NCBI RefSeq assembly: GCF_003576455.2
Contig: NZ_CP032869.1
Span: 5,642,001 to 5,706,000 of the forward strand
Direction of reading: 5' to 3'
Length of the DNA: 64,000 bases
Origin: Mucilaginibacter celer
GTDB lineage: Bacteria; Bacteroidota; Bacteroidia; Sphingobacteriales; Sphingobacteriaceae
In this document: piece by piece, positions 1 through 64,000 of the stretch
Layout: every line of letters starts with the position of its first letter
Position numbering within the stretch: the stretch's first letter is position 1
Program-made: the position numbers and the translations under genes
The notes under the pieces: generated by a model
Told to the model about the DNA's origin: nothing
The model's input: only the letters and a program-made list of their open reading frames with translations
Databases searched by the model: none

Positions 1-242
1 TTATTGAAAGAATTAACAGCTTCCTGGCCGAGGAATTTGAGGTGGATGCAGAAAAAATGGTACCCACAGCAAATCTGAAAGAAACCCTTGATCTGGATAG
101 CCTTGATTATATCGACCTCGTAGTAGTAATTGAAAGCAATTTCGCGTTCAAGGTAAAGCCCGAAGATTTTACAGGCATCGTTACCTTCCAGGATTTTTAC
201 GATTACGTATTATCGCGCGTACAACCTAAGGAGCTTGTATAA
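1..242 (+). CDS. acyl carrier protein (5' end outside window)
   Basis: The reading frame is open from the first base of the window and stops at 240-242, so only the C-terminal ~79 residues are visible. It contains the phosphopantetheine attachment motif LDLDSLDYIDL, with the serine of DSL as the predicted 4'-phosphopantetheine site, followed by the helix II/III region of an acyl carrier protein. A GTG at 42 could be read as a start, but the frame continues upstream with ACP-like sequence (SFLAEEFEVDAEKM), so it is internal. The TAA stop overlaps the ATG of the next gene by one base, indicating translational coupling. It lies in an aryl-polyene (flexirubin-type) cluster and probably carries the growing chain or its starter; that assignment is inference from context. 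Confidence 0.88.
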   Translation, partial: IERINSFLAEEFEVDAEKMVPTANLKETLDLDSLDYIDLVVVIESNFAFKVKPEDFTGIVTFQDFYDYVLSRVQPKELV

Positions 243-1120
243 TGCCCGCCTGGCAGGGAAAATCAAAAGGCACAACCCTTGGTTACCGCATTTTTGTTAG
301 TGTTTTAAAAACGGCAGGCGTTAAGCCGGCTTATTTTATGCTGAGGTTTGTGGCACTTTACTACTTCCTGTTTTCGTGGCAAACATCCAAAGGCACGTAC
401 TATTATTTCCATAAGCGGCTCGGTTTTGGTAAGGTAAAATCTCTGTTTAAGCTTTATAGCAACTACTACCTGTTTGGGCAAAGTATAATCGATAAGGTGG
501 TGATCATGTCGGGCATCCCTAACAAGTTCACCTTTAATTTTGACGGGCGTGAAAACCTGCAGGCCATAGCAGCCATGAACCGCGGCGGATTACTGCTCAG
601 CGCGCACATTGGCAGCTGGGAAATAGCCGGCGAAATCCTCGACCATATCAAAAGCCGCATTAATATAGTAATGTTTGATGGTGAGGACAAGCAAATTAAG
701 CAGTACATGGACTCGGTAACCGGCGAGCGGAAAATAAACATCATTGTGATCAAAAACGATCTGTCGCATATTTTCCAGATCAACGCGGCCTTTCAAAATA
801 ACGAGCTGGTTTGTATGCATGCCGATAGGTTTATTGAGGGCAATAAAACCATAACCAGGGAGTTTTTAGGTGAGGAGGCGAAATTCCCGGCTGGCCCCTT
901 TGTAATGGCCGAAAAATTTAAAGTACCGGTAGCTTTTGTTTACGCCCTCAAGGAAAGTGCACTGCATTATCACTTTTTTTCGAGCCCGGTAAAAGATTAT
1001 TCGGACCTGCCCAAAGGCGAAGCTATGCAGCAGCTCACAACTGATTTTATAACCGGTTTTGAAAACAAAGTAAAAACGTACCCCGAACAATGGTACAACT
1101 ACTATAATTTTTGGCAATAA
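242..1120 (+). CDS. LpxL/HtrB-family lysophospholipid acyltransferase
   Basis: 292 residues, the usual size for lipid A biosynthesis acyltransferases of the LpxL/LpxM family. The catalytic HX4E motif is visible as H122-x4-E127 (SAHIGSWE), preceded by an N-terminal hydrophobic stretch (about 28-46) that would anchor it to the inner membrane. The start ATG overlaps the stop of the upstream ACP gene (TAATG). In aryl-polyene and flexirubin clusters such acyltransferases are thought to join the finished polyene or dialkylresorcinol to another acyl or lipid unit, so a role in esterifying the pigment is more likely here than lipid A synthesis. The family call is firm; the substrate is inferred from the neighbours. 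Confidence 0.87.
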   Translation: MPAWQGKSKGTTLGYRIFVSVLKTAGVKPAYFMLRFVALYYFLFSWQTSKGTYYYFHKRLGFGKVKSLFKLYSNYYLFGQSIIDKVVIMSGIPNKFTFNFDGRENLQAIAAMNRGGLLLSAHIGSWEIAGEILDHIKSRINIVMFDGEDKQIKQYMDSVTGERKINIIVIKNDLSHIFQINAAFQNNELVCMHADRFIEGNKTITREFLGEEAKFPAGPFVMAEKFKVPVAFVYALKESALHYHFFSSPVKDYSDLPKGEAMQQLTTDFITGFENKVKTYPEQWYNYYNFWQ

Positions 1121-1123
1121 GCA

Positions 1124-1546
1124 ATGACCTTACCAACAACCGATGTTTTGGCTTTAATACCCCAGCGATCGCCATTTGTAATGGTTGATACCCTGGTATC
1201 GGCATCCGAAGATACCACGCGCACCACACTGCTGGTATTGCCCGGTAATGTATTGGTAAACGATGGCGAACTAAGCGAAGCCGGGCTTACCGAAAACATC
1301 GCCCAAACAGCTGCGGCAGGTGCGGGATATGCGGCCCGGCAATTAAATAAACCCGTGCAACCGGGCTTTATAGGTGCGATAAAAAACCTGGGGGTGTTTG
1401 CCCTCCCAAAAGTTGGCGATACCATCGAAACTGAAGTTAAAATAGAGAACCAGGTTTTTGATGTAACCATCATTAAAGGAAAAATAACCTGCAAGGGCGA
1501 CACGTTAGCCCAATGCGAAATGAAAATATTTATTCAACCACAATAA
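1124..1546 (+). CDS. FabZ/ApeP-like hotdog dehydratase lacking the catalytic histidine
   Basis: 140 residues with a FabZ-type start (LIPQRSPFVMVD at 11-22) and the central helix region ENIAQTAAA (57-65) that carries the catalytic acid of FabZ/FabA dehydratases (E57 here). The segment that normally reads GHFPxxPxxPG is shortened and has Glu (GELSEAG, E49) where the catalytic His belongs; the whole protein contains no histidine. It therefore cannot form a normal His/Glu active site alone. In aryl-polyene systems ApeP is the comparable hotdog protein and works with ApeI. The partner here is probably the His-containing but Glu-less hotdog protein at 10626-10985. It lies 3 bp after the acyltransferase, in the same transcript. 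Confidence 0.85.
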   Translation: MTLPTTDVLALIPQRSPFVMVDTLVSASEDTTRTTLLVLPGNVLVNDGELSEAGLTENIAQTAAAGAGYAARQLNKPVQPGFIGAIKNLGVFALPKVGDTIETEVKIENQVFDVTIIKGKITCKGDTLAQCEMKIFIQPQ

Positions 1547-1554
1547 TATCAACC

Positions 1555-2199
1555 ATGAAAAAAACCGCAATTAAACTAAGTTTACTCATAGCATTATCAG
1601 GCTTGTTTATAAAACCGGCATCTGCCCAAACCAAAGCCGAGGTATTTGATAAAAAAACGCCGATTACCTGGTTAGGTCTTGATTTTTCGCAAATGAAATT
1701 TATTGGCTCGGAAGAGGCATACAGAAAAGAAGTGATCAACGCCGAGTTTGTTGGCAAGTACATCCCTATGTGGGAAAATTTCTTTTTAAAAGAGCCTAAA
1801 AAATATAACCCGGCAAGGGCGGTGCACCGCGATACCGTTCATTTTGCCATGAATGTAACCGAAAAAGTAAACAGTGCCATCACTAAAAACTTTTTTGATT
1901 CAGATCCCGGTCATTTTAAAACACTAACCGAAAAAGACATAGAAGCCCTTATCAAAAACTACGATTTTTTAGGCAATAAAGGGATCGGTATGTTATTGAT
2001 TGTTGAAGGGATGGACAAAGGCCGTGCGCAGGGCGGTGCCTGGATCACCTTTGTTGATATGGATAAAAAGACTGTATTATACACCGTTTTCCGCACAGGC
2101 AACAGCCGCGGGTTTGGTTTCAGAAATTACTGGGCACATCCATGGCCTGTAATTCTGGATGATTTTGGTTCTGATTTCGATTTGTTTAAAAAATACTAA
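1555..2199 (+). CDS. secreted protein of unknown function in pigment cluster
   Basis: About 214 residues from the ATG at 1555, which gives a clean Sec signal peptide (KK, hydrophobic LSLLIALSGLFI, then PASAQ). An upstream in-frame ATG at 1513 would put 14 unrelated residues in front of the signal peptide and lies inside the previous gene, so 1555 is preferred. The mature part is mixed charged/aromatic with a conserved-looking C-terminal block (GMLLIVEGMDKGRAQGG, RNYWAHPWPVILDDF) and no cysteines or membrane segments. I do not recognise a characterised family. Its position inside the pigment operon and its periplasmic location suggest a part in export or outer-membrane assembly of the pigment, but this is only contextual. 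Confidence 0.75.
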   Translation: MKKTAIKLSLLIALSGLFIKPASAQTKAEVFDKKTPITWLGLDFSQMKFIGSEEAYRKEVINAEFVGKYIPMWENFFLKEPKKYNPARAVHRDTVHFAMNVTEKVNSAITKNFFDSDPGHFKTLTEKDIEALIKNYDFLGNKGIGMLLIVEGMDKGRAQGGAWITFVDMDKKTVLYTVFRTGNSRGFGFRNYWAHPWPVILDDFGSDFDLFKKY

Positions 2200-2210
2200 G
2201 CCCGGGCGTT

Positions 2211-2636
2211 TTGCAGCAATCGTTAACAAATACTATCGAAATAGAAGTTAAATTCAGTGATGTGGATATGCTGGGCGTGGTTTGGCATGGCAACTACATC
2301 CGCTATTTTGAAGATGGCCGCGAAGCTTTCGGCAAACAATATGGCCTGGGTTATATGGATGTATATAACGCGGGCTATGTTGTGCCTATTGTTAACGTTA
2401 ATTGCGATTATAAACGGTTTTTGAAGTACGAAGACAGGGTGATTATCGAAACCACCTACACACCTACCGAATCGGCAAAGATTAATTTTACCTATCGCCT
2501 GCTCAATGCCCAAACCGGCGAACTGATAGTAAAAGGCTCGACCGTACAGGTATTTGTGCGCCGCGATAATTTTGAACTGCAACTTACCAATCCGGATTTT
2601 TTTATGGATTGGAAACAGCAACAAGGTTTGATATAA
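2211..2636 (+). CDS. acyl-CoA/ACP thioesterase-like hotdog protein (4HBT/YbgC type)
   Basis: 141 residues from a TTG start 11 bp after the previous stop; no better ATG exists before the conserved region. It has the 4-hydroxybenzoyl-CoA thioesterase signature: FSDVDMLGVVWHGNYIRYFEDGREAF, with the Asp of the DxxGVVxHxxY-type motif and the conserved His-Gly-Asn-Tyr. The family hydrolyses thioesters or catalyses related acyl transfer in type II FAS/PKS pathways. In aryl-polyene clusters a thioesterase of this type is thought to release or proofread ACP-bound chains. Motif, length and context agree; the exact substrate is unknown. Confidence 0.85.
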   Translation: MQQSLTNTIEIEVKFSDVDMLGVVWHGNYIRYFEDGREAFGKQYGLGYMDVYNAGYVVPIVNVNCDYKRFLKYEDRVIIETTYTPTESAKINFTYRLLNAQTGELIVKGSTVQVFVRRDNFELQLTNPDFFMDWKQQQGLI

Positions 2637-2645
2637 AGGAGCGTG

Positions 2646-3782
2646 ATGAAGAAGGTTTACCTTGTTGCTGATAATATTACCTCGCCGCTGGGCGCCACCA
2701 CTGCTCAAAATTTTGAGCACCTGGTTAACGGCGTTACGGGCGTGAGGCAACATGATAACGAAACCTTGTCCGATGATCCCTTTTTTGCAGCGCTATTTGA
2801 AAAAGGATATTTTCAAACCGATGAACGCTGGACGAAGTTCGAGCATCTCATCATTGCTTCATTAACTGAAACCCTGTTTGGAGTAGATAAAAATATCGCG
2901 GGCAAAAACACCGTCCTGATCATTTCTACCACCAAAGGCAATATCAGCCTGCTGGAAACCGAAACACCTGGCCCCGAACTGGATGTACGGATAGCGCTGC
3001 ATACCTCGGCAAAAAAAATAGCCCGGCATTTTGGTTTTGTAAACGAGCCTATAGTTATTTCACATGCCTGTATTTCAGGTTTAGCCGCCATGATTACCGG
3101 AATGAGGTTAATCCAATCCGGCCAGTATGACCATGCGGTAGTTGCCGGGGCCGATGTGATCTCAAAATTTGTGCTTTCGGGTTTTCAATCGTTTCAGGCT
3201 GTTAGTCCGGCTTTGTGTAAGCCATTTGATGTTGACAGGGATGGCATTAATTTAGGCGAAGGTGCGGCAACAGTTATTCTATCGGAAATAAAAACAGAAG
3301 ATGAGGCTATTGAATTAGTTTCGGGTACAATTAGTAATGATGCTAATCATATTTCAGGTCCATCACGTGCCGGCGAAGAGTTATATTATGCCATTAACAA
3401 AGCGATAGATGCGGGCGGATTGAAACCGGAGGATATTGATTTTATATCCGCCCATGGCACAGCAACCGTTTATAACGATGAGATGGAAGCCAAAGCAGTA
3501 ACGCTGGCCGGTCTGCAGCATACGCCGCTGAATAGCCTTAAAGGTTTTTACGGGCATACTTTAGGCGCTTCGGGCCTGATAGAGGCCATTATCTCGGCAC
3601 AATCATTAAAACAAAATATAATTATTCCAACCCAAGGCTTCAACAAACAGGGCGATGATAACCCGGTAAATGTTTGCAGCCAACCTATATCAAAACCGCT
3701 TAACAACTGCCTCAAAATAGCCTCGGGCTTTGGGGGCTGTAACGCGGCTATCATCCTAACCAAATCACAAAAGGAAATATAA
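2646..3782 (+). CDS. beta-ketoacyl-ACP synthase (FabF-type KAS II)
   Basis: 378 residues from the ATG at 2646; a GTG immediately before it is possible, but the AAAGGA Shine-Dalgarno at 2635-2640 is better spaced for the ATG. The catalytic triad is intact: C142 in SHACISG, H270 in HGTAT and H304 in GHTLGASG, plus the GEGA loop. It would catalyse decarboxylative Claisen condensation during polyene chain elongation on the ACPs of this cluster. It is one of two ketosynthases in the window with a complete triad, the other being at 6187-7386. It lies 4 bp before the flavoenzyme gene in one operon. Confidence 0.92.
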   Translation: MKKVYLVADNITSPLGATTAQNFEHLVNGVTGVRQHDNETLSDDPFFAALFEKGYFQTDERWTKFEHLIIASLTETLFGVDKNIAGKNTVLIISTTKGNISLLETETPGPELDVRIALHTSAKKIARHFGFVNEPIVISHACISGLAAMITGMRLIQSGQYDHAVVAGADVISKFVLSGFQSFQAVSPALCKPFDVDRDGINLGEGAATVILSEIKTEDEAIELVSGTISNDANHISGPSRAGEELYYAINKAIDAGGLKPEDIDFISAHGTATVYNDEMEAKAVTLAGLQHTPLNSLKGFYGHTLGASGLIEAIISAQSLKQNIIIPTQGFNKQGDDNPVNVCSQPISKPLNNCLKIASGFGGCNAAIILTKSQKEI

Positions 3783-3786
3783 TAAT

Positions 3787-5067
3787 ATGAACACAGAACA
3801 GGTAGACGTACTGGTAATAGGTGCCGGCCCGGCCGGAACGGTAGCCGCATCCATTGTACACCACGCAGGCTTCAAAGTAAAAATTGTAGAGAAACAGCTT
3901 TTCCCCCGCTTTGTAATTGGTGAAAGCTTGCTGCCACGCTGTATGGAAGCGCTTGCCGAAGCCGGTTTTATAGATGCCGTAACCGAAAAAGGCTTTCAGC
4001 AAAAAGCAGGTGCCAAGTTTGTAAAAGACGGTGAAATTTGCGATTACCAGTTTGCCGATCAGTTTACCCCCGGCTATAACTGGACCTGGCAGGTGCCCCG
4101 TGCCGATTTTGATAAAACCCTTGCCGATACGGTTGGGCAAATGGGTGTGCCTGTGCATTACGAGACTTCCGTTACCAACATCGTTTTCAACGGCCAGGAT
4201 TCGGTTACTACCGTAGAGGATAAAGATGGCAAGCAAACCGAGATTGCGGCCCGCTTTATTATTGATGGCAGCGGTTACGGCCGTGTGATCCCTAAACTAT
4301 TCAATCTCGACAGGCCATCTACTCAGGTTCCACGCAAGGCCTTGTTTGTGCACACAGTTGATAAAAAACGTTCGATGGCCGATGAGCCAAACCGTATTAC
4401 CATTGTGGTGCACCAGCCCGGCGTTTGGATCTGGATTATTCCTTTTGCCAATGGCATTACCTCGCTGGGTTTTGTGGGCAACCCGGAGTTTTTTAAGCAA
4501 TACGAGGGTACGGATGAAGAAATTTTACGCGGCCTGATCGCTTCGCAGCCTTATTTTGCCGAGCGGTTTGAGGATGTAGAGTTCGCATTTGCTCCTAAAA
4601 CTTTAGAGTCGTGGTCGGCTACTACCGATAAGTTTTATGGTGATGGTTTTGTGCTTACTGGCAACGTAACCGAGTTTTTAGATCCGATATTTTCATCGGG
4701 GGTAATGCTGGCAACCGTATCGAGCCAGACAGCCGCCAAACTGGTTATCCGCAAACTGAATGGCGAGGCGGTAGATTGGGATACAGAATATATGCAACAT
4801 ATGATGCAGGGGGTAGACACATTCCGTTCGTATGTTACGTCGTGGTATGAGGGTGTGCTGGATACCATATTCTTTTCTAACAATCAGGACCCGCTTGTTA
4901 AAAGCCAGATTTGCTCGGTACTGGCAGGTTATGTTTGGGATCTGGATAATCCTTATGTTAAAAATCATGAAACAGCTCTGCACAAACTGGCCCGCACTAT
5001 TACCCTGAGGGATATGGTTGAATTTGGAGCAGAAAGCGGAACGCTTGAGGCCGAAAGCAAATTATAA
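3787..5067 (+). CDS. FAD-dependent halogenase-like oxidoreductase
   Basis: 426 residues. The N-terminus has the Rossmann GxGxxG dinucleotide motif (VIGAGPAGTVAA) and the GESLLP segment of the tryptophan-halogenase/geranylgeranyl-reductase superfamily. Two motifs typical of flavin-dependent halogenases are present: WxWxIP (WIWIIP, near residue 216) and FxxPxxSxG (FLDPIFSSG, near residue 298). A lysine in GFQQKAGAKF could be the catalytic lysine. It would use reduced FAD from a separate reductase. In flexirubin biosynthesis such an enzyme could chlorinate or hydroxylate the aryl head group; chlorinated flexirubins are known from some Bacteroidota. Whether it halogenates or only hydroxylates cannot be decided from sequence. 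Confidence 0.85.
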   Translation: MNTEQVDVLVIGAGPAGTVAASIVHHAGFKVKIVEKQLFPRFVIGESLLPRCMEALAEAGFIDAVTEKGFQQKAGAKFVKDGEICDYQFADQFTPGYNWTWQVPRADFDKTLADTVGQMGVPVHYETSVTNIVFNGQDSVTTVEDKDGKQTEIAARFIIDGSGYGRVIPKLFNLDRPSTQVPRKALFVHTVDKKRSMADEPNRITIVVHQPGVWIWIIPFANGITSLGFVGNPEFFKQYEGTDEEILRGLIASQPYFAERFEDVEFAFAPKTLESWSATTDKFYGDGFVLTGNVTEFLDPIFSSGVMLATVSSQTAAKLVIRKLNGEAVDWDTEYMQHMMQGVDTFRSYVTSWYEGVLDTIFFSNNQDPLVKSQICSVLAGYVWDLDNPYVKNHETALHKLARTITLRDMVEFGAESGTLEAESKL

Positions 5068-5090
5068 TCATTTACAAAACGCAGCATTAA

Positions 5091-5723
5091 TTGAACCCGC
5101 AGTTTTACATATCATCCCATTGCAGTATCAATCAAAACACCGTTCGTTATAATAACGAAGTGGTGTTTGCTGCTGCCGATAATGATATTGCCTCTTTTTT
5201 GCTTTCGGTTTACCAGCACCTTGGGGTAAAATATCCTAAGTTTTATAAAATGGACAACCTGGCCAAACTGGGCTGGCTTGCCGCCGACGTGTTGCTGAAA
5301 GATTTTGATAAAACTAAATATCAACCTACGGATATCGGCGTGGTGTTAACCAATGCCGGTTCGAGCCTCGATGCGGATAAACGGTATTTTGAATCGACAA
5401 AGGACATAGCAAGCCCGGCGCTGTTTGTGTACACGCTGCCTAATATTGTTATCGGCGAGATCTGCATCCGTCATCATTTTAAAGGCGAAAACGCATTTTA
5501 TATTTTTGAACGGTTTGATGCTGATTTTATCGCTCGCTATGTTTCCCTTTTATTGGAAACAGGACAAATGCAAGCTTGTATTTGTGGTTGGGTTGAAATG
5601 ACCTCGACCGATTACAAAGCTGTTTTGTTTTTGGTGGAAAAGCACAAAAAAGAAAATTCAATACTTTTCGATGCAGCAAGCATTGAAGAGAAATTCATTG
5701 CCGTTGGTTTTAACCAACGGTAA
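5091..5723 (+). CDS. short, degenerate ketosynthase-like protein
   Basis: 210 residues from a TTG start. It resembles only the N-terminal half of a beta-ketoacyl synthase (the segment SPALFVYTLPNIVIGEI matches the region before the nucleophile) and shows neither a nucleophile cysteine in context nor the HGT and GHT histidine motifs. It is therefore probably non-catalytic, perhaps a chain-length or scaffold partner of the complete ketosynthases. The last codons (IAVGFNQR, stop) come from the left arm of a palindromic repeat at 5694-5839, so the present C-terminus may not be ancestral. The thiolase-fold assignment is moderate; the role is inferred from the operon. Confidence 0.7.
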   Translation: MNPQFYISSHCSINQNTVRYNNEVVFAAADNDIASFLLSVYQHLGVKYPKFYKMDNLAKLGWLAADVLLKDFDKTKYQPTDIGVVLTNAGSSLDADKRYFESTKDIASPALFVYTLPNIVIGEICIRHHFKGENAFYIFERFDADFIARYVSLLLETGQMQACICGWVEMTSTDYKAVLFLVEKHKKENSILFDAASIEEKFIAVGFNQR

Positions 5724-5839
5724 CTGTTAAGGGGGCCCATTCCGGGCTTTAGCCCAAATACGCCATTCGAGGGGGACTTGGGCTAAAGCCCCTCGTGTTC
5801 AAATTCATTATTCCGTTGGCTAAAGCCAACGGCAATGAA
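5694..5839. repeat. composite palindromic repeat (REP-like) between KS-like gene and ACP
   Basis: A 14-bp perfect inverted repeat (TTCATTGCCGTTGG at 5694-5707 and its complement at 5826-5839) encloses further palindromes: CCGTTGG/CCAACGG around 5701-5720, GGGCTTTAGCCC/GGGCTAAAGCCC, and CCGTTGGCTAAAGCCAACGG at the right end. The left arm supplies the final codons and stop of the upstream gene. This nested hairpin design is typical of REP/BIME-type dispersed repeats. Confidence 0.75.
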
Positions 5840-5916
5840 GTAATAGTTGGCTAAATAGAAATAAAGAAACCTCAAAGGTTTCGCAGAAAATATTAATAAA
5901 ATTTACAGTACAGCAA

Positions 5917-6180
5917 ATGGATAAATTAATCGCCGATCTGAAAGAGCAGATCATTGAGCAGTTGAACTTACAGGATGTAAAGCCGGAGGATATAGGCGAT
6001 GATCAGCCGCTTTTTGGTGATGGCCTTGGTTTGGATTCGATAGACGCTTTAGAACTGATCGTATTATTGCAGCAGAAGTATAAAGTAAAGCTATCCAATG
6101 CCGAGGACGGCCCGAAAATTTTCCGGTCGGTACGCACCATTGCGGAGTTTATTGAGGAATATAAAGCTTCGAACGCCTAA
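5917..6180 (+). CDS. acyl carrier protein
   Basis: 87 residues with the phosphopantetheine attachment motif GLDSIDALEL (serine of DSI as acceptor) and typical ACP helices. The N-terminal part (LKEQIIEQLNLQDVKPEDIGDDQPLFGDGLGLDS) fits type II FAS/PKS carrier proteins. The gap to the upstream gene is occupied by a palindromic repeat; the next gene, a ketosynthase, starts 6 bp downstream, so the ACP and ketosynthase are probably co-translated. Function: carries the growing polyene chain between the ketosynthases, ketoreductase and dehydratase. Two ACPs are normal for aryl-polyene clusters. Confidence 0.92.
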   Translation: MDKLIADLKEQIIEQLNLQDVKPEDIGDDQPLFGDGLGLDSIDALELIVLLQQKYKVKLSNAEDGPKIFRSVRTIAEFIEEYKASNA

Positions 6181-6186
6181 GCAAAA

Positions 6187-7386
6187 ATGGAGCAACCTGT
6201 ATTCATAGCCGGCCTTGGGGTAATTTCGGCCATAGGTAACACTGTGGCCCAAAACCTGCTGTCGCTTGAATTAGGTAAAACAGGCATTGCGCCTATCCAA
6301 TACCTGGATACGGAGCACCGGCATGAGTTTCCGGTTGGTGAAGTTAAGCTGAGCAATGGAGAGCTTAACGAGCTATCGGGATTTAAACCAGGCATTAGTC
6401 GCACCGCTTTGCTTAGTTTAGTTGCAGCAACAGAAGCACTTGCCGATGCCGGCTTAGAAAACTTCGCTAAGCTGCGAACAGGCTTCGTCTCTGCCAACAC
6501 CGTTGGCGGCATGGACAAAACCGAAGATTTTTTCAGGGATTTTTTACCCGACGATGCTAAAGGCCGCCTGCGCAATGTGATCAACCATGAGTGCGGGGCT
6601 GTTACCAATTTAGTTGCCGATAAGCTTGGCATCAGAGATTACATAAGCACTATCAGTACAGCCTGTTCATCATCGGCCAACGCCATTATGTACGGGGCAA
6701 GGCTCATCAAAAACAACCTGCTGGATGTGGTGATAGCCGGAGGAACCGATGCACTCACCCGTTTCACGCTGAACGGGTTCAATACCCTCATGATACTGGA
6801 TAAGCAACCCTGCCAACCGTTTGACGCCAAGCGCCGGGGGCTTAACCTTGGCGAGGGGGCAGGTTATGTGGTGCTGGTTTCTGAACGGGTAGCTTCTTCT
6901 ATAAAAAAGGAACTTTATTGTAAGCTAAGCGGCTATTGCAATGCCAACGATGCTTATCACCAAACAGCATCATCACCGGATGGTACGGGTTCATTGCTGG
7001 CGATGGAAGGTGCGCTTAAAAAAGCGGCTCTGCAACCAAATAATATTAGCTACATCAATTTACACGGCACAGGTACGCAAAACAACGATAGTTCGGAAGG
7101 GGCGGCCATTAGCCAATTATTTGCAGGGCATTATCCTAAAATGAGCTCGACCAAGGCCTTTACCGGGCATACGCTCGGGGCCAGCGGCGGCATCGAGGCG
7201 GTTTATTCGGCATTGGCTGTTCAAAAAGGATTGATCTATCCAAACCTGAAATTTGAAACGCCAATGGAAGGCTTGCCATTTACACCCGAAACACGCTTTT
7301 CCAAACAGCCGGAAATAAAACATGTGCTATCCAACTCTTTCGGGTTTGGAGGTAATTGTTCATCATTAATATTTTCAAAACTATAG
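6187..7386 (+). CDS. beta-ketoacyl-ACP synthase (KS-alpha-like)
   Basis: 399 residues, full length for FabF. The nucleophile is C160 in STACSSSAN, with H293 in HGTGTQNND and H328 in GHTLGASGG; the GEGAGYVVL loop is also present. It is followed after 3 bp by a ketosynthase-like protein without nucleophile, reproducing the KS-alpha/chain-length-factor pairing of type II polyketide systems and the ApeO/ApeC arrangement of aryl-polyene clusters. It would be the main elongating ketosynthase acting on the adjacent ACP. The function is well supported by motifs and order. Confidence 0.93.
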   Translation: MEQPVFIAGLGVISAIGNTVAQNLLSLELGKTGIAPIQYLDTEHRHEFPVGEVKLSNGELNELSGFKPGISRTALLSLVAATEALADAGLENFAKLRTGFVSANTVGGMDKTEDFFRDFLPDDAKGRLRNVINHECGAVTNLVADKLGIRDYISTISTACSSSANAIMYGARLIKNNLLDVVIAGGTDALTRFTLNGFNTLMILDKQPCQPFDAKRRGLNLGEGAGYVVLVSERVASSIKKELYCKLSGYCNANDAYHQTASSPDGTGSLLAMEGALKKAALQPNNISYINLHGTGTQNNDSSEGAAISQLFAGHYPKMSSTKAFTGHTLGASGGIEAVYSALAVQKGLIYPNLKFETPMEGLPFTPETRFSKQPEIKHVLSNSFGFGGNCSSLIFSKL

Positions 7387-7389
7387 GCG

Positions 7390-8439
7390 ATGTACATCAG
7401 GGCAGCAAGCAATATATCGCCACAAAACACTTTCGGTAATCAATCCTTTCTTCAGGAATTGGTTGAATACACTGGCGACAAACTTACCTGTATCGAACCG
7501 GATTATAAATCGCTGATCGATCCGAAACTCATCCGCCGTATGAGCCGCATCATTAAAATGGGCGTGGCCGCAGGGATGGATTGTTTGCAGCAGGCAGGCA
7601 TTGATGCGCCTGATGCCATTGTTACCGGTACAGCTTACGGCTGCCTGGAAGATACCAATACTTTCGTCAGCAAAATGGTACAGCAAAACGAAGACGCCCT
7701 TGCACCAACTGCGTTTATCCAATCCACCCATAATACCATCAGCGCGCAGATAGCCTTGCTGCTGCAATGCCACCGGTACAATAATACGTTTGTTAATGGC
7801 GGCGCCTCTTTTGAAAATGCCTTGCTTGATGCTATGATGCTGCTAAACGAAGGCGAAGCGAATACGGTGCTTGCCGGAGGGATAGATGAGATCACTGCAA
7901 ACAGCCATGCCATTTTAAGCAGGATGGGCTCATATCGTCGCCAACCCACTTCAAGCCTTAGCCTTCTCCATTGCCCCGGAAAAGGAACAATGGCTGGCGA
8001 AGGTTCAGCTTTTTTCCTGTTGAGTAATGATGCTTCAGGTAATGATCTGGCCAAAATAGATGCGGTATCCGGCTTTTATAAACCGGATAATTTAAGCGAG
8101 ATTGAGCAGCGCATTAACAATTTCCTATCAGCACAAAATATCAGCATTAATGATATTGATACAATCATTACCGGTAAAAATGGGTATACTGTTAATGATG
8201 GCATTTATGGGCAATTGAATCAGTTGCTTTTTGCCAACACGCCAACCATCAACTATAAACACCTTTGCGGCGAATACCCAACCTCATCGGCATTTGCCTT
8301 TTGGCTTGCTGCTAATGCCCTCAAAAATGGCGGTTTTCCGCCAACAATAAGCAGCGCAACTATACCGTTAAAAAAAGTGCTTATCTATAATCATTACCAA
8401 AATATTCATCACTCGTTAATCCTGCTTTCCGCATGTTAA
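7390..8439 (+). CDS. ketosynthase chain-length-factor-like protein
   Basis: 349 residues. It carries the short-KS features seen in the N-terminal domain of ApeC-type proteins (FIQSTHNTISAQIALL at 109-124, a highly characteristic block), but the nucleophile elbow reads VNGGASFENAL, with glycine at the cysteine position (about residue 138). HGT and GHT histidine motifs are not recognisable. It is therefore predicted to be the non-catalytic partner of the adjacent KS (6187-7386), setting chain length in a heterodimer. The gene starts 3 bp after the KS and its stop overlaps the next start by 7 bp, so the stoichiometry may be translationally coupled. Confidence 0.85.
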   Translation: MYIRAASNISPQNTFGNQSFLQELVEYTGDKLTCIEPDYKSLIDPKLIRRMSRIIKMGVAAGMDCLQQAGIDAPDAIVTGTAYGCLEDTNTFVSKMVQQNEDALAPTAFIQSTHNTISAQIALLLQCHRYNNTFVNGGASFENALLDAMMLLNEGEANTVLAGGIDEITANSHAILSRMGSYRRQPTSSLSLLHCPGKGTMAGEGSAFFLLSNDASGNDLAKIDAVSGFYKPDNLSEIEQRINNFLSAQNISINDIDTIITGKNGYTVNDGIYGQLNQLLFANTPTINYKHLCGEYPTSSAFAFWLAANALKNGGFPPTISSATIPLKKVLIYNHYQNIHHSLILLSAC

Positions 8440-9206
8440 ACTTCAGGAATACCAATATTCTTTTTATTGGCCTGTTGGGGTTAATCGCCTGGGTACATAT
8501 TACAGAAGGTGTTTCGCTGTGGAGTTACGTGGTGCTGATCTTTGTTTACTCGCTGATATTATTTTATGGTTGCTATTACATCGGCTCCAACTTTTTTATG
8601 CCGGTAATGTGCTCTTTTAAAACAAGCAAAAAGGTTATTGCTATTACTTTTGATGACGGGCCGGATACTATTGCTACTCCGCAGATCCTGGATATCTTAA
8701 AGCAGCACAATGTTCCGGCGGCATTCTTTTGCATAGGTAACCGTATTGCCGGGAATGAAGCCGTGCTGAAACAAATCAATGAGCAAGGCCATATCATCGG
8801 CAACCATAGCTATTCACATCATTTTTGGTTCGATTTGTTTTCATCGGCTAAAATGCTGGATGATATGTTGCTGGCTAACCAGGCGGTGAGGCAGAATATC
8901 AGTTTGAGCCCCCTGTTATTCAGGCCGCCCTATGGGGTGATTAATCCTAACTTAAAAAAAGCCATTGTTAAAAGCGGGATGGTGCCCATAGGCTGGAGCG
9001 TACGCTCGATGGATACGGTTATTAATGATGAGCAAAAATTATTAAATAAGATAACCCGCCGCTTAAACCCCGGCGCTATTTTCCTGTTTCATGATACAGG
9101 CAAGGCAACAATTTCGGTTTTGCCCCTGTTTATTGAACAGGCCAAAGCCGATGGGTACGAAATAGTGCGGTTGGATAAAATGCTAAATTTACAGGCTTAT
9201 GCGTAA
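8433..9206 (+). CDS. membrane-anchored polysaccharide deacetylase (NodB domain)
   Basis: 257 residues. Two N-terminal hydrophobic segments (about 8-22 and 30-52) precede a NodB homology domain with the metal/catalytic motifs TFDDGP (D74, D75), HSYSH (125-129) and RPPYG, and a late LFHDTG block. The family removes acyl groups from N- or O-acetylated sugars using a divalent metal. It overlaps the upstream gene by 7 bp and the downstream LolA-like gene by 8 bp, so it belongs to the pigment operon; deacetylases of this type occur in Bacteroidota flexirubin loci, where the substrate is not established to my knowledge. Confidence 0.9.
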   Translation: MLNFRNTNILFIGLLGLIAWVHITEGVSLWSYVVLIFVYSLILFYGCYYIGSNFFMPVMCSFKTSKKVIAITFDDGPDTIATPQILDILKQHNVPAAFFCIGNRIAGNEAVLKQINEQGHIIGNHSYSHHFWFDLFSSAKMLDDMLLANQAVRQNISLSPLLFRPPYGVINPNLKKAIVKSGMVPIGWSVRSMDTVINDEQKLLNKITRRLNPGAIFLFHDTGKATISVLPLFIEQAKADGYEIVRLDKMLNLQAYA

Positions 9207-10026
9207 GATGATTTTTATTGGAGATATATTAAGAAGCTTCCCGCTTGAGAGAGCTTGTCCCGAATTATATTCGGGAGGATGCAGCGGCGACACGCGGAAG
9301 CAGGGGTGTGTTTCTACGCGCGATTTAGGAATACCGCAAAAACACACCCCTACACCCCTCTCAAGAGGGGAATCGCACAGGCCCCTGCTGTTAAAAATTG
9401 GGATTGCATTGTTGCTTTTTTTCAACGTAATCCTTACCGCCAATGCCCAACACGCCGGCTATACCCAACTTACCGATCTCACCAAATTCAAACAGCAGTT
9501 TGCCGAGGTTGCACAGAAAACCAACAGCATAAAAAGCGATTTTACCCAGGAAAAAAGCCTGAGCATGCTCTCAGACAAAATCACCTCCAAAGGCAGGTTC
9601 TGGTACTGCAAGCCCGATATGCTCAGGATGGAATATACCCAACCTTTCAGCTACCTGATGATCCTGAACAAAGACAATGTGTACATCAAAGACGGGCAGA
9701 AGGAAAACAAGGTATCCACCCGATCAAACAAAGTATTTAAGCAGATCAACAAAATTGTTGTGGATTGCATACAGGGGACAGCCTTAAACAGCGGCGATTT
9801 TAAATCGGCGGTTTATGAAAGTAAGGGTAATTATTTGGTGGCCCTCTCCCCCGTTAATAAACAACTAAGCGAATTTTTCAAAACCATCGAGATCACCGTC
9901 GATAAAAAAGATTACTCGGTAAGCACCATCCAGATGCTGGAAAGTTCGGGCGATAGCACCACGCTCCATTTCACTAATAAAGAAATCAATGCCACTATTC
10001 CCGACGCGCTTTTTGCTATTAAGTAG
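9199..10026 (+). CDS. LolA-like outer-membrane lipoprotein carrier with repeat-derived N-terminal insert
   Basis: From residue ~60 on this is a LolA-type protein: hydrophobic signal segment (LLLKIGIALLLFFNVILTANAQ), then KFKQQFAEVAQKTNSIKSDFTQEKSL and RMEYTQPFSYLMILN, as in carriers that move lipoproteins or lipids across the periplasm. The first ~58 codons are unusual: after ATG and 13 codons, the frame runs through a dispersed palindromic element (9239-9371) before reaching the signal segment. The ATG at 9199 overlaps the previous gene and keeps the frame open; a non-ATG start after the element is the alternative. LolA paralogues are standard members of aryl-polyene clusters, where they are thought to help place the pigment in the outer membrane. 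Confidence 0.82.
   Translation: MRKMIFIGDILRSFPLERACPELYSGGCSGDTRKQGCVSTRDLGIPQKHTPTPLSRGESHRPLLLKIGIALLLFFNVILTANAQHAGYTQLTDLTKFKQQFAEVAQKTNSIKSDFTQEKSLSMLSDKITSKGRFWYCKPDMLRMEYTQPFSYLMILNKDNVYIKDGQKENKVSTRSNKVFKQINKIVVDCIQGTALNSGDFKSAVYESKGNYLVALSPVNKQLSEFFKTIEITVDKKDYSVSTIQMLESSGDSTTLHFTNKEINATIPDALFAIK
9239..9371. repeat. dispersed palindromic element inside LolA-like coding sequence
   Basis: The ends form an inverted repeat (TCCCGCTTGAGAGAG... / ...CCCTCTCAAGAGGGGA), and inside it GCAGGGGTGTGTTT pairs with AACACACCCCTACACCCC. The same element, 106 bp long, is present between thrA and thrB at 46816-46921. The copy here is read through in frame by the LolA-like gene. Confidence 0.8.
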
Positions 10027-10636
10027 TTGTCTGCTGATGCTGGCCGGCTGCAAATCGGTTTACAAAAACCTGAAACCAGCCGAAGGCGAAGTACGCGAAA
10101 TCAAAAAATTCGCGCCCGATTTTACCCGTGCGCTTTATAAAACGGAGGTTGATGTAATTGGCGGTCATCATTTAAGCGGCCTGCTGCTAATTAAAACCCT
10201 GCCCGATAAAAGCGTGCGCATGGTGTTCAGCAACGAAATGGGTTTTAAGTTTTTTGATTTTGAGTTTAAGCCTGATGGCGAGTTCAAAGTGTACTACATC
10301 ATTAAACAAATGGATAAACGCCCGGTGATCATCACCCTGCAAAAAGATTTTGAACTGGTGATGATGCGCAAACAAAACCCCGAAACCGGGTACCTGCGTA
10401 AGGACGATAATTTTACCTACTATGTTTTCCCGCAGGAAAAAGGTGCCAACTATTATATCACCAACAAAACCGGAACGGAACTGATTCGTATGGAACGCTC
10501 ATCGGACAGAAAACCGGTGGTGCAGGCCATTATGAATGGTTTTCACAACGGCATTCCTGATACCATCGGCATCAGCCATAAAAATTTCAAATTCAACATC
10601 GGTCTAAAACGTATTGAAAAAAACGATGCTCAATAG
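9989..10636 (+). CDS. outer-membrane-type lipoprotein (DUF4292-like)
   Basis: 215 residues. The N-terminus is a lipoprotein signal peptide with lipobox LAGC (FLLLSSCLLMLAGC), so the protein should be lipidated. The remainder is beta-rich and shares the LolA/LolB-like pattern (VEGEVREIKK-type start, repeated short beta strands), consistent with a Bacteroidota lipoprotein family near DUF4292. The start ATG lies 38 bp inside the end of the LolA-like gene in another frame, so the two are coupled. A LolA/LolB-like pair would fit transfer of a lipidic pigment or its carrier to the outer membrane; this is inference. Confidence 0.75.
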   Translation: MPLFPTRFLLLSSCLLMLAGCKSVYKNLKPAEGEVREIKKFAPDFTRALYKTEVDVIGGHHLSGLLLIKTLPDKSVRMVFSNEMGFKFFDFEFKPDGEFKVYYIIKQMDKRPVIITLQKDFELVMMRKQNPETGYLRKDDNFTYYVFPQEKGANYYITNKTGTELIRMERSSDRKPVVQAIMNGFHNGIPDTIGISHKNFKFNIGLKRIEKNDAQ

Positions 10637-10985
10637 TAACTTTTTCACTTTTGCTCAGCCTGTTGCTGAAGCGGGCCTGCTTAAAACAACCATCACACTT
10701 AATCCCGCGCATGATATTTTTAAAGGACATTTTCCGGGGCAACCTGTGGTGCCTGGCGTTTGTATGATGCAAATGGTAAAAGAAGTTTTGGAAAATTATG
10801 CTGATAAAAAGCTGCGGTTGGTAAAGGCTGATAACGTAAAATTTTTATCGTTTATTGATCCGGCGCAGCATATGAATGTTGGATTAGAGATAAAGTTTTC
10901 GGAGATTGATGGGCAGATCAAAGCAGATGCTCAGTTGGTGAATGAGGGGATTGTGTTTTTGAAGTTTAAGGGGATATTCAAATAA
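10626..10985 (+). CDS. FabZ/ApeI-like hotdog dehydratase with Glu replaced by Gln
   Basis: 119 residues from the ATG at 10626, which overlaps the stop of the previous gene; an in-frame TTG at 10614 is a weaker start. It contains the FabZ signature GHFPGQPVVPGV with the catalytic histidine, but 14 residues further, where FabZ has the catalytic Glu (PGVLxxEA), it reads PGVCMMQMV, i.e. Gln. It therefore has the His half of the active site and lacks the acid half, the reverse of the hotdog protein at 1124-1546. A heterodimer with a composite active site, as suggested for ApeI/ApeP, is the simplest reading. It is the last gene of the cluster. Confidence 0.85.
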   Translation: MLNSNFFTFAQPVAEAGLLKTTITLNPAHDIFKGHFPGQPVVPGVCMMQMVKEVLENYADKKLRLVKADNVKFLSFIDPAQHMNVGLEIKFSEIDGQIKADAQLVNEGIVFLKFKGIFK

Positions 10986-10990
10986 AAACA

Positions 10991-11157
10991 ACCCCAGAGG
11001 GGTTAAAGGTTTGTAGCATAAAAAAGCGATATCTTACCGTGCCAGAGGTACGGAACACCAGCATGCAATTATCAGCAAGGCGGAGAGGTTGCGTACCTCT
11101 GGCACGCGAGGCTTGTTCTTGATTTTTTCTACAACCCTTTTGCACCTCTGGTGCAGC
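10991..11157. repeat. palindromic repeat after the pigment cluster
   Basis: The gene-free stretch 10986-11285 holds a multi-arm palindrome. An outer arm CCCCAGAGGGG... pairs with ...GCACCTCTGGTGC (11142-11154), and an inner 14-bp inverted repeat is GTGCCAGAGGTACG (11039-11052) / CGTACCTCTGGCAC (11092-11105). The same family, in opposite orientation, forms the core of the MITE-like element at 38124-38321. The rest of the stretch contains only the terminator at 11233-11263. Confidence 0.75.
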
Positions 11158-11232
11158 TCAACAATCATTTATCATGCTATTTTCAACAAGGGGTATTATA
11201 CAAAATAGCCTTTTTGTTATTTTATATAAATG

Positions 11233-11263
11233 AAAAAGCCCCTGGTACACCAAACCAGAGGCT
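11233..11263 (-). terminator. intrinsic terminator of DUF308 gene
   Basis: On the minus strand AGCCTCTGGT and ACCAGGGGCT form a stem with a short loop, followed by TTTTTC. It lies 23 bp beyond the stop of the DUF308-like gene. Confidence 0.75.
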
Positions 11264-11285
11264 AATCAAATCACAATTATTTATA

Positions 11286-11873
11286 TTAAGCTTGTAAAGT
11301 ACCTTTTGCGCTTTTCCCCAACCTGATAGCCGCCAATAAATAATAAAAAGCGCCAAAGGCCGAGTACCCCGCCAAATTAGCAATGCCCATATTAGGCGAA
11401 TGAGCCATAGCAATAAATGATACGCCGGCAAGCATAGATTGGCCGCCACTCAATATCATTGGCCATTGGCCGCCAAATTCTTTACGTCTTTTTAAACCCA
11501 GCACCAATTGGATTAAACCCGTTAGCAACGCCCAGGCACCAAATACTATCAAGGCTGATGGAACGCCTTTACCAATGGCAAAGCTAACCGCTAACGTAGT
11601 AATGATACTGATAGCAAGGTTAACATATTGCGGCGTTACTGATGTTCCGTTGCCTTGGTTGGCGCGGATATCCAAAAGCGTACCTACCACATCCCATAGT
11701 GGGTAAATTACCAACAGTATTGTTGCTGCTGTAAACGAGGTTTTGGCCAGTAGTGCTACCAATACCACCCAGATAACCGAGAACGCTACCCTGATGAAAT
11801 AAAGTTTACGCAATGCCGCGGCGGTTTTGGTGGCCGCTGATGTTTCTATGATCAATGTTTTATTTGCTGACAT
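11286..11873 (-). CDS. DUF308/HdeD-like multi-pass membrane protein
   Basis: 195 residues from the ATG at 11873; an earlier ATG at 11924 would add 17 residues that do not look coding. Six hydrophobic segments are visible in a regular pattern (for example IRVAFSVIWVVLVALLA, AATILLVIYPLWDVVG, ALIVFGAWALLTGLIQLVLG, GYSAFGAFYYLLAAIRL), with a central GLxxRR-type loop, as in the HdeD/DUF308 family of acid-resistance-associated membrane proteins. It is downstream of a Crp/Fnr-family regulator on the same strand, with a perfect 18-bp palindrome about 65 bp upstream of its start that probably serves as operator. The molecular function of this family is poorly known. Confidence 0.75.
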   Translation of the reverse strand: MSANKTLIIETSAATKTAAALRKLYFIRVAFSVIWVVLVALLAKTSFTAATILLVIYPLWDVVGTLLDIRANQGNGTSVTPQYVNLAISIITTLAVSFAIGKGVPSALIVFGAWALLTGLIQLVLGLKRRKEFGGQWPMILSGGQSMLAGVSFIAMAHSPNMGIANLAGYSAFGAFYYLLAAIRLGKSAKGTLQA

Positions 11874-11937
11874 GATTTTTAAGTTTTGTTTGTGTTTTAT
11901 TTGATGAAGCAAAACTGGGCACAAAACGCGGCAATAA

Positions 11938-11955
11938 TTTTCACCATGGTGAAAA
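11938..11955. promoter_or_regulatory. 18-bp perfect palindrome, predicted operator for Crp/Fnr-like regulator
   Basis: TTTTCACCATGGTGAAAA is a perfect palindrome 65 bp upstream of the DUF308 gene. A 15/18 match (TTTTCACCTCGGTTAAAA) lies at 12638-12655 upstream of the regulator gene itself. Two matched sites beside one regulator argue for autoregulation and control of the membrane-protein gene. Confidence 0.65.
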
Positions 11956-11988
11956 CCGGGGCGGGTATTTGTCAGCGGAATATCGCTT

Positions 11989-12585
11989 TTACGGCTTTTG
12001 TTGGGCCAGGCGTTTTTTTATACGGGTTAACGATGGGTTTTTGATACCCAGGTAGGATGAAATATGATACGCAGGAATGCGGTTTACGATGTTAGGATGC
12101 TGGGCTACCATTTTTAAGTAACGCTCTTCGGCGGTATTGAACTGAAACTCTTCGGCACGGGCCTGCGAGAGGTTAAAGAACAGTTCGGCTATCAGCCGAC
12201 CGAAGCGCTGCCAACCGGTTGGGGTATTATACAGGTATTGCAAATCGTTGTAGTTAATGGAGATGATCTCGGCATCTTCCATGGCCTGGATAAAATAGGC
12301 GCAGGGATATTGATTAATAAAACTGCGGAACGAAACCAAAAACTGGCTTTCCGAAAAAAAATAGATATTCTTTTCTTCCTGCGTTTCAGGGTGTACAAAG
12401 TAAATGCGGAAGATGCCCTTGGTGATCAGCGCCAGATCGGTGCATACAAAGTTTTGCATGTTGAAAAAGTCGCTTTTGGTTATTTTGCGGTTGCGCCAGT
12501 AGGGCAAACTGATGTTGACATCATTAGCCGACAGATCGGCAAACCTGCCAAGCACATCGTTCAATACTTCCTGTTTTGATTGCAT
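11989..12585 (-). CDS. Crp/Fnr-family transcriptional regulator
   Basis: 198 residues. An N-terminal cyclic-nucleotide-binding-like beta-barrel (about 25-120, with CTDLALITKGIFRIYF and FFSESQFLVSF) is followed by a long helix and a C-terminal region where the Crp helix-turn-helix should lie (YHISSYLGIKNPSLTRIKKRL, 173-193). The ligand-binding PRxxxR-type motif of true CRP and Fe-S cysteines of FNR are not apparent, as is usual for the Bacteroidota subfamily, so the signal is unknown. Palindromes upstream of this gene and of the DUF308 gene (12638-12655, 11938-11955) are candidate binding sites. Confidence 0.88.
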   Translation of the reverse strand: MQSKQEVLNDVLGRFADLSANDVNISLPYWRNRKITKSDFFNMQNFVCTDLALITKGIFRIYFVHPETQEEKNIYFFSESQFLVSFRSFINQYPCAYFIQAMEDAEIISINYNDLQYLYNTPTGWQRFGRLIAELFFNLSQARAEEFQFNTAEERYLKMVAQHPNIVNRIPAYHISSYLGIKNPSLTRIKKRLAQQKP

Positions 12586-12637
12586 ACTGTTAACAAAACG
12601 TAATTATGCCAAATATCGGCACAAAAAAACACAGTAA

Positions 12638-12655
12638 TTTTCACCTCGGTTAAAA
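12638..12655. promoter_or_regulatory. imperfect palindrome, second copy of predicted Crp/Fnr operator
   Basis: TTTTCACCTCGGTTAAAA matches the perfect palindrome at 11938-11955 at 15 of 18 positions. It lies 53 bp upstream of the regulator gene and also between that gene and the divergent small membrane-protein gene at 12754, so it could control both directions. Confidence 0.55.
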
Positions 12656-12753
12656 CAAGCCGCTTTATTTTCTTATTTTACAATCAAACTAAATCGAATA
12701 AAAAAACAATCAAAAAATCAATAACATCATGATGCATATAAAAACACCTCCCC

Positions 12754-12927
12754 ATGTTAGTGAGTTTGATAGAGATAATCCTTTTCCTGGCAGTTATTGT
12801 GCTGGCAGTTGCCGGTCCGCCGAAAAAGAAAAAGCAGGGCGTTAAAATTAACCCCGATGCCCAAACCCCATCGGCCTACCGGGTTACCGCCAACGGCGGA
12901 CTGGAATATGTAGAAGCCGACAATTAA
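12754..12927 (+). CDS. small single-pass membrane protein
   Basis: 57 residues. An N-terminal hydrophobic helix (LIEIILFLAVIVLAVAG, about 5-21) is followed by a lysine cluster (PPKKKKQG) and a hydrophilic tail ending GGLEYVEADN. The composition (positive-inside lysines right after the helix, ordered tail) looks like a real small membrane protein, with the tail in the cytoplasm. It has no obvious Shine-Dalgarno. A different frame from 12730 gives a 38-residue product without such structure. It is divergent from the Crp/Fnr gene and shares its intergenic operator. A terminator follows at 12976. No family recognised. Confidence 0.55.
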   Translation: MLVSLIEIILFLAVIVLAVAGPPKKKKQGVKINPDAQTPSAYRVTANGGLEYVEADN

Positions 12928-12975
12928 AATTTAAAACTTCCCCTTTGAGCCGGGACAATACAAATTATAAAAACA

Positions 12976-13006
12976 AACCGTCGCGAAACAATTGCGGCGG
13001 TTTTTT
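12976..13006 (+). terminator. intrinsic terminator after small membrane-protein gene
   Basis: ACCGTCGC (12977-12984) pairs with GCGGCGGT (12994-13001, one wobble pair), followed by a T-run. The stretch 12586-13047 otherwise holds the operator at 12638 and the small gene at 12754. Confidence 0.75.
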
Positions 13007-13047
13007 ATTTAATTTACAATTTTATAAACCCAATCCCTCTCCCGGTT

Positions 13048-15471
13048 TTGAAACATATTTACTGCATTTTATTATTCGGCTTGCTCTGCAATAACCTTTT
13101 GGCCCAGGTAAAAGTTAATGGTAAAATAACCGATGCTAATAAAAGCCCCGTAGCCTTCGTTGTGGTAAACCTCGGGCAGCAAAACTCTGAGCAAACAAGG
13201 GTGGTACAAACAGATTCGTTAGGGATATTTCATTTTACCAATGTGGATAAAGGCACTTACCTGCTCAGTATCAGCTATACCGGCTATCAAAAAATCGAAT
13301 TGAAGTTAAATCTTAACAATGATACAACGGTCAACATTATGTTGAGGACCAGCACCAACCAGCTTAATGAAGTAACCATAACCGCCAATAAAGCCTCTGT
13401 TGAAAACCGGAGCGACAAGCTGGTTTACAATGTAGCAACCAGCGTAACTGCCACCGGTGCTGATGCGCTTACCGCCATTAGCCAGGTGCCGGGCATCCGT
13501 GTAGGTGATAATGACCTGGGCATTGTTGGTAAAGGGGCTGTTAAAGTGATGGTAAACGAACTCCTCGTTCAGTTATCAGGTACTGATCTCCTCAGGTATT
13601 TAAGGTCGATCTCGGCAAACCAGTTATCCCGGATCGAACTGATCAAAAACCCGGGCGCGGCCTATGATGCAGAAGGTAATGCCGGGCTGATCAATATCAC
13701 CCTAAAAAACACAAAAAAACGCGGTTATTCGGGTAGTGTACAGGTTAATGATAAGCAATGGCTGCATAGCCCGGCCTCTGTTTACGGCACCAGCAATTAC
13801 TGGTGGTTAAACGCCGGCGGCGATATCAACTATAACACCGATAAACTATCGGCTTACGCCAGCATAAATGTTGATCACGACCATGAACTGGAAGGCTTTG
13901 AAACCGATATTTATTATCCCAAACAAACCTGGCTGCAAACGGATACCGGCAGCTACCGCTACCATAACCTGAATTTTGTTGCCGGGACCGATTACCGGCT
14001 TAGTCCGAAAGTAACTGCCGGAGTAAATTACCAGGGCGGAAAAAATACATACGATGGTTCGGACCATGTAAATAACCCAATTATCAATAACAGCACCGGC
14101 GCTATCGATTCAACGCTGCGCACTTATGCAACTTATCATCCGGTAGCCATCAGTAACGCGATTAATCTTCACAGCACCATAAGCCTGGATACTGCGGGCG
14201 GCAGGTTGGTGCTCAATGCCGATTATTTTAATTATTACCGCACAGATCGGTCGGACTTTGAGAGTAACAGCTACCTTGCCAACGGCTCGTTAATTGCCAC
14301 CAACCGCAACCGTTATCACGATACCAATAAACAGGATATCAACATTTACACTTTTAAGGCTGATGTTACAGTACCCACCAAATATGCCCGCTTCGCTTTT
14401 GGTGCCAAGTTGAGTTTTATCAACAATTACAGCAATGCCTTTTATTATAAACGATTAGCTAATGATTCATTAAAGTATGATGACAACCTGAGCAATGAGT
14501 TCACTTATACCGAAAACACCCAATCGGTTTACGGCAGCATGAACCGGGAGGAGGGTAAATGGAAATACCAGGCAGGCTTACGGGTTGAACGTACCGAAAC
14601 CAAAGGCTTTTCGCACACACTTAACCAAACCACCATTAACAATTACACTAAATTTTTTCCATCGGCCACTATTACCTACCGGGCCGGGGTTGACCATAGT
14701 ATAGCGCTTAATTTTGGCCGCAGGATAAACCGCCCTACTTTCTGGAACCTTAATCCATTTAAAAGCCTGTTTACCGCTTATAGTTATGGTGAGGGTAACC
14801 CCTATCTGCAGCCCGAGTATAATACCAATTTCGAATTATCGCATACTTATAAAAACAGGCTTACATCCGCCATATTTGTAAACGTTACCAACAATGGCTT
14901 CAACAATGTAACCATTGCCCGGCCGGATACTAATTTGGTTTTTACTACGCCGCTTAATTTTATTAAAACCTATCGCATCGGAATTTCTGAAAATTATTCA
15001 TTACAGGCTTTTAGCTGGCTCGATAATAATAACCAGTTAACCGTTTATCATACCGATGCCAAATCAGCCTTGAGCCAGGTTAGGGGTATCAGCGGTTTTG
15101 GGGCTTATATCGCCACAACTAATAATATCTACTTTAATAGCAGTAAAACTTTTGCAGGCGCTGTAAACTTTTGGTACCAGTTTCCGGAAATTGACCATAT
15201 TGGCCGAAGCGATGCGTACTATAAACTTGATCTGGGCTTTAAAGCTTCGGTTGCCAAAAGGAAGATTGATGTATCTTTTTTAATGAATGATGTGTTCCGG
15301 AGCAGCGCTTCGGCGGTAATTACTACGGTTAATGGGGTGAGGCAAAAGTTTACTAATTTCCAGATTAACCGGTACGCTATGCTGGGATTTAGTTATCATT
15401 TTGGTAATAGCCAAAATAAGGCCGAGAAACAGGATACCGGGAATTTGGATGAGCGGGGAAGGGTGCATTAA
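13048..15471 (+). CDS. outer-membrane beta-barrel protein with carboxypeptidase-like domain (TonB-receptor-like, OMP_b-brl_3)
   Basis: 807 residues from a TTG start that directly precedes a signal peptide (HIYCILLFGLLCNNLLAQ). Order: signal peptide 1-19, carboxypeptidase regulatory-like Ig fold about 20-105 (VKVNGKITDANKSPVAFVVVNL), plug-like region about 115-230 (NEVTITANK..., QVPGIRVGDNDLG, IELIKNPGAAYDAEGNAGLINI) and a long beta-barrel rich in aromatic alternating strands. This architecture is the Bacteroidota outer-membrane beta-barrel family related to TonB-dependent receptors; there is no STN domain. No SusD partner is adjacent, so the substrate is unknown. Confidence 0.85.
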   Translation: MKHIYCILLFGLLCNNLLAQVKVNGKITDANKSPVAFVVVNLGQQNSEQTRVVQTDSLGIFHFTNVDKGTYLLSISYTGYQKIELKLNLNNDTTVNIMLRTSTNQLNEVTITANKASVENRSDKLVYNVATSVTATGADALTAISQVPGIRVGDNDLGIVGKGAVKVMVNELLVQLSGTDLLRYLRSISANQLSRIELIKNPGAAYDAEGNAGLINITLKNTKKRGYSGSVQVNDKQWLHSPASVYGTSNYWWLNAGGDINYNTDKLSAYASINVDHDHELEGFETDIYYPKQTWLQTDTGSYRYHNLNFVAGTDYRLSPKVTAGVNYQGGKNTYDGSDHVNNPIINNSTGAIDSTLRTYATYHPVAISNAINLHSTISLDTAGGRLVLNADYFNYYRTDRSDFESNSYLANGSLIATNRNRYHDTNKQDINIYTFKADVTVPTKYARFAFGAKLSFINNYSNAFYYKRLANDSLKYDDNLSNEFTYTENTQSVYGSMNREEGKWKYQAGLRVERTETKGFSHTLNQTTINNYTKFFPSATITYRAGVDHSIALNFGRRINRPTFWNLNPFKSLFTAYSYGEGNPYLQPEYNTNFELSHTYKNRLTSAIFVNVTNNGFNNVTIARPDTNLVFTTPLNFIKTYRIGISENYSLQAFSWLDNNNQLTVYHTDAKSALSQVRGISGFGAYIATTNNIYFNSSKTFAGAVNFWYQFPEIDHIGRSDAYYKLDLGFKASVAKRKIDVSFLMNDVFRSSASAVITTVNGVRQKFTNFQINRYAMLGFSYHFGNSQNKAEKQDTGNLDERGRVH

Positions 15472-15494
15472 ACATTTATCAAGCGCAGATAACG

Positions 15495-15645
15495 AGGCTC
15501 CTATGGAGCCGAAAATTCTTCCTTGTCTTTGATATAAACACGTTACTCCTACGGAGTAGAAAACCGAAATTCTAAAACCCCATGGGGGTATCGTGTTTAT
15601 AGCACGTACTCTCTCTTATTCCAGACTCCATAGGAGTTCCGTGTA
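15495..15645. repeat. palindromic repeats of the CTCCTAcGGAG type
   Basis: The stretch 15472-15722 contains several short palindromes: GGCTCCTATGGAGCC, ACTCCTACGGAGT, CCCCATGGGG, and CTCCATAGGAG at the right end, with CACGTTACTCC/GGAGTTCCGTG arms in inverted arrangement. I see no gene here. This looks like a degenerate dispersed element. Confidence 0.55.
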
Positions 15646-15722
15646 TTCGCCATAATATTCCGTTCTCCGTTCGTGTCAATTGGGAAAAAATAGTGAAATT
15701 GAACCACTATAAAAATCTACCC

Positions 15723-16049
15723 ATGACCATAGAAGAAGCCCAGCAACTGGTTGATAATTGGATCAAAACAACCGGCATCCGGTATTTTAACGAACTCACC
15801 AACACCGCCATTTTAATGGAAGAAGTTGGCGAGGTGGCCCGCATTATGGCCAGGCAATACGGCGAGCAATCGTTCAAAAAATCGGATACAGAAGTTAACC
15901 TCGCCGATGAAATGGCCGATGTGCTTTTTGTGCTGATATGCCTGGCCAACCAAACCGGCATCAACCTCACCAACGCTTTAGAGAAAAACCTGGAGAAGAA
16001 AAGCATACGGGATGCTGATCGACATAAAAACAATGAAAAACTAAAATAA
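15723..16049 (+). CDS. MazG-type nucleotide pyrophosphohydrolase
   Basis: 108 residues from the ATG at 15723; a GTG at 15693 would add ten residues without MazG similarity. The all-alpha NTP pyrophosphatase signature is clear: EEVGEVAR and DEMADVLFVL provide the four acidic Mg-binding residues (ExxE and ExxD). Single-domain MazG proteins of this size (dCTPase/MazG-like family) hydrolyse non-canonical or excess nucleoside triphosphates to monophosphates and PPi, with a role in nucleotide-pool cleaning. It stands alone, flanked by repeats upstream and an AT-rich gap downstream. Confidence 0.88.
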   Translation: MTIEEAQQLVDNWIKTTGIRYFNELTNTAILMEEVGEVARIMARQYGEQSFKKSDTEVNLADEMADVLFVLICLANQTGINLTNALEKNLEKKSIRDADRHKNNEKLK

Positions 16050-16165
16050 TCAGAATTAAATTACAAGAAATATATTTTAACAGAATTAAATTCTGTATTT
16101 ATTTTATTTAACACAATTTAATAACGAGGTCTGCGTTTTATCTAAAATGATTAAACAGCCTTGTT

Positions 16166-17041
16166 ATGAAAACTTATTTTATTTTTTCTGTTGGTTTCTG
16201 CCTGATATTATCCTCCTGCAACCATCCGCGCGAACAAAAGGTTCAAATATCAGATGTGATGCTTACGCCCACTCCGGCCGTTAGTGAGATGGAAAGCGTT
16301 GGCAACGCAGATATGGCCCGGAGGCCCTCACCACAGCCCCCTACCAACGCCGACACGGCAAAAAAGATCATCAAAGAGGGCAACATCCGCTTCGAAACCC
16401 GCAACCCAAAAGCCGCGAGACAAAACATCGTAGGCTCACTGCAAAAACTGGGCGGCTATCTTGCCGAAGAAAATGAAACCAACAGCGGCGAAACCAATCA
16501 AAAAGAATACAGCCTTAAAATCAGGGTGCCATCCAAAAATTTCGATGCGTTTTTAAATGGCCTTACATCCAGTGCGGATCATATCGAATCGAAAAACATT
16601 CACATCCGCGATGTTACTACACAGTTTATTGATACCCGCGCCGAAATCAGCAATAATAAACAACTGGAACAACGCTACCTGCAACTTGCCGCCAAAGCCA
16701 CCAAAATGACCGATCTGCTGGCTATCGAGGATAAACTGGCCAGCATTCGCACCGCTATCGATTCGGCACAGGGCCAGCTTAATTACCTGAGCAGCCAGGT
16801 AAGCTACAGTTCGCTCGATATAAGTTTCTACACCAGGCAAGCCGGCGAAGTAAACCCCGGTACCGGATTTGCTTATAAGTTTAAAACCGCGCTGGGCGAG
16901 GGTTGGGAAGTTTTACAAAATATGTTTTTTGCATTAATTGCCTTGTGGCCTTTACTGGCTGTAATAGTGGTTGTTTGGCTGTTGGTAAAGCGTTGGAGAA
17001 AAAGGAAAAATATGGTGATAGCTCCGCAGGATATTGCCTGA
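16166..17041 (+). CDS. DUF4349-domain lipoprotein with C-terminal membrane helix
   Basis: 291 residues. Lipobox LSSC follows a short signal (FIFSVGFCLILSSC). A DUF4349 domain spans about 68-225 (KKIIKEGNIRFETRNPKAAR, VSYSSLDISFYTR), including a predicted coiled-coil region (TDLLAIEDKLASIRTAIDSAQGQLNYL). A C-terminal transmembrane helix (FALIALWPLLAVIVVVWLLV) ends in a basic tail. In other bacteria DUF4349 proteins occur next to anti-sigma genes, but none is near here. The role is unknown; envelope location is well supported. Confidence 0.85.
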   Translation: MKTYFIFSVGFCLILSSCNHPREQKVQISDVMLTPTPAVSEMESVGNADMARRPSPQPPTNADTAKKIIKEGNIRFETRNPKAARQNIVGSLQKLGGYLAEENETNSGETNQKEYSLKIRVPSKNFDAFLNGLTSSADHIESKNIHIRDVTTQFIDTRAEISNNKQLEQRYLQLAAKATKMTDLLAIEDKLASIRTAIDSAQGQLNYLSSQVSYSSLDISFYTRQAGEVNPGTGFAYKFKTALGEGWEVLQNMFFALIALWPLLAVIVVVWLLVKRWRKRKNMVIAPQDIA

Positions 17042-17267
17042 TAATTTTTAATGCACAGGTATGCTGCAAATTAAAACCCTACATTTCTGTTAACAAATTT
17101 ATACTTAAAGTTAATTTGATATTAAAATTATAAAAACAACAATGATAAATGGTATTACTTAGCTAATATTTAATTATAAGGGTAGATATTTTATTAAATT
17201 AATTAATAAATGCTTGACAAGTAGAAAATTAACTACTAATTTTAATCACCCTTTTAATTGATTGATC

Positions 17268-17681
17268 ATGATCCGTGTACGGTCTAAAATTGTACTGTTA
17301 GTCGCTCCCGAAATAGTTGGCGTTAAGGTATTACCCAACAATAAGGTTTTTAAGCATATTTCGGCCACGCTTTCAATTTTCCCCTCCATTCACGAGATCA
17401 AACCCAATCTGCTCATTTTAGATTACGATTATCTTATTAACGATATCGAAAAAATTCTTCGTCGTTTAAGTACCAACCCTTCTTATAAAAACATCAAAAT
17501 CTGTTGCTATAAAAACAAGTGGCACTCTAAGATTGATCCTTTTTTGAAAACGTTAGGTGTTGATCATATTTTTTATGCCGAGGATATGAAAGAAGAACCT
17601 GTGAGGAAAAATATTTTCGAATCAATGAGCGGCATGCTGGATGTACCCGTGCTTAATTTGTTGGCTAAGCCTGCGCATTAG
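17268..17681 (+). CDS. hypothetical receiver-like protein
   Basis: 137 residues from the ATG at 17268 (a TTG at 17262 is the alternative). Alternating beta/alpha pattern with NLLILDYDYL in the position of a phospho-acceptor strand, followed by KNIKICCYKNK and GVDHIFYAED, resembles a CheY-like receiver; the N-terminal acidic pair of true receivers is missing (VLLVAPEI). It could be a pseudo-receiver, but similarity is weak. It is preceded by an AT-rich 226-bp gap (17042-17267) in which I see no gene. Confidence 0.6.
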   Translation: MIRVRSKIVLLVAPEIVGVKVLPNNKVFKHISATLSIFPSIHEIKPNLLILDYDYLINDIEKILRRLSTNPSYKNIKICCYKNKWHSKIDPFLKTLGVDHIFYAEDMKEEPVRKNIFESMSGMLDVPVLNLLAKPAH

Positions 17682-17718
17682 CCCCCCGGCCCCTTTAAGG
17701 GGGAGGAAGCGGAGATAG

Positions 17719-17816
17719 GTCATGCTGAATTTATTTCAGCACCTCACTTGCTAAGCAACCTCGCTAAGCAAACCGTCTACTTGTCCTGTGGGATGCTGAA
17801 ATAAATTCAGCATGAC
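17719..17816. repeat. long inverted repeat (GTCATGCTGAATTTATTTCAGCA type)
   Basis: GTCATGCTGAATTTATTTC at the left is matched by its inverse GAAATAAATTCAGCATGAC at the right, a stem of more than 20 bp with a ~50-bp loop. It sits between two convergent genes, and a short CCCCCCGGCCCCTTTAAGGGGGAGG palindrome precedes it at 17680-17706. Confidence 0.75.
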
Positions 17817-17823
17817 AAAAGGG

Positions 17824-18609
17824 TTAAATCACCACATCCCCTTCAAAAACTCTTTCCGCCGGGCCTTCTAAAAAGATATCAGTAAAAGTTTTACCGTCAT
17901 AATCAAAGCGAATATTGAGATTGCCCCCTAATACTTTTATCGGTGTGGTAACATGGCCTGTTTGCTCGTTATGCTGCGCCATGGCCAGGGCTACGGCGGT
18001 TACTCCGGTACCGCAGGCGTAAGTTTCATCCTCCACCCCGCGCTCAAAGGTGCGTACAAAATAGCCCTCTTCCATCGGTTCAACAAAATTTACGTTGATG
18101 CCTTTTTCGTGGTAGGTTTCGTTATTGCGGATGGCATAGCCCTCGGTGTACATATCGCGGCCGGCAAGGCCATCAACCAGTTTTACGTAGTGCGGCGAGC
18201 CGGTGTTGAGTACATAGGCCTCAGCATCCCGGCTTACATCATTTACATCTATCATTTGCAGGCTCACCCAATTGCCTTCGCCGGTAATTTTGGCATAATG
18301 CGGGCCATCAACCGCCAAAAATTCAGTTTCGGTGTCAATAACACCTAAAAATTTGGCAAAGGCTACAATACAACGGCCGCCATTGCCGCACATGCTGCTT
18401 GGCTGGCCATCGGCATTGTAATATACCATTTCAAAATCGTAGCCATCCTTGTTCTGCAACAGCATCAAACCATCGCCACCAATACCGAAACGACGATCGC
18501 ACAAAGTCGAAATCAGCTTAGGATTATGATGATCAACACGGTTATCGCGGTTATCAATTAAAATAAAGTCGTTACCAGCGCCCTGGTATTTATAAAAGTG
18601 TAAATTCAC
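17824..18609 (-). CDS. dapF: diaminopimelate epimerase
   Basis: 261 residues, normal length. Converts LL- to meso-diaminopimelate for peptidoglycan and lysine synthesis. The two catalytic cysteines are visible in their family context: SSMCGNGGRC and YACGTGVTAVAL. N-terminal FYKYQGAGNDFILIDNR and GGDGLMLL are also diagnostic. The gene is alone on the minus strand, separated from the convergent receiver-like gene by an inverted repeat, and divergent from htrA. No unusual features. Confidence 0.97.
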   Translation of the reverse strand: MNLHFYKYQGAGNDFILIDNRDNRVDHHNPKLISTLCDRRFGIGGDGLMLLQNKDGYDFEMVYYNADGQPSSMCGNGGRCIVAFAKFLGVIDTETEFLAVDGPHYAKITGEGNWVSLQMIDVNDVSRDAEAYVLNTGSPHYVKLVDGLAGRDMYTEGYAIRNNETYHEKGINVNFVEPMEEGYFVRTFERGVEDETYACGTGVTAVALAMAQHNEQTGHVTTPIKVLGGNLNIRFDYDGKTFTDIFLEGPAERVFEGDVVI

Positions 18610-18749
18610 GTAAGTATCCCGTTTAATGTCAACGTGTTATTATCAGCAAAACCCGTGCTAACAATCAACGCGGCCAATGTTTAATCTATTTAACAAAATT
18701 TAACAAAATCCGGGATAACTTATGGTTGATTATCTCGTCTATATGGTAT

Positions 18750-18757
18750 TAAATTTG
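18750..18757 (+). promoter_or_regulatory. Bacteroidota -7 element upstream of htrA-like gene
   Basis: TAAATTTG fits TAnnTTTG and lies 44 bp upstream of the ATG at 18802, leaving a leader of about 38 nt that includes AAGAAAGG as a possible ribosome site. Confidence 0.5.
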
Positions 18758-18801
18758 ATCTGTAAAATAAGTAAACTTAAAATAAGAAAGGCAAATTATA
18801 A

Positions 18802-20337
18802 ATGAAAAAGATAGGTTTAACATTATTAACCGCTTTTGTTGGAGGTGCGATGGCCTTGGGAGTGTATAAGGTTATCGAAAACAAGTACTCAGACGGTTTA
18901 AGCTTTGAGGATAAACAAAAAGTATATTTTACCAGTAACCCGATGCCGGCGGTTTCTTCAACCGGCGATCTGGATTTTACACAGGCAGCAGCCGTGGCAA
19001 CACCGGCGGTGGTTTACATCCGTACTACGTACAGCGCCAAATCAAACGGCGGCGGGCAGGACCAGCTGGAGCAAATGTTTGGCGATATGTTTGGCCAGCG
19101 TTCGCGTCCGCAAGGCCCGCAAATGGCTTCCGGTTCGGGCGTAATTATCTCACCTGATGGTTATATCGTTACCAACAACCACGTGGTTGAAAAGGCCGAT
19201 AAGATCACCGTTTATACTAACGATCACCGTTATTACAGCGCCAAGGTTATTGGCACTGATCCAAGCACCGACCTTGCCCTGATTAAAGTGAGCGCTGCTA
19301 ACCTGCCTATAGTTAAATTAGGCAATAGCGACGACGCCAAAGTTGGCGAGTGGGTGTTGGCCGTAGGTAATCCTTTTAACCTTACCTCAACAGTAACTGC
19401 AGGTATTATCAGCGCCAAAGGCCGTAACATTGGCATCATCGGCAGCGAAAACAGTGAAGATGAAAATCCGTTTGGCCGTACAAGTCGCCAAACCGGCCCG
19501 AAATTGAATAAGGCCATCGAATCATTCATTCAAACAGATGCTGCCATTAACCCTGGTAACAGCGGTGGCGCTTTGGTTAACACCCGTGGCGAGTTGATCG
19601 GCATCAATGCTGCAATTGCTTCGCACACCGGTTCGTACGAAGGTTATGGCTTTGCCATCCCGGTAAACCTGGCTAAAAAGGTATTAAATGATATCAAAAA
19701 ATTCGGCACCGTGAAACGTGGTTACGTAGGCGTAAGCTTTACCGAACTTAACCCGGATAACGCGAAGCGACTGGACATAACAACCGAAAACGGTTTGTAT
19801 GTTAACGACCTGGTACCGGGCGGCGGCGCCGAGCAGGCCGGTATACGTAAAGGCGACATTATTGTAAAAGTTGAAGGCCAACCGGTTTACGAATCATCTG
19901 ATTTGCAAGAACGTGTAGGCCGTTTACAACCGGGTGATAAGATTAATATTACCGTGCTGCGCGATGGTAAAAACAAAGATTTCGCGGTGACACTTAAAGG
20001 CGATGCCGTAGCACCATCGAACCGTACAGCGGCCAACTCAAAATCGGCCGAGGAGTTGTTTAACAAGCTGGGGGCAAGCTTCCACGCTTTAACCCCTGCC
20101 GAGAAAAACAAGCTGCGCGTTAACAGCGGCGTGTTGGTTACCCAGGTGCGCGAAGGTGGTTTGTTTGATGCTGCCGAAATACCGGAAGGTGTGGTGATCA
20201 CCAGCATTAACAAAGTACCGGTTAGCAGTATTGAGGATATTGATAAGGCTATTGTGAAACCGATACAGGGCAATATTATTATTGCCGGTTTATATCCTGA
20301 TGGTTCGCACTTTAGCAGCGCGTTCCCGGCTCAATAA
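18802..20337 (+). CDS. Do/DegP-like periplasmic serine protease (HtrA family)
   Basis: 511 residues. An N-terminal hydrophobic segment (LTLLTAFVGGAMALGVY) exports or anchors it. The trypsin-like domain has the triad H127 (NNHVVE), D157 (TDLALIKV) and S254 (NPGNSGGAL). Two PDZ domains follow (about 300-395 and 415-505; GYVGVSF, GIRKGDIIVKVEGQ, GVVITSINKVP). It degrades or refolds damaged envelope proteins. Its promoter has a TAAATTTG -7 element; no sigma-E-like promoter was recognised. A terminator follows at 20363. Confidence 0.95.
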   Translation: MKKIGLTLLTAFVGGAMALGVYKVIENKYSDGLSFEDKQKVYFTSNPMPAVSSTGDLDFTQAAAVATPAVVYIRTTYSAKSNGGGQDQLEQMFGDMFGQRSRPQGPQMASGSGVIISPDGYIVTNNHVVEKADKITVYTNDHRYYSAKVIGTDPSTDLALIKVSAANLPIVKLGNSDDAKVGEWVLAVGNPFNLTSTVTAGIISAKGRNIGIIGSENSEDENPFGRTSRQTGPKLNKAIESFIQTDAAINPGNSGGALVNTRGELIGINAAIASHTGSYEGYGFAIPVNLAKKVLNDIKKFGTVKRGYVGVSFTELNPDNAKRLDITTENGLYVNDLVPGGGAEQAGIRKGDIIVKVEGQPVYESSDLQERVGRLQPGDKINITVLRDGKNKDFAVTLKGDAVAPSNRTAANSKSAEELFNKLGASFHALTPAEKNKLRVNSGVLVTQVREGGLFDAAEIPEGVVITSINKVPVSSIEDIDKAIVKPIQGNIIIAGLYPDGSHFSSAFPAQ

Positions 20338-20362
20338 GCTTTTTTTATAGTGATTTTATAGG

Positions 20363-20393
20363 AAAGCCCTGGTCTTTGGATCGGGGCTTTTTG
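20363..20393 (+). terminator. intrinsic terminator after htrA-like gene
   Basis: AAAGCCC pairs with GGGCTTT around a 14-nt loop, followed by T residues, 25 bp after the stop codon. Confidence 0.75.
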
Positions 20394-20490
20394 TTTGATG
20401 AGATTGGTTGCAGGGGCTAAGTTTGATCCCTGTCGGGCATTTGTTTAGAGCGGTGAATGCCAATCATTATTGTTTACATTTTTTAATAAT

Positions 20491-20498
20491 TAAATTTG
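20491..20498 (+). promoter_or_regulatory. -7 element immediately before start codon (leaderless gene)
   Basis: TAAATTTG fits TAnnTTTG and ends only 3 nt before the ATG at 20502, so the transcript would begin at or within the start codon. Confidence 0.5.
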
Positions 20499-20501
20499 TG
20501 T

Positions 20502-20711
20502 ATGGAAACGTTTATTGTACATCCTGAAAACAAAGAACAATCGGCAGCTATCAAGGCTTTTTTAAAGGCACTCAAAATCAACTTTGAAAAGCACGAAAAA
20601 GGCACCTACAATCCCGAATTTGTGGAGCAGGTATTAGCGGGTGAAACTGCGCGTAAGGCAGGAAAAAAAGGTGTTAGAGTAAACACCGATTTGTGGTTGA
20701 TGACATTATAA
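20502..20711 (+). CDS. DUF2683-like small protein, possible orphan antitoxin
   Basis: 69 residues from the ATG at 20502. The start METFIVHPENKEQSAAIKAFLKALKINFEK and the middle YNPEFVEQVLAG match the DUF2683-type small proteins of Bacteroidota, which I associate with antitoxin-like genes placed before RelE/ParE-type toxins. No toxin gene follows: only 68 bp separate it from a convergent gene. The C-terminus (TDLWLMTL) looks slightly altered compared with what I remember of the family. A -7 element three bases before the ATG implies a leaderless message. Confidence 0.7.
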   Translation: METFIVHPENKEQSAAIKAFLKALKINFEKHEKGTYNPEFVEQVLAGETARKAGKKGVRVNTDLWLMTL

Positions 20712-20779
20712 ATGTTTATTCCCTACGAGGGCATTACGAATAGAACTTGAACGATCTACATAAAGGCGAGATCAACATC

Positions 20780-22537
20780 TTAAAACAAATTAATCCCCAC
20801 ACTCCATCCAACCCAGCCAGTCCAGTTGCGGTTGCCTTCAATAAAGGAGTGATGCAGATCGCGCACATAAGCATAACCATCAACCCGCGAACGCTGATCT
20901 GAATAAAGAAAGTTTAAAGACGGCCCGGCAGAGATGGAAAACATCTTTGCTGTTTTAAAAGTAAGATCGAGATTGAACTTGCTGAGTTGATTGGTTTTTA
21001 GCCAGGTGCCCTGGTAAAGATAACTTGAGCCCAGCTCAGTATTGATAGCCAGTTTTCTGCCCAAACCAAACTCTCTCCCAAAACCTAAACCGAACGAGTA
21101 TAGTTTACCGTCCCCATCAAACCGCAGCCCTCCCTGCCATATGGTGTATAGCTTACTATTACCATTTTTAAAAGCGAGATTAAGGTTTTGTGTTTCGTTG
21201 GTTGAAATTACCAGTTTATGATAGCCACTGTTTATGATATTAAGCAGGCCGATGCTGAAGCCAGAGGAAGTATCGGCAATATTAACCAAACCTATCTGCA
21301 CACCTGTTAGATGTTTAGCATAGTTAAAAAGTCCGGCTACCTGTAAACCATCAAACTTTTGGCTGGCTATGTTACCTATGGCCGCTACCTGTACGGCATC
21401 TGAGTTTTTACCGGCAATATTACCTATAGCTCCCAATTGTATCCCTCTTACCGAGCCGCGGGTATGGTTATATAAACCCGAGAGCTGGATACCGTTCAGA
21501 TCCTGCTTTACGCTGTTATGCATCAGCGATAATTGTATTCCCCGCACATTGCCCAGCACATTATTGTAAAGCCCGCCAAGCTGCACGCCGTTTACCGAAC
21601 CGCCAACCACGTTAAAAATCCCGGCTATTTGCACCGCGCCTACATCACCCTTATCCAGATTAAAGATCAATCCCAATTCAAAGCCCTCTACGCCGGCATT
21701 GTATCCGCCTACGGCATTGAGCGAAACCACATTCACCACCTGTCCGCTGAAATCGCCGTGGGTGCTTACGCCGGGTATGGCCGAAGCCTGAAACGGTGCC
21801 TGCGCTATCAGGCCGCCCAGGTTGGCCGCCTGGATTTGTTGTTTGGTAGAAAGGAACAGTTTTCCTAATGCTGTTTTTTCAACGCCATCATAGTCATTGC
21901 TTAATATATAGCCCAGCAGGGTTTTCTTTTTGGCGGCGGCGGTATCGGTACTTATCACTTTAACATCGGCCAGAAAGGTGATGGTGGTATCTTTATAAAA
22001 CTCCTTGCCGATGGTGATGGTAACCGGCCGGCCCTGGTTATGGAGGTTGAGCTCGAAGCGGCCATCCTTATCGGTTAGTGCCGATTGCAGTTCCTCGTGC
22101 GAGTATACGCTGGCGTTGGGTAGTTTTTTGCCTGTCTGCTCGTCGGTTACAGTGCCGCTTATGGTGTAGCTGTCGCCTTCGGTGGCGGCTTTGTCGGTTA
22201 CTATGGTTAGTTGCAGCGGGGCGTATCTCAATATCACAAAGTTTTTGGCTTCGCGATATTCAAAGCGATAGCTCAGCATGTGGTCGAGCACCTCTTTTAT
22301 CGTCCAATTATCGGCGTTTACGGTAACCAGGCTATCGGTTTTTACAATGTTGCTGTTGTAGGAGAAGTAGAAGTTGCCTTTTTCTTCGATGGTTTTGAGC
22401 ACCGTGCCAAGGCGCATTTGGGTTACATGTACGGAGATGTTTTTGGAAAGGATGGAATTGGCATGGGCGCGGTTGGGTAAGCTGCTGAGGAGGAGCAGGA
22501 TAAAACAATACAAAAAACCATGTATTTTATTTAGCAT
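20780..22537 (-). CDS. STN-domain surface protein with beta-helix-like repeats
   Basis: 585 residues. Signal peptide (CFILLLLSSLPNRAHA), an STN domain about 30-95 (ISVHVTQMRLGTVLKTIEEKGNFYFSYNS, VTVNADNWTIKEVLDHML), a carboxypeptidase-like Ig domain about 125-200 (SGTVTDEQTGKKLPNASVYSHEE), then about ten ~20-residue repeats (GVQLGGLYNNVLGNVRGIQL, GLQVAGLFNYA...) like the LA_2272-type surface repeat, and a final barrel-like region. It is the third gene of a sigma-FecR-STN set, but lacks a TonB-receptor barrel and plug. The STN domain probably contacts the FecR protein encoded upstream; the ligand is unknown. Confidence 0.82.
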   Translation of the reverse strand: MLNKIHGFLYCFILLLLSSLPNRAHANSILSKNISVHVTQMRLGTVLKTIEEKGNFYFSYNSNIVKTDSLVTVNADNWTIKEVLDHMLSYRFEYREAKNFVILRYAPLQLTIVTDKAATEGDSYTISGTVTDEQTGKKLPNASVYSHEELQSALTDKDGRFELNLHNQGRPVTITIGKEFYKDTTITFLADVKVISTDTAAAKKKTLLGYILSNDYDGVEKTALGKLFLSTKQQIQAANLGGLIAQAPFQASAIPGVSTHGDFSGQVVNVVSLNAVGGYNAGVEGFELGLIFNLDKGDVGAVQIAGIFNVVGGSVNGVQLGGLYNNVLGNVRGIQLSLMHNSVKQDLNGIQLSGLYNHTRGSVRGIQLGAIGNIAGKNSDAVQVAAIGNIASQKFDGLQVAGLFNYAKHLTGVQIGLVNIADTSSGFSIGLLNIINSGYHKLVISTNETQNLNLAFKNGNSKLYTIWQGGLRFDGDGKLYSFGLGFGREFGLGRKLAINTELGSSYLYQGTWLKTNQLSKFNLDLTFKTAKMFSISAGPSLNFLYSDQRSRVDGYAYVRDLHHSFIEGNRNWTGWVGWSVGINLF

Positions 22538-22578
22538 AGATGTATAACGTTAATTTAGGTATCCAGCTCCATTCCACC

Positions 22579-22675
22579 ACGTCATTGCGAGGAACGAAGC
22601 AATCCCAAACTATACAGGGCGGATTTGCATGGCCGATCTGCTAATCGGGGATTGCTTCGTTCCTTATAATGACGT
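22579..22675. repeat. palindromic repeat, family A copy 1
   Basis: ACGTCATTGCGAGGAACGAAG at the left is matched in inverse by CTTCGTTCCTTATAATGACGT at the right, with an ACTATACAGGGC/CTAATCGGGG loop. Copies are at 41662-41743 and 48022-48099. The stretch 22538-22785 holds this repeat, a degenerate further arm ending near 22767, and no gene. Confidence 0.8.
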
Positions 22676-22785
22676 AATCGTAAATGTCTGATTATCAAAT
22701 ATGTTTTTTTACACGTCATCACGTTTTTTTTCAGGGTTTTCCCTGATGGATACTCGCAATGACGTGGCGTTGAAAACTGTCGGTT

Positions 22786-23772
22786 TTACCTCAACACAAT
22801 CCCCTTCTTCCCCTTCTCCACTTTCACTTTAAATGTTTCTTTAATCACCAGCAACACATCATCCAAAGCCTGATCTTTAAAAACCGTGGTGATAGGCAAG
22901 CCTTCTATCGCCTTATTGCCAATGCTGATATGTGCACCGTACACCTCGTTTAGCGATGCCACCAGCTCGTGCAGCGGGGTTTGATCACATACCAGCTCGT
23001 GGGTGGCGTAGTAATTGTAAAGCCGGCCGCGGATGCTTTCTTTGGCCTGCAGCCCATCTTTCTTTGTCACCAGTACCTTTTCGCCGGGGTTGAGGTTGAT
23101 GTTTTTGCTTTTTTCGCTTACGTTAACAATGCCGGTTTCAACAATCACCTGCGTTTTGCCGCCGCGGCTTTTTACGTTGAATGACGTGCCAACCACCCTA
23201 ACCGTTACACCGTTCACTTTAATTATAAAAGGTTTTATTTTATCGGGCGATACTTTGAAAAAGGCTTCACCTAGCATGGTAACCGGGCGGATTGTTCCGG
23301 TAAACCGTTCGGGGTAAATCAGGGTGCTATGGCTATTCAGCGTAACTTCCGATCCATCTGGCAAGGCCGCCACCCGGGTTTTATCATGGCTCTCTATCTT
23401 AACAAAAGCTATAGCCCTGTTATCATAATAATGGCTAATGGTTAGCCAGGCCACCGTACATACCAACAGTACAGATGCGGCTATGCCGACCCAATACCTT
23501 GGCTTCATTTTGCGCACTCTAACCGGGGCAGAAGCTACTTCTTTATTCATCCGGTTTTGCAGGCGGATAAAGGCGGCGTCCTCATCCACATTGCGGGTAC
23601 CTGCAATCTGCTGACTCTGATCCCATATCAGCTTGAAATTTTCGTATTCCTGCTGGTTGGCCGCATCGGCCAATAGCCAGTTTTGTATCGCTTCGGCCTC
23701 GGCGGGCGTGGCTTCGCCAACAAGGTATTTCACCAGCAAATCATCATTTATGGGCATACCGGTATAGCTCAT
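22786..23772 (-). CDS. FecR-family anti-sigma factor
   Basis: About 328 residues from the ATG at 23772, whose ATGA overlaps the stop of the sigma gene; an in-frame TTG at 23781 or a later ATG at 23757 are less likely. N-terminal cytoplasmic helical region (LLVKYLVGEATPAEAEAIQNWL) binds sigma; one transmembrane helix about 94-112 (YWVGIAASVLLVCTVAWLTI); periplasmic FecR domain (AALPDGSEVTLNSHSTLIYPERF, LGEAFFKVSPD) and a C-terminal STN-interacting domain (LHELVASLNEVYGAHISIGN). It relays a signal from the STN protein downstream to the sigma factor upstream. Confidence 0.93.
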   Translation of the reverse strand: MSYTGMPINDDLLVKYLVGEATPAEAEAIQNWLLADAANQQEYENFKLIWDQSQQIAGTRNVDEDAAFIRLQNRMNKEVASAPVRVRKMKPRYWVGIAASVLLVCTVAWLTISHYYDNRAIAFVKIESHDKTRVAALPDGSEVTLNSHSTLIYPERFTGTIRPVTMLGEAFFKVSPDKIKPFIIKVNGVTVRVVGTSFNVKSRGGKTQVIVETGIVNVSEKSKNINLNPGEKVLVTKKDGLQAKESIRGRLYNYYATHELVCDQTPLHELVASLNEVYGAHISIGNKAIEGLPITTVFKDQALDDVLLVIKETFKVKVEKGKKGIVLR

Positions 23773-24410
23773 ACAAACCAATCAATTAATAACAATAAAA
23801 CAATGGGTAAAAACTCGGCCAGCTTTTGGCGCATTACCCGCAGCGCCTTGCCCATCTGGTTTTCGATGGTTTTGATCGAGAGGCCCATCTGATCGGCAAT
23901 TTGCTGGTATTTTAACTGCTCGAACCTGCTGAGCTGAAAAATAATGCGGCACTGCTCGGGCAGTTCGCTCATGGCTTTTTCAATATGGCTTTGCAGTTCG
24001 GCAGCCATTAGTTTTTTTGAGGCCGGTTCATCGCCGCCTGTGTTTTGTTCCATCTCATCAGCATAATAAACGCCGAAGCCGGCGCGCACCTTCTGGTGTT
24101 TCAGATAGTTTAAACTTTCGTTATGTACAGCCCGGTACAGGTAGGCCTTGATGCTGCCGTCGGTTTTTAGCTGATCGCGTTTTTCCCAAACACGGCAGAA
24201 AACGTTTTGCACCACCTCTTCGGCCTGTTCATCGTCCTTTAAAAAAGTATAGGCGTAGGCGTGCAAACTTTTAAAGTGATCTTTAAACAGTCGCTCAAAA
24301 GCCTTTGGGCTTCCCTGCTTTATTAAAGTAATGGCCGTGCTATCGCTGTATTCCACTTTCAGGGTGTAGATGTCGGCATTAAAGATAGCAGGTTTGGCCT
24401 TTAAATTCAT
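23769..24410 (-). CDS. ECF-type RNA polymerase sigma factor
   Basis: 213 residues. Sigma region 2 (FERLFKDHFKSLHAYAYTFLKDDEQAEEVVQNVF) and region 4 (LPEQCRIIFQLSRFEQLKYQQIADQMGLSIKTIENQMGKAL) are clear, so it belongs to the Bacteroidota FecI-like group. The C-terminus has a hydrophobic tail (LPIVLLLLIDWFV) not needed for DNA binding, common in this group. Overlap with fecR-like gene indicates coupled translation; the cognate signal input is the STN protein at 20780-22537. Confidence 0.95.
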   Translation of the reverse strand: MNLKAKPAIFNADIYTLKVEYSDSTAITLIKQGSPKAFERLFKDHFKSLHAYAYTFLKDDEQAEEVVQNVFCRVWEKRDQLKTDGSIKAYLYRAVHNESLNYLKHQKVRAGFGVYYADEMEQNTGGDEPASKKLMAAELQSHIEKAMSELPEQCRIIFQLSRFEQLKYQQIADQMGLSIKTIENQMGKALRVMRQKLAEFLPIVLLLLIDWFV

Positions 24411-24428
24411 AGCGTGGAATGTTAAAAA

Positions 24429-25109
24429 TCAGGCCAGCTGAATTTGGATGGTATACAGCGAATGGTGGATATCAACCTTGCTGCACACGCCGTTGGTATA
24501 GCTGTAAAAATTGTAATTACCATCGGGCAGGTCAATGCGGTACACATGCGGGCTCACCTGCTTCACCTGCAAAAACTGCTGAAAATTATCCGAATATACC
24601 TGCGCCTCATCATCAGGCTCGCGGCAGTACAACAGCATCAGGTTAGCGCCAATCTGCTGCTGATCCAACTTGCCACATTTGCCCTCGGCCACCGTTTGAT
24701 AACCCGAAGCCACAGCCCTGGTTTGGCGGTTACATTTTTCCTTATCATTAACATGGCGGCACACGGTAGAGTTAATGAGCTTGCCATTGCTAAACATGCT
24801 CTCTTCCTGGATATCAACTTTTACGCTGAAAATGAAGCGCATTTTTACTTCCGAGATCATTTTGAGGTACAGCTCATCGCCCTGCTGCCTGCGGTACAAA
24901 TTAAGGTGACCAACCACCTTGCCGCTGTGCAGCACATTGTATTTTACCGTTTGCTCCTGCGCCGCACTGCCCGAGGCCAGGCCCAGCAACGCCAGAATAG
25001 CGGCCGCCCGTTTTAGCGGTTTAAGAATTTTTATTACCGGGAAGCTTTTGGCATGCCAGGCGGGGAGTATATATTTTTTAAATAACCAAATTATTAATGC
25101 GGGTATCAT
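24429..25109 (-). CDS. secreted DUF6134-like protein
   Basis: 226 residues. The N-terminus is long; a signal peptide-like segment (RAAAILALLGLASGSAAQ) ends near residue 50. The mature part (VKYNVLHSGKVVGHLNLYRRQQGDELYLKMISEVKMRF, then SMFSNGKLINSTVCRHVN) resembles the DUF6134 family, beta-rich proteins of unknown function found in Bacteroidota. It lies 18 bp upstream of the sigma gene on the same strand and may be co-transcribed with the surface-signalling set. No enzyme motif seen. Confidence 0.72.
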   Translation of the reverse strand: MIPALIIWLFKKYILPAWHAKSFPVIKILKPLKRAAAILALLGLASGSAAQEQTVKYNVLHSGKVVGHLNLYRRQQGDELYLKMISEVKMRFIFSVKVDIQEESMFSNGKLINSTVCRHVNDKEKCNRQTRAVASGYQTVAEGKCGKLDQQQIGANLMLLYCREPDDEAQVYSDNFQQFLQVKQVSPHVYRIDLPDGNYNFYSYTNGVCSKVDIHHSLYTIQIQLA

Positions 25110-25248
25110 GAGTAATCATTTTAAGGTAATTGAATAAAGTAGCTAACGCGTTTACTTTATTACAACAACCGAAAGTGTTACCCCTATGTGATTGCATTTT
25201 TTTTGTTGGCTTGGATTTGTTCTACTTAATCTATCTGTATTATATATT

Positions 25249-25572
25249 TTACAAGTATAGTGAAATATTTAGCTTTTCGAGCATTTGAGTAAATGAGGTT
25301 AAATCTTTTTCGCTGTTGGCTGCCTCATCGGTGTATTCTATACTTTCAAATTCGTGGAAAGTATGATCGAGTTCGTTATTCCAGGTGTTGAAGTGCAGAT
25401 CTGGTACTTGCCATTCGTGTACGTAAAACCAGTGGTGGGATATCAATTTGGAGCGGATCAATTCGTCCAATACTGATAACTCGATGTTTTGCTGATTGTT
25501 GAATATGATACTGTTGAAGTTTTTGTAGTTACTGGCATCGCGGTATAGGTAGTTGAATTTGATATTGGGCAT
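25249..25572 (-). CDS. hypothetical acidic protein
   Basis: 107 residues, rich in Asn, Asp, Glu and aromatics, without signal peptide or membrane segment (NIKFNYLYRDASNYKNFNSI, WFYVHEWQVPDLHFNTW). It resembles small cytosolic Bacteroidota proteins without assigned function that are often near mobile or defence loci. Its position next to a restriction-modification island (25746-28535) may be coincidental. No toxin or nuclease motif recognised. Confidence 0.65.
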   Translation of the reverse strand: MPNIKFNYLYRDASNYKNFNSIIFNNQQNIELSVLDELIRSKLISHHWFYVHEWQVPDLHFNTWNNELDHTFHEFESIEYTDEAANSEKDLTSFTQMLEKLNISLYL

Positions 25573-25745
25573 GCGGCAAGTTAGGCCGGATGGGTGTGGT
25601 TGTCAATCGGAGATAAGTGAACTTTACAATATTGACAACCAATATCTTTAGCCAATAACAACCAACCTTGATAAACTAAAAATATTAGCCGGTATTTTTG
25701 CCTTAAAATTTGCATATATGCCGGTTTTTATTCATTTTTGAAATA

Positions 25746-26045
25746 ATGGAAACATCATACTGGAACGATCAAGCTAAACGACTTTTGAAATCAGAGTTGG
25801 TAAGGCGTGGCGTATCTAATGATGAATTAGTTGCTCTATTAAAAGACATTGGAATAACTGAAACCAAGGCCAGTGTAGATAGTAAAATTAGCCGAGGGAA
25901 GTTTAGCGCCTCATTTTTACTTCAGTGTTTAAATGTTATTGGCTGTGAGAACTTTAACCCCGAAATATCCTCATTAAATATTGCCGCTGAACCAGCTGGA
26001 ATTTATAAACGCCAACGAAAGATCAAAGTCAAATCAAATGATTAG
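25746..26045 (+). CDS. DUF6471 protein, gene upstream of C5 methyltransferase
   Basis: 99 residues from the ATG at 25746. The sequence (YWNDQAKRLLKSELVRRGVSNDELVALLKDIGITETKASVDSKISRG) matches the DUF6471 family, helical proteins with an XRE-like layout that are commonly encoded beside DNA cytosine methyltransferases. Its stop overlaps the methyltransferase ATG by 8 bp. By analogy with controller (C) proteins of type II systems it may regulate the island, but this family is not characterised as such. AT-rich codon use compared with surrounding genes suggests horizontal transfer. Confidence 0.75.
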   Translation: METSYWNDQAKRLLKSELVRRGVSNDELVALLKDIGITETKASVDSKISRGKFSASFLLQCLNVIGCENFNPEISSLNIAAEPAGIYKRQRKIKVKSND

Positions 26046-27297
26046 CAAAAATAAAAAAACAGGAACTGAATATATCGATATTTCACAAAGCAATAACTCG
26101 ACTCAAAAGGTTCGTAATTTTCCTGTAATAAGTTTATTTACAGGCGCTGGCGGGTTAGATATTGGCTTGGAAGATGCAGGCCTACATACAGTTAGTTGTG
26201 TAGAATATGATACTGATTGCAGAGAGACATTAAGATATAATCGCCCGGAGTGGAAATTATTTGAAGACGGCATTAAAATTGAAGAGGGTAAAATAAGGAA
26301 ACGTATCCCGGGTGATATTCGAGATATCGAAGTTGACGAATTACTTGCTTTATCCGGCTTAGAAAAAGGACAAGCATCTTTAGTGGTTGGTGGAGCACCT
26401 TGCCAACCGTTTAGCAATATTGGGAAAAAGTTAGGTAAAAATGATGAACGTAATGGCGACTTGTTCCTTGAGTTTGTGCGAATGGTTAAAGGAATTGAAC
26501 CAGAAGCCTTTATTTTTGAAAACGTTGTCGGTATAACCCAAGGAAAACATTCAGATGTTATAGAATACATGGTGGAAAAATTCAAGGGCTTAGGCTATGG
26601 AATTTCTTACACAGTCCTAAACGCAGCAAACTATGGAGTTCCTCAAAGACGCGAAAGATTTTTCCTTATCGGTATAAAAGGAGTAGAAAATCCTGCATTC
26701 CCTTTTCCTACAAACTTTAAAGATGAAAAACATTATCAGATGTTTATAAAGGATTTAGATACTATTCCATTTAAAAAACATAACAAATGGGTTTCTGTAA
26801 ATGAGGCATTTGAAAAAATCCCTGCAAGTAACATTGAGAGACCAGACTTTGCGCTGATGAATATTTCTGAAAAAGTTGTAGATAGAATGACTTACATAAA
26901 ACAGGGAGAAAATTTCAAAGCTTTGCCAATGGACTTAAGACCCCAATGCTGGAAAAACGGCAAGCATCAAGGTAATGATACCTTTGGTAGATTAATATCA
27001 GATCTACCTTCAGTTACAATCAGAACTGCTGGCTATAACCCTGCCAAAGGGATGTATATCCATCCCTTTGAAAACAGGGGATTGAGTACAATAGAAATGG
27101 CATCATTACAAAGTTTCCCTTATGATTGGACATTCAAAGTTAAAAACAGAGAAAAAGTAACTTTAGTTAGTGGTGGAAAGCAAATAGGAAACGCTGTGCC
27201 ACCCGGATTAGCTAAAGCATTAGGCATAGCAATAAAGAAGCAGTTATTGGCTAAGGATTCAAAATCCGTTCAAACACAATCTGAGCTTGTCGCATAG
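26038..27297 (+). CDS. DNA (cytosine-5-)-methyltransferase
   Basis: 419 residues from the ATG at 26038; a TTG at 25981 would overlap the previous gene by 65 bp. Motifs of m5C methyltransferases: motif I FTGAGG (34-39), catalytic motif IV PCQPFSNIG (C122), motif VI ENV (161-163), motif VIII QRRER (203-207), and motif X GNAVPP near the end. It methylates cytosine in the recognition sequence of the paired endonuclease, predicted to have a CCGG core. It is convergent with the endonuclease gene, and the two coding sequences overlap tail-to-tail by 47 bp. AT-rich. Confidence 0.96.
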   Translation: MISKNKKTGTEYIDISQSNNSTQKVRNFPVISLFTGAGGLDIGLEDAGLHTVSCVEYDTDCRETLRYNRPEWKLFEDGIKIEEGKIRKRIPGDIRDIEVDELLALSGLEKGQASLVVGGAPCQPFSNIGKKLGKNDERNGDLFLEFVRMVKGIEPEAFIFENVVGITQGKHSDVIEYMVEKFKGLGYGISYTVLNAANYGVPQRRERFFLIGIKGVENPAFPFPTNFKDEKHYQMFIKDLDTIPFKKHNKWVSVNEAFEKIPASNIERPDFALMNISEKVVDRMTYIKQGENFKALPMDLRPQCWKNGKHQGNDTFGRLISDLPSVTIRTAGYNPAKGMYIHPFENRGLSTIEMASLQSFPYDWTFKVKNREKVTLVSGGKQIGNAVPPGLAKALGIAIKKQLLAKDSKSVQTQSELVA

Positions 27298-28090
27298 TAT
27301 CTACTTCAAATACATCATCAACGGCGGCCTGTGGAATACTTTGTACTGAAGTTATACTATGGGTCGCAACTGTTTTTAATGACAATCTATCTGGAAGTCC
27401 TACCTTTGTTGCCATTGCGTAATATTTAATTCCTTTAGGATTTAATATCCATTCTCTCGTTTGTAAATGAGTATATATTGCTTTCATCAAACTCCCTTCA
27501 TGCGAAATCTGTAGACGTCGATCTGGCCTAAATGAGGTTTTTACGGATATATAGCCTATTATATCGTCAAAGTCACATTCCCCTTCAAAAGCTCTATGAG
27601 CTTGATCTATTTTAATAATCTCATTTTGATCGATTGTGGTAATCTTAGTAAGATTTGGTATTATTTTATTAACCAAGGATCTATCAATAATAACGAAATC
27701 TGGATTTGAAGAAATAAGTTGAACAGAGGAAGACAAGAGAACTTTCTGTCTTAAATCTAAGATCAAACCATATAGTTTTTCATTATATAGTTTTGCTATA
27801 GTAAATTGACTAATATTGGGCGTTAGTAATACAAGGTTGGCGTGTTCATTATCAACACAATAATTCCACGCAGCAATCGCTAAAAGCCACTCATACCAAT
27901 CACCATGAACATTATTCAGCGCATCTTTAGTTACGGACGGATCAGTTAGTTGTATTGCTTTATCGAATTCAGATATTAACTCGCGTATTGACTTGTCTTG
28001 ATCCGGCAATGTATTATTTAACAAAGAACTAAAGGCTAAATCTTTTATAACTTGAGATTTACCGTCTTTTAATATTCTAATATAGGTCAT
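27251..28090 (-). CDS. Cfr10I/Bse634I-like type II restriction endonuclease
   Basis: 279 residues from the ATG at 28090 (an upstream in-frame TTG at 28102 is possible). The active-site pattern of Cfr10I/Bse634I is present: PD at 130-131, SVK at 182-184 and Glu at 198, 14 residues after the lysine as in those enzymes. Between them lies SFRPDRR, matching the RPDRR DNA-contact loop that reads the CCGG core. Predicted target RCCGGY or a close CCGG-containing site; the known enzymes are tetramers needing two sites. Paired with the convergent methyltransferase and with vsr, which starts 13 bp upstream on the same strand. Confidence 0.88.
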   Translation of the reverse strand: MTYIRILKDGKSQVIKDLAFSSLLNNTLPDQDKSIRELISEFDKAIQLTDPSVTKDALNNVHGDWYEWLLAIAAWNYCVDNEHANLVLLTPNISQFTIAKLYNEKLYGLILDLRQKVLLSSSVQLISSNPDFVIIDRSLVNKIIPNLTKITTIDQNEIIKIDQAHRAFEGECDFDDIIGYISVKTSFRPDRRLQISHEGSLMKAIYTHLQTREWILNPKGIKYYAMATKVGLPDRLSLKTVATHSITSVQSIPQAAVDDVFEVDTMRQAQIVFERILNP

Positions 28091-28115
28091 ATAATAAAGC
28101 AAAAAACAAAAATGG

Positions 28116-28535
28116 TTATTTTTTTGGATAAAAATGCGACAACTTGTTTAACAATGCTATGTCCCAGCCAGCCTTCATTTCGCATTGCCAAATAATTATA
28201 ACTCTCCAATTAGTTGACATTAAGACCGCTTCAGCATTTGCGTCGTTCTCCATATTCTTATTAATTTTGTTTTTCCACCATTCGGTTCTTGTTGCTGGTA
28301 AAGCTGCTTTTTTACATCCCTCATGCCCGTGCCAAAAGCACCCATGTATAAAAATCACGGTTTTATATTTTGGCAGTACTATATCTGGTTTGCCCGGCAT
28401 ATCCTTAACATGCAAACGATATCGAAAACCGTTTTTATGCAGAAACTTGCGCACCAAAAGCTCGGGCTTGGTATCCTTACCTTTGATTCGCGACATGTTG
28501 TAGCTGCGGGTTTCTTTTGAATGCACATCTGCCAT
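28116..28535 (-). CDS. vsr: very short patch repair endonuclease
   Basis: 139 residues. Vsr nicks 5' of T in T:G mismatches arising from deaminated 5-methylcytosine, protecting methylated sites. Key residues coincide in number with the E. coli enzyme: D51 (GKPDIV), H64 and H69 (FIHGCFWHGH), and the N-terminal RSYNMSRIKGKDTKPE segment is diagnostic. Zinc-binding cysteines (C66, C74) are present. Its presence fits a C5 methyltransferase in the same island. AT-rich like its partners. Confidence 0.96.
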   Translation of the reverse strand: MADVHSKETRSYNMSRIKGKDTKPELLVRKFLHKNGFRYRLHVKDMPGKPDIVLPKYKTVIFIHGCFWHGHEGCKKAALPATRTEWWKNKINKNMENDANAEAVLMSTNWRVIIIWQCEMKAGWDIALLNKLSHFYPKK

Positions 28536-28597
28536 ATTATAAAATTATACAATTATAACTGGCTTCGGTTTCATCGCCTAACCAATCCCATCCCAAC

Positions 28598-28627
28598 AAA
28601 AAAAGGCCGACGCTCCCGCCGACCTTT
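28598..28627 (-). terminator. intrinsic terminator of M61 peptidase gene
   Basis: On the minus strand AAAGGTCGGC and GTCGGCCTTT form a stem (with wobble pairs) followed by a T-run. It lies 21 bp beyond the M61 stop and marks the edge of the restriction-modification island. Confidence 0.75.
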
Positions 28628-28647
28628 CCAATATCAAATCAAATCTC

Positions 28648-30450
28648 TTACAAACTCAACCACTTCTTCCGCACAGCCAATTGCTGCTTGCTCGGGTTAT
28701 CCACACTTGTAATATTATATTTAACACGGGTGCTTTTCAGCAAGGTAACAGGTAAAATAATGGCCTGTCCGTCGCGGGTTACGGTTACCTGGATTTTGTC
28801 GCCCGGGTTTTTGCCGTTTATCATGGCGGCAGCATCGGTAACCGGGGTGCCGTCAATGGCGGTAATTTCGTCGTTAACGTTAATGCCGTCTATGTAGGCA
28901 GCAGTTCCGCGCTGTACGCTGGTAACTATTACCTTTTTGGCTCCGGTGGTTACGGTGCTTACGCCTAAAGTAGCATCGTTTTTATCGGCCAGTTCGTCAA
29001 CAAGTTTATAGCCGGCGTAGCCCAGGTATTTATTGTAATCAACCGGGGTTAAGCCATTAATGTATTTGGCGTAAAAATCATCCAGTTTTTTGCCGGCAAA
29101 TTTTTCGAAGGCGGCTTTAAACTCGGCATCGGTGTAGCCGCGTTTCAGGGTTTTGTAGTACTGGGTGTACATGTATTTCATGGCATCGTCCAGTTTGTAT
29201 TTGCCTTTGCTATCGTTAATAATCTCCAAATCGAGCATCATACCCACAATAGCACCTTTGTTGTAGTATGATATGGTGGTATTGTTCGAGTTTTCGTTAG
29301 GGCGGTAGGCTTTAATCCAGGCATCAAAACTCGATTCGGCTACGGTTTGTACGTTGCGGCCCGGCAGGTTTTCAAGGGTGTTGAACTCCGATTCCAAAGC
29401 ATCAAAATAATTCTCAACCGGGAACAACTGCGTACGGCGTACAATGATGCCCTGGTAGTATTCTGTAAAACCTTCGGCTATCCACAGGTTGGTGGTGTAG
29501 TTTTCGTTATCATAATCAAAGGGGCCTAATACAATGGGGCGTAAACGTTTCACGTTCCACAGGTGAAAATGCTCATGAGCAGCAAGGCTCAAAAAGCTTT
29601 GGTACCCTTTATCATTCGCATAGCTATCGCGCGATGCGCCTAAAACTGTCGAGCTTAGGTGCTCCAGGCCGCCGCCATTGCGCTGGCGGTTATGAACGAT
29701 GAATACATAATGCTTATTAGGGTTTTCGCCAAATACGGCTACTTCCTGGTCAACAATTTTATGCAGATCGGCTTTTAGCTTTTCTTTATCGTAGTTACCG
29801 CCGCCGTACATGCAAATTTCATAATGCACGCCAGATGCATCGAACCCGAAAACATCCTGGTTACCTACTTCGATAGGCGAATCGAACAGGATATCAAAGT
29901 TGGGCGAGTGACGTGTAAAGGGATCATTGTTTACCATCTCTAAACTGGTTGAAACCTTATCCCAGTTTTTATAGGGGATGATATGGATAGTTGCCGGCGA
30001 GTGCAGCATATTGGCCGGGTAAACAAAGATGCCCGTAGTTGAAAGAAAACCGTGCGAAGCATCAACAAAGCTGGTGCGCACCGAAAGTTCAAAAGCGTAA
30101 ACACGGTATTTTACCGTTACGGCCGAAACTCCTTTTGTAACAATTTGCCAGGTATTTTTATTGATTTTGGGCGAGGCAATGGCTTTTCCGTTGGCCTCGG
30201 CGCTAAACGATTCGATGTTTTTTGCAAACTCACGAACCAGGTACGAGCCCGGTGTCCATACGGGCATCTTCAGTTCGAGGGTGTTTTGTTTGAGGCCGGT
30301 AATATGCATTTCAATATCGGCATAATGCGCCTGGGCTTCAGGAAACGAAACATTATAGCTGATAGTGGCATTGGCGGCGGCCTCGCTGATGGTAGTACTC
30401 ATAATTAAAATCGTCAGTAAAATTAACGTGCGTAGGTTGGTCAGTTTCAT
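28648..30450 (-). CDS. M61-family metallopeptidase with PDZ domain
   Basis: 600 residues. Signal peptide (LRTLILLTILIMSTTISEAAA). An N-terminal beta domain carries the M61 WTPGSYLVREFAKNIESF motif, followed by a catalytic domain with zinc site HEHFH (H292, E293, H296) and GLEHLSST and WIAEGFTEYYQ, where the glutamate is the third ligand candidate. A PDZ domain is at about 495-580 (GTAAYIDGINVNDEITAIDG). Family members are glycyl aminopeptidases or general peptidases in the periplasm. Divergent from the MarR gene; a transcription terminator follows. Confidence 0.93.
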   Translation of the reverse strand: MKLTNLRTLILLTILIMSTTISEAAANATISYNVSFPEAQAHYADIEMHITGLKQNTLELKMPVWTPGSYLVREFAKNIESFSAEANGKAIASPKINKNTWQIVTKGVSAVTVKYRVYAFELSVRTSFVDASHGFLSTTGIFVYPANMLHSPATIHIIPYKNWDKVSTSLEMVNNDPFTRHSPNFDILFDSPIEVGNQDVFGFDASGVHYEICMYGGGNYDKEKLKADLHKIVDQEVAVFGENPNKHYVFIVHNRQRNGGGLEHLSSTVLGASRDSYANDKGYQSFLSLAAHEHFHLWNVKRLRPIVLGPFDYDNENYTTNLWIAEGFTEYYQGIIVRRTQLFPVENYFDALESEFNTLENLPGRNVQTVAESSFDAWIKAYRPNENSNNTTISYYNKGAIVGMMLDLEIINDSKGKYKLDDAMKYMYTQYYKTLKRGYTDAEFKAAFEKFAGKKLDDFYAKYINGLTPVDYNKYLGYAGYKLVDELADKNDATLGVSTVTTGAKKVIVTSVQRGTAAYIDGINVNDEITAIDGTPVTDAAAMINGKNPGDKIQVTVTRDGQAIILPVTLLKSTRVKYNITSVDNPSKQQLAVRKKWLSL

Positions 30451-30582
30451 GGCCGCAATTTATAAAAATTATATAATCAGTTAAGTATGTGCATTTCGTA
30501 GCGTTTATGTGACGTTGTAAAATGGTTGATACATGCAACTATTCTTAACATTGGCCTGTTAGTTTTACAGCTGATTTTCAAA

Positions 30583-31053
30583 ATGGAACTAATTGAACCT
30601 ATTTCGCGCAAACTGATCCGCTTAGGTAAATTGTACTTAAACGTATTGGTTAAACATACCGGGCATCTGGATGTTTCGCGATATCATTACATATTATCGC
30701 TCATTTATTTTCATGATGGGCAGCTTACGCAAAACGCGCTGGCGCACATTTTGGGCAAAGATAAATCGGCCATGGTGAGCATCATCAACCTGCTTACCGC
30801 AAAAGGCTTTGTTTACCGCGAAAACAACCCGAACGACAGGCGCCAGCAATTACTGCGCGTAACCGAAAAGGCCAAACTGGCGGTTCCGCAAATAGTGGAG
30901 ACTTTCGAAAATATCAACACCGACATTACCGAGGGCATCTCTACCGCCGAGATGCAGGTATTTGAAAGCGTACTAACCCGCATGCACAACAATTTAAAAC
31001 CATTAATATCAACCCAAACAACAACCCTACAAGCTAAACCACACACGGATTAA
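30583..31053 (+). CDS. MarR-family transcriptional regulator
   Basis: 156 residues from the ATG at 30583; the ATG at 30526 would add 19 hydrophobic residues with no MarR similarity. The winged helix-turn-helix is at about 48-107 (LTQNALAHILGKDKSAMVSIINLLTAKGFVYRENNPNDRRQQLLRVT), with the typical DRR wing. It begins an operon with the RND efflux genes, 8 bp upstream of the adaptor. Most likely it represses this operon and responds to a small-molecule substrate; no clear palindrome was identified upstream. Confidence 0.92.
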   Translation: MELIEPISRKLIRLGKLYLNVLVKHTGHLDVSRYHYILSLIYFHDGQLTQNALAHILGKDKSAMVSIINLLTAKGFVYRENNPNDRRQQLLRVTEKAKLAVPQIVETFENINTDITEGISTAEMQVFESVLTRMHNNLKPLISTQTTTLQAKPHTD

Positions 31054-31061
31054 AAAACAGT

Positions 31062-32144
31062 ATGAAAACAAAGTATATCATTTACACGGCACTTGCTTTG
31101 CTGGTTGCCTATTTAGTTTACAATAAATTTTTTAGCGAGGGGGCAAAAAAATCCGCTGCCGCTATGGCTTCGGGTAAGGGAGGGAAAAATAAAGGCGGCG
31201 GCCCGGTGGGCGTTAATGTGATGATTGTAAAAGATACCGCCGTACGCAATGTTATTGACATTACCGGCAATATCGACGCTAATGAAAAAGTAAGCCTGGT
31301 GAGCCAAACTGCCGGCAATATCACCAATATTTACTTTAGCGAGGGCAGTAAGGTAAAAAAAGGCCAGTTATTGGTTAAAGTTTACAATTCAGACCTCGAG
31401 GCTTCATTGCAGCAAAACCAATACCAGGTAGCCCTGGCCCGCCAGCAGGAAAACCGCAACAGGCAGTTGCTGCAAAAAGAAGCCATCAGCCAGGAAGAGT
31501 ATGACACTTCGTTAACCGGCTTAAACTCGTTAAAGGCTGCCGCCGATGTGATCAAAGCGCAGATAGCCCGCACCGAAATCCGCGCGCCATTTTCGGGCAC
31601 AATCGGATTACGTAATGTAAGTCCCGGCAGCTACCTGTCGCCGTCATCACCCATTGCCGATCTGGTGAATATCGATCCGGCCAAGGTTACTTTTGCCGTG
31701 CCCGAGCGTTACCTGTCTATCCTTACCATTGGCAGTAAAATCAGGTTTAGCACAGAAAGCTCACGCGAGAAATTTGAAGGTACCGTTTACGCTATCGATC
31801 CATCTATCGATGCCGCTTCGCGTACCATTACCGTACGCGCCAAAGCGCCGAACCCTAAAGGTTTGCTTACCGCAGGCAGCTTTGCCAAAATTAATTTAAC
31901 GTTAGATCAGATCCCCAAAACCATCCTGCTGCCAACACAAGCCGTTATTCCTGATTTAAAAAGCAGTATTGTTTGGATCTATAAAAACGGCACCGCGGCA
32001 TCAAAACCGGTTAAAACCGATATGCGTACCGACACCAAAATCCAGGTTATTGAGGGCCTTAATCCCGGCGACAGCGTGGTGGTATCGGGCCTCATCCAGA
32101 TGCGACCAAAAGTGCCTTTGAAAATTTTAAAAGTTATTAAATAA
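31062..32144 (+). CDS. RND efflux periplasmic adaptor (membrane fusion protein)
   Basis: 360 residues. N-terminal membrane anchor (YIIYTALALLVAYLVYNKFF), a Gly/Lys-rich linker, barrel-sandwich/lipoyl halves (GNITNIYFSEGSKVKKGQLLVKV; TEIRAPFSGTIGLRNVSPGSYL) flanking an alpha-hairpin (QVALARQQENRNRQLLQKEAISQEEYD), beta-barrel and membrane-proximal domains. It bridges the inner-membrane pump and the outer-membrane channel of the same operon. Spacing to the pump gene is 6 bp. Family assignment firm, substrates unknown. Confidence 0.95.
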   Translation: MKTKYIIYTALALLVAYLVYNKFFSEGAKKSAAAMASGKGGKNKGGGPVGVNVMIVKDTAVRNVIDITGNIDANEKVSLVSQTAGNITNIYFSEGSKVKKGQLLVKVYNSDLEASLQQNQYQVALARQQENRNRQLLQKEAISQEEYDTSLTGLNSLKAAADVIKAQIARTEIRAPFSGTIGLRNVSPGSYLSPSSPIADLVNIDPAKVTFAVPERYLSILTIGSKIRFSTESSREKFEGTVYAIDPSIDAASRTITVRAKAPNPKGLLTAGSFAKINLTLDQIPKTILLPTQAVIPDLKSSIVWIYKNGTAASKPVKTDMRTDTKIQVIEGLNPGDSVVVSGLIQMRPKVPLKILKVIK

Positions 32145-32150
32145 ACCGAT

Positions 32151-35100
32151 ATGAGTTTATCATCAGTAAGTATAAAACGGCCGGTATTGGCAACAGTAAT
32201 GTCTGTGGTTATTGTTGTGTTCGGTATTATCGGCTATAAATTTTTAGGGGTGAGGGATTTCCCTTCTGTGGATCCGCCTATCATCTCCGTATCTACCAGT
32301 TACTCGGGTGCCAACGCCGATGTAATCGAATCGCAGATCACCGAGCCTTTAGAGAAGGCTATCAACGGTGTTCCGGGTATCCGCAACATCTCTTCAACCA
32401 GTTCGGTAGGTTCGAGCAATATTACCGTTGAGTTTGATCTGGATGCCGATCTCGAGACCGCCGCCAACGACGTGCGCGACAAGGTTGGCCAGGCCCAGCG
32501 CCAACTGCCGCAGGATATTAACGCCCCGCCGGTAGTAACCAAGGCCGATGCCAGTGCCGACCAGATCATCACCCTCACCGTAAGCAGTAACACCCGTAAC
32601 ATTAACCAACTGGATGATTACGCCGAAAACGTTTTGTTAGAAGGCCTGCAAACCATCCCCGGCGTAAGTACTATTAACGTACAGGGCCAGCGCCAATACG
32701 CTATGCGCTTATGGATCGATCCTACCAAGCTTTCGGCACAAGGCCTTACCGCTACCGATATAGGTGCCGCTTTGGCTAAAGAGAACGTGGAGCTTCCTGC
32801 AGGTAAAATTGAAGGCAACAATACCGAGGTTACCATCAGGGCCCTGGGTAAGCTGGCCACCGAGCAGGATTTTAACAACCTCATTCTCCGTACCGATAGC
32901 AACCGGGTTATCCGCCTGCGCGATGTGGGTTATGCTGTATTAGGTTCGGCCAACGAAGAAACTATTTTTAAAGAATCGGGTGTGCCGATGGTGGCTTTGG
33001 CCATTGTGCCGCAGCCTGGTGCCAACTATGTGCAGATAGCCAAAGATTTTTATGCCCGTTTAGAGCAGATCAAAAAAGATCTTCCGCCCGATATTTCGGT
33101 AAAAGTGGCTTTGGATAATACAAGGTTCATCAACCAATCCATTTCTGAGGTGGAGGAAACGCTAATTGTGGCCTTTGTGCTGGTGGTAATTATCATTTAC
33201 CTTTTCTTCCGCGATTGGCTCATTGCTTTCCGCCCCTTGATAGATATCCCGGTATCATTGATCGGGGCCTTCTTTATCATGTACATCTTCGGTTTCTCCA
33301 TCAATATCCTAACCCTGCTCGGTATCGTACTGGCAACGGGGCTGGTGGTGGATGACGGTATTGTGGTAACAGAAAACATCTACAAAAAGGTAGAAGCAGG
33401 TATGGCCATCCGCAAAGCGGCCTTTGAAGGTTCGGCCGAGATATTTTTCGCGGTTGTTTCCACCTCGGTTACTTTGGCGGCGGTGTTTTTACCTATCGTG
33501 TTTTTACAAGGTTTTACGGGCCGTTTATTCCGCGAGTTTGCGGTGGTGGTTGCCGGTTCGGTATTGATTTCGGCTTTCGTATCGCTGTCATTAACGCCGA
33601 TGCTGAACGTGAAACTTATTCGTAAAGACCAGAAGAAATCTAAGTTTTACGAACGTACGGAGCCCTTCTTCGTTAACATGGTTAAATCATACCACGAATC
33701 GCTGGTAAAATTTATGAAGCGTAAATGGGTATCGTTTGTGATCCTTGCCGCATCGGTTATTATAATCGGCGTACTGGTTAATGTAATCCCATCCGAGCTT
33801 GCCCCTTTGGATGACCGAAGCTTACTGCGTTACAGCGTTACCGGATCGGAAGGTGCCACCTACGAGTACATGACTAAATACATGGACAAGATCTCCAACC
33901 TGGTTGAAGATTCCATTCCCGAGGCTAATATTAACCTCGAGATTGTTTCGCCATCATTTGGCGGCGGCGGCGCATCCAATACCGGTTTTGGCAGGGTTGG
34001 CTTAGTAGCACCGGATCAGCGCGTGCGCACACAGCAGGAACTGGCCGACTGGATGAACAAAAAACTGAAACGCATGCCCGATGCCCGCGCCATTGTAGTG
34101 CAGGAACAAACCATCAGCGGCGGCGGTTCGGGTTCACGCACCTCGCTGCCGGTACAATACGTAATCCAAAACCAGGATTTTGAAAAGATTCGCAAGGTGC
34201 TGCCCCAGTTTTTTACCGAGGTATCCAAAAGCCCTGTTTTCCAGGGAACAGACGTAAACCTGAAATTCACCAAACCCGAGCTGCGCGTAGTAACCGATCG
34301 TGAGCGAGCCCGCGATTTGGGGGTTTCTGTTGATGATATTGCCCAAACCCTGCAGCTGTACTATAGCGCCGGCCGTTTAGATTATTTCCTCATCAACGGT
34401 AAACAATACCAGGTAATAGCCCAGGTTGACAGGGCCAACCGCGATCAGCCTCTTGATCTGAAATCGGTTTACGTACGCAGCTCAAAAGGTAATTTAGTAC
34501 AGCTGGATAACGTGGTGAAAACTACCGAAGGTGCAACGCCTCCGGCTATTTATCACTTTAACCGCTATAAATCGGCCACAGTATCGGCCGGTTTAGCGCC
34601 GGGCTATACTGTTGGCGATGGTATTAAAGAGATGGACAGGATTGCCAAAGGTTTGTTGGATGATACGTTCAGCACAGCGCTTAGCGGCCCTTCAAGGGAT
34701 TATGCAGAGGGTTCATCAAACATTTTGTTTGCCTTTGGTTTTGCGCTGTTGCTCATCTACCTGGTATTGGCCGCCCAGTTTGAAAGCTTTATCGATCCGT
34801 TTATCGTAATGCTTACCGTACCACTGGCTATTTCGGGTGCATTCCTTTCGCTTTGGCTGTTTAACCAAACGCTTAATATTTTCAGCGAGATCGGGATCAT
34901 CACTCTTGTAGGCCTGGTAACTAAAAACGGCATCCTGATTGTTGAGTTTGCCAACCAGCGTATGGAACAGGGTATAGCCAAATATGAGGCCGTTATTGAA
35001 GCCGCCACCGCCCGTTTACGCCCCATCCTCATGACCAGTTTGGCCGTGGTGCTGGGTTCTGTGCCTATCGCTTTTGCGCTGGGTGCAGGTGCAAAAAGCC

Positions 35101-35312
35101 GTGTATCATTGGGTATTGTAATTATGGGCGGGATGCTGTTCTCGCTGGTGTTAACGCTTTATATTATCCCGATGATGTATATGCTGATGGCCGCCAAAAC
35201 CCGTAAAGACCACGACCATGATCCGGAAGATCTGGCTGCAGAGGCCGAAATTGCGGAGGCTGCCCGCCGCCCGCATCACCATGAAGAACCTAAACTGATC
35301 GAAAACCTGTAA
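32151..35312 (+). CDS. RND multidrug efflux transporter (AcrB/HAE1 type)
   Basis: 1053 residues, standard length. Twelve transmembrane segments in two halves separated by large periplasmic loops. TM4 has the proton-relay Asp pair (TGLVVDDGIVVTENIYKK), and the usual N-terminus SIKRPVLATVMSVVIVVFGIIGY and ADASADQIITL are present. The C-terminus ends in a His/Asp-rich tail (HDHDPED..RRPHHHEEP), unusual but seen in some Bacteroidota pumps. Proton-driven export of drugs or lipophilic compounds through the TolC-like channel encoded next. Confidence 0.97.
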   Translation: MSLSSVSIKRPVLATVMSVVIVVFGIIGYKFLGVRDFPSVDPPIISVSTSYSGANADVIESQITEPLEKAINGVPGIRNISSTSSVGSSNITVEFDLDADLETAANDVRDKVGQAQRQLPQDINAPPVVTKADASADQIITLTVSSNTRNINQLDDYAENVLLEGLQTIPGVSTINVQGQRQYAMRLWIDPTKLSAQGLTATDIGAALAKENVELPAGKIEGNNTEVTIRALGKLATEQDFNNLILRTDSNRVIRLRDVGYAVLGSANEETIFKESGVPMVALAIVPQPGANYVQIAKDFYARLEQIKKDLPPDISVKVALDNTRFINQSISEVEETLIVAFVLVVIIIYLFFRDWLIAFRPLIDIPVSLIGAFFIMYIFGFSINILTLLGIVLATGLVVDDGIVVTENIYKKVEAGMAIRKAAFEGSAEIFFAVVSTSVTLAAVFLPIVFLQGFTGRLFREFAVVVAGSVLISAFVSLSLTPMLNVKLIRKDQKKSKFYERTEPFFVNMVKSYHESLVKFMKRKWVSFVILAASVIIIGVLVNVIPSELAPLDDRSLLRYSVTGSEGATYEYMTKYMDKISNLVEDSIPEANINLEIVSPSFGGGGASNTGFGRVGLVAPDQRVRTQQELADWMNKKLKRMPDARAIVVQEQTISGGGSGSRTSLPVQYVIQNQDFEKIRKVLPQFFTEVSKSPVFQGTDVNLKFTKPELRVVTDRERARDLGVSVDDIAQTLQLYYSAGRLDYFLINGKQYQVIAQVDRANRDQPLDLKSVYVRSSKGNLVQLDNVVKTTEGATPPAIYHFNRYKSATVSAGLAPGYTVGDGIKEMDRIAKGLLDDTFSTALSGPSRDYAEGSSNILFAFGFALLLIYLVLAAQFESFIDPFIVMLTVPLAISGAFLSLWLFNQTLNIFSEIGIITLVGLVTKNGILIVEFANQRMEQGIAKYEAVIEAATARLRPILMTSLAVVLGSVPIAFALGAGAKSRVSLGIVIMGGMLFSLVLTLYIIPMMYMLMAAKTRKDHDHDPEDLAAEAEIAEAARRPHHHEEPKLIENL

Positions 35313-35318
35313 TTAAAT

Positions 35319-36644
35319 ATGATGATCAAGAAAATAGCTTGCCTGGTATTCTCTTTCGCGACAGCCATCACCATCGCGAAAGCCCAGCAGCCGCAGGCTC
35401 CGCTGCTTACCCTGAAAGAAGCCGTGGAGATAGCTCTGAAAAACAACTATAATATTAAGCTGTCGCAAAATAACTCAAGCATAGCATCAAACAATGTTAC
35501 GCTGGGCAATGCCGGTATTTTGCCGCAGTTAAATGGTAATTTTACCGATAATAACAGCCGCCAAACCACCAAGCAAACCCGTAATGATGGTACGGTAAAC
35601 AATATCCGCAACGCCAAAAACTCTAACAACAATTACGGCGTAGCCCTTAACTGGACCATTTTTGATGGTTTTGCTATGTTTGCCAATTACGATCAGTTAA
35701 AACAACTAGATAAGCTTGGCATCCTGCGCCTGCAGGATACCATCCAAAGCACCGTTGCTAACGTGGTTGATACCTATTACAGCCTCATCAGCCAAAACGA
35801 GCAGGTGAAGGCCTTAAAGGGCGCTATAGCCATCTCGCGCACCCAACTGCGTATCGCCACCGATAAATTTAATGTGGGCCGTGCTTCAAGGCTTGAAGTG
35901 TTGAATGCACAGGTTAATCTGAACACCGATACCGGCAACCTCGTTATCCAGTACCAGCAGTTTAAAACCACCAAAATTCAGCTTAACCAGTTGCTTATCC
36001 GCGATCTGCAAACCGATTTTTCGGTTGCCGATACCATCATTGTTGATGATAAGCTGGCCCTGGCCGATGTGATCAATAATGCTCAGCTGCAAAATCCAAC
36101 CATCCTGTCGGCACAAATTAACCAGCGCCTGGCCGAGATTAACCTGAAGCAGGTACGGGCAACCCGGTACCCGCAGGTAGGCCTTACCTCCGGCTACACG
36201 TTTACCAACAGCAAAACGCCTGCTGGTTTCACGCTATCGCAAAATGTGCATGGTTTTAACTACGGGCTTACGGCCACAATCAACATATTTGATGGCTTTA
36301 ACCAAAACCGCCGCGAAAAAAATGCAAAAATCCAGATTGATAATGCCAATATCAGCGCCAAACAGGCCAAGCTGAATGTGGAAGCGCAGATCAATAATCT
36401 TTTTGTGACCTATTTATCCGGCCTGGACCTGGTAAAGCTGGAAGAGGCAAATGTTAACCTGAACAAACGCAACCTTGATATCACCCTTGATAAATATAAG
36501 CTGGGCAATATTACTCCGCTGGAAGTTAGGGAAGCGCAGCGTAACTACCTTGATGCGCAATCGAAGTTTTTTGCTGCCCAATACCAGAGTAAACAGGCCG
36601 AGATTATGCTGAAGCAGATCACCAACAGTATTAACATACAGTAA
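35319..36644 (+). CDS. TolC-like outer-membrane efflux protein
   Basis: 441 residues with a signal peptide (IKKIACLVFSFATAITIAKAQ). Two outer-membrane-efflux repeats are visible (LTLKEAVEIALKNNYNIKLSQ at start; DKYKLGNITPLEVREAQRNYLDAQSKFFAAQYQ near the end), each giving helical hairpins and beta strands of a trimeric channel. Third component of the RND tripartite pump; follows the pump gene by 6 bp. An ATG one codon later (35322) could also serve as start. Terminator at 36682-36712. Confidence 0.95.
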   Translation: MMIKKIACLVFSFATAITIAKAQQPQAPLLTLKEAVEIALKNNYNIKLSQNNSSIASNNVTLGNAGILPQLNGNFTDNNSRQTTKQTRNDGTVNNIRNAKNSNNNYGVALNWTIFDGFAMFANYDQLKQLDKLGILRLQDTIQSTVANVVDTYYSLISQNEQVKALKGAIAISRTQLRIATDKFNVGRASRLEVLNAQVNLNTDTGNLVIQYQQFKTTKIQLNQLLIRDLQTDFSVADTIIVDDKLALADVINNAQLQNPTILSAQINQRLAEINLKQVRATRYPQVGLTSGYTFTNSKTPAGFTLSQNVHGFNYGLTATINIFDGFNQNRREKNAKIQIDNANISAKQAKLNVEAQINNLFVTYLSGLDLVKLEEANVNLNKRNLDITLDKYKLGNITPLEVREAQRNYLDAQSKFFAAQYQSKQAEIMLKQITNSINIQ

Positions 36645-36681
36645 TTGTATTTAAGGCTCCGGGCCTTATACAAACCCTATC

Positions 36682-36712
36682 ACCCTTCTTTGCCAGGCAA
36701 AGAAGGGTTTTT
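36682..36712 (+). terminator. intrinsic terminator of RND efflux operon
   Basis: ACCCTTCTTTGCC pairs perfectly with GGCAAAGAAGGGT around a 1-2 nt turn, followed by TTTTT, 38 bp after the TolC-like stop. Confidence 0.85.
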
Positions 36713-36813
36713 CATTTCAGTATCTGCTTGTTTTTTAAGCAAAAACAAAACTTACTTTAAGGTACTTACGTTAACAATCCAAAAAAAACATTTTAATAAT
36801 AAGTTTAAAACCC

Positions 36814-36821
36814 TATTTTTG
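36814..36821 (+). promoter_or_regulatory. -7 element four bases before receiver-protein start
   Basis: TATTTTTG fits TAnnTTTG and ends 4 nt upstream of the ATG at 36826, implying a leaderless or near-leaderless transcript. Confidence 0.5.
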
Positions 36822-36825
36822 AAAT

Positions 36826-37206
36826 ATGACCGTCCCTTTCAAAACCTGTTTGCTTATTGATGATAACTACATCGATAACTTTGTTACGCGCAGGGTTTTG
36901 GAGAGCAATAAATTTGCCGAGCAGATCATCGTGAGGCAATCGCCCATGGAAGCTATCGAGCTTTTGAAAGACGGAACGGTTGACCCGGATGTGATCTTCC
37001 TTGATATCAGGATGCCAGTGATGAACGGGTTTGAATTTTTGCACGAGTTTGACGGTTTGGATATTGCCAAAAAAGGGATCAGGATCTATATGTTATCTTC
37101 ATCGCTTGATCCGACCGATATCCGCGAATCGGCCGATAATAAATACATCACCCAGTTTATCCACAAACCACTCACCAATAAAGCGCTCGAAGAAATTTGT
37201 CTATGA
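36826..37206 (+). CDS. single-domain response regulator (receiver)
   Basis: 126 residues consisting of one CheY-like receiver. Acidic pair DD at 11-12 (CLLIDDNYID), phospho-acceptor Asp in VIFLDIRMPVMNGFEF, T/S in YMLSSSLD and the lysine in HKPLT are all present, so it should be phosphorylated. No output domain; probably a shuttle protein for a histidine kinase encoded elsewhere. Its stop overlaps the next start (ATGA), coupling it to the BadF-type kinase gene. Confidence 0.93.
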   Translation: MTVPFKTCLLIDDNYIDNFVTRRVLESNKFAEQIIVRQSPMEAIELLKDGTVDPDVIFLDIRMPVMNGFEFLHEFDGLDIAKKGIRIYMLSSSLDPTDIRESADNKYITQFIHKPLTNKALEEICL

Positions 37207-38069
37207 TCTTAGTTGCAGATAGCGGGTCATCAAAAACCGACTGGCTGCTCACCGTTTCAGACCAGGAAACGCGTTCGTTCCTTACCGCCGGATTAAATCC
37301 CTACTTTTTAACTGAAAAAGAAATAGCACGTATAGTGCTTGATCAGGCCCCCGAGATGGTGGCCCTGGCGTCTGAAATTTCTGAGATCTATTTTTTTGGC
37401 GCAGGCTGCAGCAGTCCCGACAGGCACGAAATTGTATCCAACGCGCTTAGCCAGCACTTCCCAAAATCATACATCAGTGTTGATAGCGACCTGCTGGGTT
37501 GCGCCTACGCGACCTGCGGGCACGAAAAAGGCATTTGCTGCGTAATGGGTACCGGCAGTAATATTTCTTATTTTGATGGTGAAAGTATTTACGACGGACA
37601 GCACGGCCTGGGCTTTGTGCTGGGCGATGAAGGATCGGGCACCTGGTTCGGCAAAAAATTGATCACCGATTTTTTATACGGCAATATGCCGCACGATATC
37701 AGCCTTAAATTTAACCGGGCATATCACCTCAACAAAGAAATCGTTATTAAAAACGTTTACCAAAAGCCTAACGCCAATACCTACCTGGCATCGTTCAGCA
37801 AGTTTGTAAGCGAGATTAAAGAAACCGAGTACGGCCACGCCATGCTGGTTGACGGCCTGGTGGAGTTTATTGAAAGCAATATCAAATCGTACCCCGAATA
37901 CCATAAATACAAATGCCATTTTGTTGGCTCAATAGCCTACTCTTTTGCCGATGAGCTTACCTCGCTGTGCCACCTTCACGGTGTAAAAACGGGTAAAATC
38001 ATCAAGCAGCCTATTCATGATCTGATGGCTTTTGTGCTGAAGCGGAATGAAATGGCTACCGAGGAGTAG
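37203..38069 (+). CDS. BadF/BadG-type ATPase, N-acetylglucosamine-kinase-like
   Basis: 288 residues from the ATG at 37203 (ATGA overlap with the receiver gene; a TTG at 37197 is less likely). ASKHA-superfamily nucleotide-binding motifs: phosphate 1 ADSGSSKTDW at the N-terminus, GTGSNISYFDG, and GLGFVLGDEGSGTWFG, as in eukaryotic-type N-acetylglucosamine kinases. It likely phosphorylates an amino sugar, possibly from peptidoglycan recycling; the substrate is not certain. Translational coupling with a lone receiver is curious but common in Bacteroidota operons of unrelated genes. Confidence 0.9.
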   Translation: MILVADSGSSKTDWLLTVSDQETRSFLTAGLNPYFLTEKEIARIVLDQAPEMVALASEISEIYFFGAGCSSPDRHEIVSNALSQHFPKSYISVDSDLLGCAYATCGHEKGICCVMGTGSNISYFDGESIYDGQHGLGFVLGDEGSGTWFGKKLITDFLYGNMPHDISLKFNRAYHLNKEIVIKNVYQKPNANTYLASFSKFVSEIKETEYGHAMLVDGLVEFIESNIKSYPEYHKYKCHFVGSIAYSFADELTSLCHLHGVKTGKIIKQPIHDLMAFVLKRNEMATEE

Positions 38070-38113
38070 TATTGAAACTGCTAAATTAAATAAGTAAATT
38101 TTATGCTACAGCT

Positions 38114-38331
38114 GGCGCACGCACAATGTCATTAAGTTAAGAGATTTGGTTGGCTGCACCAGAGGTGCAAAAGCTTTGTAGAAAATGAAATATATCGAAT
38201 TTTTAGTGTGCCAGAGGTACACAACGCCGACGTTCCGTACCTCTGGCACGGCTTAGCAAGCTGAATATTTTACTACAAAGCTGTTCTCCCTCTGGGAGAT
38301 TTCCTTAACTTAATGACATTGGGCGCACGCA
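38114..38331. mobile_element. MITE-like element with 18-bp terminal inverted repeats and 10-bp target duplication
   Basis: The element 38124-38321 (198 bp) begins CAATGTCATTAAGTTAAG and ends with its exact complement CTTAACTTAATGACATTG. Immediately outside both ends is the same 10-bp sequence GGCGCACGCA (38114-38123 and 38322-38331). It has no open reading frame of its own; the interior has palindromes of the GTGCCAGAGGTAC family (38208-38220 / 38237-38249) shared with 10991-11157. This is the structure of a non-autonomous transposable element with a target-site duplication. Confidence 0.78.
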
Positions 38332-38394
38332 TGCCGCGTGTGCCCCCCCGCATGCTAAGTCTCAGCAACACAAATAATACCACTAAGATTTTCC

Positions 38395-38520
38395 TTCCAT
38401 TCGCGTTCTTGCCTCTTTATTCTTGCTTTCTTGCTTCTTCTCCTGCTTCTTCATTCTTCTTCTCCTGCCTCTTTACTCTTACTGTCCTGCCTCTCTTCTT
38501 CCCCTCCTTTTGTCATCCCT
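38395..38520. repeat. pyrimidine-rich degenerate tandem tract
   Basis: About 125 bp nearly free of purines on the plus strand, built from degenerate repeats of TTCTTCTCCTGCCTCTTTA-like units. It lies between the MITE-like element and the SDR promoter. The open frame across it (38313 onward) is low complexity and not credible as a gene. It may be a structured or slippage-prone spacer. With the MITE it accounts for the gene-free stretch 38070-38616. Confidence 0.55.
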
Positions 38521-38540
38521 GCCTAATAAAAATTAATTCA

Positions 38541-38587
38541 GGAACGATTATTCCAAAACAGGCTTACATTTGCGGAACAAACATTCC
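38541..38587 (+). promoter_or_regulatory. SDR promoter with two TetR-like operators
   Basis: Two identical-design inverted repeats GGAAC-N4-ATTCC occur at 38541-38554 and 38574-38587, 33 bp apart (three helical turns). The -7 element TACATTTG (38565-38572, TAnnTTTG) lies between them, so a bound repressor would block the promoter. The likely repressor is the TetR-family protein encoded at 39442-40023. Confidence 0.65.
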
Positions 38588-38616
38588 AAAAACACAAAAC
38601 AAAACATCTGAAAAAA

Positions 38617-39366
38617 ATGAAAAAGTTAGAAAACAAAGTAGCCGTTGTAACCGGAGCATCAAAAGGCATCGGTGCCGAAATAGCAAGAGGATTAGCAGCA
38701 GAAGGTGCTACGGTAGTGGTAAATTACTCGTCAGATAAAGCAGGCGCGGATAAAGTAGTTGCTGATATTACCGGCAATGGCGGCAAAGCTATCGCAGTGC
38801 AGGGCGATGTTTCAAAAACCGCCGATGTGGAGCGTATTTTCGCAACAACAACTGAGGCTTTCGGTTCGGCCGATATCCTGGTTAATAATGCCGGTGTATA
38901 TCAATTTACCCCTATCGAGGATGTAACTGAAGAAGAGTTTCACCGTCAGTTTAATATCAACGTATTAGGGTTATTATTGGCAACCAAAGGTGCTGTGGCC
39001 AGCTTTGGTGATAAAGGTGGCAGCATAATTAACATCAGCTCAACTGTAACCCGTATCACTCCTCCGCAAAGTGCTATCTACACCGGCACAAAAGGCGCGG
39101 TTGATTCTATCACACAGGTATTATCAAAAGAGCTTGGTCCAAAGAAAATCCGTGTAAACGCCATTAACCCAGGCATGGTTGAAACTGAGGGTACACATAC
39201 CGCGGGTTTTATCGGTAGTGATTTTCAGGTAAATATGGAAGCGACAACGCCGCTTGGCCGTATCGGTCAGCCAAATGATATAGCGCCTGTGGCCGTGTTC
39301 CTGGCATCTGATGATTCACGTTGGTTAACCGGCGAGATCATTATTGCCAGCGGCGGTATAAGGTAA
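38617..39366 (+). CDS. short-chain dehydrogenase/reductase
   Basis: 249 residues, classical SDR. Cofactor motif TGASKGIG (14-21), NNAG, catalytic Ser in NISSTVT and YxxxK (YTGTKGA), and NPGMVETEG after it. The basic residues near the first turn favour NADP(H) as in FabG-like reductases. A TetR regulator follows on the same strand; two operator-like repeats surround its promoter. The natural substrate is unknown; TetR-controlled SDR genes of this kind often respond to a reactive carbonyl or xenobiotic. Confidence 0.94.
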   Translation: MKKLENKVAVVTGASKGIGAEIARGLAAEGATVVVNYSSDKAGADKVVADITGNGGKAIAVQGDVSKTADVERIFATTTEAFGSADILVNNAGVYQFTPIEDVTEEEFHRQFNINVLGLLLATKGAVASFGDKGGSIINISSTVTRITPPQSAIYTGTKGAVDSITQVLSKELGPKKIRVNAINPGMVETEGTHTAGFIGSDFQVNMEATTPLGRIGQPNDIAPVAVFLASDDSRWLTGEIIIASGGIR

Positions 39367-39404
39367 GCTAAGGTTCGCGTTTAAACAATTAACTAAAAAT
39401 GAAT

Positions 39405-39438
39405 AGCTTTGCCTTTTAAAACAGGCGAAGCTTTTTTT
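39405..39438 (+). terminator. terminator overlapping tetR promoter element
   Basis: AGCTTTGCC (39405-39413) pairs with GGCGAAGCT (39424-39432) and is followed by T7, forming an intrinsic terminator after the SDR gene. The left arm contains TAGCTTTG (39404-39411), matching the -7 consensus TAnnTTTG, so the same bases may serve as promoter of tetR. Confidence 0.65.
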
Positions 39439-39441
39439 ATT

Positions 39442-40023
39442 ATGGCACGAACCAAGGATTTTGATGAAGAAGAGGTACTGAATAAGGCCATCTGTATTTT
39501 TTGGAACAAGGGATACAATGGCACCTCTATGCAGGATCTGGTAGATGGCCTCGGCATAAGCCGGTCAAGCATGTACGATACTTTTACAGATAAGCATACC
39601 CTGTATATTAAAGCCCTTGAAAGCTATCAGAAAAAGGCCGATCAGCACGTTTGTAACATCATTAAAACCAACGGCAGCGCCAAGGCGGCTATAAAAAAAC
39701 TGCTTGAACTAACTGTTGATGACCTGATAAAAGATGATCAGCAAAAAGGCTGTTTTATGGTGAATGCCGAAATTGAAGTAGCATCGCACGATGATTGTGT
39801 AAAAGAAATGATTTGTAAAAGTGTGCAAACAATGGAAAATGCTTTCCACTACGCTATAAAAAGCGGCCAGGAAACCGGCGAGATCACGGCCCGCCAGGAT
39901 GCCCGCGCGCTTGCCCGTTTCATATCTAATACCATTAAAGGCTTGCAGGTATCGGCAAAATCAATTCAGGACCGCGCTTTTTTTGATGATATTATCCAGA
40001 CTACGCTTTCGGTACTTGATTAA
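39442..40023 (+). CDS. TetR-family transcriptional regulator
   Basis: 193 residues from the ATG at 39442; the TTG at 39409 would place the start in the terminator hairpin. N-terminal helix-turn-helix (FDEEEVLNKAICIFWNKGYNGTSMQDLVDGLGISRSSMYDTFTDKHTLYIKAL) followed by a ligand-binding helical domain with a TetR_C-type GCFMVNAEIE block. Likely repressor of the upstream SDR gene through the GGAAC-N4-ATTCC repeats. It ends 4 bp inside the convergent lnt gene end, tail-to-tail. Confidence 0.93.
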   Translation: MARTKDFDEEEVLNKAICIFWNKGYNGTSMQDLVDGLGISRSSMYDTFTDKHTLYIKALESYQKKADQHVCNIIKTNGSAKAAIKKLLELTVDDLIKDDQQKGCFMVNAEIEVASHDDCVKEMICKSVQTMENAFHYAIKSGQETGEITARQDARALARFISNTIKGLQVSAKSIQDRAFFDDIIQTTLSVLD

Positions 40024-41642
40024 GCAGTTAATACCTGCTTTCTCTTCAACCGCATCCCCAGCAAAAACAACACACCTACACCTGTAAGTATACAACCTGC
40101 CTGCGGAATATAATCACCGTGCTTCACATAAAAGGTAAGTTCGCTGTTTAAGTTGATATCCTGCTTAATGGCAGTTTTGGTCCACCATTCGGTATGTTTA
40201 ACCACATCGCCCCGTTGGTTGATAAATGCCGAGATCCCGGTATTGGCCGAGCGGCAAACCCAGCGGCGGGTTTCGATGGCGCGCAGCTTGGCATAATCCA
40301 GGTGCTGATCTTTGCCTGAAGTGTTTTCCCACCAGCCATCATTGGTAATTATCGCTATAAACTGCGCCCCTTTTTTAACCGACCGGGCAACATAGCCGCC
40401 CCAGATAGATTCAAAACAAATTGATGGCGCAGCACCAATGCCGCTTTGCGAGTAAAACACACCCGCATCTTTATCAGGAGCATAAGTACCGGTAGCACCG
40501 CCCAGATGTTCAAATACCGGCTTCAGGAACGATAGCGCATTGCCAAACGGCAACGACTCGGCACCGGGTACCAATCGCGATTTATGGTAGGTTTGCAGCC
40601 TGTCGCCGTTTTCAATGCTCAGGGCCGTGTTGTAGCTGTCATAAAACCCTCCCTCCTGCATCGGCTTGGCAGTTTCGGTGGCCCTGGTATCATATGTTTT
40701 ATACGTTTCGGCACCGGTTATCAGGTTTGCATTTTTGTAATTGCGCAAAAAGAAGCGGGCCTGCCCTATCAGGTTGCTGCTTCGCAGTTTATCCTCATCA
40801 ATATATTCGGGTAAAGCCGTTTCGGGCCAGATAAAATACTCGGTATTAGGCTGCGCTATCTGCCGCGAAAGATGGATCAGGATATCAACCTGCAAATTAG
40901 CCGGAATATTCCCCTCTTTTTCATAAGGGTCAATATTGGGCTGTGCCACCACTACGTTTGATGGGTTTTGCTCCTCAACATAATTGCTATAAACCGACAG
41001 CGAGTAGCCAAGCGGTGCCAATAAAACCACTAACGCAACGCCGATTAGCGATAAACGGGTATTTTTTGTTTGCGCTTCGCGGAGGCCAACGTAAATCAAA
41101 AACACGAGGATATTAATTGTACAGACCCACAATGTACCGCCGTAAACGCCGGTATACTCATACCATTGTACCCACTGGTGCGAAATGGCAAAACCATTGC
41201 CCAAAGTCATCCACGGAAAATTCAGATCCCAGCTTTGGTGCAGGTACTCGTAACCTACCCAAAAACAAACAAGGCCAATGAGCGCCACCCATCGCGGAGC
41301 AACTAATCTTAACCTGTAGTACAGCCAAAAAGCCGCAGCCATTAACAAGGGCCCAAGCGAATAAGGGATCAATGTAATAGGAATTGCTACAATTTCGCCC
41401 ACTATTTTAAGGGCATTATAAACCCAGTAAACGCAAAGCGTATTCCAGATTAAAAAACCAATGAAGGCGGTGTTGAATACGCGTCTGCCTTTTTTTGCCT
41501 TATCATCTTTAATAATGTTTTCGATAGCCAGCAACATTGGCACAAAGCCAATAAACAGTAAAAAAGTGGTATAAGGTGTAGGCGGCCAGGCTATCCACAA
41601 AAGCAGACCTGATAGTATAGCTAATGGTAGGTTTTTTTTCAT
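40020..41642 (-). CDS. lnt: apolipoprotein N-acyltransferase
   Basis: 540 residues. Six to eight N-terminal transmembrane helices (LPLAILSGLLLWIAWPPTP, FLLFIGFVPMLLAIE...) precede a nitrilase-like catalytic domain with the triad Glu (FIWPETALPEY), Lys (HKSRLVPGAE) and Cys (SICFESIWGGYVA). A last helix at the C-terminus. It adds the third acyl chain to the N-terminal cysteine of lipoproteins in the inner membrane. Length and motifs are canonical. A family A repeat lies immediately upstream. Confidence 0.95.
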   Translation of the reverse strand: MKKNLPLAILSGLLLWIAWPPTPYTTFLLFIGFVPMLLAIENIIKDDKAKKGRRVFNTAFIGFLIWNTLCVYWVYNALKIVGEIVAIPITLIPYSLGPLLMAAAFWLYYRLRLVAPRWVALIGLVCFWVGYEYLHQSWDLNFPWMTLGNGFAISHQWVQWYEYTGVYGGTLWVCTINILVFLIYVGLREAQTKNTRLSLIGVALVVLLAPLGYSLSVYSNYVEEQNPSNVVVAQPNIDPYEKEGNIPANLQVDILIHLSRQIAQPNTEYFIWPETALPEYIDEDKLRSSNLIGQARFFLRNYKNANLITGAETYKTYDTRATETAKPMQEGGFYDSYNTALSIENGDRLQTYHKSRLVPGAESLPFGNALSFLKPVFEHLGGATGTYAPDKDAGVFYSQSGIGAAPSICFESIWGGYVARSVKKGAQFIAIITNDGWWENTSGKDQHLDYAKLRAIETRRWVCRSANTGISAFINQRGDVVKHTEWWTKTAIKQDINLNSELTFYVKHGDYIPQAGCILTGVGVLFLLGMRLKRKQVLTA

Positions 41643-41661
41643 GTAAGATATGATTCCCGTC

Positions 41662-41743
41662 CGTCATTGCGAGGAACGAAGCAATCGCGAACTATACAGG
41701 GCGAACCTGCTTATCGGGGATTGCTTCGTTCCTCGCAATGACG
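41662..41743. repeat. palindromic repeat, family A copy 2
   Basis: CGTCATTGCGAGGAACGAAGC is inverted as GCTTCGTTCCTCGCAATGACG, with a central ACTATACAGGGCGAACC region also present in the copies at 22579-22675 and 48022-48099. It separates the lnt and rsmI genes. Confidence 0.85.
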
Positions 41744-41765
41744 TCTGGGTAAATTTATATACTAT

Positions 41766-42485
41766 TTATTCCTCCTCCTCATCCCTGTCATACTTCCCCT
41801 TGGTCGGTTTAGTCGGAGCCCCGGCCACGCACATCACAAACTCGCCTTTCATAGGATGGGTTTCAAAGTACTGCTTTACCTCGGCAACTGTACCCCGTAC
41901 TGTTTCCTCAAACATTTTGGTTAGTTCGCGCGATACCGAGATCTGCCTGTCGGCACCAAAATAGGTGGCCATCTCATCCAGCGTTTTTAACAAACGGTGC
42001 GGCGACTCGTAAAGTATAATGGTACGCTCTTCAAGCGCTAAAAATTTATAGCGGGTTTGCCGACCTTTTTTCAACGGCAAAAAACCCTCAAAGCAAAACT
42101 TATCTGTAGGGAAGCCGGAGTTAACCAACGCCGGCACAAAAGCAGTAGCACCGGGCAAACACTCAACAGCGATATTGAACTTTAAAGCCTCGCGCACCAG
42201 ATAAAATCCCGGGTCGGAAATGGCCGGCGTACCGGCATCCGAGATGAGCGCAATGTTTTTCCCTTCCAGCAAAAATTTCACTATCTCGTTGCTTGATTGG
42301 TGTTCATTATGCTGATGGTGCGAAAACACTTTTTGATGGATCTCGAAATGTTTCAGCATAGGTGCCGAAGTACGGGTATCCTCGGCCAAAATCAGATCGG
42401 CCTCTTTCAGCACACGGATGGCCCTGAAGGTCATATCCTCAAGGTTACCTATCGGGGTTGGAACTAAGTATAGTTTACCGGGCAT
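41766..42485 (-). CDS. rsmI: 16S rRNA (cytidine-1402-2'-O)-methyltransferase
   Basis: 239 residues of the tetrapyrrole-methylase (SPOUT-unrelated, MTase class III) family. Diagnostic N-terminus PTPIGNLEDMTFRAIRVL, SAM-binding loop ISDAGTPAISDPG, and GATAFVPALVNSGFP, LYESPHRL. Methylates the 2'-OH of C1402 in 16S rRNA. The C-terminal acidic tail (YDRDEEEE) is longer than usual. The gene is divergent from serS with an inverted repeat between. Confidence 0.95.
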   Translation of the reverse strand: MPGKLYLVPTPIGNLEDMTFRAIRVLKEADLILAEDTRTSAPMLKHFEIHQKVFSHHQHNEHQSSNEIVKFLLEGKNIALISDAGTPAISDPGFYLVREALKFNIAVECLPGATAFVPALVNSGFPTDKFCFEGFLPLKKGRQTRYKFLALEERTIILYESPHRLLKTLDEMATYFGADRQISVSRELTKMFEETVRGTVAEVKQYFETHPMKGEFVMCVAGAPTKPTKGKYDRDEEEE

Positions 42486-42487
42486 TA

Positions 42488-42615
42488 GTTAGTTTGCAGT
42501 TATCAGTTTGCAGTAGGCAATTCAGTTTTGGTAAGTGACTGGCTATTTGCATTTATTACTGAAGCATAGCATCCTGAATAAAAAACTGCAAACTGCACAC
42601 TACAAACTGCCAACT
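42488..42615. repeat. inverted repeat between rsmI and serS
   Basis: The left arm contains TTTGCAGTTATCAGTTTGCAGT (given in short form: two CAGTTTGCAG-like units) and the right arm their inverses AAACTGCAAACTGC...CAAACTGCC. The serS -7 element follows directly. Such CTGCAAACTG arms are another dispersed family. Confidence 0.6.
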
Positions 42616-42620
42616 GATTA

Positions 42621-42628
42621 TATCTTTG
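42621..42628 (+). promoter_or_regulatory. -7 element upstream of serS
   Basis: TATCTTTG fits TAnnTTTG and lies 16 nt upstream of the serS ATG at 42645, predicting a leader of roughly 10 nt. Confidence 0.55.
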
Positions 42629-42644
42629 CCTAAAAAATAAAATA

Positions 42645-43916
42645 ATGCTGCAAGTTAGTTATATCCGTGATAACCGGGAACAGGTTTTGGAACGTTTGGC
42701 TGTAAAAAATTTTAAACAGCCCGAACTGGTTGATGAAATAATTGAACTGGATGATAAACGCCGCTCCACTCAAACCAGTATGGATAACGTTTCGGCCGAG
42801 GCCAATGCAGCTGCAAAACAAATAGGCGAGCTGATGCGTACCGGCAAAAAAGACGAAGCCGAAGGCATCAAAGCTAAAACCGGTGCATGGAAAGAAGAGA
42901 TCAAAAAATTTGGCGATCTGCTTGCTGCCACAGAAGAAGAGCTTTACCAAAAACTGGTTTTGCTACCCAATCTGCCCCACAGCTCGGTACCCAAAGGCCT
43001 TACGCCCGAGGATAATGAAGTTGTTTTAGAGAACGGCGATAAACCGGAACTGCCTGCCGATGCCCTGCCGCATTGGGAACTGGCTGCCAAATACGGCCTG
43101 ATAGATTTTGAACTTGGTGTTAAAATAACCGGTGCCGGTTTCCCGGTATATAAAGGCAAAGGTGCCAAACTGCAACGCGCACTCATCAATTATTTTATTG
43201 ACGAGGCCGAAAAAGCTGGCTATAGCGAAGTAAGCGTACCGCTGATGGTGAATGAAGCATCAGGTTTCGGCACATCACAGCTGCCGGATAAGGAAGGGCA
43301 GATGTATCATGTAGGTATTGATAACCTGTACCTCATCCCTACTGCCGAGGTACCTATCACCAACCTGTACCGCGACGTTATTGTGAAAGAAGACCAGCTA
43401 CCTATCCGCAATTGCGGGCATACGCCATGTTTCCGCCGCGAAGCTGGATCATACGGCGCGCATGTACGTGGCCTTAACCGCTTGCACCAGTTTGATAAGG
43501 TGGAGATTGTTACCATTGCACATCCCGATAAATCGTACGAGATATTGGAACTAATGAGCAATCACGTACAGGGCTTATTGAAAAACTTAGGTTTGCCTTA
43601 CCGCGTATTGCGCCTTTGCGGCGGCGATATGGGCTTTGGCTCGGCTTTAACTTACGATATGGAAACCTGGAGCGCTGCGCAACAACGCTGGCTGGAAGTA
43701 TCATCGGTATCAAACTTCGAAACTTTTCAGAGCAACAGACTTAAACTGCGTTTCCGTAATGCCGATGGTAAAACGCAGTTGGCGCATACGCTTAATGGCA
43801 GCGCGTTGGCTTTGCCTCGTATCGTGGCTACTTTATTAGAGAACAACCAAACTGAAAAAGGTATTAAAGTACCCGAAGTGCTGGTGCCTTACACTAAGTT
43901 TGAGTGGATAGATTAA
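42645..43916 (+). CDS. serS: seryl-tRNA synthetase
   Basis: 423 residues. N-terminal coiled-coil arm for tRNA-Ser (about 25-100, LVDEIIELDDKRRSTQTSMDNVSAEANAAAKQIGELMRTG) and class II core with motif 2 (TPCFRREAGSYG) and motif 3 (NGSALALPRIVATLLENNQ). Charges tRNA-Ser in two steps via seryl-adenylate. The leader is short and no regulatory structure was seen in it. Terminator at 43973-44008. Confidence 0.98.
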   Translation: MLQVSYIRDNREQVLERLAVKNFKQPELVDEIIELDDKRRSTQTSMDNVSAEANAAAKQIGELMRTGKKDEAEGIKAKTGAWKEEIKKFGDLLAATEEELYQKLVLLPNLPHSSVPKGLTPEDNEVVLENGDKPELPADALPHWELAAKYGLIDFELGVKITGAGFPVYKGKGAKLQRALINYFIDEAEKAGYSEVSVPLMVNEASGFGTSQLPDKEGQMYHVGIDNLYLIPTAEVPITNLYRDVIVKEDQLPIRNCGHTPCFRREAGSYGAHVRGLNRLHQFDKVEIVTIAHPDKSYEILELMSNHVQGLLKNLGLPYRVLRLCGGDMGFGSALTYDMETWSAAQQRWLEVSSVSNFETFQSNRLKLRFRNADGKTQLAHTLNGSALALPRIVATLLENNQTEKGIKVPEVLVPYTKFEWID

Positions 43917-43972
43917 TTTTTTAATGACGCAACATCCATAGTTAATTCATTAAAGCATTACATAATCATCCG

Positions 43973-44008
43973 AACAAAGCCGCCTCTTTAATTGGGGTGG
44001 CTTTGTTA
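43973..44008 (+). terminator. intrinsic terminator of serS
   Basis: AACAAAGCCGCC pairs with GGTGGCTTTGTT (one wobble pair) with a 12-nt loop, 56 bp after the stop. The remaining gap up to 44190 contains no gene; the thr leader promoter should lie in its right part. Confidence 0.75.
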
Positions 44009-44190
44009 TTTATATGCTGATGCTTTTAATACAGCGGCATCCTGCGGATGTCTGTGCCGAAATTATACTACGCCTTTTACAAAACTGTTAAATCAGGCAC
44101 TAACTCGTTGATAATTATTGCTAAAATCATAATTTGTAAAATAATCCTTGCAAATCAGAAAATAATCTACTTACTTTACCGACATTATAT

Positions 44191-44256
44191 ATGACAATTA
44201 ACAACACCATTTCTACCATTATTATTACCACCGGTATAAACCTCGGAGGAAGATAA
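44191..44256 (+). CDS. Thr/Ile-rich leader peptide of the thr operon
   Basis: A 21-codon open frame with five threonines and six isoleucines, including runs T-I-I-I-T-T, ending LGGR and TAA. It lies directly upstream of an attenuator (44244-44327) and thrA. This is the design of the thrL leader of enterobacteria, where ribosome stalling at Thr/Ile codons senses charged tRNA; homology is not implied. A possible -7 element TACTTTA near 44172-44178 would make it almost leaderless. Confidence 0.82.
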   Translation: MTINNTISTIIITTGINLGGR

Positions 44257-44327
44257 TCGTATGGTGTAAAAACATAAAATGAAAACCAAAAGAAAAAACC
44301 TTCCTCCGCAAAGAGGAAGGTTTTTTT
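44244..44327 (+). promoter_or_regulatory. thr operon attenuator (antiterminator and terminator)
   Basis: Terminator: CCTTCCTC (44299-44306) pairs with GAGGAAGG (44313-44320), loop CGCAAA, then T7. Antiterminator: CGGAGGAAG at 44244-44252, within the last codons of the leader peptide, is exactly complementary to CTTCCTCCG at 44300-44308, the left arm of the terminator. A ribosome stalled on the Thr/Ile codons (before 44240) leaves it free to pair, preventing termination; a ribosome reaching the stop codon covers it and termination follows. thrA begins 26 nt after the T-run. An additional pairing ACACCAT (44204-44210) / ATGGTGT (44261-44267) may form a pause hairpin. Confidence 0.85.
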
Positions 44328-44353
44328 GTTATAGAACGATTACTAAACCATAA

Positions 44354-46804
44354 ATGAAAGTTTTAAAATTCGGAGGTACTTCCGTTGGGTCTGTAGCCAG
44401 CATCCAAACCCTGTTAAACATCCTGAAGGATGAAGTAAAAAATGAAGAGAAACCGGTGGTGGTGCTATCGGCCATGGGCGGCGTAACCAACCTGCTCTCG
44501 GCTATGGCCGAAGATGCGGCAAACGGCAAAGAATTTACTGCCGGACTGGCCGAGCTGGAAAAACGCCACTTTGATACGGTAAAAGCCCTGCTTGATGTGC
44601 AAAACCAAAACCCGGCACTTACCCGCTTAAAAATCCACTTCAACCAGCTGGAAGAATTGTTACAGGGCGTACTTACCCTGCGCGAACTTACCCCGAAAAC
44701 CCGCGACCAGGTACTGGCTTTCGGCGAGCGCTGTTCAACTCTGATGGTGAGCAAAATTGCCGCCCAGCATTTTGGCGATGTGCTGTTTGTTGATGCCGCC
44801 GACGTAATCAAAACGGATAGCGCCTTCGGCAATGCCCGTGTTAATACCGAGCTTACCGAACAACTGATAAAAGGCCTGTATGCCGAAAACAAAGGCAAAA
44901 CCCTGATCGTTACCGGCTTTATTGCCTCAAACGATGTCGGGCAGACTACTACTTTAGGTCGCGGTGGTTCTGATTATACTGCTGCCATCTTCGGCGCGGC
45001 GTTAAATGCCCAGGAAATTCAGATCTGGACGGACGTTAACGGTATGATGACCGCCGATCCGCGGATGGTGAAAAAAGCATTCTCGTTAACCGAGCTTACT
45101 TATACCGAAGCGATGGAGCTCTCTTACTTCGGTGCCAAGGTGATCTACCCGCCAACCATGATCCCGGCTTTCATGAAAAAGATTCCTATCGTTATCAAAA
45201 ATACTTTCGAGCCGGAGTTTGAGGGTACCGTGATCCGTCATGATTGCAAGGCTTCTACCCTGCCTATCAAAGGTATTTCATCTATCAATAATATCAGCAT
45301 CCTCAATTTAGAGGGTAGCGGCATGGTTGGTAAATCGGGTTTTAGCGGCAGGTTGTTCTCGCTGCTGGCCCGTGAGCAGATCAACGTGATCCTCATTACC
45401 CAGTCATCTTCAGAGCACAGCATCACTTTCGCCGTTCAGCCTCAGGATACCGAAAGAGCCAAACAGGTTATTGAGCAGGAGTTTGAACTGGAGCTGGCCG
45501 CCAAAAAACTGGAGCATATCGTAATCGAAAAAAACTTAGCTATCCTGGCTATAGTAGGCGAAAACATGAAGCAAACGCCCGGCATGTCGGGCAAGTTGTT
45601 CCATGCGTTGGGCCGTAACGGCGTTAACGTAAGGGCTATAGCGCAAGGTTCTTCAGAATATAATATCTCGGTGATCATCTCGGCTAATGATTTATCAAAA
45701 GCGCTAAACGCCGTGCACGATGCCTTTTTTGTACAGCTTACTAAAACCCTGCATGCATTCTGCTTGGGTACCGGCAACATAGGCAAAACTTTGTTCAACC
45801 AATTAAATGCCCATACCCAATACCTGAAAGATAACAACGGTATCCAGGTTAAAATAGCCGGTATCAGCAATACCCGCAAAATGACTTTCAACAGCGATGG
45901 TATTTCGCTGGATACCTGGCAGCATGATCTGGATAACGCGCTACACGAAGCCGACCTGGCTAATTTTGTAGAGCGCATGAAGGAAATGAACCTGCCTAAC
46001 TGCGTATTTATTGATAACACCGCCAGCCCTAAGCCAATTGCTTTTTACGAGGAGGTTTTCAAAGCCAATATCTCGGTTATTACCTGTAATAAAATAGGAA
46101 ACTCGGGCAGCTATCAGCAATACCGTACTTTTAAAGATACCGCCCGCGCCCATGGCGTTGATTTCTTTTACGAAACCAACGTTGGTGCAGGCCTGCCGAT
46201 CATTAACACACTTAACAACCTGATGAACAGCGGCGACAGGGTGCAGCGTATCGAGGCTATCCTTTCGGGCACCATCTCGTTCATCTTTAATAATTTTAAA
46301 GGCGATGCCAACTTCCATGATGTGGTAAAAGAAGCACAGGATAAAGGCTACACAGAACCCGATCCGCGCGACGACCTGAGCGGCAAGGATTTTATGCGTA
46401 AAATGCTCATCCTTGCCCGTGATGCAGGTTATGCGATGGAAGAAAGCGATGTAGAAATTGAAAGCGTACTGCCAAAAGCCAGCCTTGAAGCCAAAACCGT
46501 TGAAGACTTTTATGCTACCCTTAAAACCGAAGACGCGCACTTTGCCAAACTGAAAGATGCGGCCGAGAAAGATGGCAAGGTTTTACGCTACATTGGTAAG
46601 CTTGAAAATGGCAAAGTAAGCATCACCCTACAAATGGTTGATGAAAACCACCCATTCTACATGCTATCGGGCAGCGATAACATCATCTCTTTCACAACCG
46701 ACAGGTACCGCGAGCGCCCACTGGTTGTAAAAGGCCCCGGCGCAGGTGCCGAAGTAACCGCCGCAGGTGTATTTGCTGATTTAATAAACGTAGGCGCGAA
46801 TTAA
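44354..46804 (+). CDS. thrA: bifunctional aspartate kinase / homoserine dehydrogenase I
   Basis: 816 residues, canonical two-domain enzyme. Aspartokinase part 1-~460 begins MKVLKFGGTSVGSV, has TTLGRGGSDYTA, two ACT-type regulatory regions (ISILNLEGSGMVGKSGFSGRLF, AILAIVGENMKQTPGMSGKLF). Homoserine dehydrogenase part ~465-816 starts CLGTGNIGKTLFNQL and contains TNVGAGLPIINTLNNL and EAILSGTISFIFN. Catalyses first and third steps towards threonine; feedback inhibition by threonine is expected. First gene of thrA-thrB-thrC and regulated by the attenuator upstream. Confidence 0.97.
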   Translation: MKVLKFGGTSVGSVASIQTLLNILKDEVKNEEKPVVVLSAMGGVTNLLSAMAEDAANGKEFTAGLAELEKRHFDTVKALLDVQNQNPALTRLKIHFNQLEELLQGVLTLRELTPKTRDQVLAFGERCSTLMVSKIAAQHFGDVLFVDAADVIKTDSAFGNARVNTELTEQLIKGLYAENKGKTLIVTGFIASNDVGQTTTLGRGGSDYTAAIFGAALNAQEIQIWTDVNGMMTADPRMVKKAFSLTELTYTEAMELSYFGAKVIYPPTMIPAFMKKIPIVIKNTFEPEFEGTVIRHDCKASTLPIKGISSINNISILNLEGSGMVGKSGFSGRLFSLLAREQINVILITQSSSEHSITFAVQPQDTERAKQVIEQEFELELAAKKLEHIVIEKNLAILAIVGENMKQTPGMSGKLFHALGRNGVNVRAIAQGSSEYNISVIISANDLSKALNAVHDAFFVQLTKTLHAFCLGTGNIGKTLFNQLNAHTQYLKDNNGIQVKIAGISNTRKMTFNSDGISLDTWQHDLDNALHEADLANFVERMKEMNLPNCVFIDNTASPKPIAFYEEVFKANISVITCNKIGNSGSYQQYRTFKDTARAHGVDFFYETNVGAGLPIINTLNNLMNSGDRVQRIEAILSGTISFIFNNFKGDANFHDVVKEAQDKGYTEPDPRDDLSGKDFMRKMLILARDAGYAMEESDVEIESVLPKASLEAKTVEDFYATLKTEDAHFAKLKDAAEKDGKVLRYIGKLENGKVSITLQMVDENHPFYMLSGSDNIISFTTDRYRERPLVVKGPGAGAEVTAAGVFADLINVGAN

Positions 46805-46815
46805 GCTTTTTCAAA

Positions 46816-46921
46816 TCCCCTCTTGAGAGGGGGCGCGGAGGAAAAGAGCGCGAGCAGGGGTGTGTTATACGAGCGATAAACCATACAGGATAACACACCC
46901 CTCCACCCCTCTCAAGAGGGG
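46816..46921. repeat. dispersed palindromic element between thrA and thrB
   Basis: TCCCCTCTTGAGAGGGGG at the left and CCCCTCTCAAGAGGGGA at the right form the outer arms; GCAGGGGTGTGTT and AACACACCCCTCC form inner arms. Same family as the element embedded in the LolA-like gene (9239-9371). In a polycistronic thr mRNA this hairpin would sit between the cistrons and could affect stability. Confidence 0.85.
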
Positions 46922-46993
46922 AATCACACAGTCCCCGCTTCTTAGCTTCAAAAAGCTATGCAGGCGATGATCAATAGTTTGATATTTTAAATA

Positions 46994-47992
46994 ATGGAAG
47001 ATAATAAGTTACAAGAATTAGCCCCCACTCCTTTAGCTCCCCCTTCAGGGGGCCGGGAGGGCGACAGCGTTCACGTTTTCGCCCCGGCAACGGTAGCCAA
47101 CGTAGTTTGCGGATTCGATGTGTTAGGTTTTGCCGTTGATGAGCCCGGCGACGAAGTGATTATGCGCGTTACCAACAAGCCCGGCATCACCCTAAGCAAA
47201 ATTACCGGTGATGATGGTCGTTTACCGCTCGATCCGGCTAAGAACACCGTGAGCGTGAGTGTTCAACATTACTTGCAGAGCGTTGGTCGTACCGATATCG
47301 GTTTAGATATCGAACTGCATAAAAAAATGCCTATTGGTAGTGGCCTGGGTTCAAGCTCGGCCAGTACCGTTGCGGGGTTGTTTGCTATTAAAACTTTGTT
47401 GGGCGATAATGCAGACCCGATAAAATTGCTTCCTTTTGCTATGAAGGGCGAGGAAATGGCTTGCGGGCATGGCCACGCCGATAATGTGGCTCCAGCCTTG
47501 TTTGGTGGCTTTGTGCTGATCCGTAGTTATGAGCCTTTGGATGTGGTAAGATTACCGCACCCTAAAGATTTGTGGTGTGCCATTGTATTCCCTGATGTGG
47601 ATGTACCTACCCGCGAAGCCCGCCAGATTATCCGCAAAAACATCCAGATGAAAGACGCCGTTACCCAGTGGGGCAACATAGCCGGCCTGGTAAGCGGCTT
47701 GTTTATGCAGGACATCGACCTGATTGGCCGCAGTATGAAGGATGTGCTGGTTGAGCCGGTACGCTCCATGCTCATCCCCGATTTTTATAAAATGCGCGAA
47801 ATGGCCATGGAACTTGGCGCGGTAAGCTTTGGTATCTCCGGCTCAGGCCCGTCGGTTTTTGCTTTTACTAAAGATGAAGCGACAGCCCGTGCTATTACGC
47901 AGAAGTTACAGCAGCACTTAACCGGGCTTAAGATTGGCTCTAATAGTTATGTATCAACCATAAATGACGCAGGGCCGAAAGTTTTGGGCTAA
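46994..47992 (+). CDS. thrB: homoserine kinase with repeat-derived N-terminus
   Basis: 332 residues. GHMP kinase fold: FAPATVANVVCGFDVLGFA at the start of the family region (residue ~29), ATP-binding PIGSGLGSSSASTVAG, and GISGSGPSVFAF. Phosphorylates homoserine. About 28 extra N-terminal residues (KLQELAPTPLAPPSGGREGDS) precede the normal beginning; they correspond to a short palindromic repeat at 47021-47062 (CCCCCACTCCTTTAGCTCC / GGGGGCCGGGAGGG type). No in-frame ATG exists after the repeat, so the extension is probably translated. Confidence 0.94.
   Translation: MEDNKLQELAPTPLAPPSGGREGDSVHVFAPATVANVVCGFDVLGFAVDEPGDEVIMRVTNKPGITLSKITGDDGRLPLDPAKNTVSVSVQHYLQSVGRTDIGLDIELHKKMPIGSGLGSSSASTVAGLFAIKTLLGDNADPIKLLPFAMKGEEMACGHGHADNVAPALFGGFVLIRSYEPLDVVRLPHPKDLWCAIVFPDVDVPTREARQIIRKNIQMKDAVTQWGNIAGLVSGLFMQDIDLIGRSMKDVLVEPVRSMLIPDFYKMREMAMELGAVSFGISGSGPSVFAFTKDEATARAITQKLQQHLTGLKIGSNSYVSTINDAGPKVLG
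47021..47062. repeat. short palindrome inside thrB N-terminus
   Basis: A CTCCCCCTTCAGGGGGCCGGGAGG-like palindrome (shortened here) read in frame as PTPLAPPSGGREG. A relative, CCCCCCGGCCCCTTTAAGGGGGAGG-like, is at 17680-17706. Confidence 0.6.
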
Positions 47993-48021
47993 TCATCCAA
48001 AATCCGCTATAACCCATCACT

Positions 48022-48099
48022 TCATTGCGAGGTACGAGGCAATCGCACGGAAGCAGGTTCGCTCTGTATAGTTCGCGATTGCTTCGTACCTCGCAATGA
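48022..48099. repeat. palindromic repeat, family A copy 3
   Basis: TCATTGCGAGGTACGAGGCAATCG pairs (in short, CATTGCGAGGTACGA / TCGTACCTCGCAATG) across a central CTGTATAGTTCGCG region, which is inverted compared with the copies at 22579 and 41662. It separates thrB from thrC. Confidence 0.8.
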
Positions 48100-48163
48100 C
48101 GTGGCGGAGGAGGCCCTCAATAAAAAAAAACGAAATCGAACATCCGAATTCCGAAATCAAAAA

Positions 48164-49474
48164 ATGAAACTCTACAGTACCAATAATACCCTATCTGAAG
48201 TATCCTTTAAAGATGCCGTTTTTAACAGCATGCCGCAGGATAAAGGCCTGTACATGCCTTACAGCATCCCGCGTTTGGATGATGAATTTATCAACAACCT
48301 TGATAAATATTCCCTGCCCGAGATCGCCTTTAAAGTAGCCCAAAACCTGCTTGAAGATTCGATCCCGACAGACGATCTGAAAGCGCTGATTGATGATGCC
48401 ATCAACTTTCCTGCCCCAATAGTAAAACTGCAGGACAATGTTTATGTGCTCGAACTTTTCCACGGCCCATCACTGGCTTTTAAAGATTTTGGTGCCCGCT
48501 TCATGAGCCGCGTAATGAGCTATTTTCTTGAGCCGGGCGAAAAGCAGCTCGACGTATTAGTGGCCACCAGCGGCGATACCGGCGGTGCCGTAGCGCTTGG
48601 CTTTTTAGGTGTTCCTAACACTCGTGTAACCATCCTTTACCCCAAAGGCAAGGTAAGCGGTGTGCAAGAGCAGCAATTAACCACCAATGGCCAAAACATC
48701 CGCGCGCTTGAAGTTGATGGCACATTTGATGATTGCCAGGCTTTGGTAAAACAAGCTTTTGTTGATGAGGATTTGAATGCAAAATTCCGTTTAACATCGG
48801 CCAACTCTATCAATATAGCCCGCCTTGTGCCGCAAACTTTTTATTATTTCAATGCTTATGCTCAACTGTTAAGGCAGGGCATTAAAAAAGTAATATTCTC
48901 GGTACCAAGCGGTAACTTCGGTAACATCGGCGCCGGTTTATTGGCCTGGAAAATGGGCTTACCTGTCGAGAAATTCATCGCCGCCACCAATGCTAATGAT
49001 ACCGTGCCTGAGTTTTTAAAAACCGGCGTTTATCAGCCTAAGCCATCTGTAGCCACATTATCAAATGCGATGGACGTTGGCAACCCAAGCAACTGGGTTC
49101 GTATTGCCGATCTGTTTAAAAACGATACCGAAGCGTTAAAAGAATTAGTTGTTGGCTTTAAGTATGATGACGAACAAACCGTAAAAGCCATTAACTGGGT
49201 ATTTGATAGTTATGATTATGTGGTTTGCCCTCATACCGCCATAGCATGGCAGGCACTTACCGATTATCAGCAGGATCACGTGGCAGCAGATACCGCCGGT
49301 GCATTCCTTTCAACCGCGCATCCTTGCAAATTCCCGGATGTATTTAGCCCGGAAGTTGCCGCTAAAATTGATGTACCGGAGCAGGTGAAAGAGTTGGAAT
49401 CAAAAACCAAACTGGCTGTGGCCATCAGTAAAGATTTTGCTGATTTTAAAGGTTACCTTTTAGGGGTTGATTAA
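48164..49474 (+). CDS. thrC: threonine synthase
   Basis: 436 residues from the ATG at 48164; the TTG/GTG-type start at 48101 would begin inside the repeat and add 21 non-conserved residues. Starts MKLYSTNNTLSEVSFKDAV as in the short-chain threonine synthases. PLP-binding lysine in LAFKDFGARF, and phosphate-loop SGDTGGAVALGF and SVPSGNFGNIGAG are present. Converts O-phosphohomoserine to threonine, last step of the pathway and last gene of the operon. Confidence 0.97.
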   Translation: MKLYSTNNTLSEVSFKDAVFNSMPQDKGLYMPYSIPRLDDEFINNLDKYSLPEIAFKVAQNLLEDSIPTDDLKALIDDAINFPAPIVKLQDNVYVLELFHGPSLAFKDFGARFMSRVMSYFLEPGEKQLDVLVATSGDTGGAVALGFLGVPNTRVTILYPKGKVSGVQEQQLTTNGQNIRALEVDGTFDDCQALVKQAFVDEDLNAKFRLTSANSINIARLVPQTFYYFNAYAQLLRQGIKKVIFSVPSGNFGNIGAGLLAWKMGLPVEKFIAATNANDTVPEFLKTGVYQPKPSVATLSNAMDVGNPSNWVRIADLFKNDTEALKELVVGFKYDDEQTVKAINWVFDSYDYVVCPHTAIAWQALTDYQQDHVAADTAGAFLSTAHPCKFPDVFSPEVAAKIDVPEQVKELESKTKLAVAISKDFADFKGYLLGVD

Positions 49475-49487
49475 TTTCAGTATTTTT

Positions 49488-49518
49488 AGATGCCGGAAGA
49501 TGTAACCTTCCGGCATCT
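49488..49518 (+). terminator. perfect hairpin after thrC
   Basis: AGATGCCGGAAG (49488-49499) and CTTCCGGCATCT (49507-49518) form a perfect 12-bp stem with a 7-nt loop. It has no T-run, so termination is uncertain; it may protect the thr mRNA end. It ends 16 nt before the next start codon. Confidence 0.5.
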
Positions 49519-49534
49519 GATACCGAAACATAAA

Positions 49535-49891
49535 ATGTTCAACAAAACCCTGATATTTATCTGCCTTTCGGCAGTTTGCCTTACCGCCTGCAGCCGCAAA
49601 CTAAAATTTGATCGTGATAAATGGGATGACGGCGACGGCCTTACTTTTGCCTATCGCCCTGCTATGGTTGAGGATTTGATTGCCAGTAAGCAACTCAATA
49701 ACCTGAAATATCAACAGGTGATCCACCTTTTGCACCGCCCGCAATTAAGCAGCAGGGATAGTATGGTGTATGACGTTGACAGGCAATACAGCAAAGGGAC
49801 ATTAACCTATACCGAAACGCTTGTTGTTTTTCTGAAAGATTCGGTGGTTACTAAGGCCGAGGTACACGAAATTCGTTTGAAGAAGAAGTAG
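49535..49891 (+). CDS. small lipoprotein of unknown function
   Basis: 118 residues from the ATG at 49535; an ATG at 49490 would run through the hairpin and add 15 residues in front of the signal peptide. Lipobox LTAC (FICLSAVCLTAC). The mature part (KLKFDRDKWDDGDGLTFAYRPAMVEDLI, VIHLLHRPQL) resembles the SmpA/OmlA-like or "bacteroid lipoprotein" fold where a KYxxVxxLLGxP segment occurs, but I do not assign a family. Convergent with a small gene at 49892 with no gap. Confidence 0.7.
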   Translation: MFNKTLIFICLSAVCLTACSRKLKFDRDKWDDGDGLTFAYRPAMVEDLIASKQLNNLKYQQVIHLLHRPQLSSRDSMVYDVDRQYSKGTLTYTETLVVFLKDSVVTKAEVHEIRLKKK

Positions 49892-50080
49892 TTAGTTGCT
49901 TAACCATTTACCCAGGCTTTCTTTGGTTTCATCTGTCGATAAAATTTCGCCGTTGTTTGATTGTTCGAGACCAATATCTATTTTGTTTAGCAACATCAAC
50001 CTGTCCAAGATCTCATCAAAAGTAAATTCGCCAGGTAGCTCATTAACCGTTTTCAACACTTCTTGCTTGGTCAACATCAT
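49892..50080 (-). CDS. small antitoxin-like protein
   Basis: 62 residues (MMLTKQEVLKTVNELPGEF, FDEILDRLMLLNKIDIGLEQS, TDETKESLGKW). The pattern of an N-terminal helix, central IDRLxLLxKIxxGL and a late DETKExLxKWL is that of small Bacteroidota antitoxin/addiction-module components. No toxin gene is adjacent on the same strand (upstream only 69 bp before the HAD gene, downstream a lipoprotein gene), so it would be an orphan. Confidence 0.68.
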   Translation of the reverse strand: MMLTKQEVLKTVNELPGEFTFDEILDRLMLLNKIDIGLEQSNNGEILSTDETKESLGKWLSN

Positions 50081-50149
50081 TAACTATTTAATAATCTAAT
50101 TTACTAATTAAAATTTAAAGTGTTTATTAGCTTTAAGTTTTTACGCGCA

Positions 50150-50755
50150 ATGATCAACACCATCATATTCGATCTGGGGGCCGTTTTAATCGACTGGAAC
50201 CCGCATTACATGTACCGCACCCTGTTTACCGACGAACAGGAAATGAAGAATTTCCTGGCCAATGTCTGCACGTCCGACTGGAATGAAGAACAAGATGCCG
50301 GTCGCCCGTTACACGAGGGGACAGAACTGCTTGTGGCGCAATTCCCGGAGCATGAAGCCAACATCCGGGCTTTTTATGGTCGCTGGATAGAAATGCTTGG
50401 CGATCCTTTTCATGGCACGATCGAAATTTTCAGGCAGTTGAAAGCAAGCGGCAAATACAAAATTTACGCACTAACCAACTGGTCGGCCGAGACTTTTCCG
50501 ATGGCTTTGGAGCGGTTTGATTTTTTGGGCTGGTTTGATGGCATTGTAGTATCAGGAACAGAAAAGATGCGTAAACCAACACCTGCCTTTTACCAGATTT
50601 TGCTTGACAGGTACCAGGTAAACGCCGGTGAAGCTTTATTTATCGACGATAATTACCGCAATATTTTAGCAGCCGAAAAAATGGGTATCAAAAGCATTCA
50701 CTTTACATCGGCAGAAGTGCTGGAAGAAGAATTGCAGAAGCTGGAAATTTTGTAG
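50150..50755 (+). CDS. HAD-superfamily phosphatase
   Basis: 201 residues from the ATG at 50150; a GTG at 50120 would add ten residues before the first beta strand. HAD motif I IIFDLGAVLIDW (the second Asp of DxD is replaced by Gly, DLG, as in the epoxide-hydrolase-N/YihX group), motif II YALTNWS, motif III KPTPAFYQ and motif IV FIDDNYRN. Resembles YihX-type alpha-D-glucose-1-phosphate phosphatases; substrate unproven. The nucleophile Asp is intact. Confidence 0.9.
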   Translation: MINTIIFDLGAVLIDWNPHYMYRTLFTDEQEMKNFLANVCTSDWNEEQDAGRPLHEGTELLVAQFPEHEANIRAFYGRWIEMLGDPFHGTIEIFRQLKASGKYKIYALTNWSAETFPMALERFDFLGWFDGIVVSGTEKMRKPTPAFYQILLDRYQVNAGEALFIDDNYRNILAAEKMGIKSIHFTSAEVLEEELQKLEIL

Positions 50756-50768
50756 CTAAACCGCACAT

Positions 50769-51038
50769 TTAATTCATCTCGCGTTCAATTCGGGCCTGCA
50801 AATCAGCCTTAAAAGTATCATCAAGCTTTAGCTCATTTTTAAACGTGTCGTGATAAAGCTGTTGTACCATACTATTAATGATATGGCTTTGTTTATCATA
50901 TAGCTGGCAAAGGCCGCATCCGGCAAGGTGAATACGCAGCTCAATACCCTCGCGAAAGCTTAGCCGTTTGATCTGTTTTTTCTCAATCAAAAATGTGGCC
51001 TGCTTGCAGTTGTTTAATATCTTATTTAAATAGCTCAT
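50769..51038 (-). CDS. putative zinc-binding anti-sigma factor
   Basis: 89 residues. HxxxCxxC motif (HLAGCGLCQLY) at the core of zf-HC2/ZAS anti-sigma factors, with helical flanks (CKQATFLIEKKQIKRLSFREGIELRIHL). No transmembrane helix, so a soluble form. The start is 3 bp after the stop of the ECF sigma gene on the same strand, strongly suggesting it is its regulator. The Zn site could respond to redox or metal stress. Confidence 0.8.
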   Translation of the reverse strand: MSYLNKILNNCKQATFLIEKKQIKRLSFREGIELRIHLAGCGLCQLYDKQSHIINSMVQQLYHDTFKNELKLDDTFKADLQARIEREMN

Positions 51039-51041
51039 TGC

Positions 51042-51617
51042 TTAATTCCAGTTTTTTTGCAGGCAGGCACGCAGGTTAATTTTTGCCCGGTGAATAATAA
51101 CCCAAAAGTTGGCCTGCGTAACGTGCAACTCGGTACATATCGTTTCGGTTGCGGCATCATCAATATGTTTCATCGTAAACACCGACTTCCAAAGCTCCGG
51201 CAGTTTTTTAAGGCACAATTGCAAAATGGCGTTCAGCTCTTTTTTAAGCAGCGGATCGTGCTCGTCCATTGCCGCTATAGGCTGTGGGGCGTACTCGGCT
51301 TTCCAGTGGCCATTGTCTTCCTCAAAAAACGCGTCCTGCTCCTGCGCAGCTTTATTAGCCGATGCGATGGCCAGCCCCGACGATTTTTTGCGATAAACGT
51401 CAATAATCTTATTTTTAAGTATAGCGGTAAGCCACGTTCGTTCGGTGCTTTTGCCTTCAAAGCGATCGGCGCGTTCAAGAGCGGCCAAAAGGGTTTCCTG
51501 TACCAAATCCTTAGCGGTATCCTCATCATTAATACGCACAATGGCATACATATACAGGTAATCGGCATAGTTGGCAACCCATTTATGCGGGTTTAATACA
51601 TTACTTTCGGTTGTCAT
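51042..51617 (-). CDS. ECF-type RNA polymerase sigma factor
   Basis: 191 residues. Region 2 (YADYLYMYAIVRINDEDTAKDLVQETLLAAL, WLTAILKNKIIDVYRKK) and region 4 (CLKKLPELWKSVFTMKHIDDAATETICTELHVTQANFWVIIHRAKINLRACL) fit the sigma-70-like group with a C-terminal HIRAKxxLRxCL motif. Encoded with the small zinc anti-sigma protein downstream. Divergent from the DUF1223 gene at 51867; the 249-bp intergenic region probably contains its autoregulated promoter. Confidence 0.93.
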   Translation of the reverse strand: MTTESNVLNPHKWVANYADYLYMYAIVRINDEDTAKDLVQETLLAALERADRFEGKSTERTWLTAILKNKIIDVYRKKSSGLAIASANKAAQEQDAFFEEDNGHWKAEYAPQPIAAMDEHDPLLKKELNAILQLCLKKLPELWKSVFTMKHIDDAATETICTELHVTQANFWVIIHRAKINLRACLQKNWN

Positions 51618-51866
51618 GAATTGCAGTATACTAAAACAATTACCCCCTTAGTCGGGCGCGGGGAATATTCCTTACAAAAAAATATAAATTTATCCGCCGC
51701 AAAAAACCAACCCCGAACTTAATCACTAAATTACATTTTGCAACTTGATAATGAATGCTTTATACCGATATTTATATCGTTTATTCCAAATAAAAAAATT
51801 TATTGTAAGGTTTCGTCCCTAAACCCGACAAAGCGATAAAAACGTATATCATTTAATACCGAAACA

Positions 51867-52703
51867 ATGGAAAGGGTAAAAATATCATCAATTATGCCGT
51901 TTTTAATAGGCATTGCAGTTGTTGCTGTGGCTTTTATAAACTGCACAAGTGCCGCTAAAAATAGTGCAGGTAAGACGACCAGCATTGAGGGCAAGGGTTT
52001 TGCGGTAGTAGAATTGTTCACTTCCGAAGGCTGTTCGAGCTGCCCGCCAGCTGATGAGCTGGTAGCTAAGGTTGAAAAAGAGGTTGACGATAAACCTGTT
52101 TATATTTTGGCCTACCATGTTGATTACTGGGACCGCCTGGGCTGGAAGGATTCATTTAGCGATGCTGCTTACACTAAAAGGCAAAACCAATATGCCGGCT
52201 GGTTAAACCTGTCGCAAATTTATACCCCTCAAATTGTGGTTAACGGCAAAACCGAATTTGTGGGCTCGCAGGAAGGTGCTTTACGCAATGCCATTAAAAA
52301 CGGCCTACAGGGCAGCAACGTTGTTAAACTAAAGATCAGCGCGCAGCGTGCAACAAGCGGCGCAGCTACCATTCAGTATAGCGTTGAGGGAAGTACTAAT
52401 AATTCGGGTAAAGCTGTATTGCTGGCGCTTGTGCAAAAACAGGCCGTAAGCAAGGTAAAAGCCGGCGAGAATGGCGGGCGCACACTTGCCCATTCGCAAA
52501 TTGTTCGCGAAATACAAAACGTTCCGTTAAAAAATTATGGCAGCACCAATATAGCCTTGCCTGCCGGGTTTGATGCAAACGGATATGAAGTGATAGGCTT
52601 TATACAGGATAACGATAACGGCGGCATTTTGGCTGCGGCAAAAAGCGGCTTTAACGTAACTGCCACCACCGAAAATACCATCGGCACAAAAAGCACAAAA
52701 TAG
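51867..52703 (+). CDS. DUF1223-family lipoprotein
   Basis: 278 residues. Hydrophobic signal with a possible lipobox (IAVVAVAFINC). Thioredoxin-fold-like DUF1223 domain with CxxC: VVELFTSEGCSSCPPADELV (about 49-68), VYILAYHVDYWDRLGWKDSFSD, SQIYTPQIVVNGKTEFVGS. The family is secreted and of unknown activity, with redox-like CxxC. It faces the sigma/anti-sigma genes across a divergent promoter and precedes a cytochrome b/molybdoenzyme pair by 38 bp, so a regulon linking them to redox stress is possible. Confidence 0.85.
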   Translation: MERVKISSIMPFLIGIAVVAVAFINCTSAAKNSAGKTTSIEGKGFAVVELFTSEGCSSCPPADELVAKVEKEVDDKPVYILAYHVDYWDRLGWKDSFSDAAYTKRQNQYAGWLNLSQIYTPQIVVNGKTEFVGSQEGALRNAIKNGLQGSNVVKLKISAQRATSGAATIQYSVEGSTNNSGKAVLLALVQKQAVSKVKAGENGGRTLAHSQIVREIQNVPLKNYGSTNIALPAGFDANGYEVIGFIQDNDNGGILAAAKSGFNVTATTENTIGTKSTK

Positions 52704-52741
52704 GCACAAACTATTGACCGCAAAACCACAACGTATAATAA

Positions 52742-53449
52742 ATGAAGGTAATTAAAGAAAAGCATCCGCTGTTAATGCGCTGGACGCATTGGGTAAATTT
52801 TCCCATCCTCACTATCATGATCTGGAGTGGGCTACTTATTTACTGGGCTAATGATACTTATACCTTCAGCCTTTTTGGGGTAACCTTTATCCGGTTTTTT
52901 CCGCAAGGCTTTTATGATGCCCTCCACATCCCCAAACGCCTGGCCGAGGGTATGGCCTTTCATTTTTTGTTTATGTGGTTTTTTGCGCTGAATGGCTTTT
53001 TATATGTGGCTTATACCATTATATCGGGCCAGTGGCGCGAATTGTTGCCCAACCGGCATTCGTTTAAAGAAGCCTGGCAGGTGGTATTGCATGATCTGCA
53101 CATCCGCAAAATGGCACCTCCTCAAAATAAATACAATGCCGCCCAGCGCATAGCCTATACGGCTATTATTGTTATGGGCTTTGGCTCATTGATAACAGGG
53201 CTGGCCATTTATAAGCCGGTACAGTTTAATTACCTCGTATGGCTTTGCGGCGGATATCACCTGGCCCGCATCTGGCATTTTGTGTTAACCATAGGTTATG
53301 TGCTGTTTTTTTTGGTGCATGTTGTACAGGTGGTACTTGCGGGCTGGAACAATTTCAGGTCGGTAATTTCGGGGTTTGAGGTGATTGACGAAAAACCGCA
53401 GCCTGTTATCCAAATTGAAAACGATGAAACTAACGAAAAGGCTGAATAA
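52742..53449 (+). CDS. cytochrome b561-type membrane subunit
   Basis: 235 residues with four transmembrane segments (PLLMRWTHWVNFPILTIMIWSGLLIYW; FHFLFMWFFALNGFLYVAYTI; AYTAIIVMGFGSLITGLAIY; LARIWHFVLTIGYVLFFLVHVVQVVLA). Histidines in TM1 (H16 in RWTHW) and in the last helices (HLARIWH, LVHVVQ) would ligate two b hemes. It overlaps the following molybdopterin enzyme gene by 26 bp, so it is most likely its electron donor or acceptor in the inner membrane, like MsrQ/MsrP or thiosulfate-reductase cytochrome subunits. Confidence 0.88.
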   Translation: MKVIKEKHPLLMRWTHWVNFPILTIMIWSGLLIYWANDTYTFSLFGVTFIRFFPQGFYDALHIPKRLAEGMAFHFLFMWFFALNGFLYVAYTIISGQWRELLPNRHSFKEAWQVVLHDLHIRKMAPPQNKYNAAQRIAYTAIIVMGFGSLITGLAIYKPVQFNYLVWLCGGYHLARIWHFVLTIGYVLFFLVHVVQVVLAGWNNFRSVISGFEVIDEKPQPVIQIENDETNEKAE

Positions 53450-54233
53450 AGTTTTCAGTAAAAAGAAGGCTCCTAAAAAAGAGCTTACCGTTGAGCAGAA
53501 GATCAGCAGGCGTAATTTTATTTCGTTTGGCAGCTTCCTGGCATTAGGAAGCGCGGCTTACGGTGGCTGGCGGTGGCTGTATACCTCACCGCTTGAAAAA
53601 AAGGGAATAACCGCCCAGGCCCATGCACCATTGCGCGCAGTACTCAACACCAACGAAAAAATTGTACGCGGGCTATACAGTAATCAAAATTTGGTAAAAA
53701 CCTATCCAAAAGGAATGGCGGCCAAAACAGTACGCCATAACAGCGATATAGGTTCGGCCGGATTGGTTGACGTGGAGGCCTGGAAACTGGTGGTTAAAAA
53801 AAGCAACGGAGAAATGTTGAGTATCGGTATAGACGAAATTATGAAGCTGCCCAAAACCGAGATTATTTACGATTTTAAGTGTGTGGAAGGCTGGGACCAG
53901 ATCTCGCACTGGGGTGGTGTAAAATTCAGCGATTTTATAGCACATTTTAAGCTGGATGCCGAAACAGCTTTTGAGTACGTAGGCATGGAAACGCCTGATA
54001 AAAAATACTATGTTGGCGTAGATATGCCCAGCGCCATGCACCCCCAAACCTTATTGGCTTACGAGGTGAACGAAAAGCCGCTGCCACCAAAACATGGGGC
54101 GCCTTTAAGGCTTATTATTCCGGTTAAATACGGGATAAAAAACCTGAAACGGATAGGCAGCATCAATTTTAGCAACACCCGTCCGCGTGATTATTGGGCC
54201 GAGCAGGGGTATGATTATTATGCAGGGTTGTAG
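53424..54233 (+). CDS. molybdopterin-dependent oxidoreductase (sulfite-oxidase/YedY-like) with Tat signal
   Basis: 269 residues from the ATG at 53424 (an earlier in-frame GTG-type start at 53385 would overlap the cytochrome by 65 bp). Twin-arginine motif SRRNFIS at 29-30 followed by a hydrophobic segment, indicating Tat export with a folded cofactor. Oxidoreductase molybdopterin-binding domain with C153 in FKCVEGW as the expected Mo ligand, and the C-terminal block RPRDYWAEQGYDYYAGL. Substrate unknown; it resembles YedY/MsrP-like enzymes or related sulfite oxidases. Partner cytochrome b is encoded upstream. Confidence 0.87.
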   Translation: MKLTKRLNKVFSKKKAPKKELTVEQKISRRNFISFGSFLALGSAAYGGWRWLYTSPLEKKGITAQAHAPLRAVLNTNEKIVRGLYSNQNLVKTYPKGMAAKTVRHNSDIGSAGLVDVEAWKLVVKKSNGEMLSIGIDEIMKLPKTEIIYDFKCVEGWDQISHWGGVKFSDFIAHFKLDAETAFEYVGMETPDKKYYVGVDMPSAMHPQTLLAYEVNEKPLPPKHGAPLRLIIPVKYGIKNLKRIGSINFSNTRPRDYWAEQGYDYYAGL

Positions 54234-54288
54234 AAGAAACAGCGTGGCTAACACAGCTTTTTAAATAGAAAAGCTAAACAAGAAAAGA

Positions 54289-54414
54289 TCAATAAGCAGA
54301 TTGATAGTGGCATTGCATAACGGTATGTCCGGCAGGTCGCGCTTCTGCCGCGCAGGCATAAAGAAAAGATGCCGCTAAAATAGCTATCAGATATTTAATC
54401 ATCGTTTGGTTCAT
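54289..54414 (-). CDS. short lipoprotein-like peptide
   Basis: 41 residues on the minus strand from the ATG at 54414, preceded by GGAG at good distance (GGAGAAAAGATG). Signal-like hydrophobic core IKYLIAILAASFLYAC with a lipobox-type YAC, then AAEARPAGHTVMQCHYQSAY. A later ATG at 54402 is an alternative. A terminator lies beyond its 5' side at 54449-54490, between it and the convergent-oriented gene region; it is also consistent with an entericidin-like small lipoprotein, which I do not claim. The remaining stretch 54234-54507 shows nothing else. Confidence 0.5.
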   Translation of the reverse strand: MNQTMIKYLIAILAASFLYACAAEARPAGHTVMQCHYQSAY

Positions 54415-54448
54415 CTTTTCTCCGTTCATGTCATTTATAACTATAAAG

Positions 54449-54490
54449 CAAAAAAGGCCTGCATATTGTTTTAATAGCAGGCCTTTTTTG
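54449..54490 (-). terminator. intrinsic terminator after sugar-phosphate isomerase gene
   Basis: AAAAAAGGCCTGC pairs with GCAGGCCTTTTTT; the T-run on the minus strand follows the stem. It lies 18 bp beyond the stop of the isomerase-like gene (54508) and just upstream of the small lipoprotein gene on the same strand, so it isolates the two. Confidence 0.8.
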
Positions 54491-54507
54491 TATTTGTAAA
54501 AGCAATT

Positions 54508-55392
54508 TTACACCAGGTTCTTTTTGATGTAGCCAATGCTCTGGCTGATGCTTGCAAACGGATCGCCTGGGCAGATATCCTGCTCAACAAAGAAGTATTT
54601 CAGGCCCGATTTTTTGGCCTGGGTAAAAATCTTTTTAAAGTCGATAACACCATTGCCTACCTCGGTAAAGCGTTTTTCTGGACTTTTGTCCATGTCCTTT
54701 ACGTGCCACAGCGGGAAACGGCCCGGATGCTTGTCGATCAATGCAATCGGATCCTGGTTAGCTTTGGTAACCCAGTACAGGTCCATTTCCATTTTTACCA
54801 GGCTTTTATCGGTGCTGTCTAACAAAATCTCGTAAGGGTATTTGCCGTTTTCCTGTATAAATTCAAAATCGTGGTTATGATAACAAAGCTGGATGCCTGC
54901 TTCCTTACAGGTTTCGCCGGCTATGTCAAGCATATTGGCTATGTTTTTATAGTGATCAAGATTGCCGCGTTCTGATTGCGACAGGTAGGCACATACCATG
55001 TATTGTACGCCTGCTTCGGCAGCATCATCAACGGCTTTTTTCCAATCGTTAAGGATGGTACCTTTTTGCTGCTCTCCGTTAACCAACTCCTCGCCCAAAC
55101 GGTAGTGAGCACTTGGCATAATGAGGCCATTCTGCTTTAAAACGTTCGAAAAATCTTTGGCACTCATGCCGTAAAATAACTCGGTGCCGGTATAGGTTGC
55201 ACCTTCTACCGATGTAAAGCCTGTTTTTGCAACTTTAGCTAATGCCGCCACCGGATCGGCAGCCATGGCATCGCGTACGGTATATAATTGAAGGCCTATA
55301 TATTTTTTATCATAAGCAAACAATTTGGGTGCTGCCAGCAAACCTGCCGAAAGTAGCGCCGATGTTTTCAAGAATGAGCGTCTGGTAGTCAT
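54508..55392 (-). CDS. sugar phosphate isomerase/epimerase-like protein (Tat-exported)
   Basis: 294 residues. Twin-arginine signal (TTRRSFLKTSALLSAGLLAAP) ending near FA-YDKK. TIM-barrel AP-endonuclease-2/xylose-isomerase-like domain: IGLQLYTVRDAM, YHNHDFEF, MEMDLYWVTKANQDP, HVKDMD and FFVEQD provide the metal-binding His/Glu/Asp positions. Such periplasmic isomerase-like proteins in Bacteroidota are usually linked to carbohydrate processing; substrate unknown. Downstream of it is a terminator. Confidence 0.9.
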   Translation of the reverse strand: MTTRRSFLKTSALLSAGLLAAPKLFAYDKKYIGLQLYTVRDAMAADPVAALAKVAKTGFTSVEGATYTGTELFYGMSAKDFSNVLKQNGLIMPSAHYRLGEELVNGEQQKGTILNDWKKAVDDAAEAGVQYMVCAYLSQSERGNLDHYKNIANMLDIAGETCKEAGIQLCYHNHDFEFIQENGKYPYEILLDSTDKSLVKMEMDLYWVTKANQDPIALIDKHPGRFPLWHVKDMDKSPEKRFTEVGNGVIDFKKIFTQAKKSGLKYFFVEQDICPGDPFASISQSIGYIKKNLV

Positions 55393-55487
55393 TGGTTTAT
55401 TTTTTAATGATTGGTTGTGTAAATATAACGCATTAAAAATGCCAATTCAAAGACTGAAATTTTATTGAAAGGTTTAAGCGGCAATCA

Positions 55488-55590
55488 TAGTGATTGGAGG
55501 TTGGAGATTAGAGGTTAGTTGGGGTTTAGTGTAAATAAGAAGTAGTGATTGGTGGTTGGAGATTAGAGGTTGGTTGGGGTTTAGTGTAAA
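55488..55590. repeat. two 48-bp direct repeats (55-bp period)
   Basis: TAGTGATTGGAGGTTGGAG... (55488-55535) is repeated at 55543-55590 with two to three changes (GGAGG to GGTGG, GTTAG to GTTGG); both end GGGGTTTAGTGTAAA. Simple tandem duplication between the isomerase and def genes. Within the gap 55393-55644 I see only this and a terminator. Confidence 0.8.
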
Positions 55591-55592
55591 GT

Positions 55593-55625
55593 AAAAAGGT
55601 CATCCGTGCTCCGAATGACCTTTTT
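55593..55625 (-). terminator. terminator downstream of def
   Basis: AAAAAGGTCAT pairs with ATGACCTTTTT; with U-runs on both strands it could act bidirectionally. It is 20 bp beyond the def stop on the minus strand. Confidence 0.8.
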
Positions 55626-55644
55626 ATTTAGTTTTTAAAACTAT

Positions 55645-56217
55645 CTATCTTCCTTTTTTAACATTGGGAAACTTCATCCTGTAATCAACATCAACCATTC
55701 CCTTCGAGATATCGTTCAATTTTTTTTCAATCAGGCGTTTGCGCAGCGGGCTTAATTTATCAGTAAACAGCTTACCTTCAATATGATCGTACTCGTGTTG
55801 AATAACGCGGGCAGCCATCCCTTTAAAGGTTTCTTCGTGATGTTTCCAGTTTTCGTCGTAGTATGACATACGCACAACCGGCTTACGGTAAACATCCTCG
55901 CGGATATCGGGGATGCTCAGGCAGCCTTCATTAAAACCCCATTCCTCGCCGGTTTCTTCAAGGATGGTGGCGTTGATAAATGCCTTTTTAAAATCTTTAA
56001 GTTCCGGCTCGTCATCATCAAAAGGCGTGGCATCCACCACAAACAAACGCATGGACATCCCTACCTGCGGCGCGGCCAAACCCACACCACGCGCAGAATA
56101 CATGGTTTCAAACATGTTTTCAACCAGCTCTTTTATATGCGGATATTCGTCGGGCTCAATGGCTGTAGCCTTTTTTCTTAATACAGGATCACCGTAGGCT
56201 ATGATAGGGTATTTCAT
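55645..56217 (-). CDS. def: peptide deformylase
   Basis: 190 residues. Removes the N-formyl group from nascent proteins. The three motifs are complete: GVGLAAPQVG (44-53), EGCLSIP (97-103, C99 metal ligand) and HEYDH (141-145, two His ligands and catalytic Glu). TATTTTTG (minus strand, 56222-56229) lies 4 nt upstream of the ATG, suggesting a leaderless transcript. It follows the M16 peptidase gene on the same strand but has its own promoter. Confidence 0.97.
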   Translation of the reverse strand: MKYPIIAYGDPVLRKKATAIEPDEYPHIKELVENMFETMYSARGVGLAAPQVGMSMRLFVVDATPFDDDEPELKDFKKAFINATILEETGEEWGFNEGCLSIPDIREDVYRKPVVRMSYYDENWKHHEETFKGMAARVIQHEYDHIEGKLFTDKLSPLRKRLIEKKLNDISKGMVDVDYRMKFPNVKKGR

Positions 56218-56221
56218 CTTA

Positions 56222-56229
56222 CAAAAATA
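56222..56229 (-). promoter_or_regulatory. -7 element four bases before def start
   Basis: TATTTTTG on the minus strand fits TAnnTTTG; only TAAG separates it from the def ATG at 56217. Confidence 0.5.
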
Positions 56230-56234
56230 AAGGA

Positions 56235-57467
56235 TTATTGCTTAGGCTCAAACAACAAAGTGGTTAAGCTGGCCGTATCAAAAATTTCATTGCTTATCTC
56301 TAACAATTGTTCGGCGGTTACTGCATTTATCTTTTCAAAAATCTCATCAAGCGTATCAACCTGGTTAAAATCAATCATGCTTTTGGCCATAGCTATGATC
56401 ACGCTCATGCGGTTTTCTTCGGCCAGGGCTATTTGGCCTATAAATTTTTGGCGGGCCTGGTGCAATTGCAGGCTGCCCAATTTTTGGTCGCGCAGTTTCT
56501 TTAACTCCCTGTGGATCAGCTTGGATGCCTTAGCCGCCTTTTCGGTATCGGTACCAAAGTAGATGGAAAAAATGCCGGTGTCGGTTAAAGGCGTATAGTT
56601 TGATTCGACGGTGTAGGCAATGCCATGTTTTTCCCTCACTTCAAGGTTAAGCCTGCTGCTCATGCCTATACCGCCCAACAGGTTGTTAAGCAGCAGCAAA
56701 CCCCATTTATTGCGGTGCGATGAGCCATAAGCCTGCCCGCCAATAATGCAATGCGTTTGCGAAATGGGTTTATTAACTACATGAATGCCGCCCGGTGTTG
56801 TACCCGGCATTAGCCTGTTTTTTTGCGGCTGATGATAAGCCACCGCGCCAAAATATTTTTCGGATAAGGTCACCAGTTTTTTAAAATCGTAATTACCGTG
56901 AACGGCAAAAATCATCTCGCCGGTATTATAATTGGCTTTAATAAAATTGTTTATATCAGTGCTATTAAGCCTGCCAACGGTTTCGGGTGTGCCTAAAATG
57001 TTTTGCCCTATGGGGTGACCTTTAAACAGCAGTTCTTCAAAATCGTCCTGAATGGCCTCTTCGGGTTGATCGAGGTAAGAAGCTATCTCGTCCAAAATCA
57101 CGCCGCGTTCCTTTTCCTGCTCGTCTTCGGGGAAGGTGGAATGGAATAAAATATCCTCAAACAGATCCATCGTACGCTCCAGGTGTTGGTTTAGCAGCGA
57201 GGCGTGGATACAGGTATATTCTTTGGTGGTATAAGCGTTTAAATCGGCACCTACCAGCTCAAGCCGGTTCAGAATCTGGCTGGTGTTACGGCGTTCGGTT
57301 TCTTTAAACAGCAGGTGCTCAATAAAATGAGCGAGCCCCTCCTGGCCCGGCAACTCATCGCGCGAGCCGGCATTTACAATAAAGCAGCAATGGGTAATTG
57401 CCGAAGGCCAATGTTTATAAAGTATACGGATGCCATTGGGCAAGGTAAAAAGTTGATAATCTGTCAT
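56235..57467 (-). CDS. M16-family zinc metallopeptidase
   Basis: 410 residues. Inverted zinc motif HxxEH as H47-F-I-E50-H51 (GLAHFIEHLLFK) in the active N-terminal domain, with further glutamate in PEEAIQDDFEELLFKG. The C-terminal half is the inactive partner domain (GIHVVNKPISQTHCIIGGQAYG...). Pitrilysin/processing-peptidase-like enzyme, probably envelope or cytosolic protein turnover; no signal peptide is evident. The -7 element TATCTTTG lies 7 nt upstream of the ATG. Confidence 0.93.
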   Translation of the reverse strand: MTDYQLFTLPNGIRILYKHWPSAITHCCFIVNAGSRDELPGQEGLAHFIEHLLFKETERRNTSQILNRLELVGADLNAYTTKEYTCIHASLLNQHLERTMDLFEDILFHSTFPEDEQEKERGVILDEIASYLDQPEEAIQDDFEELLFKGHPIGQNILGTPETVGRLNSTDINNFIKANYNTGEMIFAVHGNYDFKKLVTLSEKYFGAVAYHQPQKNRLMPGTTPGGIHVVNKPISQTHCIIGGQAYGSSHRNKWGLLLLNNLLGGIGMSSRLNLEVREKHGIAYTVESNYTPLTDTGIFSIYFGTDTEKAAKASKLIHRELKKLRDQKLGSLQLHQARQKFIGQIALAEENRMSVIIAMAKSMIDFNQVDTLDEIFEKINAVTAEQLLEISNEIFDTASLTTLLFEPKQ

Positions 57468-57474
57468 CAGGCTG

Positions 57475-57482
57475 CAAAGATA
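57475..57482 (-). promoter_or_regulatory. -7 element upstream of M16 peptidase
   Basis: TATCTTTG on the minus strand fits TAnnTTTG; seven bases separate it from the ATG at 57467, the same spacing as seen for mfd. Confidence 0.5.
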
Positions 57483-57622
57483 AGCTTATCTGTCACAATT
57501 ATTTTTCATGTTATTGTAAGTGATTTATAGTATTTTAGGCGTTTAAAACCAACTTCCGCAACGGTTAATATTGAAATATTACCGCGCGGGATGCCGTTTT
57601 TAACTTAAACTGACCCCATCAA

Positions 57623-58162
57623 ATGAAAAAACAGATTGCAGACCTCGGGTTTGAAACCCTTATAACCGCCAGCCAGATTGAAGACCGCGTAAAAGCTATT
57701 GGCGCACAAATAAGCGAAGATTTTAAAGATACCGTTCCGGTTATCGTTGGCGTACTTAACGGCAGCTTTATTTTTATAGCCGACCTGATAAAACAGGTTA
57801 CCATTCCCTGCGAAATTAACTTCACCAAATTGGCATCATACTACGGCGGTACCACCAGTACCCTCAAAATACGCGAGGATATCGACCTTACCGTAGATAT
57901 TAAAGGCCGCGATGTATTGATTATTGAAGATATTGTTGATACCGGCAACACAGCCCATTACCTGATAGAAAAACTAAAGTTAAGAGAGCCGGCTTCGTTA
58001 AGAATGTGTTCATTACTGCTTAAACCCGCCGCCCTGCAAAAAAAGATTGAAGAGCTTAAATATATAGGCTTCGAAATTGAAAACGAATTTGTGGTGGGAT
58101 ACGGCCTGGATTATAAAGAAATGGGCCGAAACCTGGCTGATATTTATAAAAAGGTAAATTAA
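57623..58162 (+). CDS. hpt: hypoxanthine phosphoribosyltransferase
   Basis: 179 residues. Type I phosphoribosyltransferase fold with PRPP-binding motif (VLIIEDIVDTGNTA), N-terminal VPVIVGVLNGSFIFIADL and YYGGTTS flexible loop. Salvages hypoxanthine (and guanine) to IMP/GMP. It is preceded by a 155-bp gap containing a possible promoter but no recognisable purine riboswitch. Confidence 0.96.
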   Translation: MKKQIADLGFETLITASQIEDRVKAIGAQISEDFKDTVPVIVGVLNGSFIFIADLIKQVTIPCEINFTKLASYYGGTTSTLKIREDIDLTVDIKGRDVLIIEDIVDTGNTAHYLIEKLKLREPASLRMCSLLLKPAALQKKIEELKYIGFEIENEFVVGYGLDYKEMGRNLADIYKKVN

Positions 58163-58275
58163 ACTACCTGGTTATAAACAACATAAAAAATCTGTTTTTA
58201 GAGCAAACCAATCGTCGGGCGAAACTTTTTTAATACCCAATTAAAACAAAAGGTATTTAGGGTGGTTTTGGGTGT

Positions 58276-58776
58276 ATGAAACATACATCTTTACTTTTAG
58301 CAGGCTGTGTTGCAGCATCTTTTTTGTTTTCATCGTGCGATAAGGAATCGGCGGCTGTATCGAGTGTAAATATTACGGTAACCAACGGCATAACCGGCAC
58401 AGGATCGGCAGGGGCCACCGTTAAACTATATGATGATCCGAACAAAGCCAATACCGGCGAGGCACCGGCTTATACGTTAACTACCGATGCGTCAGGAAAA
58501 ATTACCAGCCAGGTTGATTACATCGGCGGTTACTATGTAGTTGCCGAAAAAGGTACCCAGAAAAGCTATTACAACGGCCTCATCCCAATAGGTATTTTTA
58601 AAAGCCAGAGCGAAATTGACAGCAGCCCGAAACAAACGCCCGTAGCCACCGTTGGCTCGGTGAAGTTTAAGGATACCAATGCTGATGGGATTATCAATGA
58701 TTCGGATAAAACGGTAGCGCCTACGCTTTATCTCGAATCTGATCAAACAGCTTTGTTTAATATCGCAGTATATTAA
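58276..58776 (+). CDS. lipoprotein with Ig-like/carboxypeptidase-like domain
   Basis: 166 residues. Lipobox FSSC (ASFLFSSC) after a short signal peptide. The mature part repeats short beta strands with a SSVNITVTNGITGTGSAGATVKLYDDP start, similar to surface-exposed carboxypeptidase regulatory-like domains, and the tail FKDTNADGIINDSDKT is a dockerin/EF-hand-like D-rich loop. No homologue function recognised. A terminator follows at 58799. Confidence 0.72.
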   Translation: MKHTSLLLAGCVAASFLFSSCDKESAAVSSVNITVTNGITGTGSAGATVKLYDDPNKANTGEAPAYTLTTDASGKITSQVDYIGGYYVVAEKGTQKSYYNGLIPIGIFKSQSEIDSSPKQTPVATVGSVKFKDTNADGIINDSDKTVAPTLYLESDQTALFNIAVY

Positions 58777-58798
58777 TTCCCGTTTAAAAACAATATTT

Positions 58799-58832
58799 AA
58801 AAGCTGCCGGTGTAAGCCGGTGGCTTTTTTTA
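58799..58832 (+). terminator. intrinsic terminator after lipoprotein gene
   Basis: GCTGCCGG and GCCGGTGGC-type arms (imperfect, internal mismatch) close a short loop and are followed by T7, 23 bp after the stop. Confidence 0.65.
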
Positions 58833-58910
58833 TGAGCAGGCATAGTAAGTTAAAATTTTATTAATCAATGGCAATGTATATGTTGTCAGGCAAGTTTCAC
58901 GTCCTCCCCG

Positions 58911-58932
58911 GTTGGCGTGTCTTCACGCCAAC
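58911..58932. repeat. REP hairpin upstream of RAYT
   Basis: GTTGGCGTG-TCTT-CACGCCAAC, perfect 9-bp stem; first of five hairpins around the REP-associated transposase. Confidence 0.85.
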
Positions 58933-59012
58933 ATGCTTTTGTCGCGCTCAGTTTAACACTACGTGTTTAGTAAAACAGATTAAACAACATAAATTCTTGT
59001 TATGTTTAATTA

Positions 59013-59533
59013 ATGGATTTAGATGAGGTTACTTCTACACGGCAACTATTAACAACTGGATTCCTTTACTTGAAACAGACGAGTTTAAGCGTATTGTTTT
59101 GGATAGCCTGATCTTTCTTGTTAAACAAAAAAAGCTTGAGGTTTATGGTTTTGTGATTATGCCAAACCATATTCATGTGATCTGGTCGGGATCTAAAATG
59201 AATGGAAAGGAGAAGCCCTTTGCCAGTTTTACGAAGTTTACCGGGCACCGTTTTTTAAGTGAATTGCGAAAAACCGATGAGGGTTTGCTGGCCCGGTTCA
59301 AAACGGATTTGCTGAACAGAAATTACCTGTTTTCGCAAACCAATGCCCTCGCCAAAAAAATTCATGATCGAAAAATGCTGGAGCAAAAGCTGGATTATAT
59401 TCACCTTAATCCATTGCAACCGCATTGGAATTTAGTAAGCGATCCGAACGATTATTATTTTTCATCGTGTTCGTTTTATGAACAGGAGGATAAGAAATTT
59501 GATTGGTTAACGCATTATATGGATGCCATTTAG
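59013..59533 (+). pseudogene. REP-associated tyrosine transposase (RAYT), frameshifted near its N-terminus
   Basis: The continuous frame to 59533 shows the Y1/HUH transposase family: HxH in VIMPNHIHVIW, catalytic Tyr in KLDYIHLNPLQ, and the RAYT-type N-terminal text GYFYTATINNWIPLL. That N-terminal text is preceded in frame by TGA (59024-59026), while the ATG at 59013 (MDLDE) is in another frame; inserting one base between 59024 and 59027 would join MDLDE to GYFYTATINNW. A single-base deletion is therefore the simplest explanation, unless frameshifting is used. A TTG at 59099 is a start that omits the N-terminal ~28 residues. REP hairpins of one family flank it. Confidence 0.82.
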
Positions 59534-59552
59534 CCGCTTGATTTGCATGGAT

Positions 59553-59737
59553 GTTGGCGTGGAGACACGCCAACCAGGGTGAAGAGCACTTTCTCTTCCG
59601 CGTTGGCGTGTCTCCACGCCAACTAACCATTCTAAAATGTGATTGGCTTTTGCTTAGCATACATGTTGCCGTGAGGACACGACAACCGGGTTATTGGATG
59701 TTGTTTTCTTTACCTGTTGGCGTGTCTCCACGCCAAC
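59553..59737. repeat. four REP hairpins downstream of RAYT
   Basis: Hairpins at 59553-59574, 59602-59623, 59665-59686 (one stem mismatch) and 59716-59737 share the stem GTTGGCGTG/CACGCCAAC. The loops GAGA and TCTC alternate, so neighbouring copies are in opposite orientation, as in BIME arrays. No gene is credible in 59534-59746. Confidence 0.85.
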
Positions 59738-59746
59738 TAACTTCAT

Positions 59747-62700
59747 TTACCCTATCCCCGCCACCTCACTCAATAACCTCACCGCCTCATCCACACTATC
59801 AACTCCCTCAATCCCTAAACGTAGCGTATTCTTCACCTCCTTCAAATTAGTTCGCCTTGGGTTTTCCTTCACAAAATTAAGCACATTTCGAAAAGCCTCA
59901 GTTTCAAAATAACTTGATTGCTGATTGGTGATAAAATACCCACGCAACACATTTTTCTTAAGCGAGATCTTTTCAAAACCGATAGCCTTGCCCAGCCATT
60001 GCAGGCGCATGGTATTAAGCAGGCTGTTCACCTGCGGCGGCACGGGGCCAAACCTGTCATGCAATTTTTGTTGAAAGGCTTTCAGTTCAACCTCGTTTTC
60101 CAGTTTTGAAAGTTCGGTGTACAGGTTGTAGCGTTCAGAAATATTGGTTACATACTCATCCGGAATCAGGATCTCCAGGTCGGTATCAATTTGGGTGAAG
60201 GAAATGTATGGCCGCGGTTTATCCTCGGGAAATACATCTTTAAACTCATCATCTTTCAGCTCTTGTATTGCCTCGTCCAAGATCTTGTGGTACATTTCGA
60301 AGCCAATCTCGGCAATGAAACCGCTTTGTTCGGCACCCAACAGGTTTCCGCTGCCGCGAATGTCCAGATCGCGCATGGCTACGTTAAAGCCGCTGCCCAG
60401 ATCGCTAAACTCTTCAATGGCGCTGAGTCGTTTGCGGGCTTCGCTGGTTAAGGTTGATAACGGAGGGCTCAGCAAATAACAATAAGCTTTTTTATTGCTC
60501 CTGCCCACGCGGCCACGCATCTGGTGCAAATCGCTGAGGCCAAACATGTGGGCGTAGTTAATGATGATGGTATTGGCGTTAGGGATATCCAAACCGGCCT
60601 CAATAATGGTTGTGGCCACCAGCACATCATACTCGTGGTTCACAAACTTCAGCATCACATCTTCCAGGTCGTCACCTTCCAGCTGACCGTGGGCAATACC
60701 TATGCGGGCTTTAGGAACCAGCTTACGGATCATGCCGCCTAACTGAGGCAGATCGGCCACGCGGTTATGAATAAAGAAGATCTGCCCGCCGCGGTCAATT
60801 TCAAACTCAACGGCTTCCTTAATCAGCTTATCATTAAACACATGCAACTCGGTAACTACCGGCTGGCGGTTTGGCGGTGGCGTTGATATGATAGATAGGT
60901 CGCGCGCGCCCATTAATGAGAAGTGCAGTGTACGCGGAATAGGCGTGGCCGTTAGCGTAAGCGTATCCACATTGGCGCGCATTTGTTTCAATTTCTCTTT
61001 GGTTGATACGCCGAACTTTTGCTCTTCGTCAATGATCATCAAACCAAGGTCTTTAAACTTCACATCCTTACTTACCAAACGATGGGTGCCGATGATGATA
61101 TCAACTTTGCCTTCTTTCAGTTTTTCTAAAGTATCCTTAATCTGCCTGCTCGATTTAAAACGGTTTACGTAATCAATATTGGCCGGGAATCCTTTCAGCC
61201 TGTCGGTAAAAGTTTTGTAGTGCTGGGCCGCTAAAATGGTTGTTGGAACCAGAATGGCCACCTGCTTGCTATCGGCAACGGCTTTGAACGCCGCGCGCAC
61301 GGCTACTTCGGTTTTGCCGAAACCTACGTCGCCGCAAATGAGGCGGTCCATAGGGTGGGGCGATTCCATGTCTTTTTTGAAATCGGCTGTGGCTTTTTCC
61401 TGGTCCGGGGTATCCTCGTACAGGAAGGATGCTTCCAGTTCGGTTTGCAGGTAACTATCGGGCGAGAAGGCATTGCCGTGCTGGGCCTTACGCAGTGCGT
61501 AAAGCTTAATCAGATCGCGGGCTATGTCCTTAACTTTTTTTTTTGTGGTTTTTTTGAGGCGTTCCCAGGTATCGGTACCCAGTTTGTTCATTTTAGGAAC
61601 GGTACCCTCTTTGCCGCTGAATTTAGAGATGCGGTTAAGCGAGTTGATGTTTACGTACAGCAGGTCGTTATCAGCATAAATCAAGCGGATCATTTCCTGT
61701 TGCTTGCCGTTTACATCAACCTTTTCCAGGCCTGCGTATTTGCCAATACCATGGTCAATATGAGTTACAAAATCGCCGGGTTTAAGGTCGCGCAGTTCTT
61801 TCAGGGTGATGGCCTGCGAGCGCTGGTAGCCTTTGCGGGTTTTGTATTTATAGTAACGGTCAAAAATCTGGTGATCGGTATAGCAGGCCAGTTTTTGTTC
61901 CTGATCAATAAAACCTTCGCGTACCGAAATGCTGATCGGTGTAAACTTTACGGTCTTATCCAGATCATCCAGGATAGCATATAAACGCTCAACCTGTTTA
62001 GCCGAATCCGTAAGGATAAAATTCTCGATCTTATCGGCTTCATTATTTTTAAAGTTGTGGATCAGCAGCGTAAAATCTTTATTGAACGATGGCTGCGGCC
62101 GCATATCAAAATTAATAACCGTAGCATCGTTATAAAAAAACTGCTTGCCAAACTCCACCACCGGAAAATCATGCAGCTGATCGCCAATTAACTTCTCATC
62201 AGTAAAGCCGAATTTAGGGTCTATCCAATCCGGGTTTTGCGTTTTTTCATCGGCAGAGAGGGCTTTCCACAGGTTAACGGCTTTTTTGTAGCCTGTTTGG
62301 ATAATATCCAGTGTAAACTGCACATCTTTTATCCATACCTGGGTGCCAGGCTCAACATATTCTAATAACGAGATATTGTTCTCGGTTAAAAACTTGGATT
62401 GTACATTGGGTACAATGGTGATGCTTTTGACCCGCTCGGCCGAAAGCTGGCTCTCAATCTCGAACGTGCGGATCGACTCGATATAATCGCCAAAAAACTC
62501 AACCCTGTAGGGCAGCGTATGCGAAAACGAGAATATATCAACAATACCTCCACGGATAGAGAATTGGCCCGGTTCATACACAAAATCAACACGTTCAAAA
62601 TCGTATTCAATTAAAAACTCGTTGATGAAATCGATGCTCAGTTTATTTTCAACAGCAATTTCGAGGGTGTTTTTTTCGAGCGCGGCGCGGTCAATCACCT

Positions 62701-63094
62701 TTTCGGCCAAAGCTTCGGGGTAGGTAACTATCAGCTGGCCGTATTCGGTGCTGTGGTTAAGCTCGTTCAGTACCTCAGCGCGGGCAAGTACGTTGCTGCT
62801 GTCGGGCTGGGTAAACTCAAATGGCTTGCGGTAGGATGAGGGGAAAAGCAGGGCTTCTTTGCCGGTAAGGTTTTCCAGGTCGGCCTGGAAAAAGCCGGCT
62901 TCCTCGCGGTCGGGCAGTACGAACACCATGTGTTTGTGCTGCAAAAAGTACAAAGCTACCGCCATGGCCGAATCGCTCGATCCCACCAAACCACGGAGCT
63001 GAACCCTTGGATTTTTTGAGGCGTTGAGCGCGGTGGCCAACGCTTTGATCCGGTCATCAGCTTTGTATCTGTCTAATATATCGCGGATATTCAA
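59747..63094 (-). CDS. mfd: transcription-repair coupling factor
   Basis: 1115 residues if the TTG at 63094 is the start (MNIRDILDRYKADDRIK-like); an in-frame ATG at 63121 precedes it but lies upstream of the predicted -7 element. Domain order: UvrB-like module about 1-330, RNA polymerase interaction domain (GDFVTHIDHGIGKYAGLE), RecG-like translocase with Walker A GDVGFGKTEVAV, DEEQ box (IIDEEQKFG), TATPIPRTL and QMRGRVGRS, then the C-terminal TRCF domain (VFPEDKPRPYISF). Removes RNA polymerase stalled at DNA lesions and recruits UvrA. Confidence 0.96.
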   Translation of the reverse strand: MNIRDILDRYKADDRIKALATALNASKNPRVQLRGLVGSSDSAMAVALYFLQHKHMVFVLPDREEAGFFQADLENLTGKEALLFPSSYRKPFEFTQPDSSNVLARAEVLNELNHSTEYGQLIVTYPEALAEKVIDRAALEKNTLEIAVENKLSIDFINEFLIEYDFERVDFVYEPGQFSIRGGIVDIFSFSHTLPYRVEFFGDYIESIRTFEIESQLSAERVKSITIVPNVQSKFLTENNISLLEYVEPGTQVWIKDVQFTLDIIQTGYKKAVNLWKALSADEKTQNPDWIDPKFGFTDEKLIGDQLHDFPVVEFGKQFFYNDATVINFDMRPQPSFNKDFTLLIHNFKNNEADKIENFILTDSAKQVERLYAILDDLDKTVKFTPISISVREGFIDQEQKLACYTDHQIFDRYYKYKTRKGYQRSQAITLKELRDLKPGDFVTHIDHGIGKYAGLEKVDVNGKQQEMIRLIYADNDLLYVNINSLNRISKFSGKEGTVPKMNKLGTDTWERLKKTTKKKVKDIARDLIKLYALRKAQHGNAFSPDSYLQTELEASFLYEDTPDQEKATADFKKDMESPHPMDRLICGDVGFGKTEVAVRAAFKAVADSKQVAILVPTTILAAQHYKTFTDRLKGFPANIDYVNRFKSSRQIKDTLEKLKEGKVDIIIGTHRLVSKDVKFKDLGLMIIDEEQKFGVSTKEKLKQMRANVDTLTLTATPIPRTLHFSLMGARDLSIISTPPPNRQPVVTELHVFNDKLIKEAVEFEIDRGGQIFFIHNRVADLPQLGGMIRKLVPKARIGIAHGQLEGDDLEDVMLKFVNHEYDVLVATTIIEAGLDIPNANTIIINYAHMFGLSDLHQMRGRVGRSNKKAYCYLLSPPLSTLTSEARKRLSAIEEFSDLGSGFNVAMRDLDIRGSGNLLGAEQSGFIAEIGFEMYHKILDEAIQELKDDEFKDVFPEDKPRPYISFTQIDTDLEILIPDEYVTNISERYNLYTELSKLENEVELKAFQQKLHDRFGPVPPQVNSLLNTMRLQWLGKAIGFEKISLKKNVLRGYFITNQQSSYFETEAFRNVLNFVKENPRRTNLKEVKNTLRLGIEGVDSVDEAVRLLSEVAGIG

Positions 63095-63101
63095 ATCGGC
63101 G

Positions 63102-63109
63102 CAAAGATA
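63102..63109 (-). promoter_or_regulatory. -7 element seven bases before mfd TTG start
   Basis: TATCTTTG on the minus strand fits TAnnTTTG and ends 7 nt before the TTG at 63094, the same geometry as for the M16 gene. It argues for the TTG, not the ATG at 63121, as translation start. Confidence 0.5.
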
Positions 63110-63250
63110 AGCAAAAAACAAAAGCCTGATAAAAAAGCGTTGATGCTAAAAATTAATGCAAACAATATACCCGCTTATTTACTTTTAAATGATAAATTTA
63201 TGCGTGTAAACAAGCATAAACATATTTATAACACCTAATAAATTATAATC

Positions 63251-63661
63251 ATGAAGAATGCAGTTTTATCTGGGGGCATTATCGGCATACTAAGTATTTT
63301 ATGGATCTTTTTAATGCCCCGTTTCGGTGTGATGCCGCAAAAAGATGTGGTATCCCCGGCCGAATATTTTTCGTTTGTAATACCGGCTATCGGTTTGTTT
63401 TTCGGCATCATGAGTTACCGTAAAAACGAGTGCAACGGCCAGATGGGCTTTTTAGAGGCCCTTTTTCAAAGCTTTAAAATTTTAATTGTGGGCGGTATCA
63501 TAGCCGTTTTTGGCTCAATCCTTTATATCAGCTATGTTTCATCATCGGGCTCTAATATCAAAGATTTTTCTGAACGGATTTTTGGGGCATTGATAGTTGG
63601 TATACTACTGGCCTTCGCGGTATCGTTAATATTTACAAACAGGGCAAACAAAGTTGATTAA
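63251..63661 (+). CDS. DUF4199 membrane protein
   Basis: 136 residues with four hydrophobic segments (LSGGIIGILSILWIFLM; YFSFVIPAIGLFFGIMSY; ILIVGGIIAVFGSILYISY; FGALIVGILLAFAVSLIF). The layout including FFGIMSYRKNECNGQMGFLEAL matches DUF4199, a Bacteroidota membrane family of unknown function. It is divergent from mfd and overlaps the following gene by 8 bp. Confidence 0.88.
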   Translation: MKNAVLSGGIIGILSILWIFLMPRFGVMPQKDVVSPAEYFSFVIPAIGLFFGIMSYRKNECNGQMGFLEALFQSFKILIVGGIIAVFGSILYISYVSSSGSNIKDFSERIFGALIVGILLAFAVSLIFTNRANKVD

Positions 63662-63962
63662 GCGTATATTTTCGAGATATTTCGAACTGCTATTCTGGAT
63701 AGCGGCAATGCTTTCCATGGCCATAACTTCGCCAACCGACGAATCGCATTTTATACTATGCCCGCTTAAACTGATGGGCATAAGCTGGTGCCCGGGCTGC
63801 GGCCTGGGCCACAGCATTATTTACCTGCTGCATGGCGATGTAGCGGGTTCATTTAACGCGCACTGGCTGGGCATTCCCGCTACGGCTGTTATACTTAACC
63901 GCATTTTTGTGCTTACCCGCTCAAGGTTACAGGAAGGGAAGCAGTTTAGGAGCGCTGTTTAA
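63654..63962 (+). CDS. DUF2752 membrane protein
   Basis: 102 residues from a TTG start overlapping the upstream stop; no ATG is available before the conserved part. DUF2752 signature CPLKLMGISWCPGCGLGHSIIYLLHGD, with CPGCGLG at its core, and two hydrophobic segments. Unknown function; often next to DUF4199-like genes or TM2 proteins in Bacteroidota. The remaining bases 63963-64000 show no gene. Confidence 0.85.
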   Translation: MIKRIFSRYFELLFWIAAMLSMAITSPTDESHFILCPLKLMGISWCPGCGLGHSIIYLLHGDVAGSFNAHWLGIPATAVILNRIFVLTRSRLQEGKQFRSAV

Positions 63963-64000
63963 AGTAAATAATCTTCAGACCGGTTATCTTGCCGCTTTCA

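Follow-up and report, generated by a model that had tools for sequence, protein, structure and literature searches.

The thrABC operon of Mucilaginibacter celer raises the question of what is encoded in the 437-nt region between serS and thrA, which holds a promoter-like element, a short leader ORF and an intrinsic terminator, and how these parts may act on threonine synthesis. The region lies in a 64,000-nt stretch of DNA, referred to here as the window, that is part of the 7.15 Mb chromosome (one contig, designated G000); all coordinates are those of the window, and all features with a strand are on the forward strand. Downstream of the leader, thrA, thrB and thrC follow on one strand. The product of thrA (44354-46804) is a fused aspartokinase-homoserine dehydrogenase (Pfam AA_kinase, ACT, NAD_binding_3 and Homoserine_dh), the aspartokinase part of which is 98% identical to its M. 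oryzae counterpart, while thrB (46994-47992) encodes a homoserine kinase of the GHMP kinase type (PF00288, PF08544) and thrC (48101-49474) a threonine synthase (PF14821, PF00291). Each gap between these genes contains a repeat, namely a palindromic repeat CCCCTCTTGAGAGGGG ... CACCCCTCTCAAGAGGGGAAT between thrA and thrB (46812-46930; 36 genome matches with at most 2 mismatches) and a REP-like palindrome (TCATTGCGAGGTACGAGGCAATC...) between thrB and thrC (48020-48105; 246 genome matches with at most 2 mismatches).

The upstream neighbour, serS (42645-43916; PF02403/PF00587), is followed by an intrinsic terminator of its own at 43973-44007 (14 pairs in the terminator scan, 7 of them G-C), which isolates the thr leader from transcription upstream. 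Between 43917 and 44230, the pattern TTG-N15-22-TAnnTTNN has a single match, with TTG at 44148, a 22-nt spacer and TACTTTAC ending at 44180. This is a probable promoter of the Bacteroidota type (44148-44180), and most Mucilaginibacter loci have a similar element ahead of the leader. Transcription would begin a few bases 5' of the leader ATG. A preliminary description of this DNA had named a transcript start downstream of 44256 as an observation that would speak against its reading of the region; the promoter-like element was found upstream of the leader instead.

The leader ORF (44191-44256) encodes the peptide MTINNTISTIIITTGINLGGR, followed by a stop codon. Its 21 codons include five for Thr and six for Ile, among them the run T-I-I-I-T-T. 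The final leader codons contain CGGAGGAAG (44244-44252), a perfect 9-nt complement of CTTCCTCCG (44300-44308), and the latter segment is common to this pairing and to the terminator located between the leader ORF and thrA (44292-44327). The terminator consists of a left arm (44292-44306), a loop of 6 nt and a right arm (44313-44327) forming 15 bp, together with a U tract, and the fold of 44288-44332 has an energy of -20.1 kcal/mol (z -7.3). The leader, the complement and their coordinates, as given in the preliminary description, proved exact, base for base. Neither the Thr/Ile richness nor the 9-nt complement is due to chance. Dinucleotide shuffling of the 437-nt intergenic region, repeated 5000 times, never produced an ORF of 10-40 amino acids with at least 11 Thr and Ile residues, making up at least 45% of the peptide, and when the leader region was shuffled 2000 times, a complement of at least 9 nt arose once.

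The same arrangement was looked for upstream of 104 thrA genes, which represent 21 genera of Sphingobacteriaceae. In 89 of these upstream regions, a simple stem search detected an intrinsic terminator that is preceded by a complement, and the best complement of the left arm begins 27-48 nt upstream in every one of the 89, with 98 nt searched. The leaders of these loci have a median of 21 codons, 6 Thr and 4 Ile, and 82 of the 89 contain at least 4 Thr codons. A Thr-rich leader is visible in most of the family loci outside this set, four of which (L099-L102) have another, terminator-less architecture; no leader was seen in the upstream regions L097, L098 and L103. Among named Mucilaginibacter genomes with sufficient upstream sequence, the leader is kept in 76 of 79 loci, and in the Mucilaginibacter-like loci L273, L274 and L276 no leader was recognisable within 450 nt upstream. 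At a locus in family f2 (L120; ThrA 62% identical), a Thr-poor short ORF with Met and Ile is followed by a CCTTCCTCC hairpin that has no U tract, an arrangement that resembles an attenuator which has decayed or been altered.

Within the genus, the 71 leaders of 21 codons keep Thr6 in 69 cases, Thr13 in 70 and Thr14 in 68. Codons 9-10 vary by synonymous exchange among ACA, ACC, ACT and ACG, as a constraint on the coding sequence would give. Codons 19-21 (GGA GGA AGA, with GGA GGA as codons 19-20) are near-invariant, third positions included, as would be given by a constraint on the RNA. Across leaders, GGAGGAAG occurs in codon frame 0, 1 or 2 in 25, 14 and 8 cases, respectively, and is translated as GGR, EEG or RRK. 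Since it is read in all three frames, the constraint acts on the RNA and not on the peptide.

The leader end and the terminator arm also change together. Covariants, with the leader given first and the arm second, include CGGGAC with GTCCCG (L055), ATCGGGAGC with GCTCCCGAT (L088), TGGGGG with CCCCCA (L081), and TCGGGAAGG with CCTTCCCGA (L115). In the MAFFT alignment (A1), the column-wise signal was diluted by a one-base misalignment of the antiterminator strand, and swap tests were therefore chosen. Pairing of leaders with their own terminators scored 20.1, as compared with 18.1 for terminators of other species, a result matched in 0 of 20000 permutations, though the sequences are related by descent and such counts are not calibrated probabilities. 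Loci of the TCCCGA type scored 17.6 with their own arms and ~13 with arms of the main type, and in the reciprocal swap, the main-type leaders scored 22.9 with their own arms and 13.3 with the others. As judged from these sequences, the reciprocal failure of the two classes is direct evidence for covariation, and the covariation of the alternative pairing that the preliminary description had proposed looking for was thus found. The antiterminator and terminator pairings are mutually exclusive and, on this comparative evidence, are kept in evolution by covariation. An inner helix of the antiterminator, TGGT/ACCA, hinted at by the conserved TATGGTGTAA and ACCAAA, was also tried and was rejected, as own pairs scored 11.35 and swapped pairs 11.26 (7103 of 20000 permutations).

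These results bear on two other explanations of the region. The terminator could be a plain one, acting as a constitutive brake or as an insulator between serS and thrA, with the leader ORF a chance by-product and no sensing of threonine. A second terminator beyond that of serS could simply insulate thrA, but an insulator accounts neither for the conservation of the leader, in which Thr clusters and their spacing are kept across family and genus, nor for the covariation of the leader end with the terminator, and this explanation is very improbable. Slightly less credible still is control exerted mainly on translation or mRNA stability, with GGAGGAAG as a Shine-Dalgarno-like site and a structure that gates access of ribosomes to thrA. 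GGAGG is similar to a Shine-Dalgarno core; however, GGAGGAAG is separated from the start of thrA by ~100 nt that hold the terminator and its U tract, both intact, it covaries with the terminator arm, and some genera have TCGGGA or TGGGGG in its place. In addition, one study describes flavobacteria as lacking Shine-Dalgarno sequences (PMC9723704). Sequence and its comparison make it very probable that the element is a ribosome-mediated attenuator of thrABC transcription. The compact switch suggested in the preliminary description is supported by the conservation, the covariation and the geometry, which is considered below.

The distance from the last Thr codon to the antiterminator strand is mostly 14-16 nt, which is about that from the ribosome A site to its leading edge. 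The interquartile range of the distance between the Thr/Ile cluster and the antiterminator strand is 3 nt, as compared with 10 nt for the stop codon, whose position varies between 24 nt downstream and 7 nt upstream of the point where the strand begins. As the distance from cluster to strand is kept while the stop codon wanders, the stalled ribosome seems to be what selection sees. In folding calculations on the nascent RNA with an assumed ribosome footprint, the probability of the antiterminator in the window is 0.98 with a ribosome at Thr13 or Thr14 and 0.00 with a ribosome at the stop codon. The corresponding means for the 89 homologues are 0.89 and 0.07, values that are partly circular because the antiterminator strand was itself located by complementarity. 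Equilibrium folding of the complete transcript favours the terminator in every case; hence, the switch would have to rest on kinetics.

From these data we infer the following course of events in the cell. The transcript would begin just 5' of 44191, and a ribosome following RNA polymerase would translate the 21-codon leader. If charged tRNA-Thr were in short supply, the ribosome would halt at the ACC ACC codons of Thr13-Thr14 (44227-44232), which genus conservation and the footprint model mark as the principal regulatory codons, with its leading edge at ~44242. The antiterminator strand CGGAGGAAG (44244-44252), assigned by complementarity, genus conservation and covariation, would then be left free to pair with the emerging CTTCCTCCG (44300-44308), so that the terminator would be blocked and thrA transcribed. 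With threonine in ample supply, the ribosome would reach the stop codon at 44254 and mask 44244-44252, whereupon the terminator at 44292-44327 would fold and the transcript would end near 44327.

Threonine is likely to be the signal, and isoleucine would be an optional second signal, at most auxiliary. Of the Thr/Ile codons, whose lack of conservation the preliminary description had named as speaking against its reading, those for Thr are universal among the leaders, while the leaders of some genera have few Ile codons or none, as for example MTFYTTYTTTTTTLKA. A refinement compatible with the attenuator reading is that Ile and Thr are sensed about equally, as in E. coli. The window leader has six Ile codons, Ile is frequent at codons 11, 12 and 16 of Mucilaginibacter leaders, both Thr and Ile codons occur in the E. 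coli thrL leader, and stalls at Ile10-Ile12 would still be compatible with the switch. However, Thr replaces Ile at codon 12 in 24 of the 71 genus leaders and Ile is missing from several family leaders, whereas the Thr13-Thr14 pair is kept nearly everywhere. Moreover, a ribosome that stalled at Ile16 (44236) would itself mask the antiterminator strand, the probability of the antiterminator in the window being 0.28 in that state. Equal sensing of the two amino acids is hence a reasonable proposition, but we lean somewhat against it.

The thrL leader of E. coli is an established attenuator, and ribosome-mediated attenuation is best known from enterobacteria. The two systems share the thr operon, a Thr/Ile leader of 21 codons with thrA directly downstream, and an antiterminator strand in the final leader codons whose pairing with the terminator's left arm is perfect, and they behave alike in the footprint calculation. 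The thrL leader of E. coli K-12 (L119) ends in ...GGTGCGGGCTGA (GGT GCG GGC TGA), and its antiterminator GGTGCGGGCT, in place of GGAGGAAG here, matches the terminator arm AGCCCGCACC with perfect complementarity. That the antiterminator overlaps the leader stop, which the preliminary description had considered a difference from enterobacteria, is therefore true of E. coli thrL as well. The tract ATTACCACNGGTA (ITTG) is present in both leaders, and either common descent or convergence could account for it. The fate of an untranslated leader possibly differs between the two, as in E. coli the folding calculation gives a protector structure and an antiterminator probability of 0.12, whereas the window gives 0.50 to 0.96, depending on where the boundaries of the arms are set, and the homologues are mixed, ranging from 0 to 1.

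Despite this E. coli-like working, the element is not filed under the Rfam family Thr_leader (RF00506), since its score at 44198-44330 is 34.9 bits and the gathering cut-off is 55. None of 121 genomes of the family has a match at or above the cut-off. The Thr_leader model was rejected as a tool for surveying the family, as it also matches ordinary terminators at non-thr loci preceded by larger ORFs (L035, L036 and L044). No match was found in the plasmid collection.

In the literature searched, which leaves most subscription journals outside its coverage, no description of a thr attenuator or thr leader in Bacteroidota was found. By that measure the thr attenuator is new for the lineage, and it is classical in mechanism. 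A statement of 2010 held that leader-peptide systems were unknown beyond Proteobacteria and Actinobacteria before the finding in Firmicutes made in the same study (PMC2965389). The preliminary description was fair in calling attenuation of this operon in Bacteroidota little documented, but such control is not undocumented. For Flavobacterium psychrophilum, one report presents strong clues that leader peptides upstream of amino-acid operons act in attenuation (PMC9723704), and leader-like small ORFs are mentioned in B. thetaiotaomicron (PMC7366714). The F. psychrophilum cases likewise come from Bacteroidota and comprise transcript-supported, structured 5' regions with signs of leader peptides; they belong to another family, and the main text of the report names pheA and hisG, not thr (PMC9723704).

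Leaders for other amino acids were observed in the genome of the window. Upstream of hisG (L280:1218-1277; contig C1 of G000 near 3439493) is a His-rich leader, MNGIALHHLHLHHHHVVIS, with an 8-bp hairpin, ATCACCAC-CAT-GTGGTGAT, overlapping its final His codons, and no recognisable terminator was seen between this leader and hisG. Upstream of trpE (L284:718-862; C1 near 6260280), a Trp leader with WW and W is followed by an intrinsic terminator at 828-862, directly ahead of trpE. These his and trp leaders differ from the thr leader in the amino acid sensed. His-rich leaders precede hisG in many Bacteroidota (L286-L314), with a classical terminator in L287, L293, L295, L298 and L312, and without one in L288, L296, L299, L302 and L310.

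A Thr-rich leader without an intrinsic terminator precedes thrA in several other Bacteroidota families. In the regions of ~450 nt upstream of thrA that define this group (L133-L137, L140-L146, L148, L157, L164-L170, L173-L178, L186, L187 and L191, and also L099-L102), the Thr codons run into a hairpin of 5-9 bp, which usually encloses the leader stop codon and has covarying arms, such as TACCCC-TTA-GGGGTA, ACGGG-GTAA-CCCGT, CAACCC-GTTAA-GGGTTG and CCCGG-TAA-CCGGG. The hairpin is often followed by a CATAT(A/C) box (CATATA or CATATC) and then by a second hairpin, and the terminator-less Thr leaders gave no match in Rfam. It is conceivable, though we hold it as a tentative view, that the phylum has two architectures, one being that of the Sphingobacteriaceae attenuator and the other, terminator-less one a separate, so far undescribed leader-peptide control of Rho-dependent or translational type. 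As Thr and His leaders occur with and without terminators, and a Trp leader with one, leader-peptide control appears to be common in Bacteroidota and to have at least two architectures.

The comparative evidence indicates that classical attenuation very probably governs threonine synthesis throughout one family of Bacteroidota, a phylum with hardly any documentation of such control so far. The natural covariants provide a ready set for testing the switch, and the work on the thr attenuator also directs attention to neighbouring families, in which leaders without a terminator point to a second architecture.
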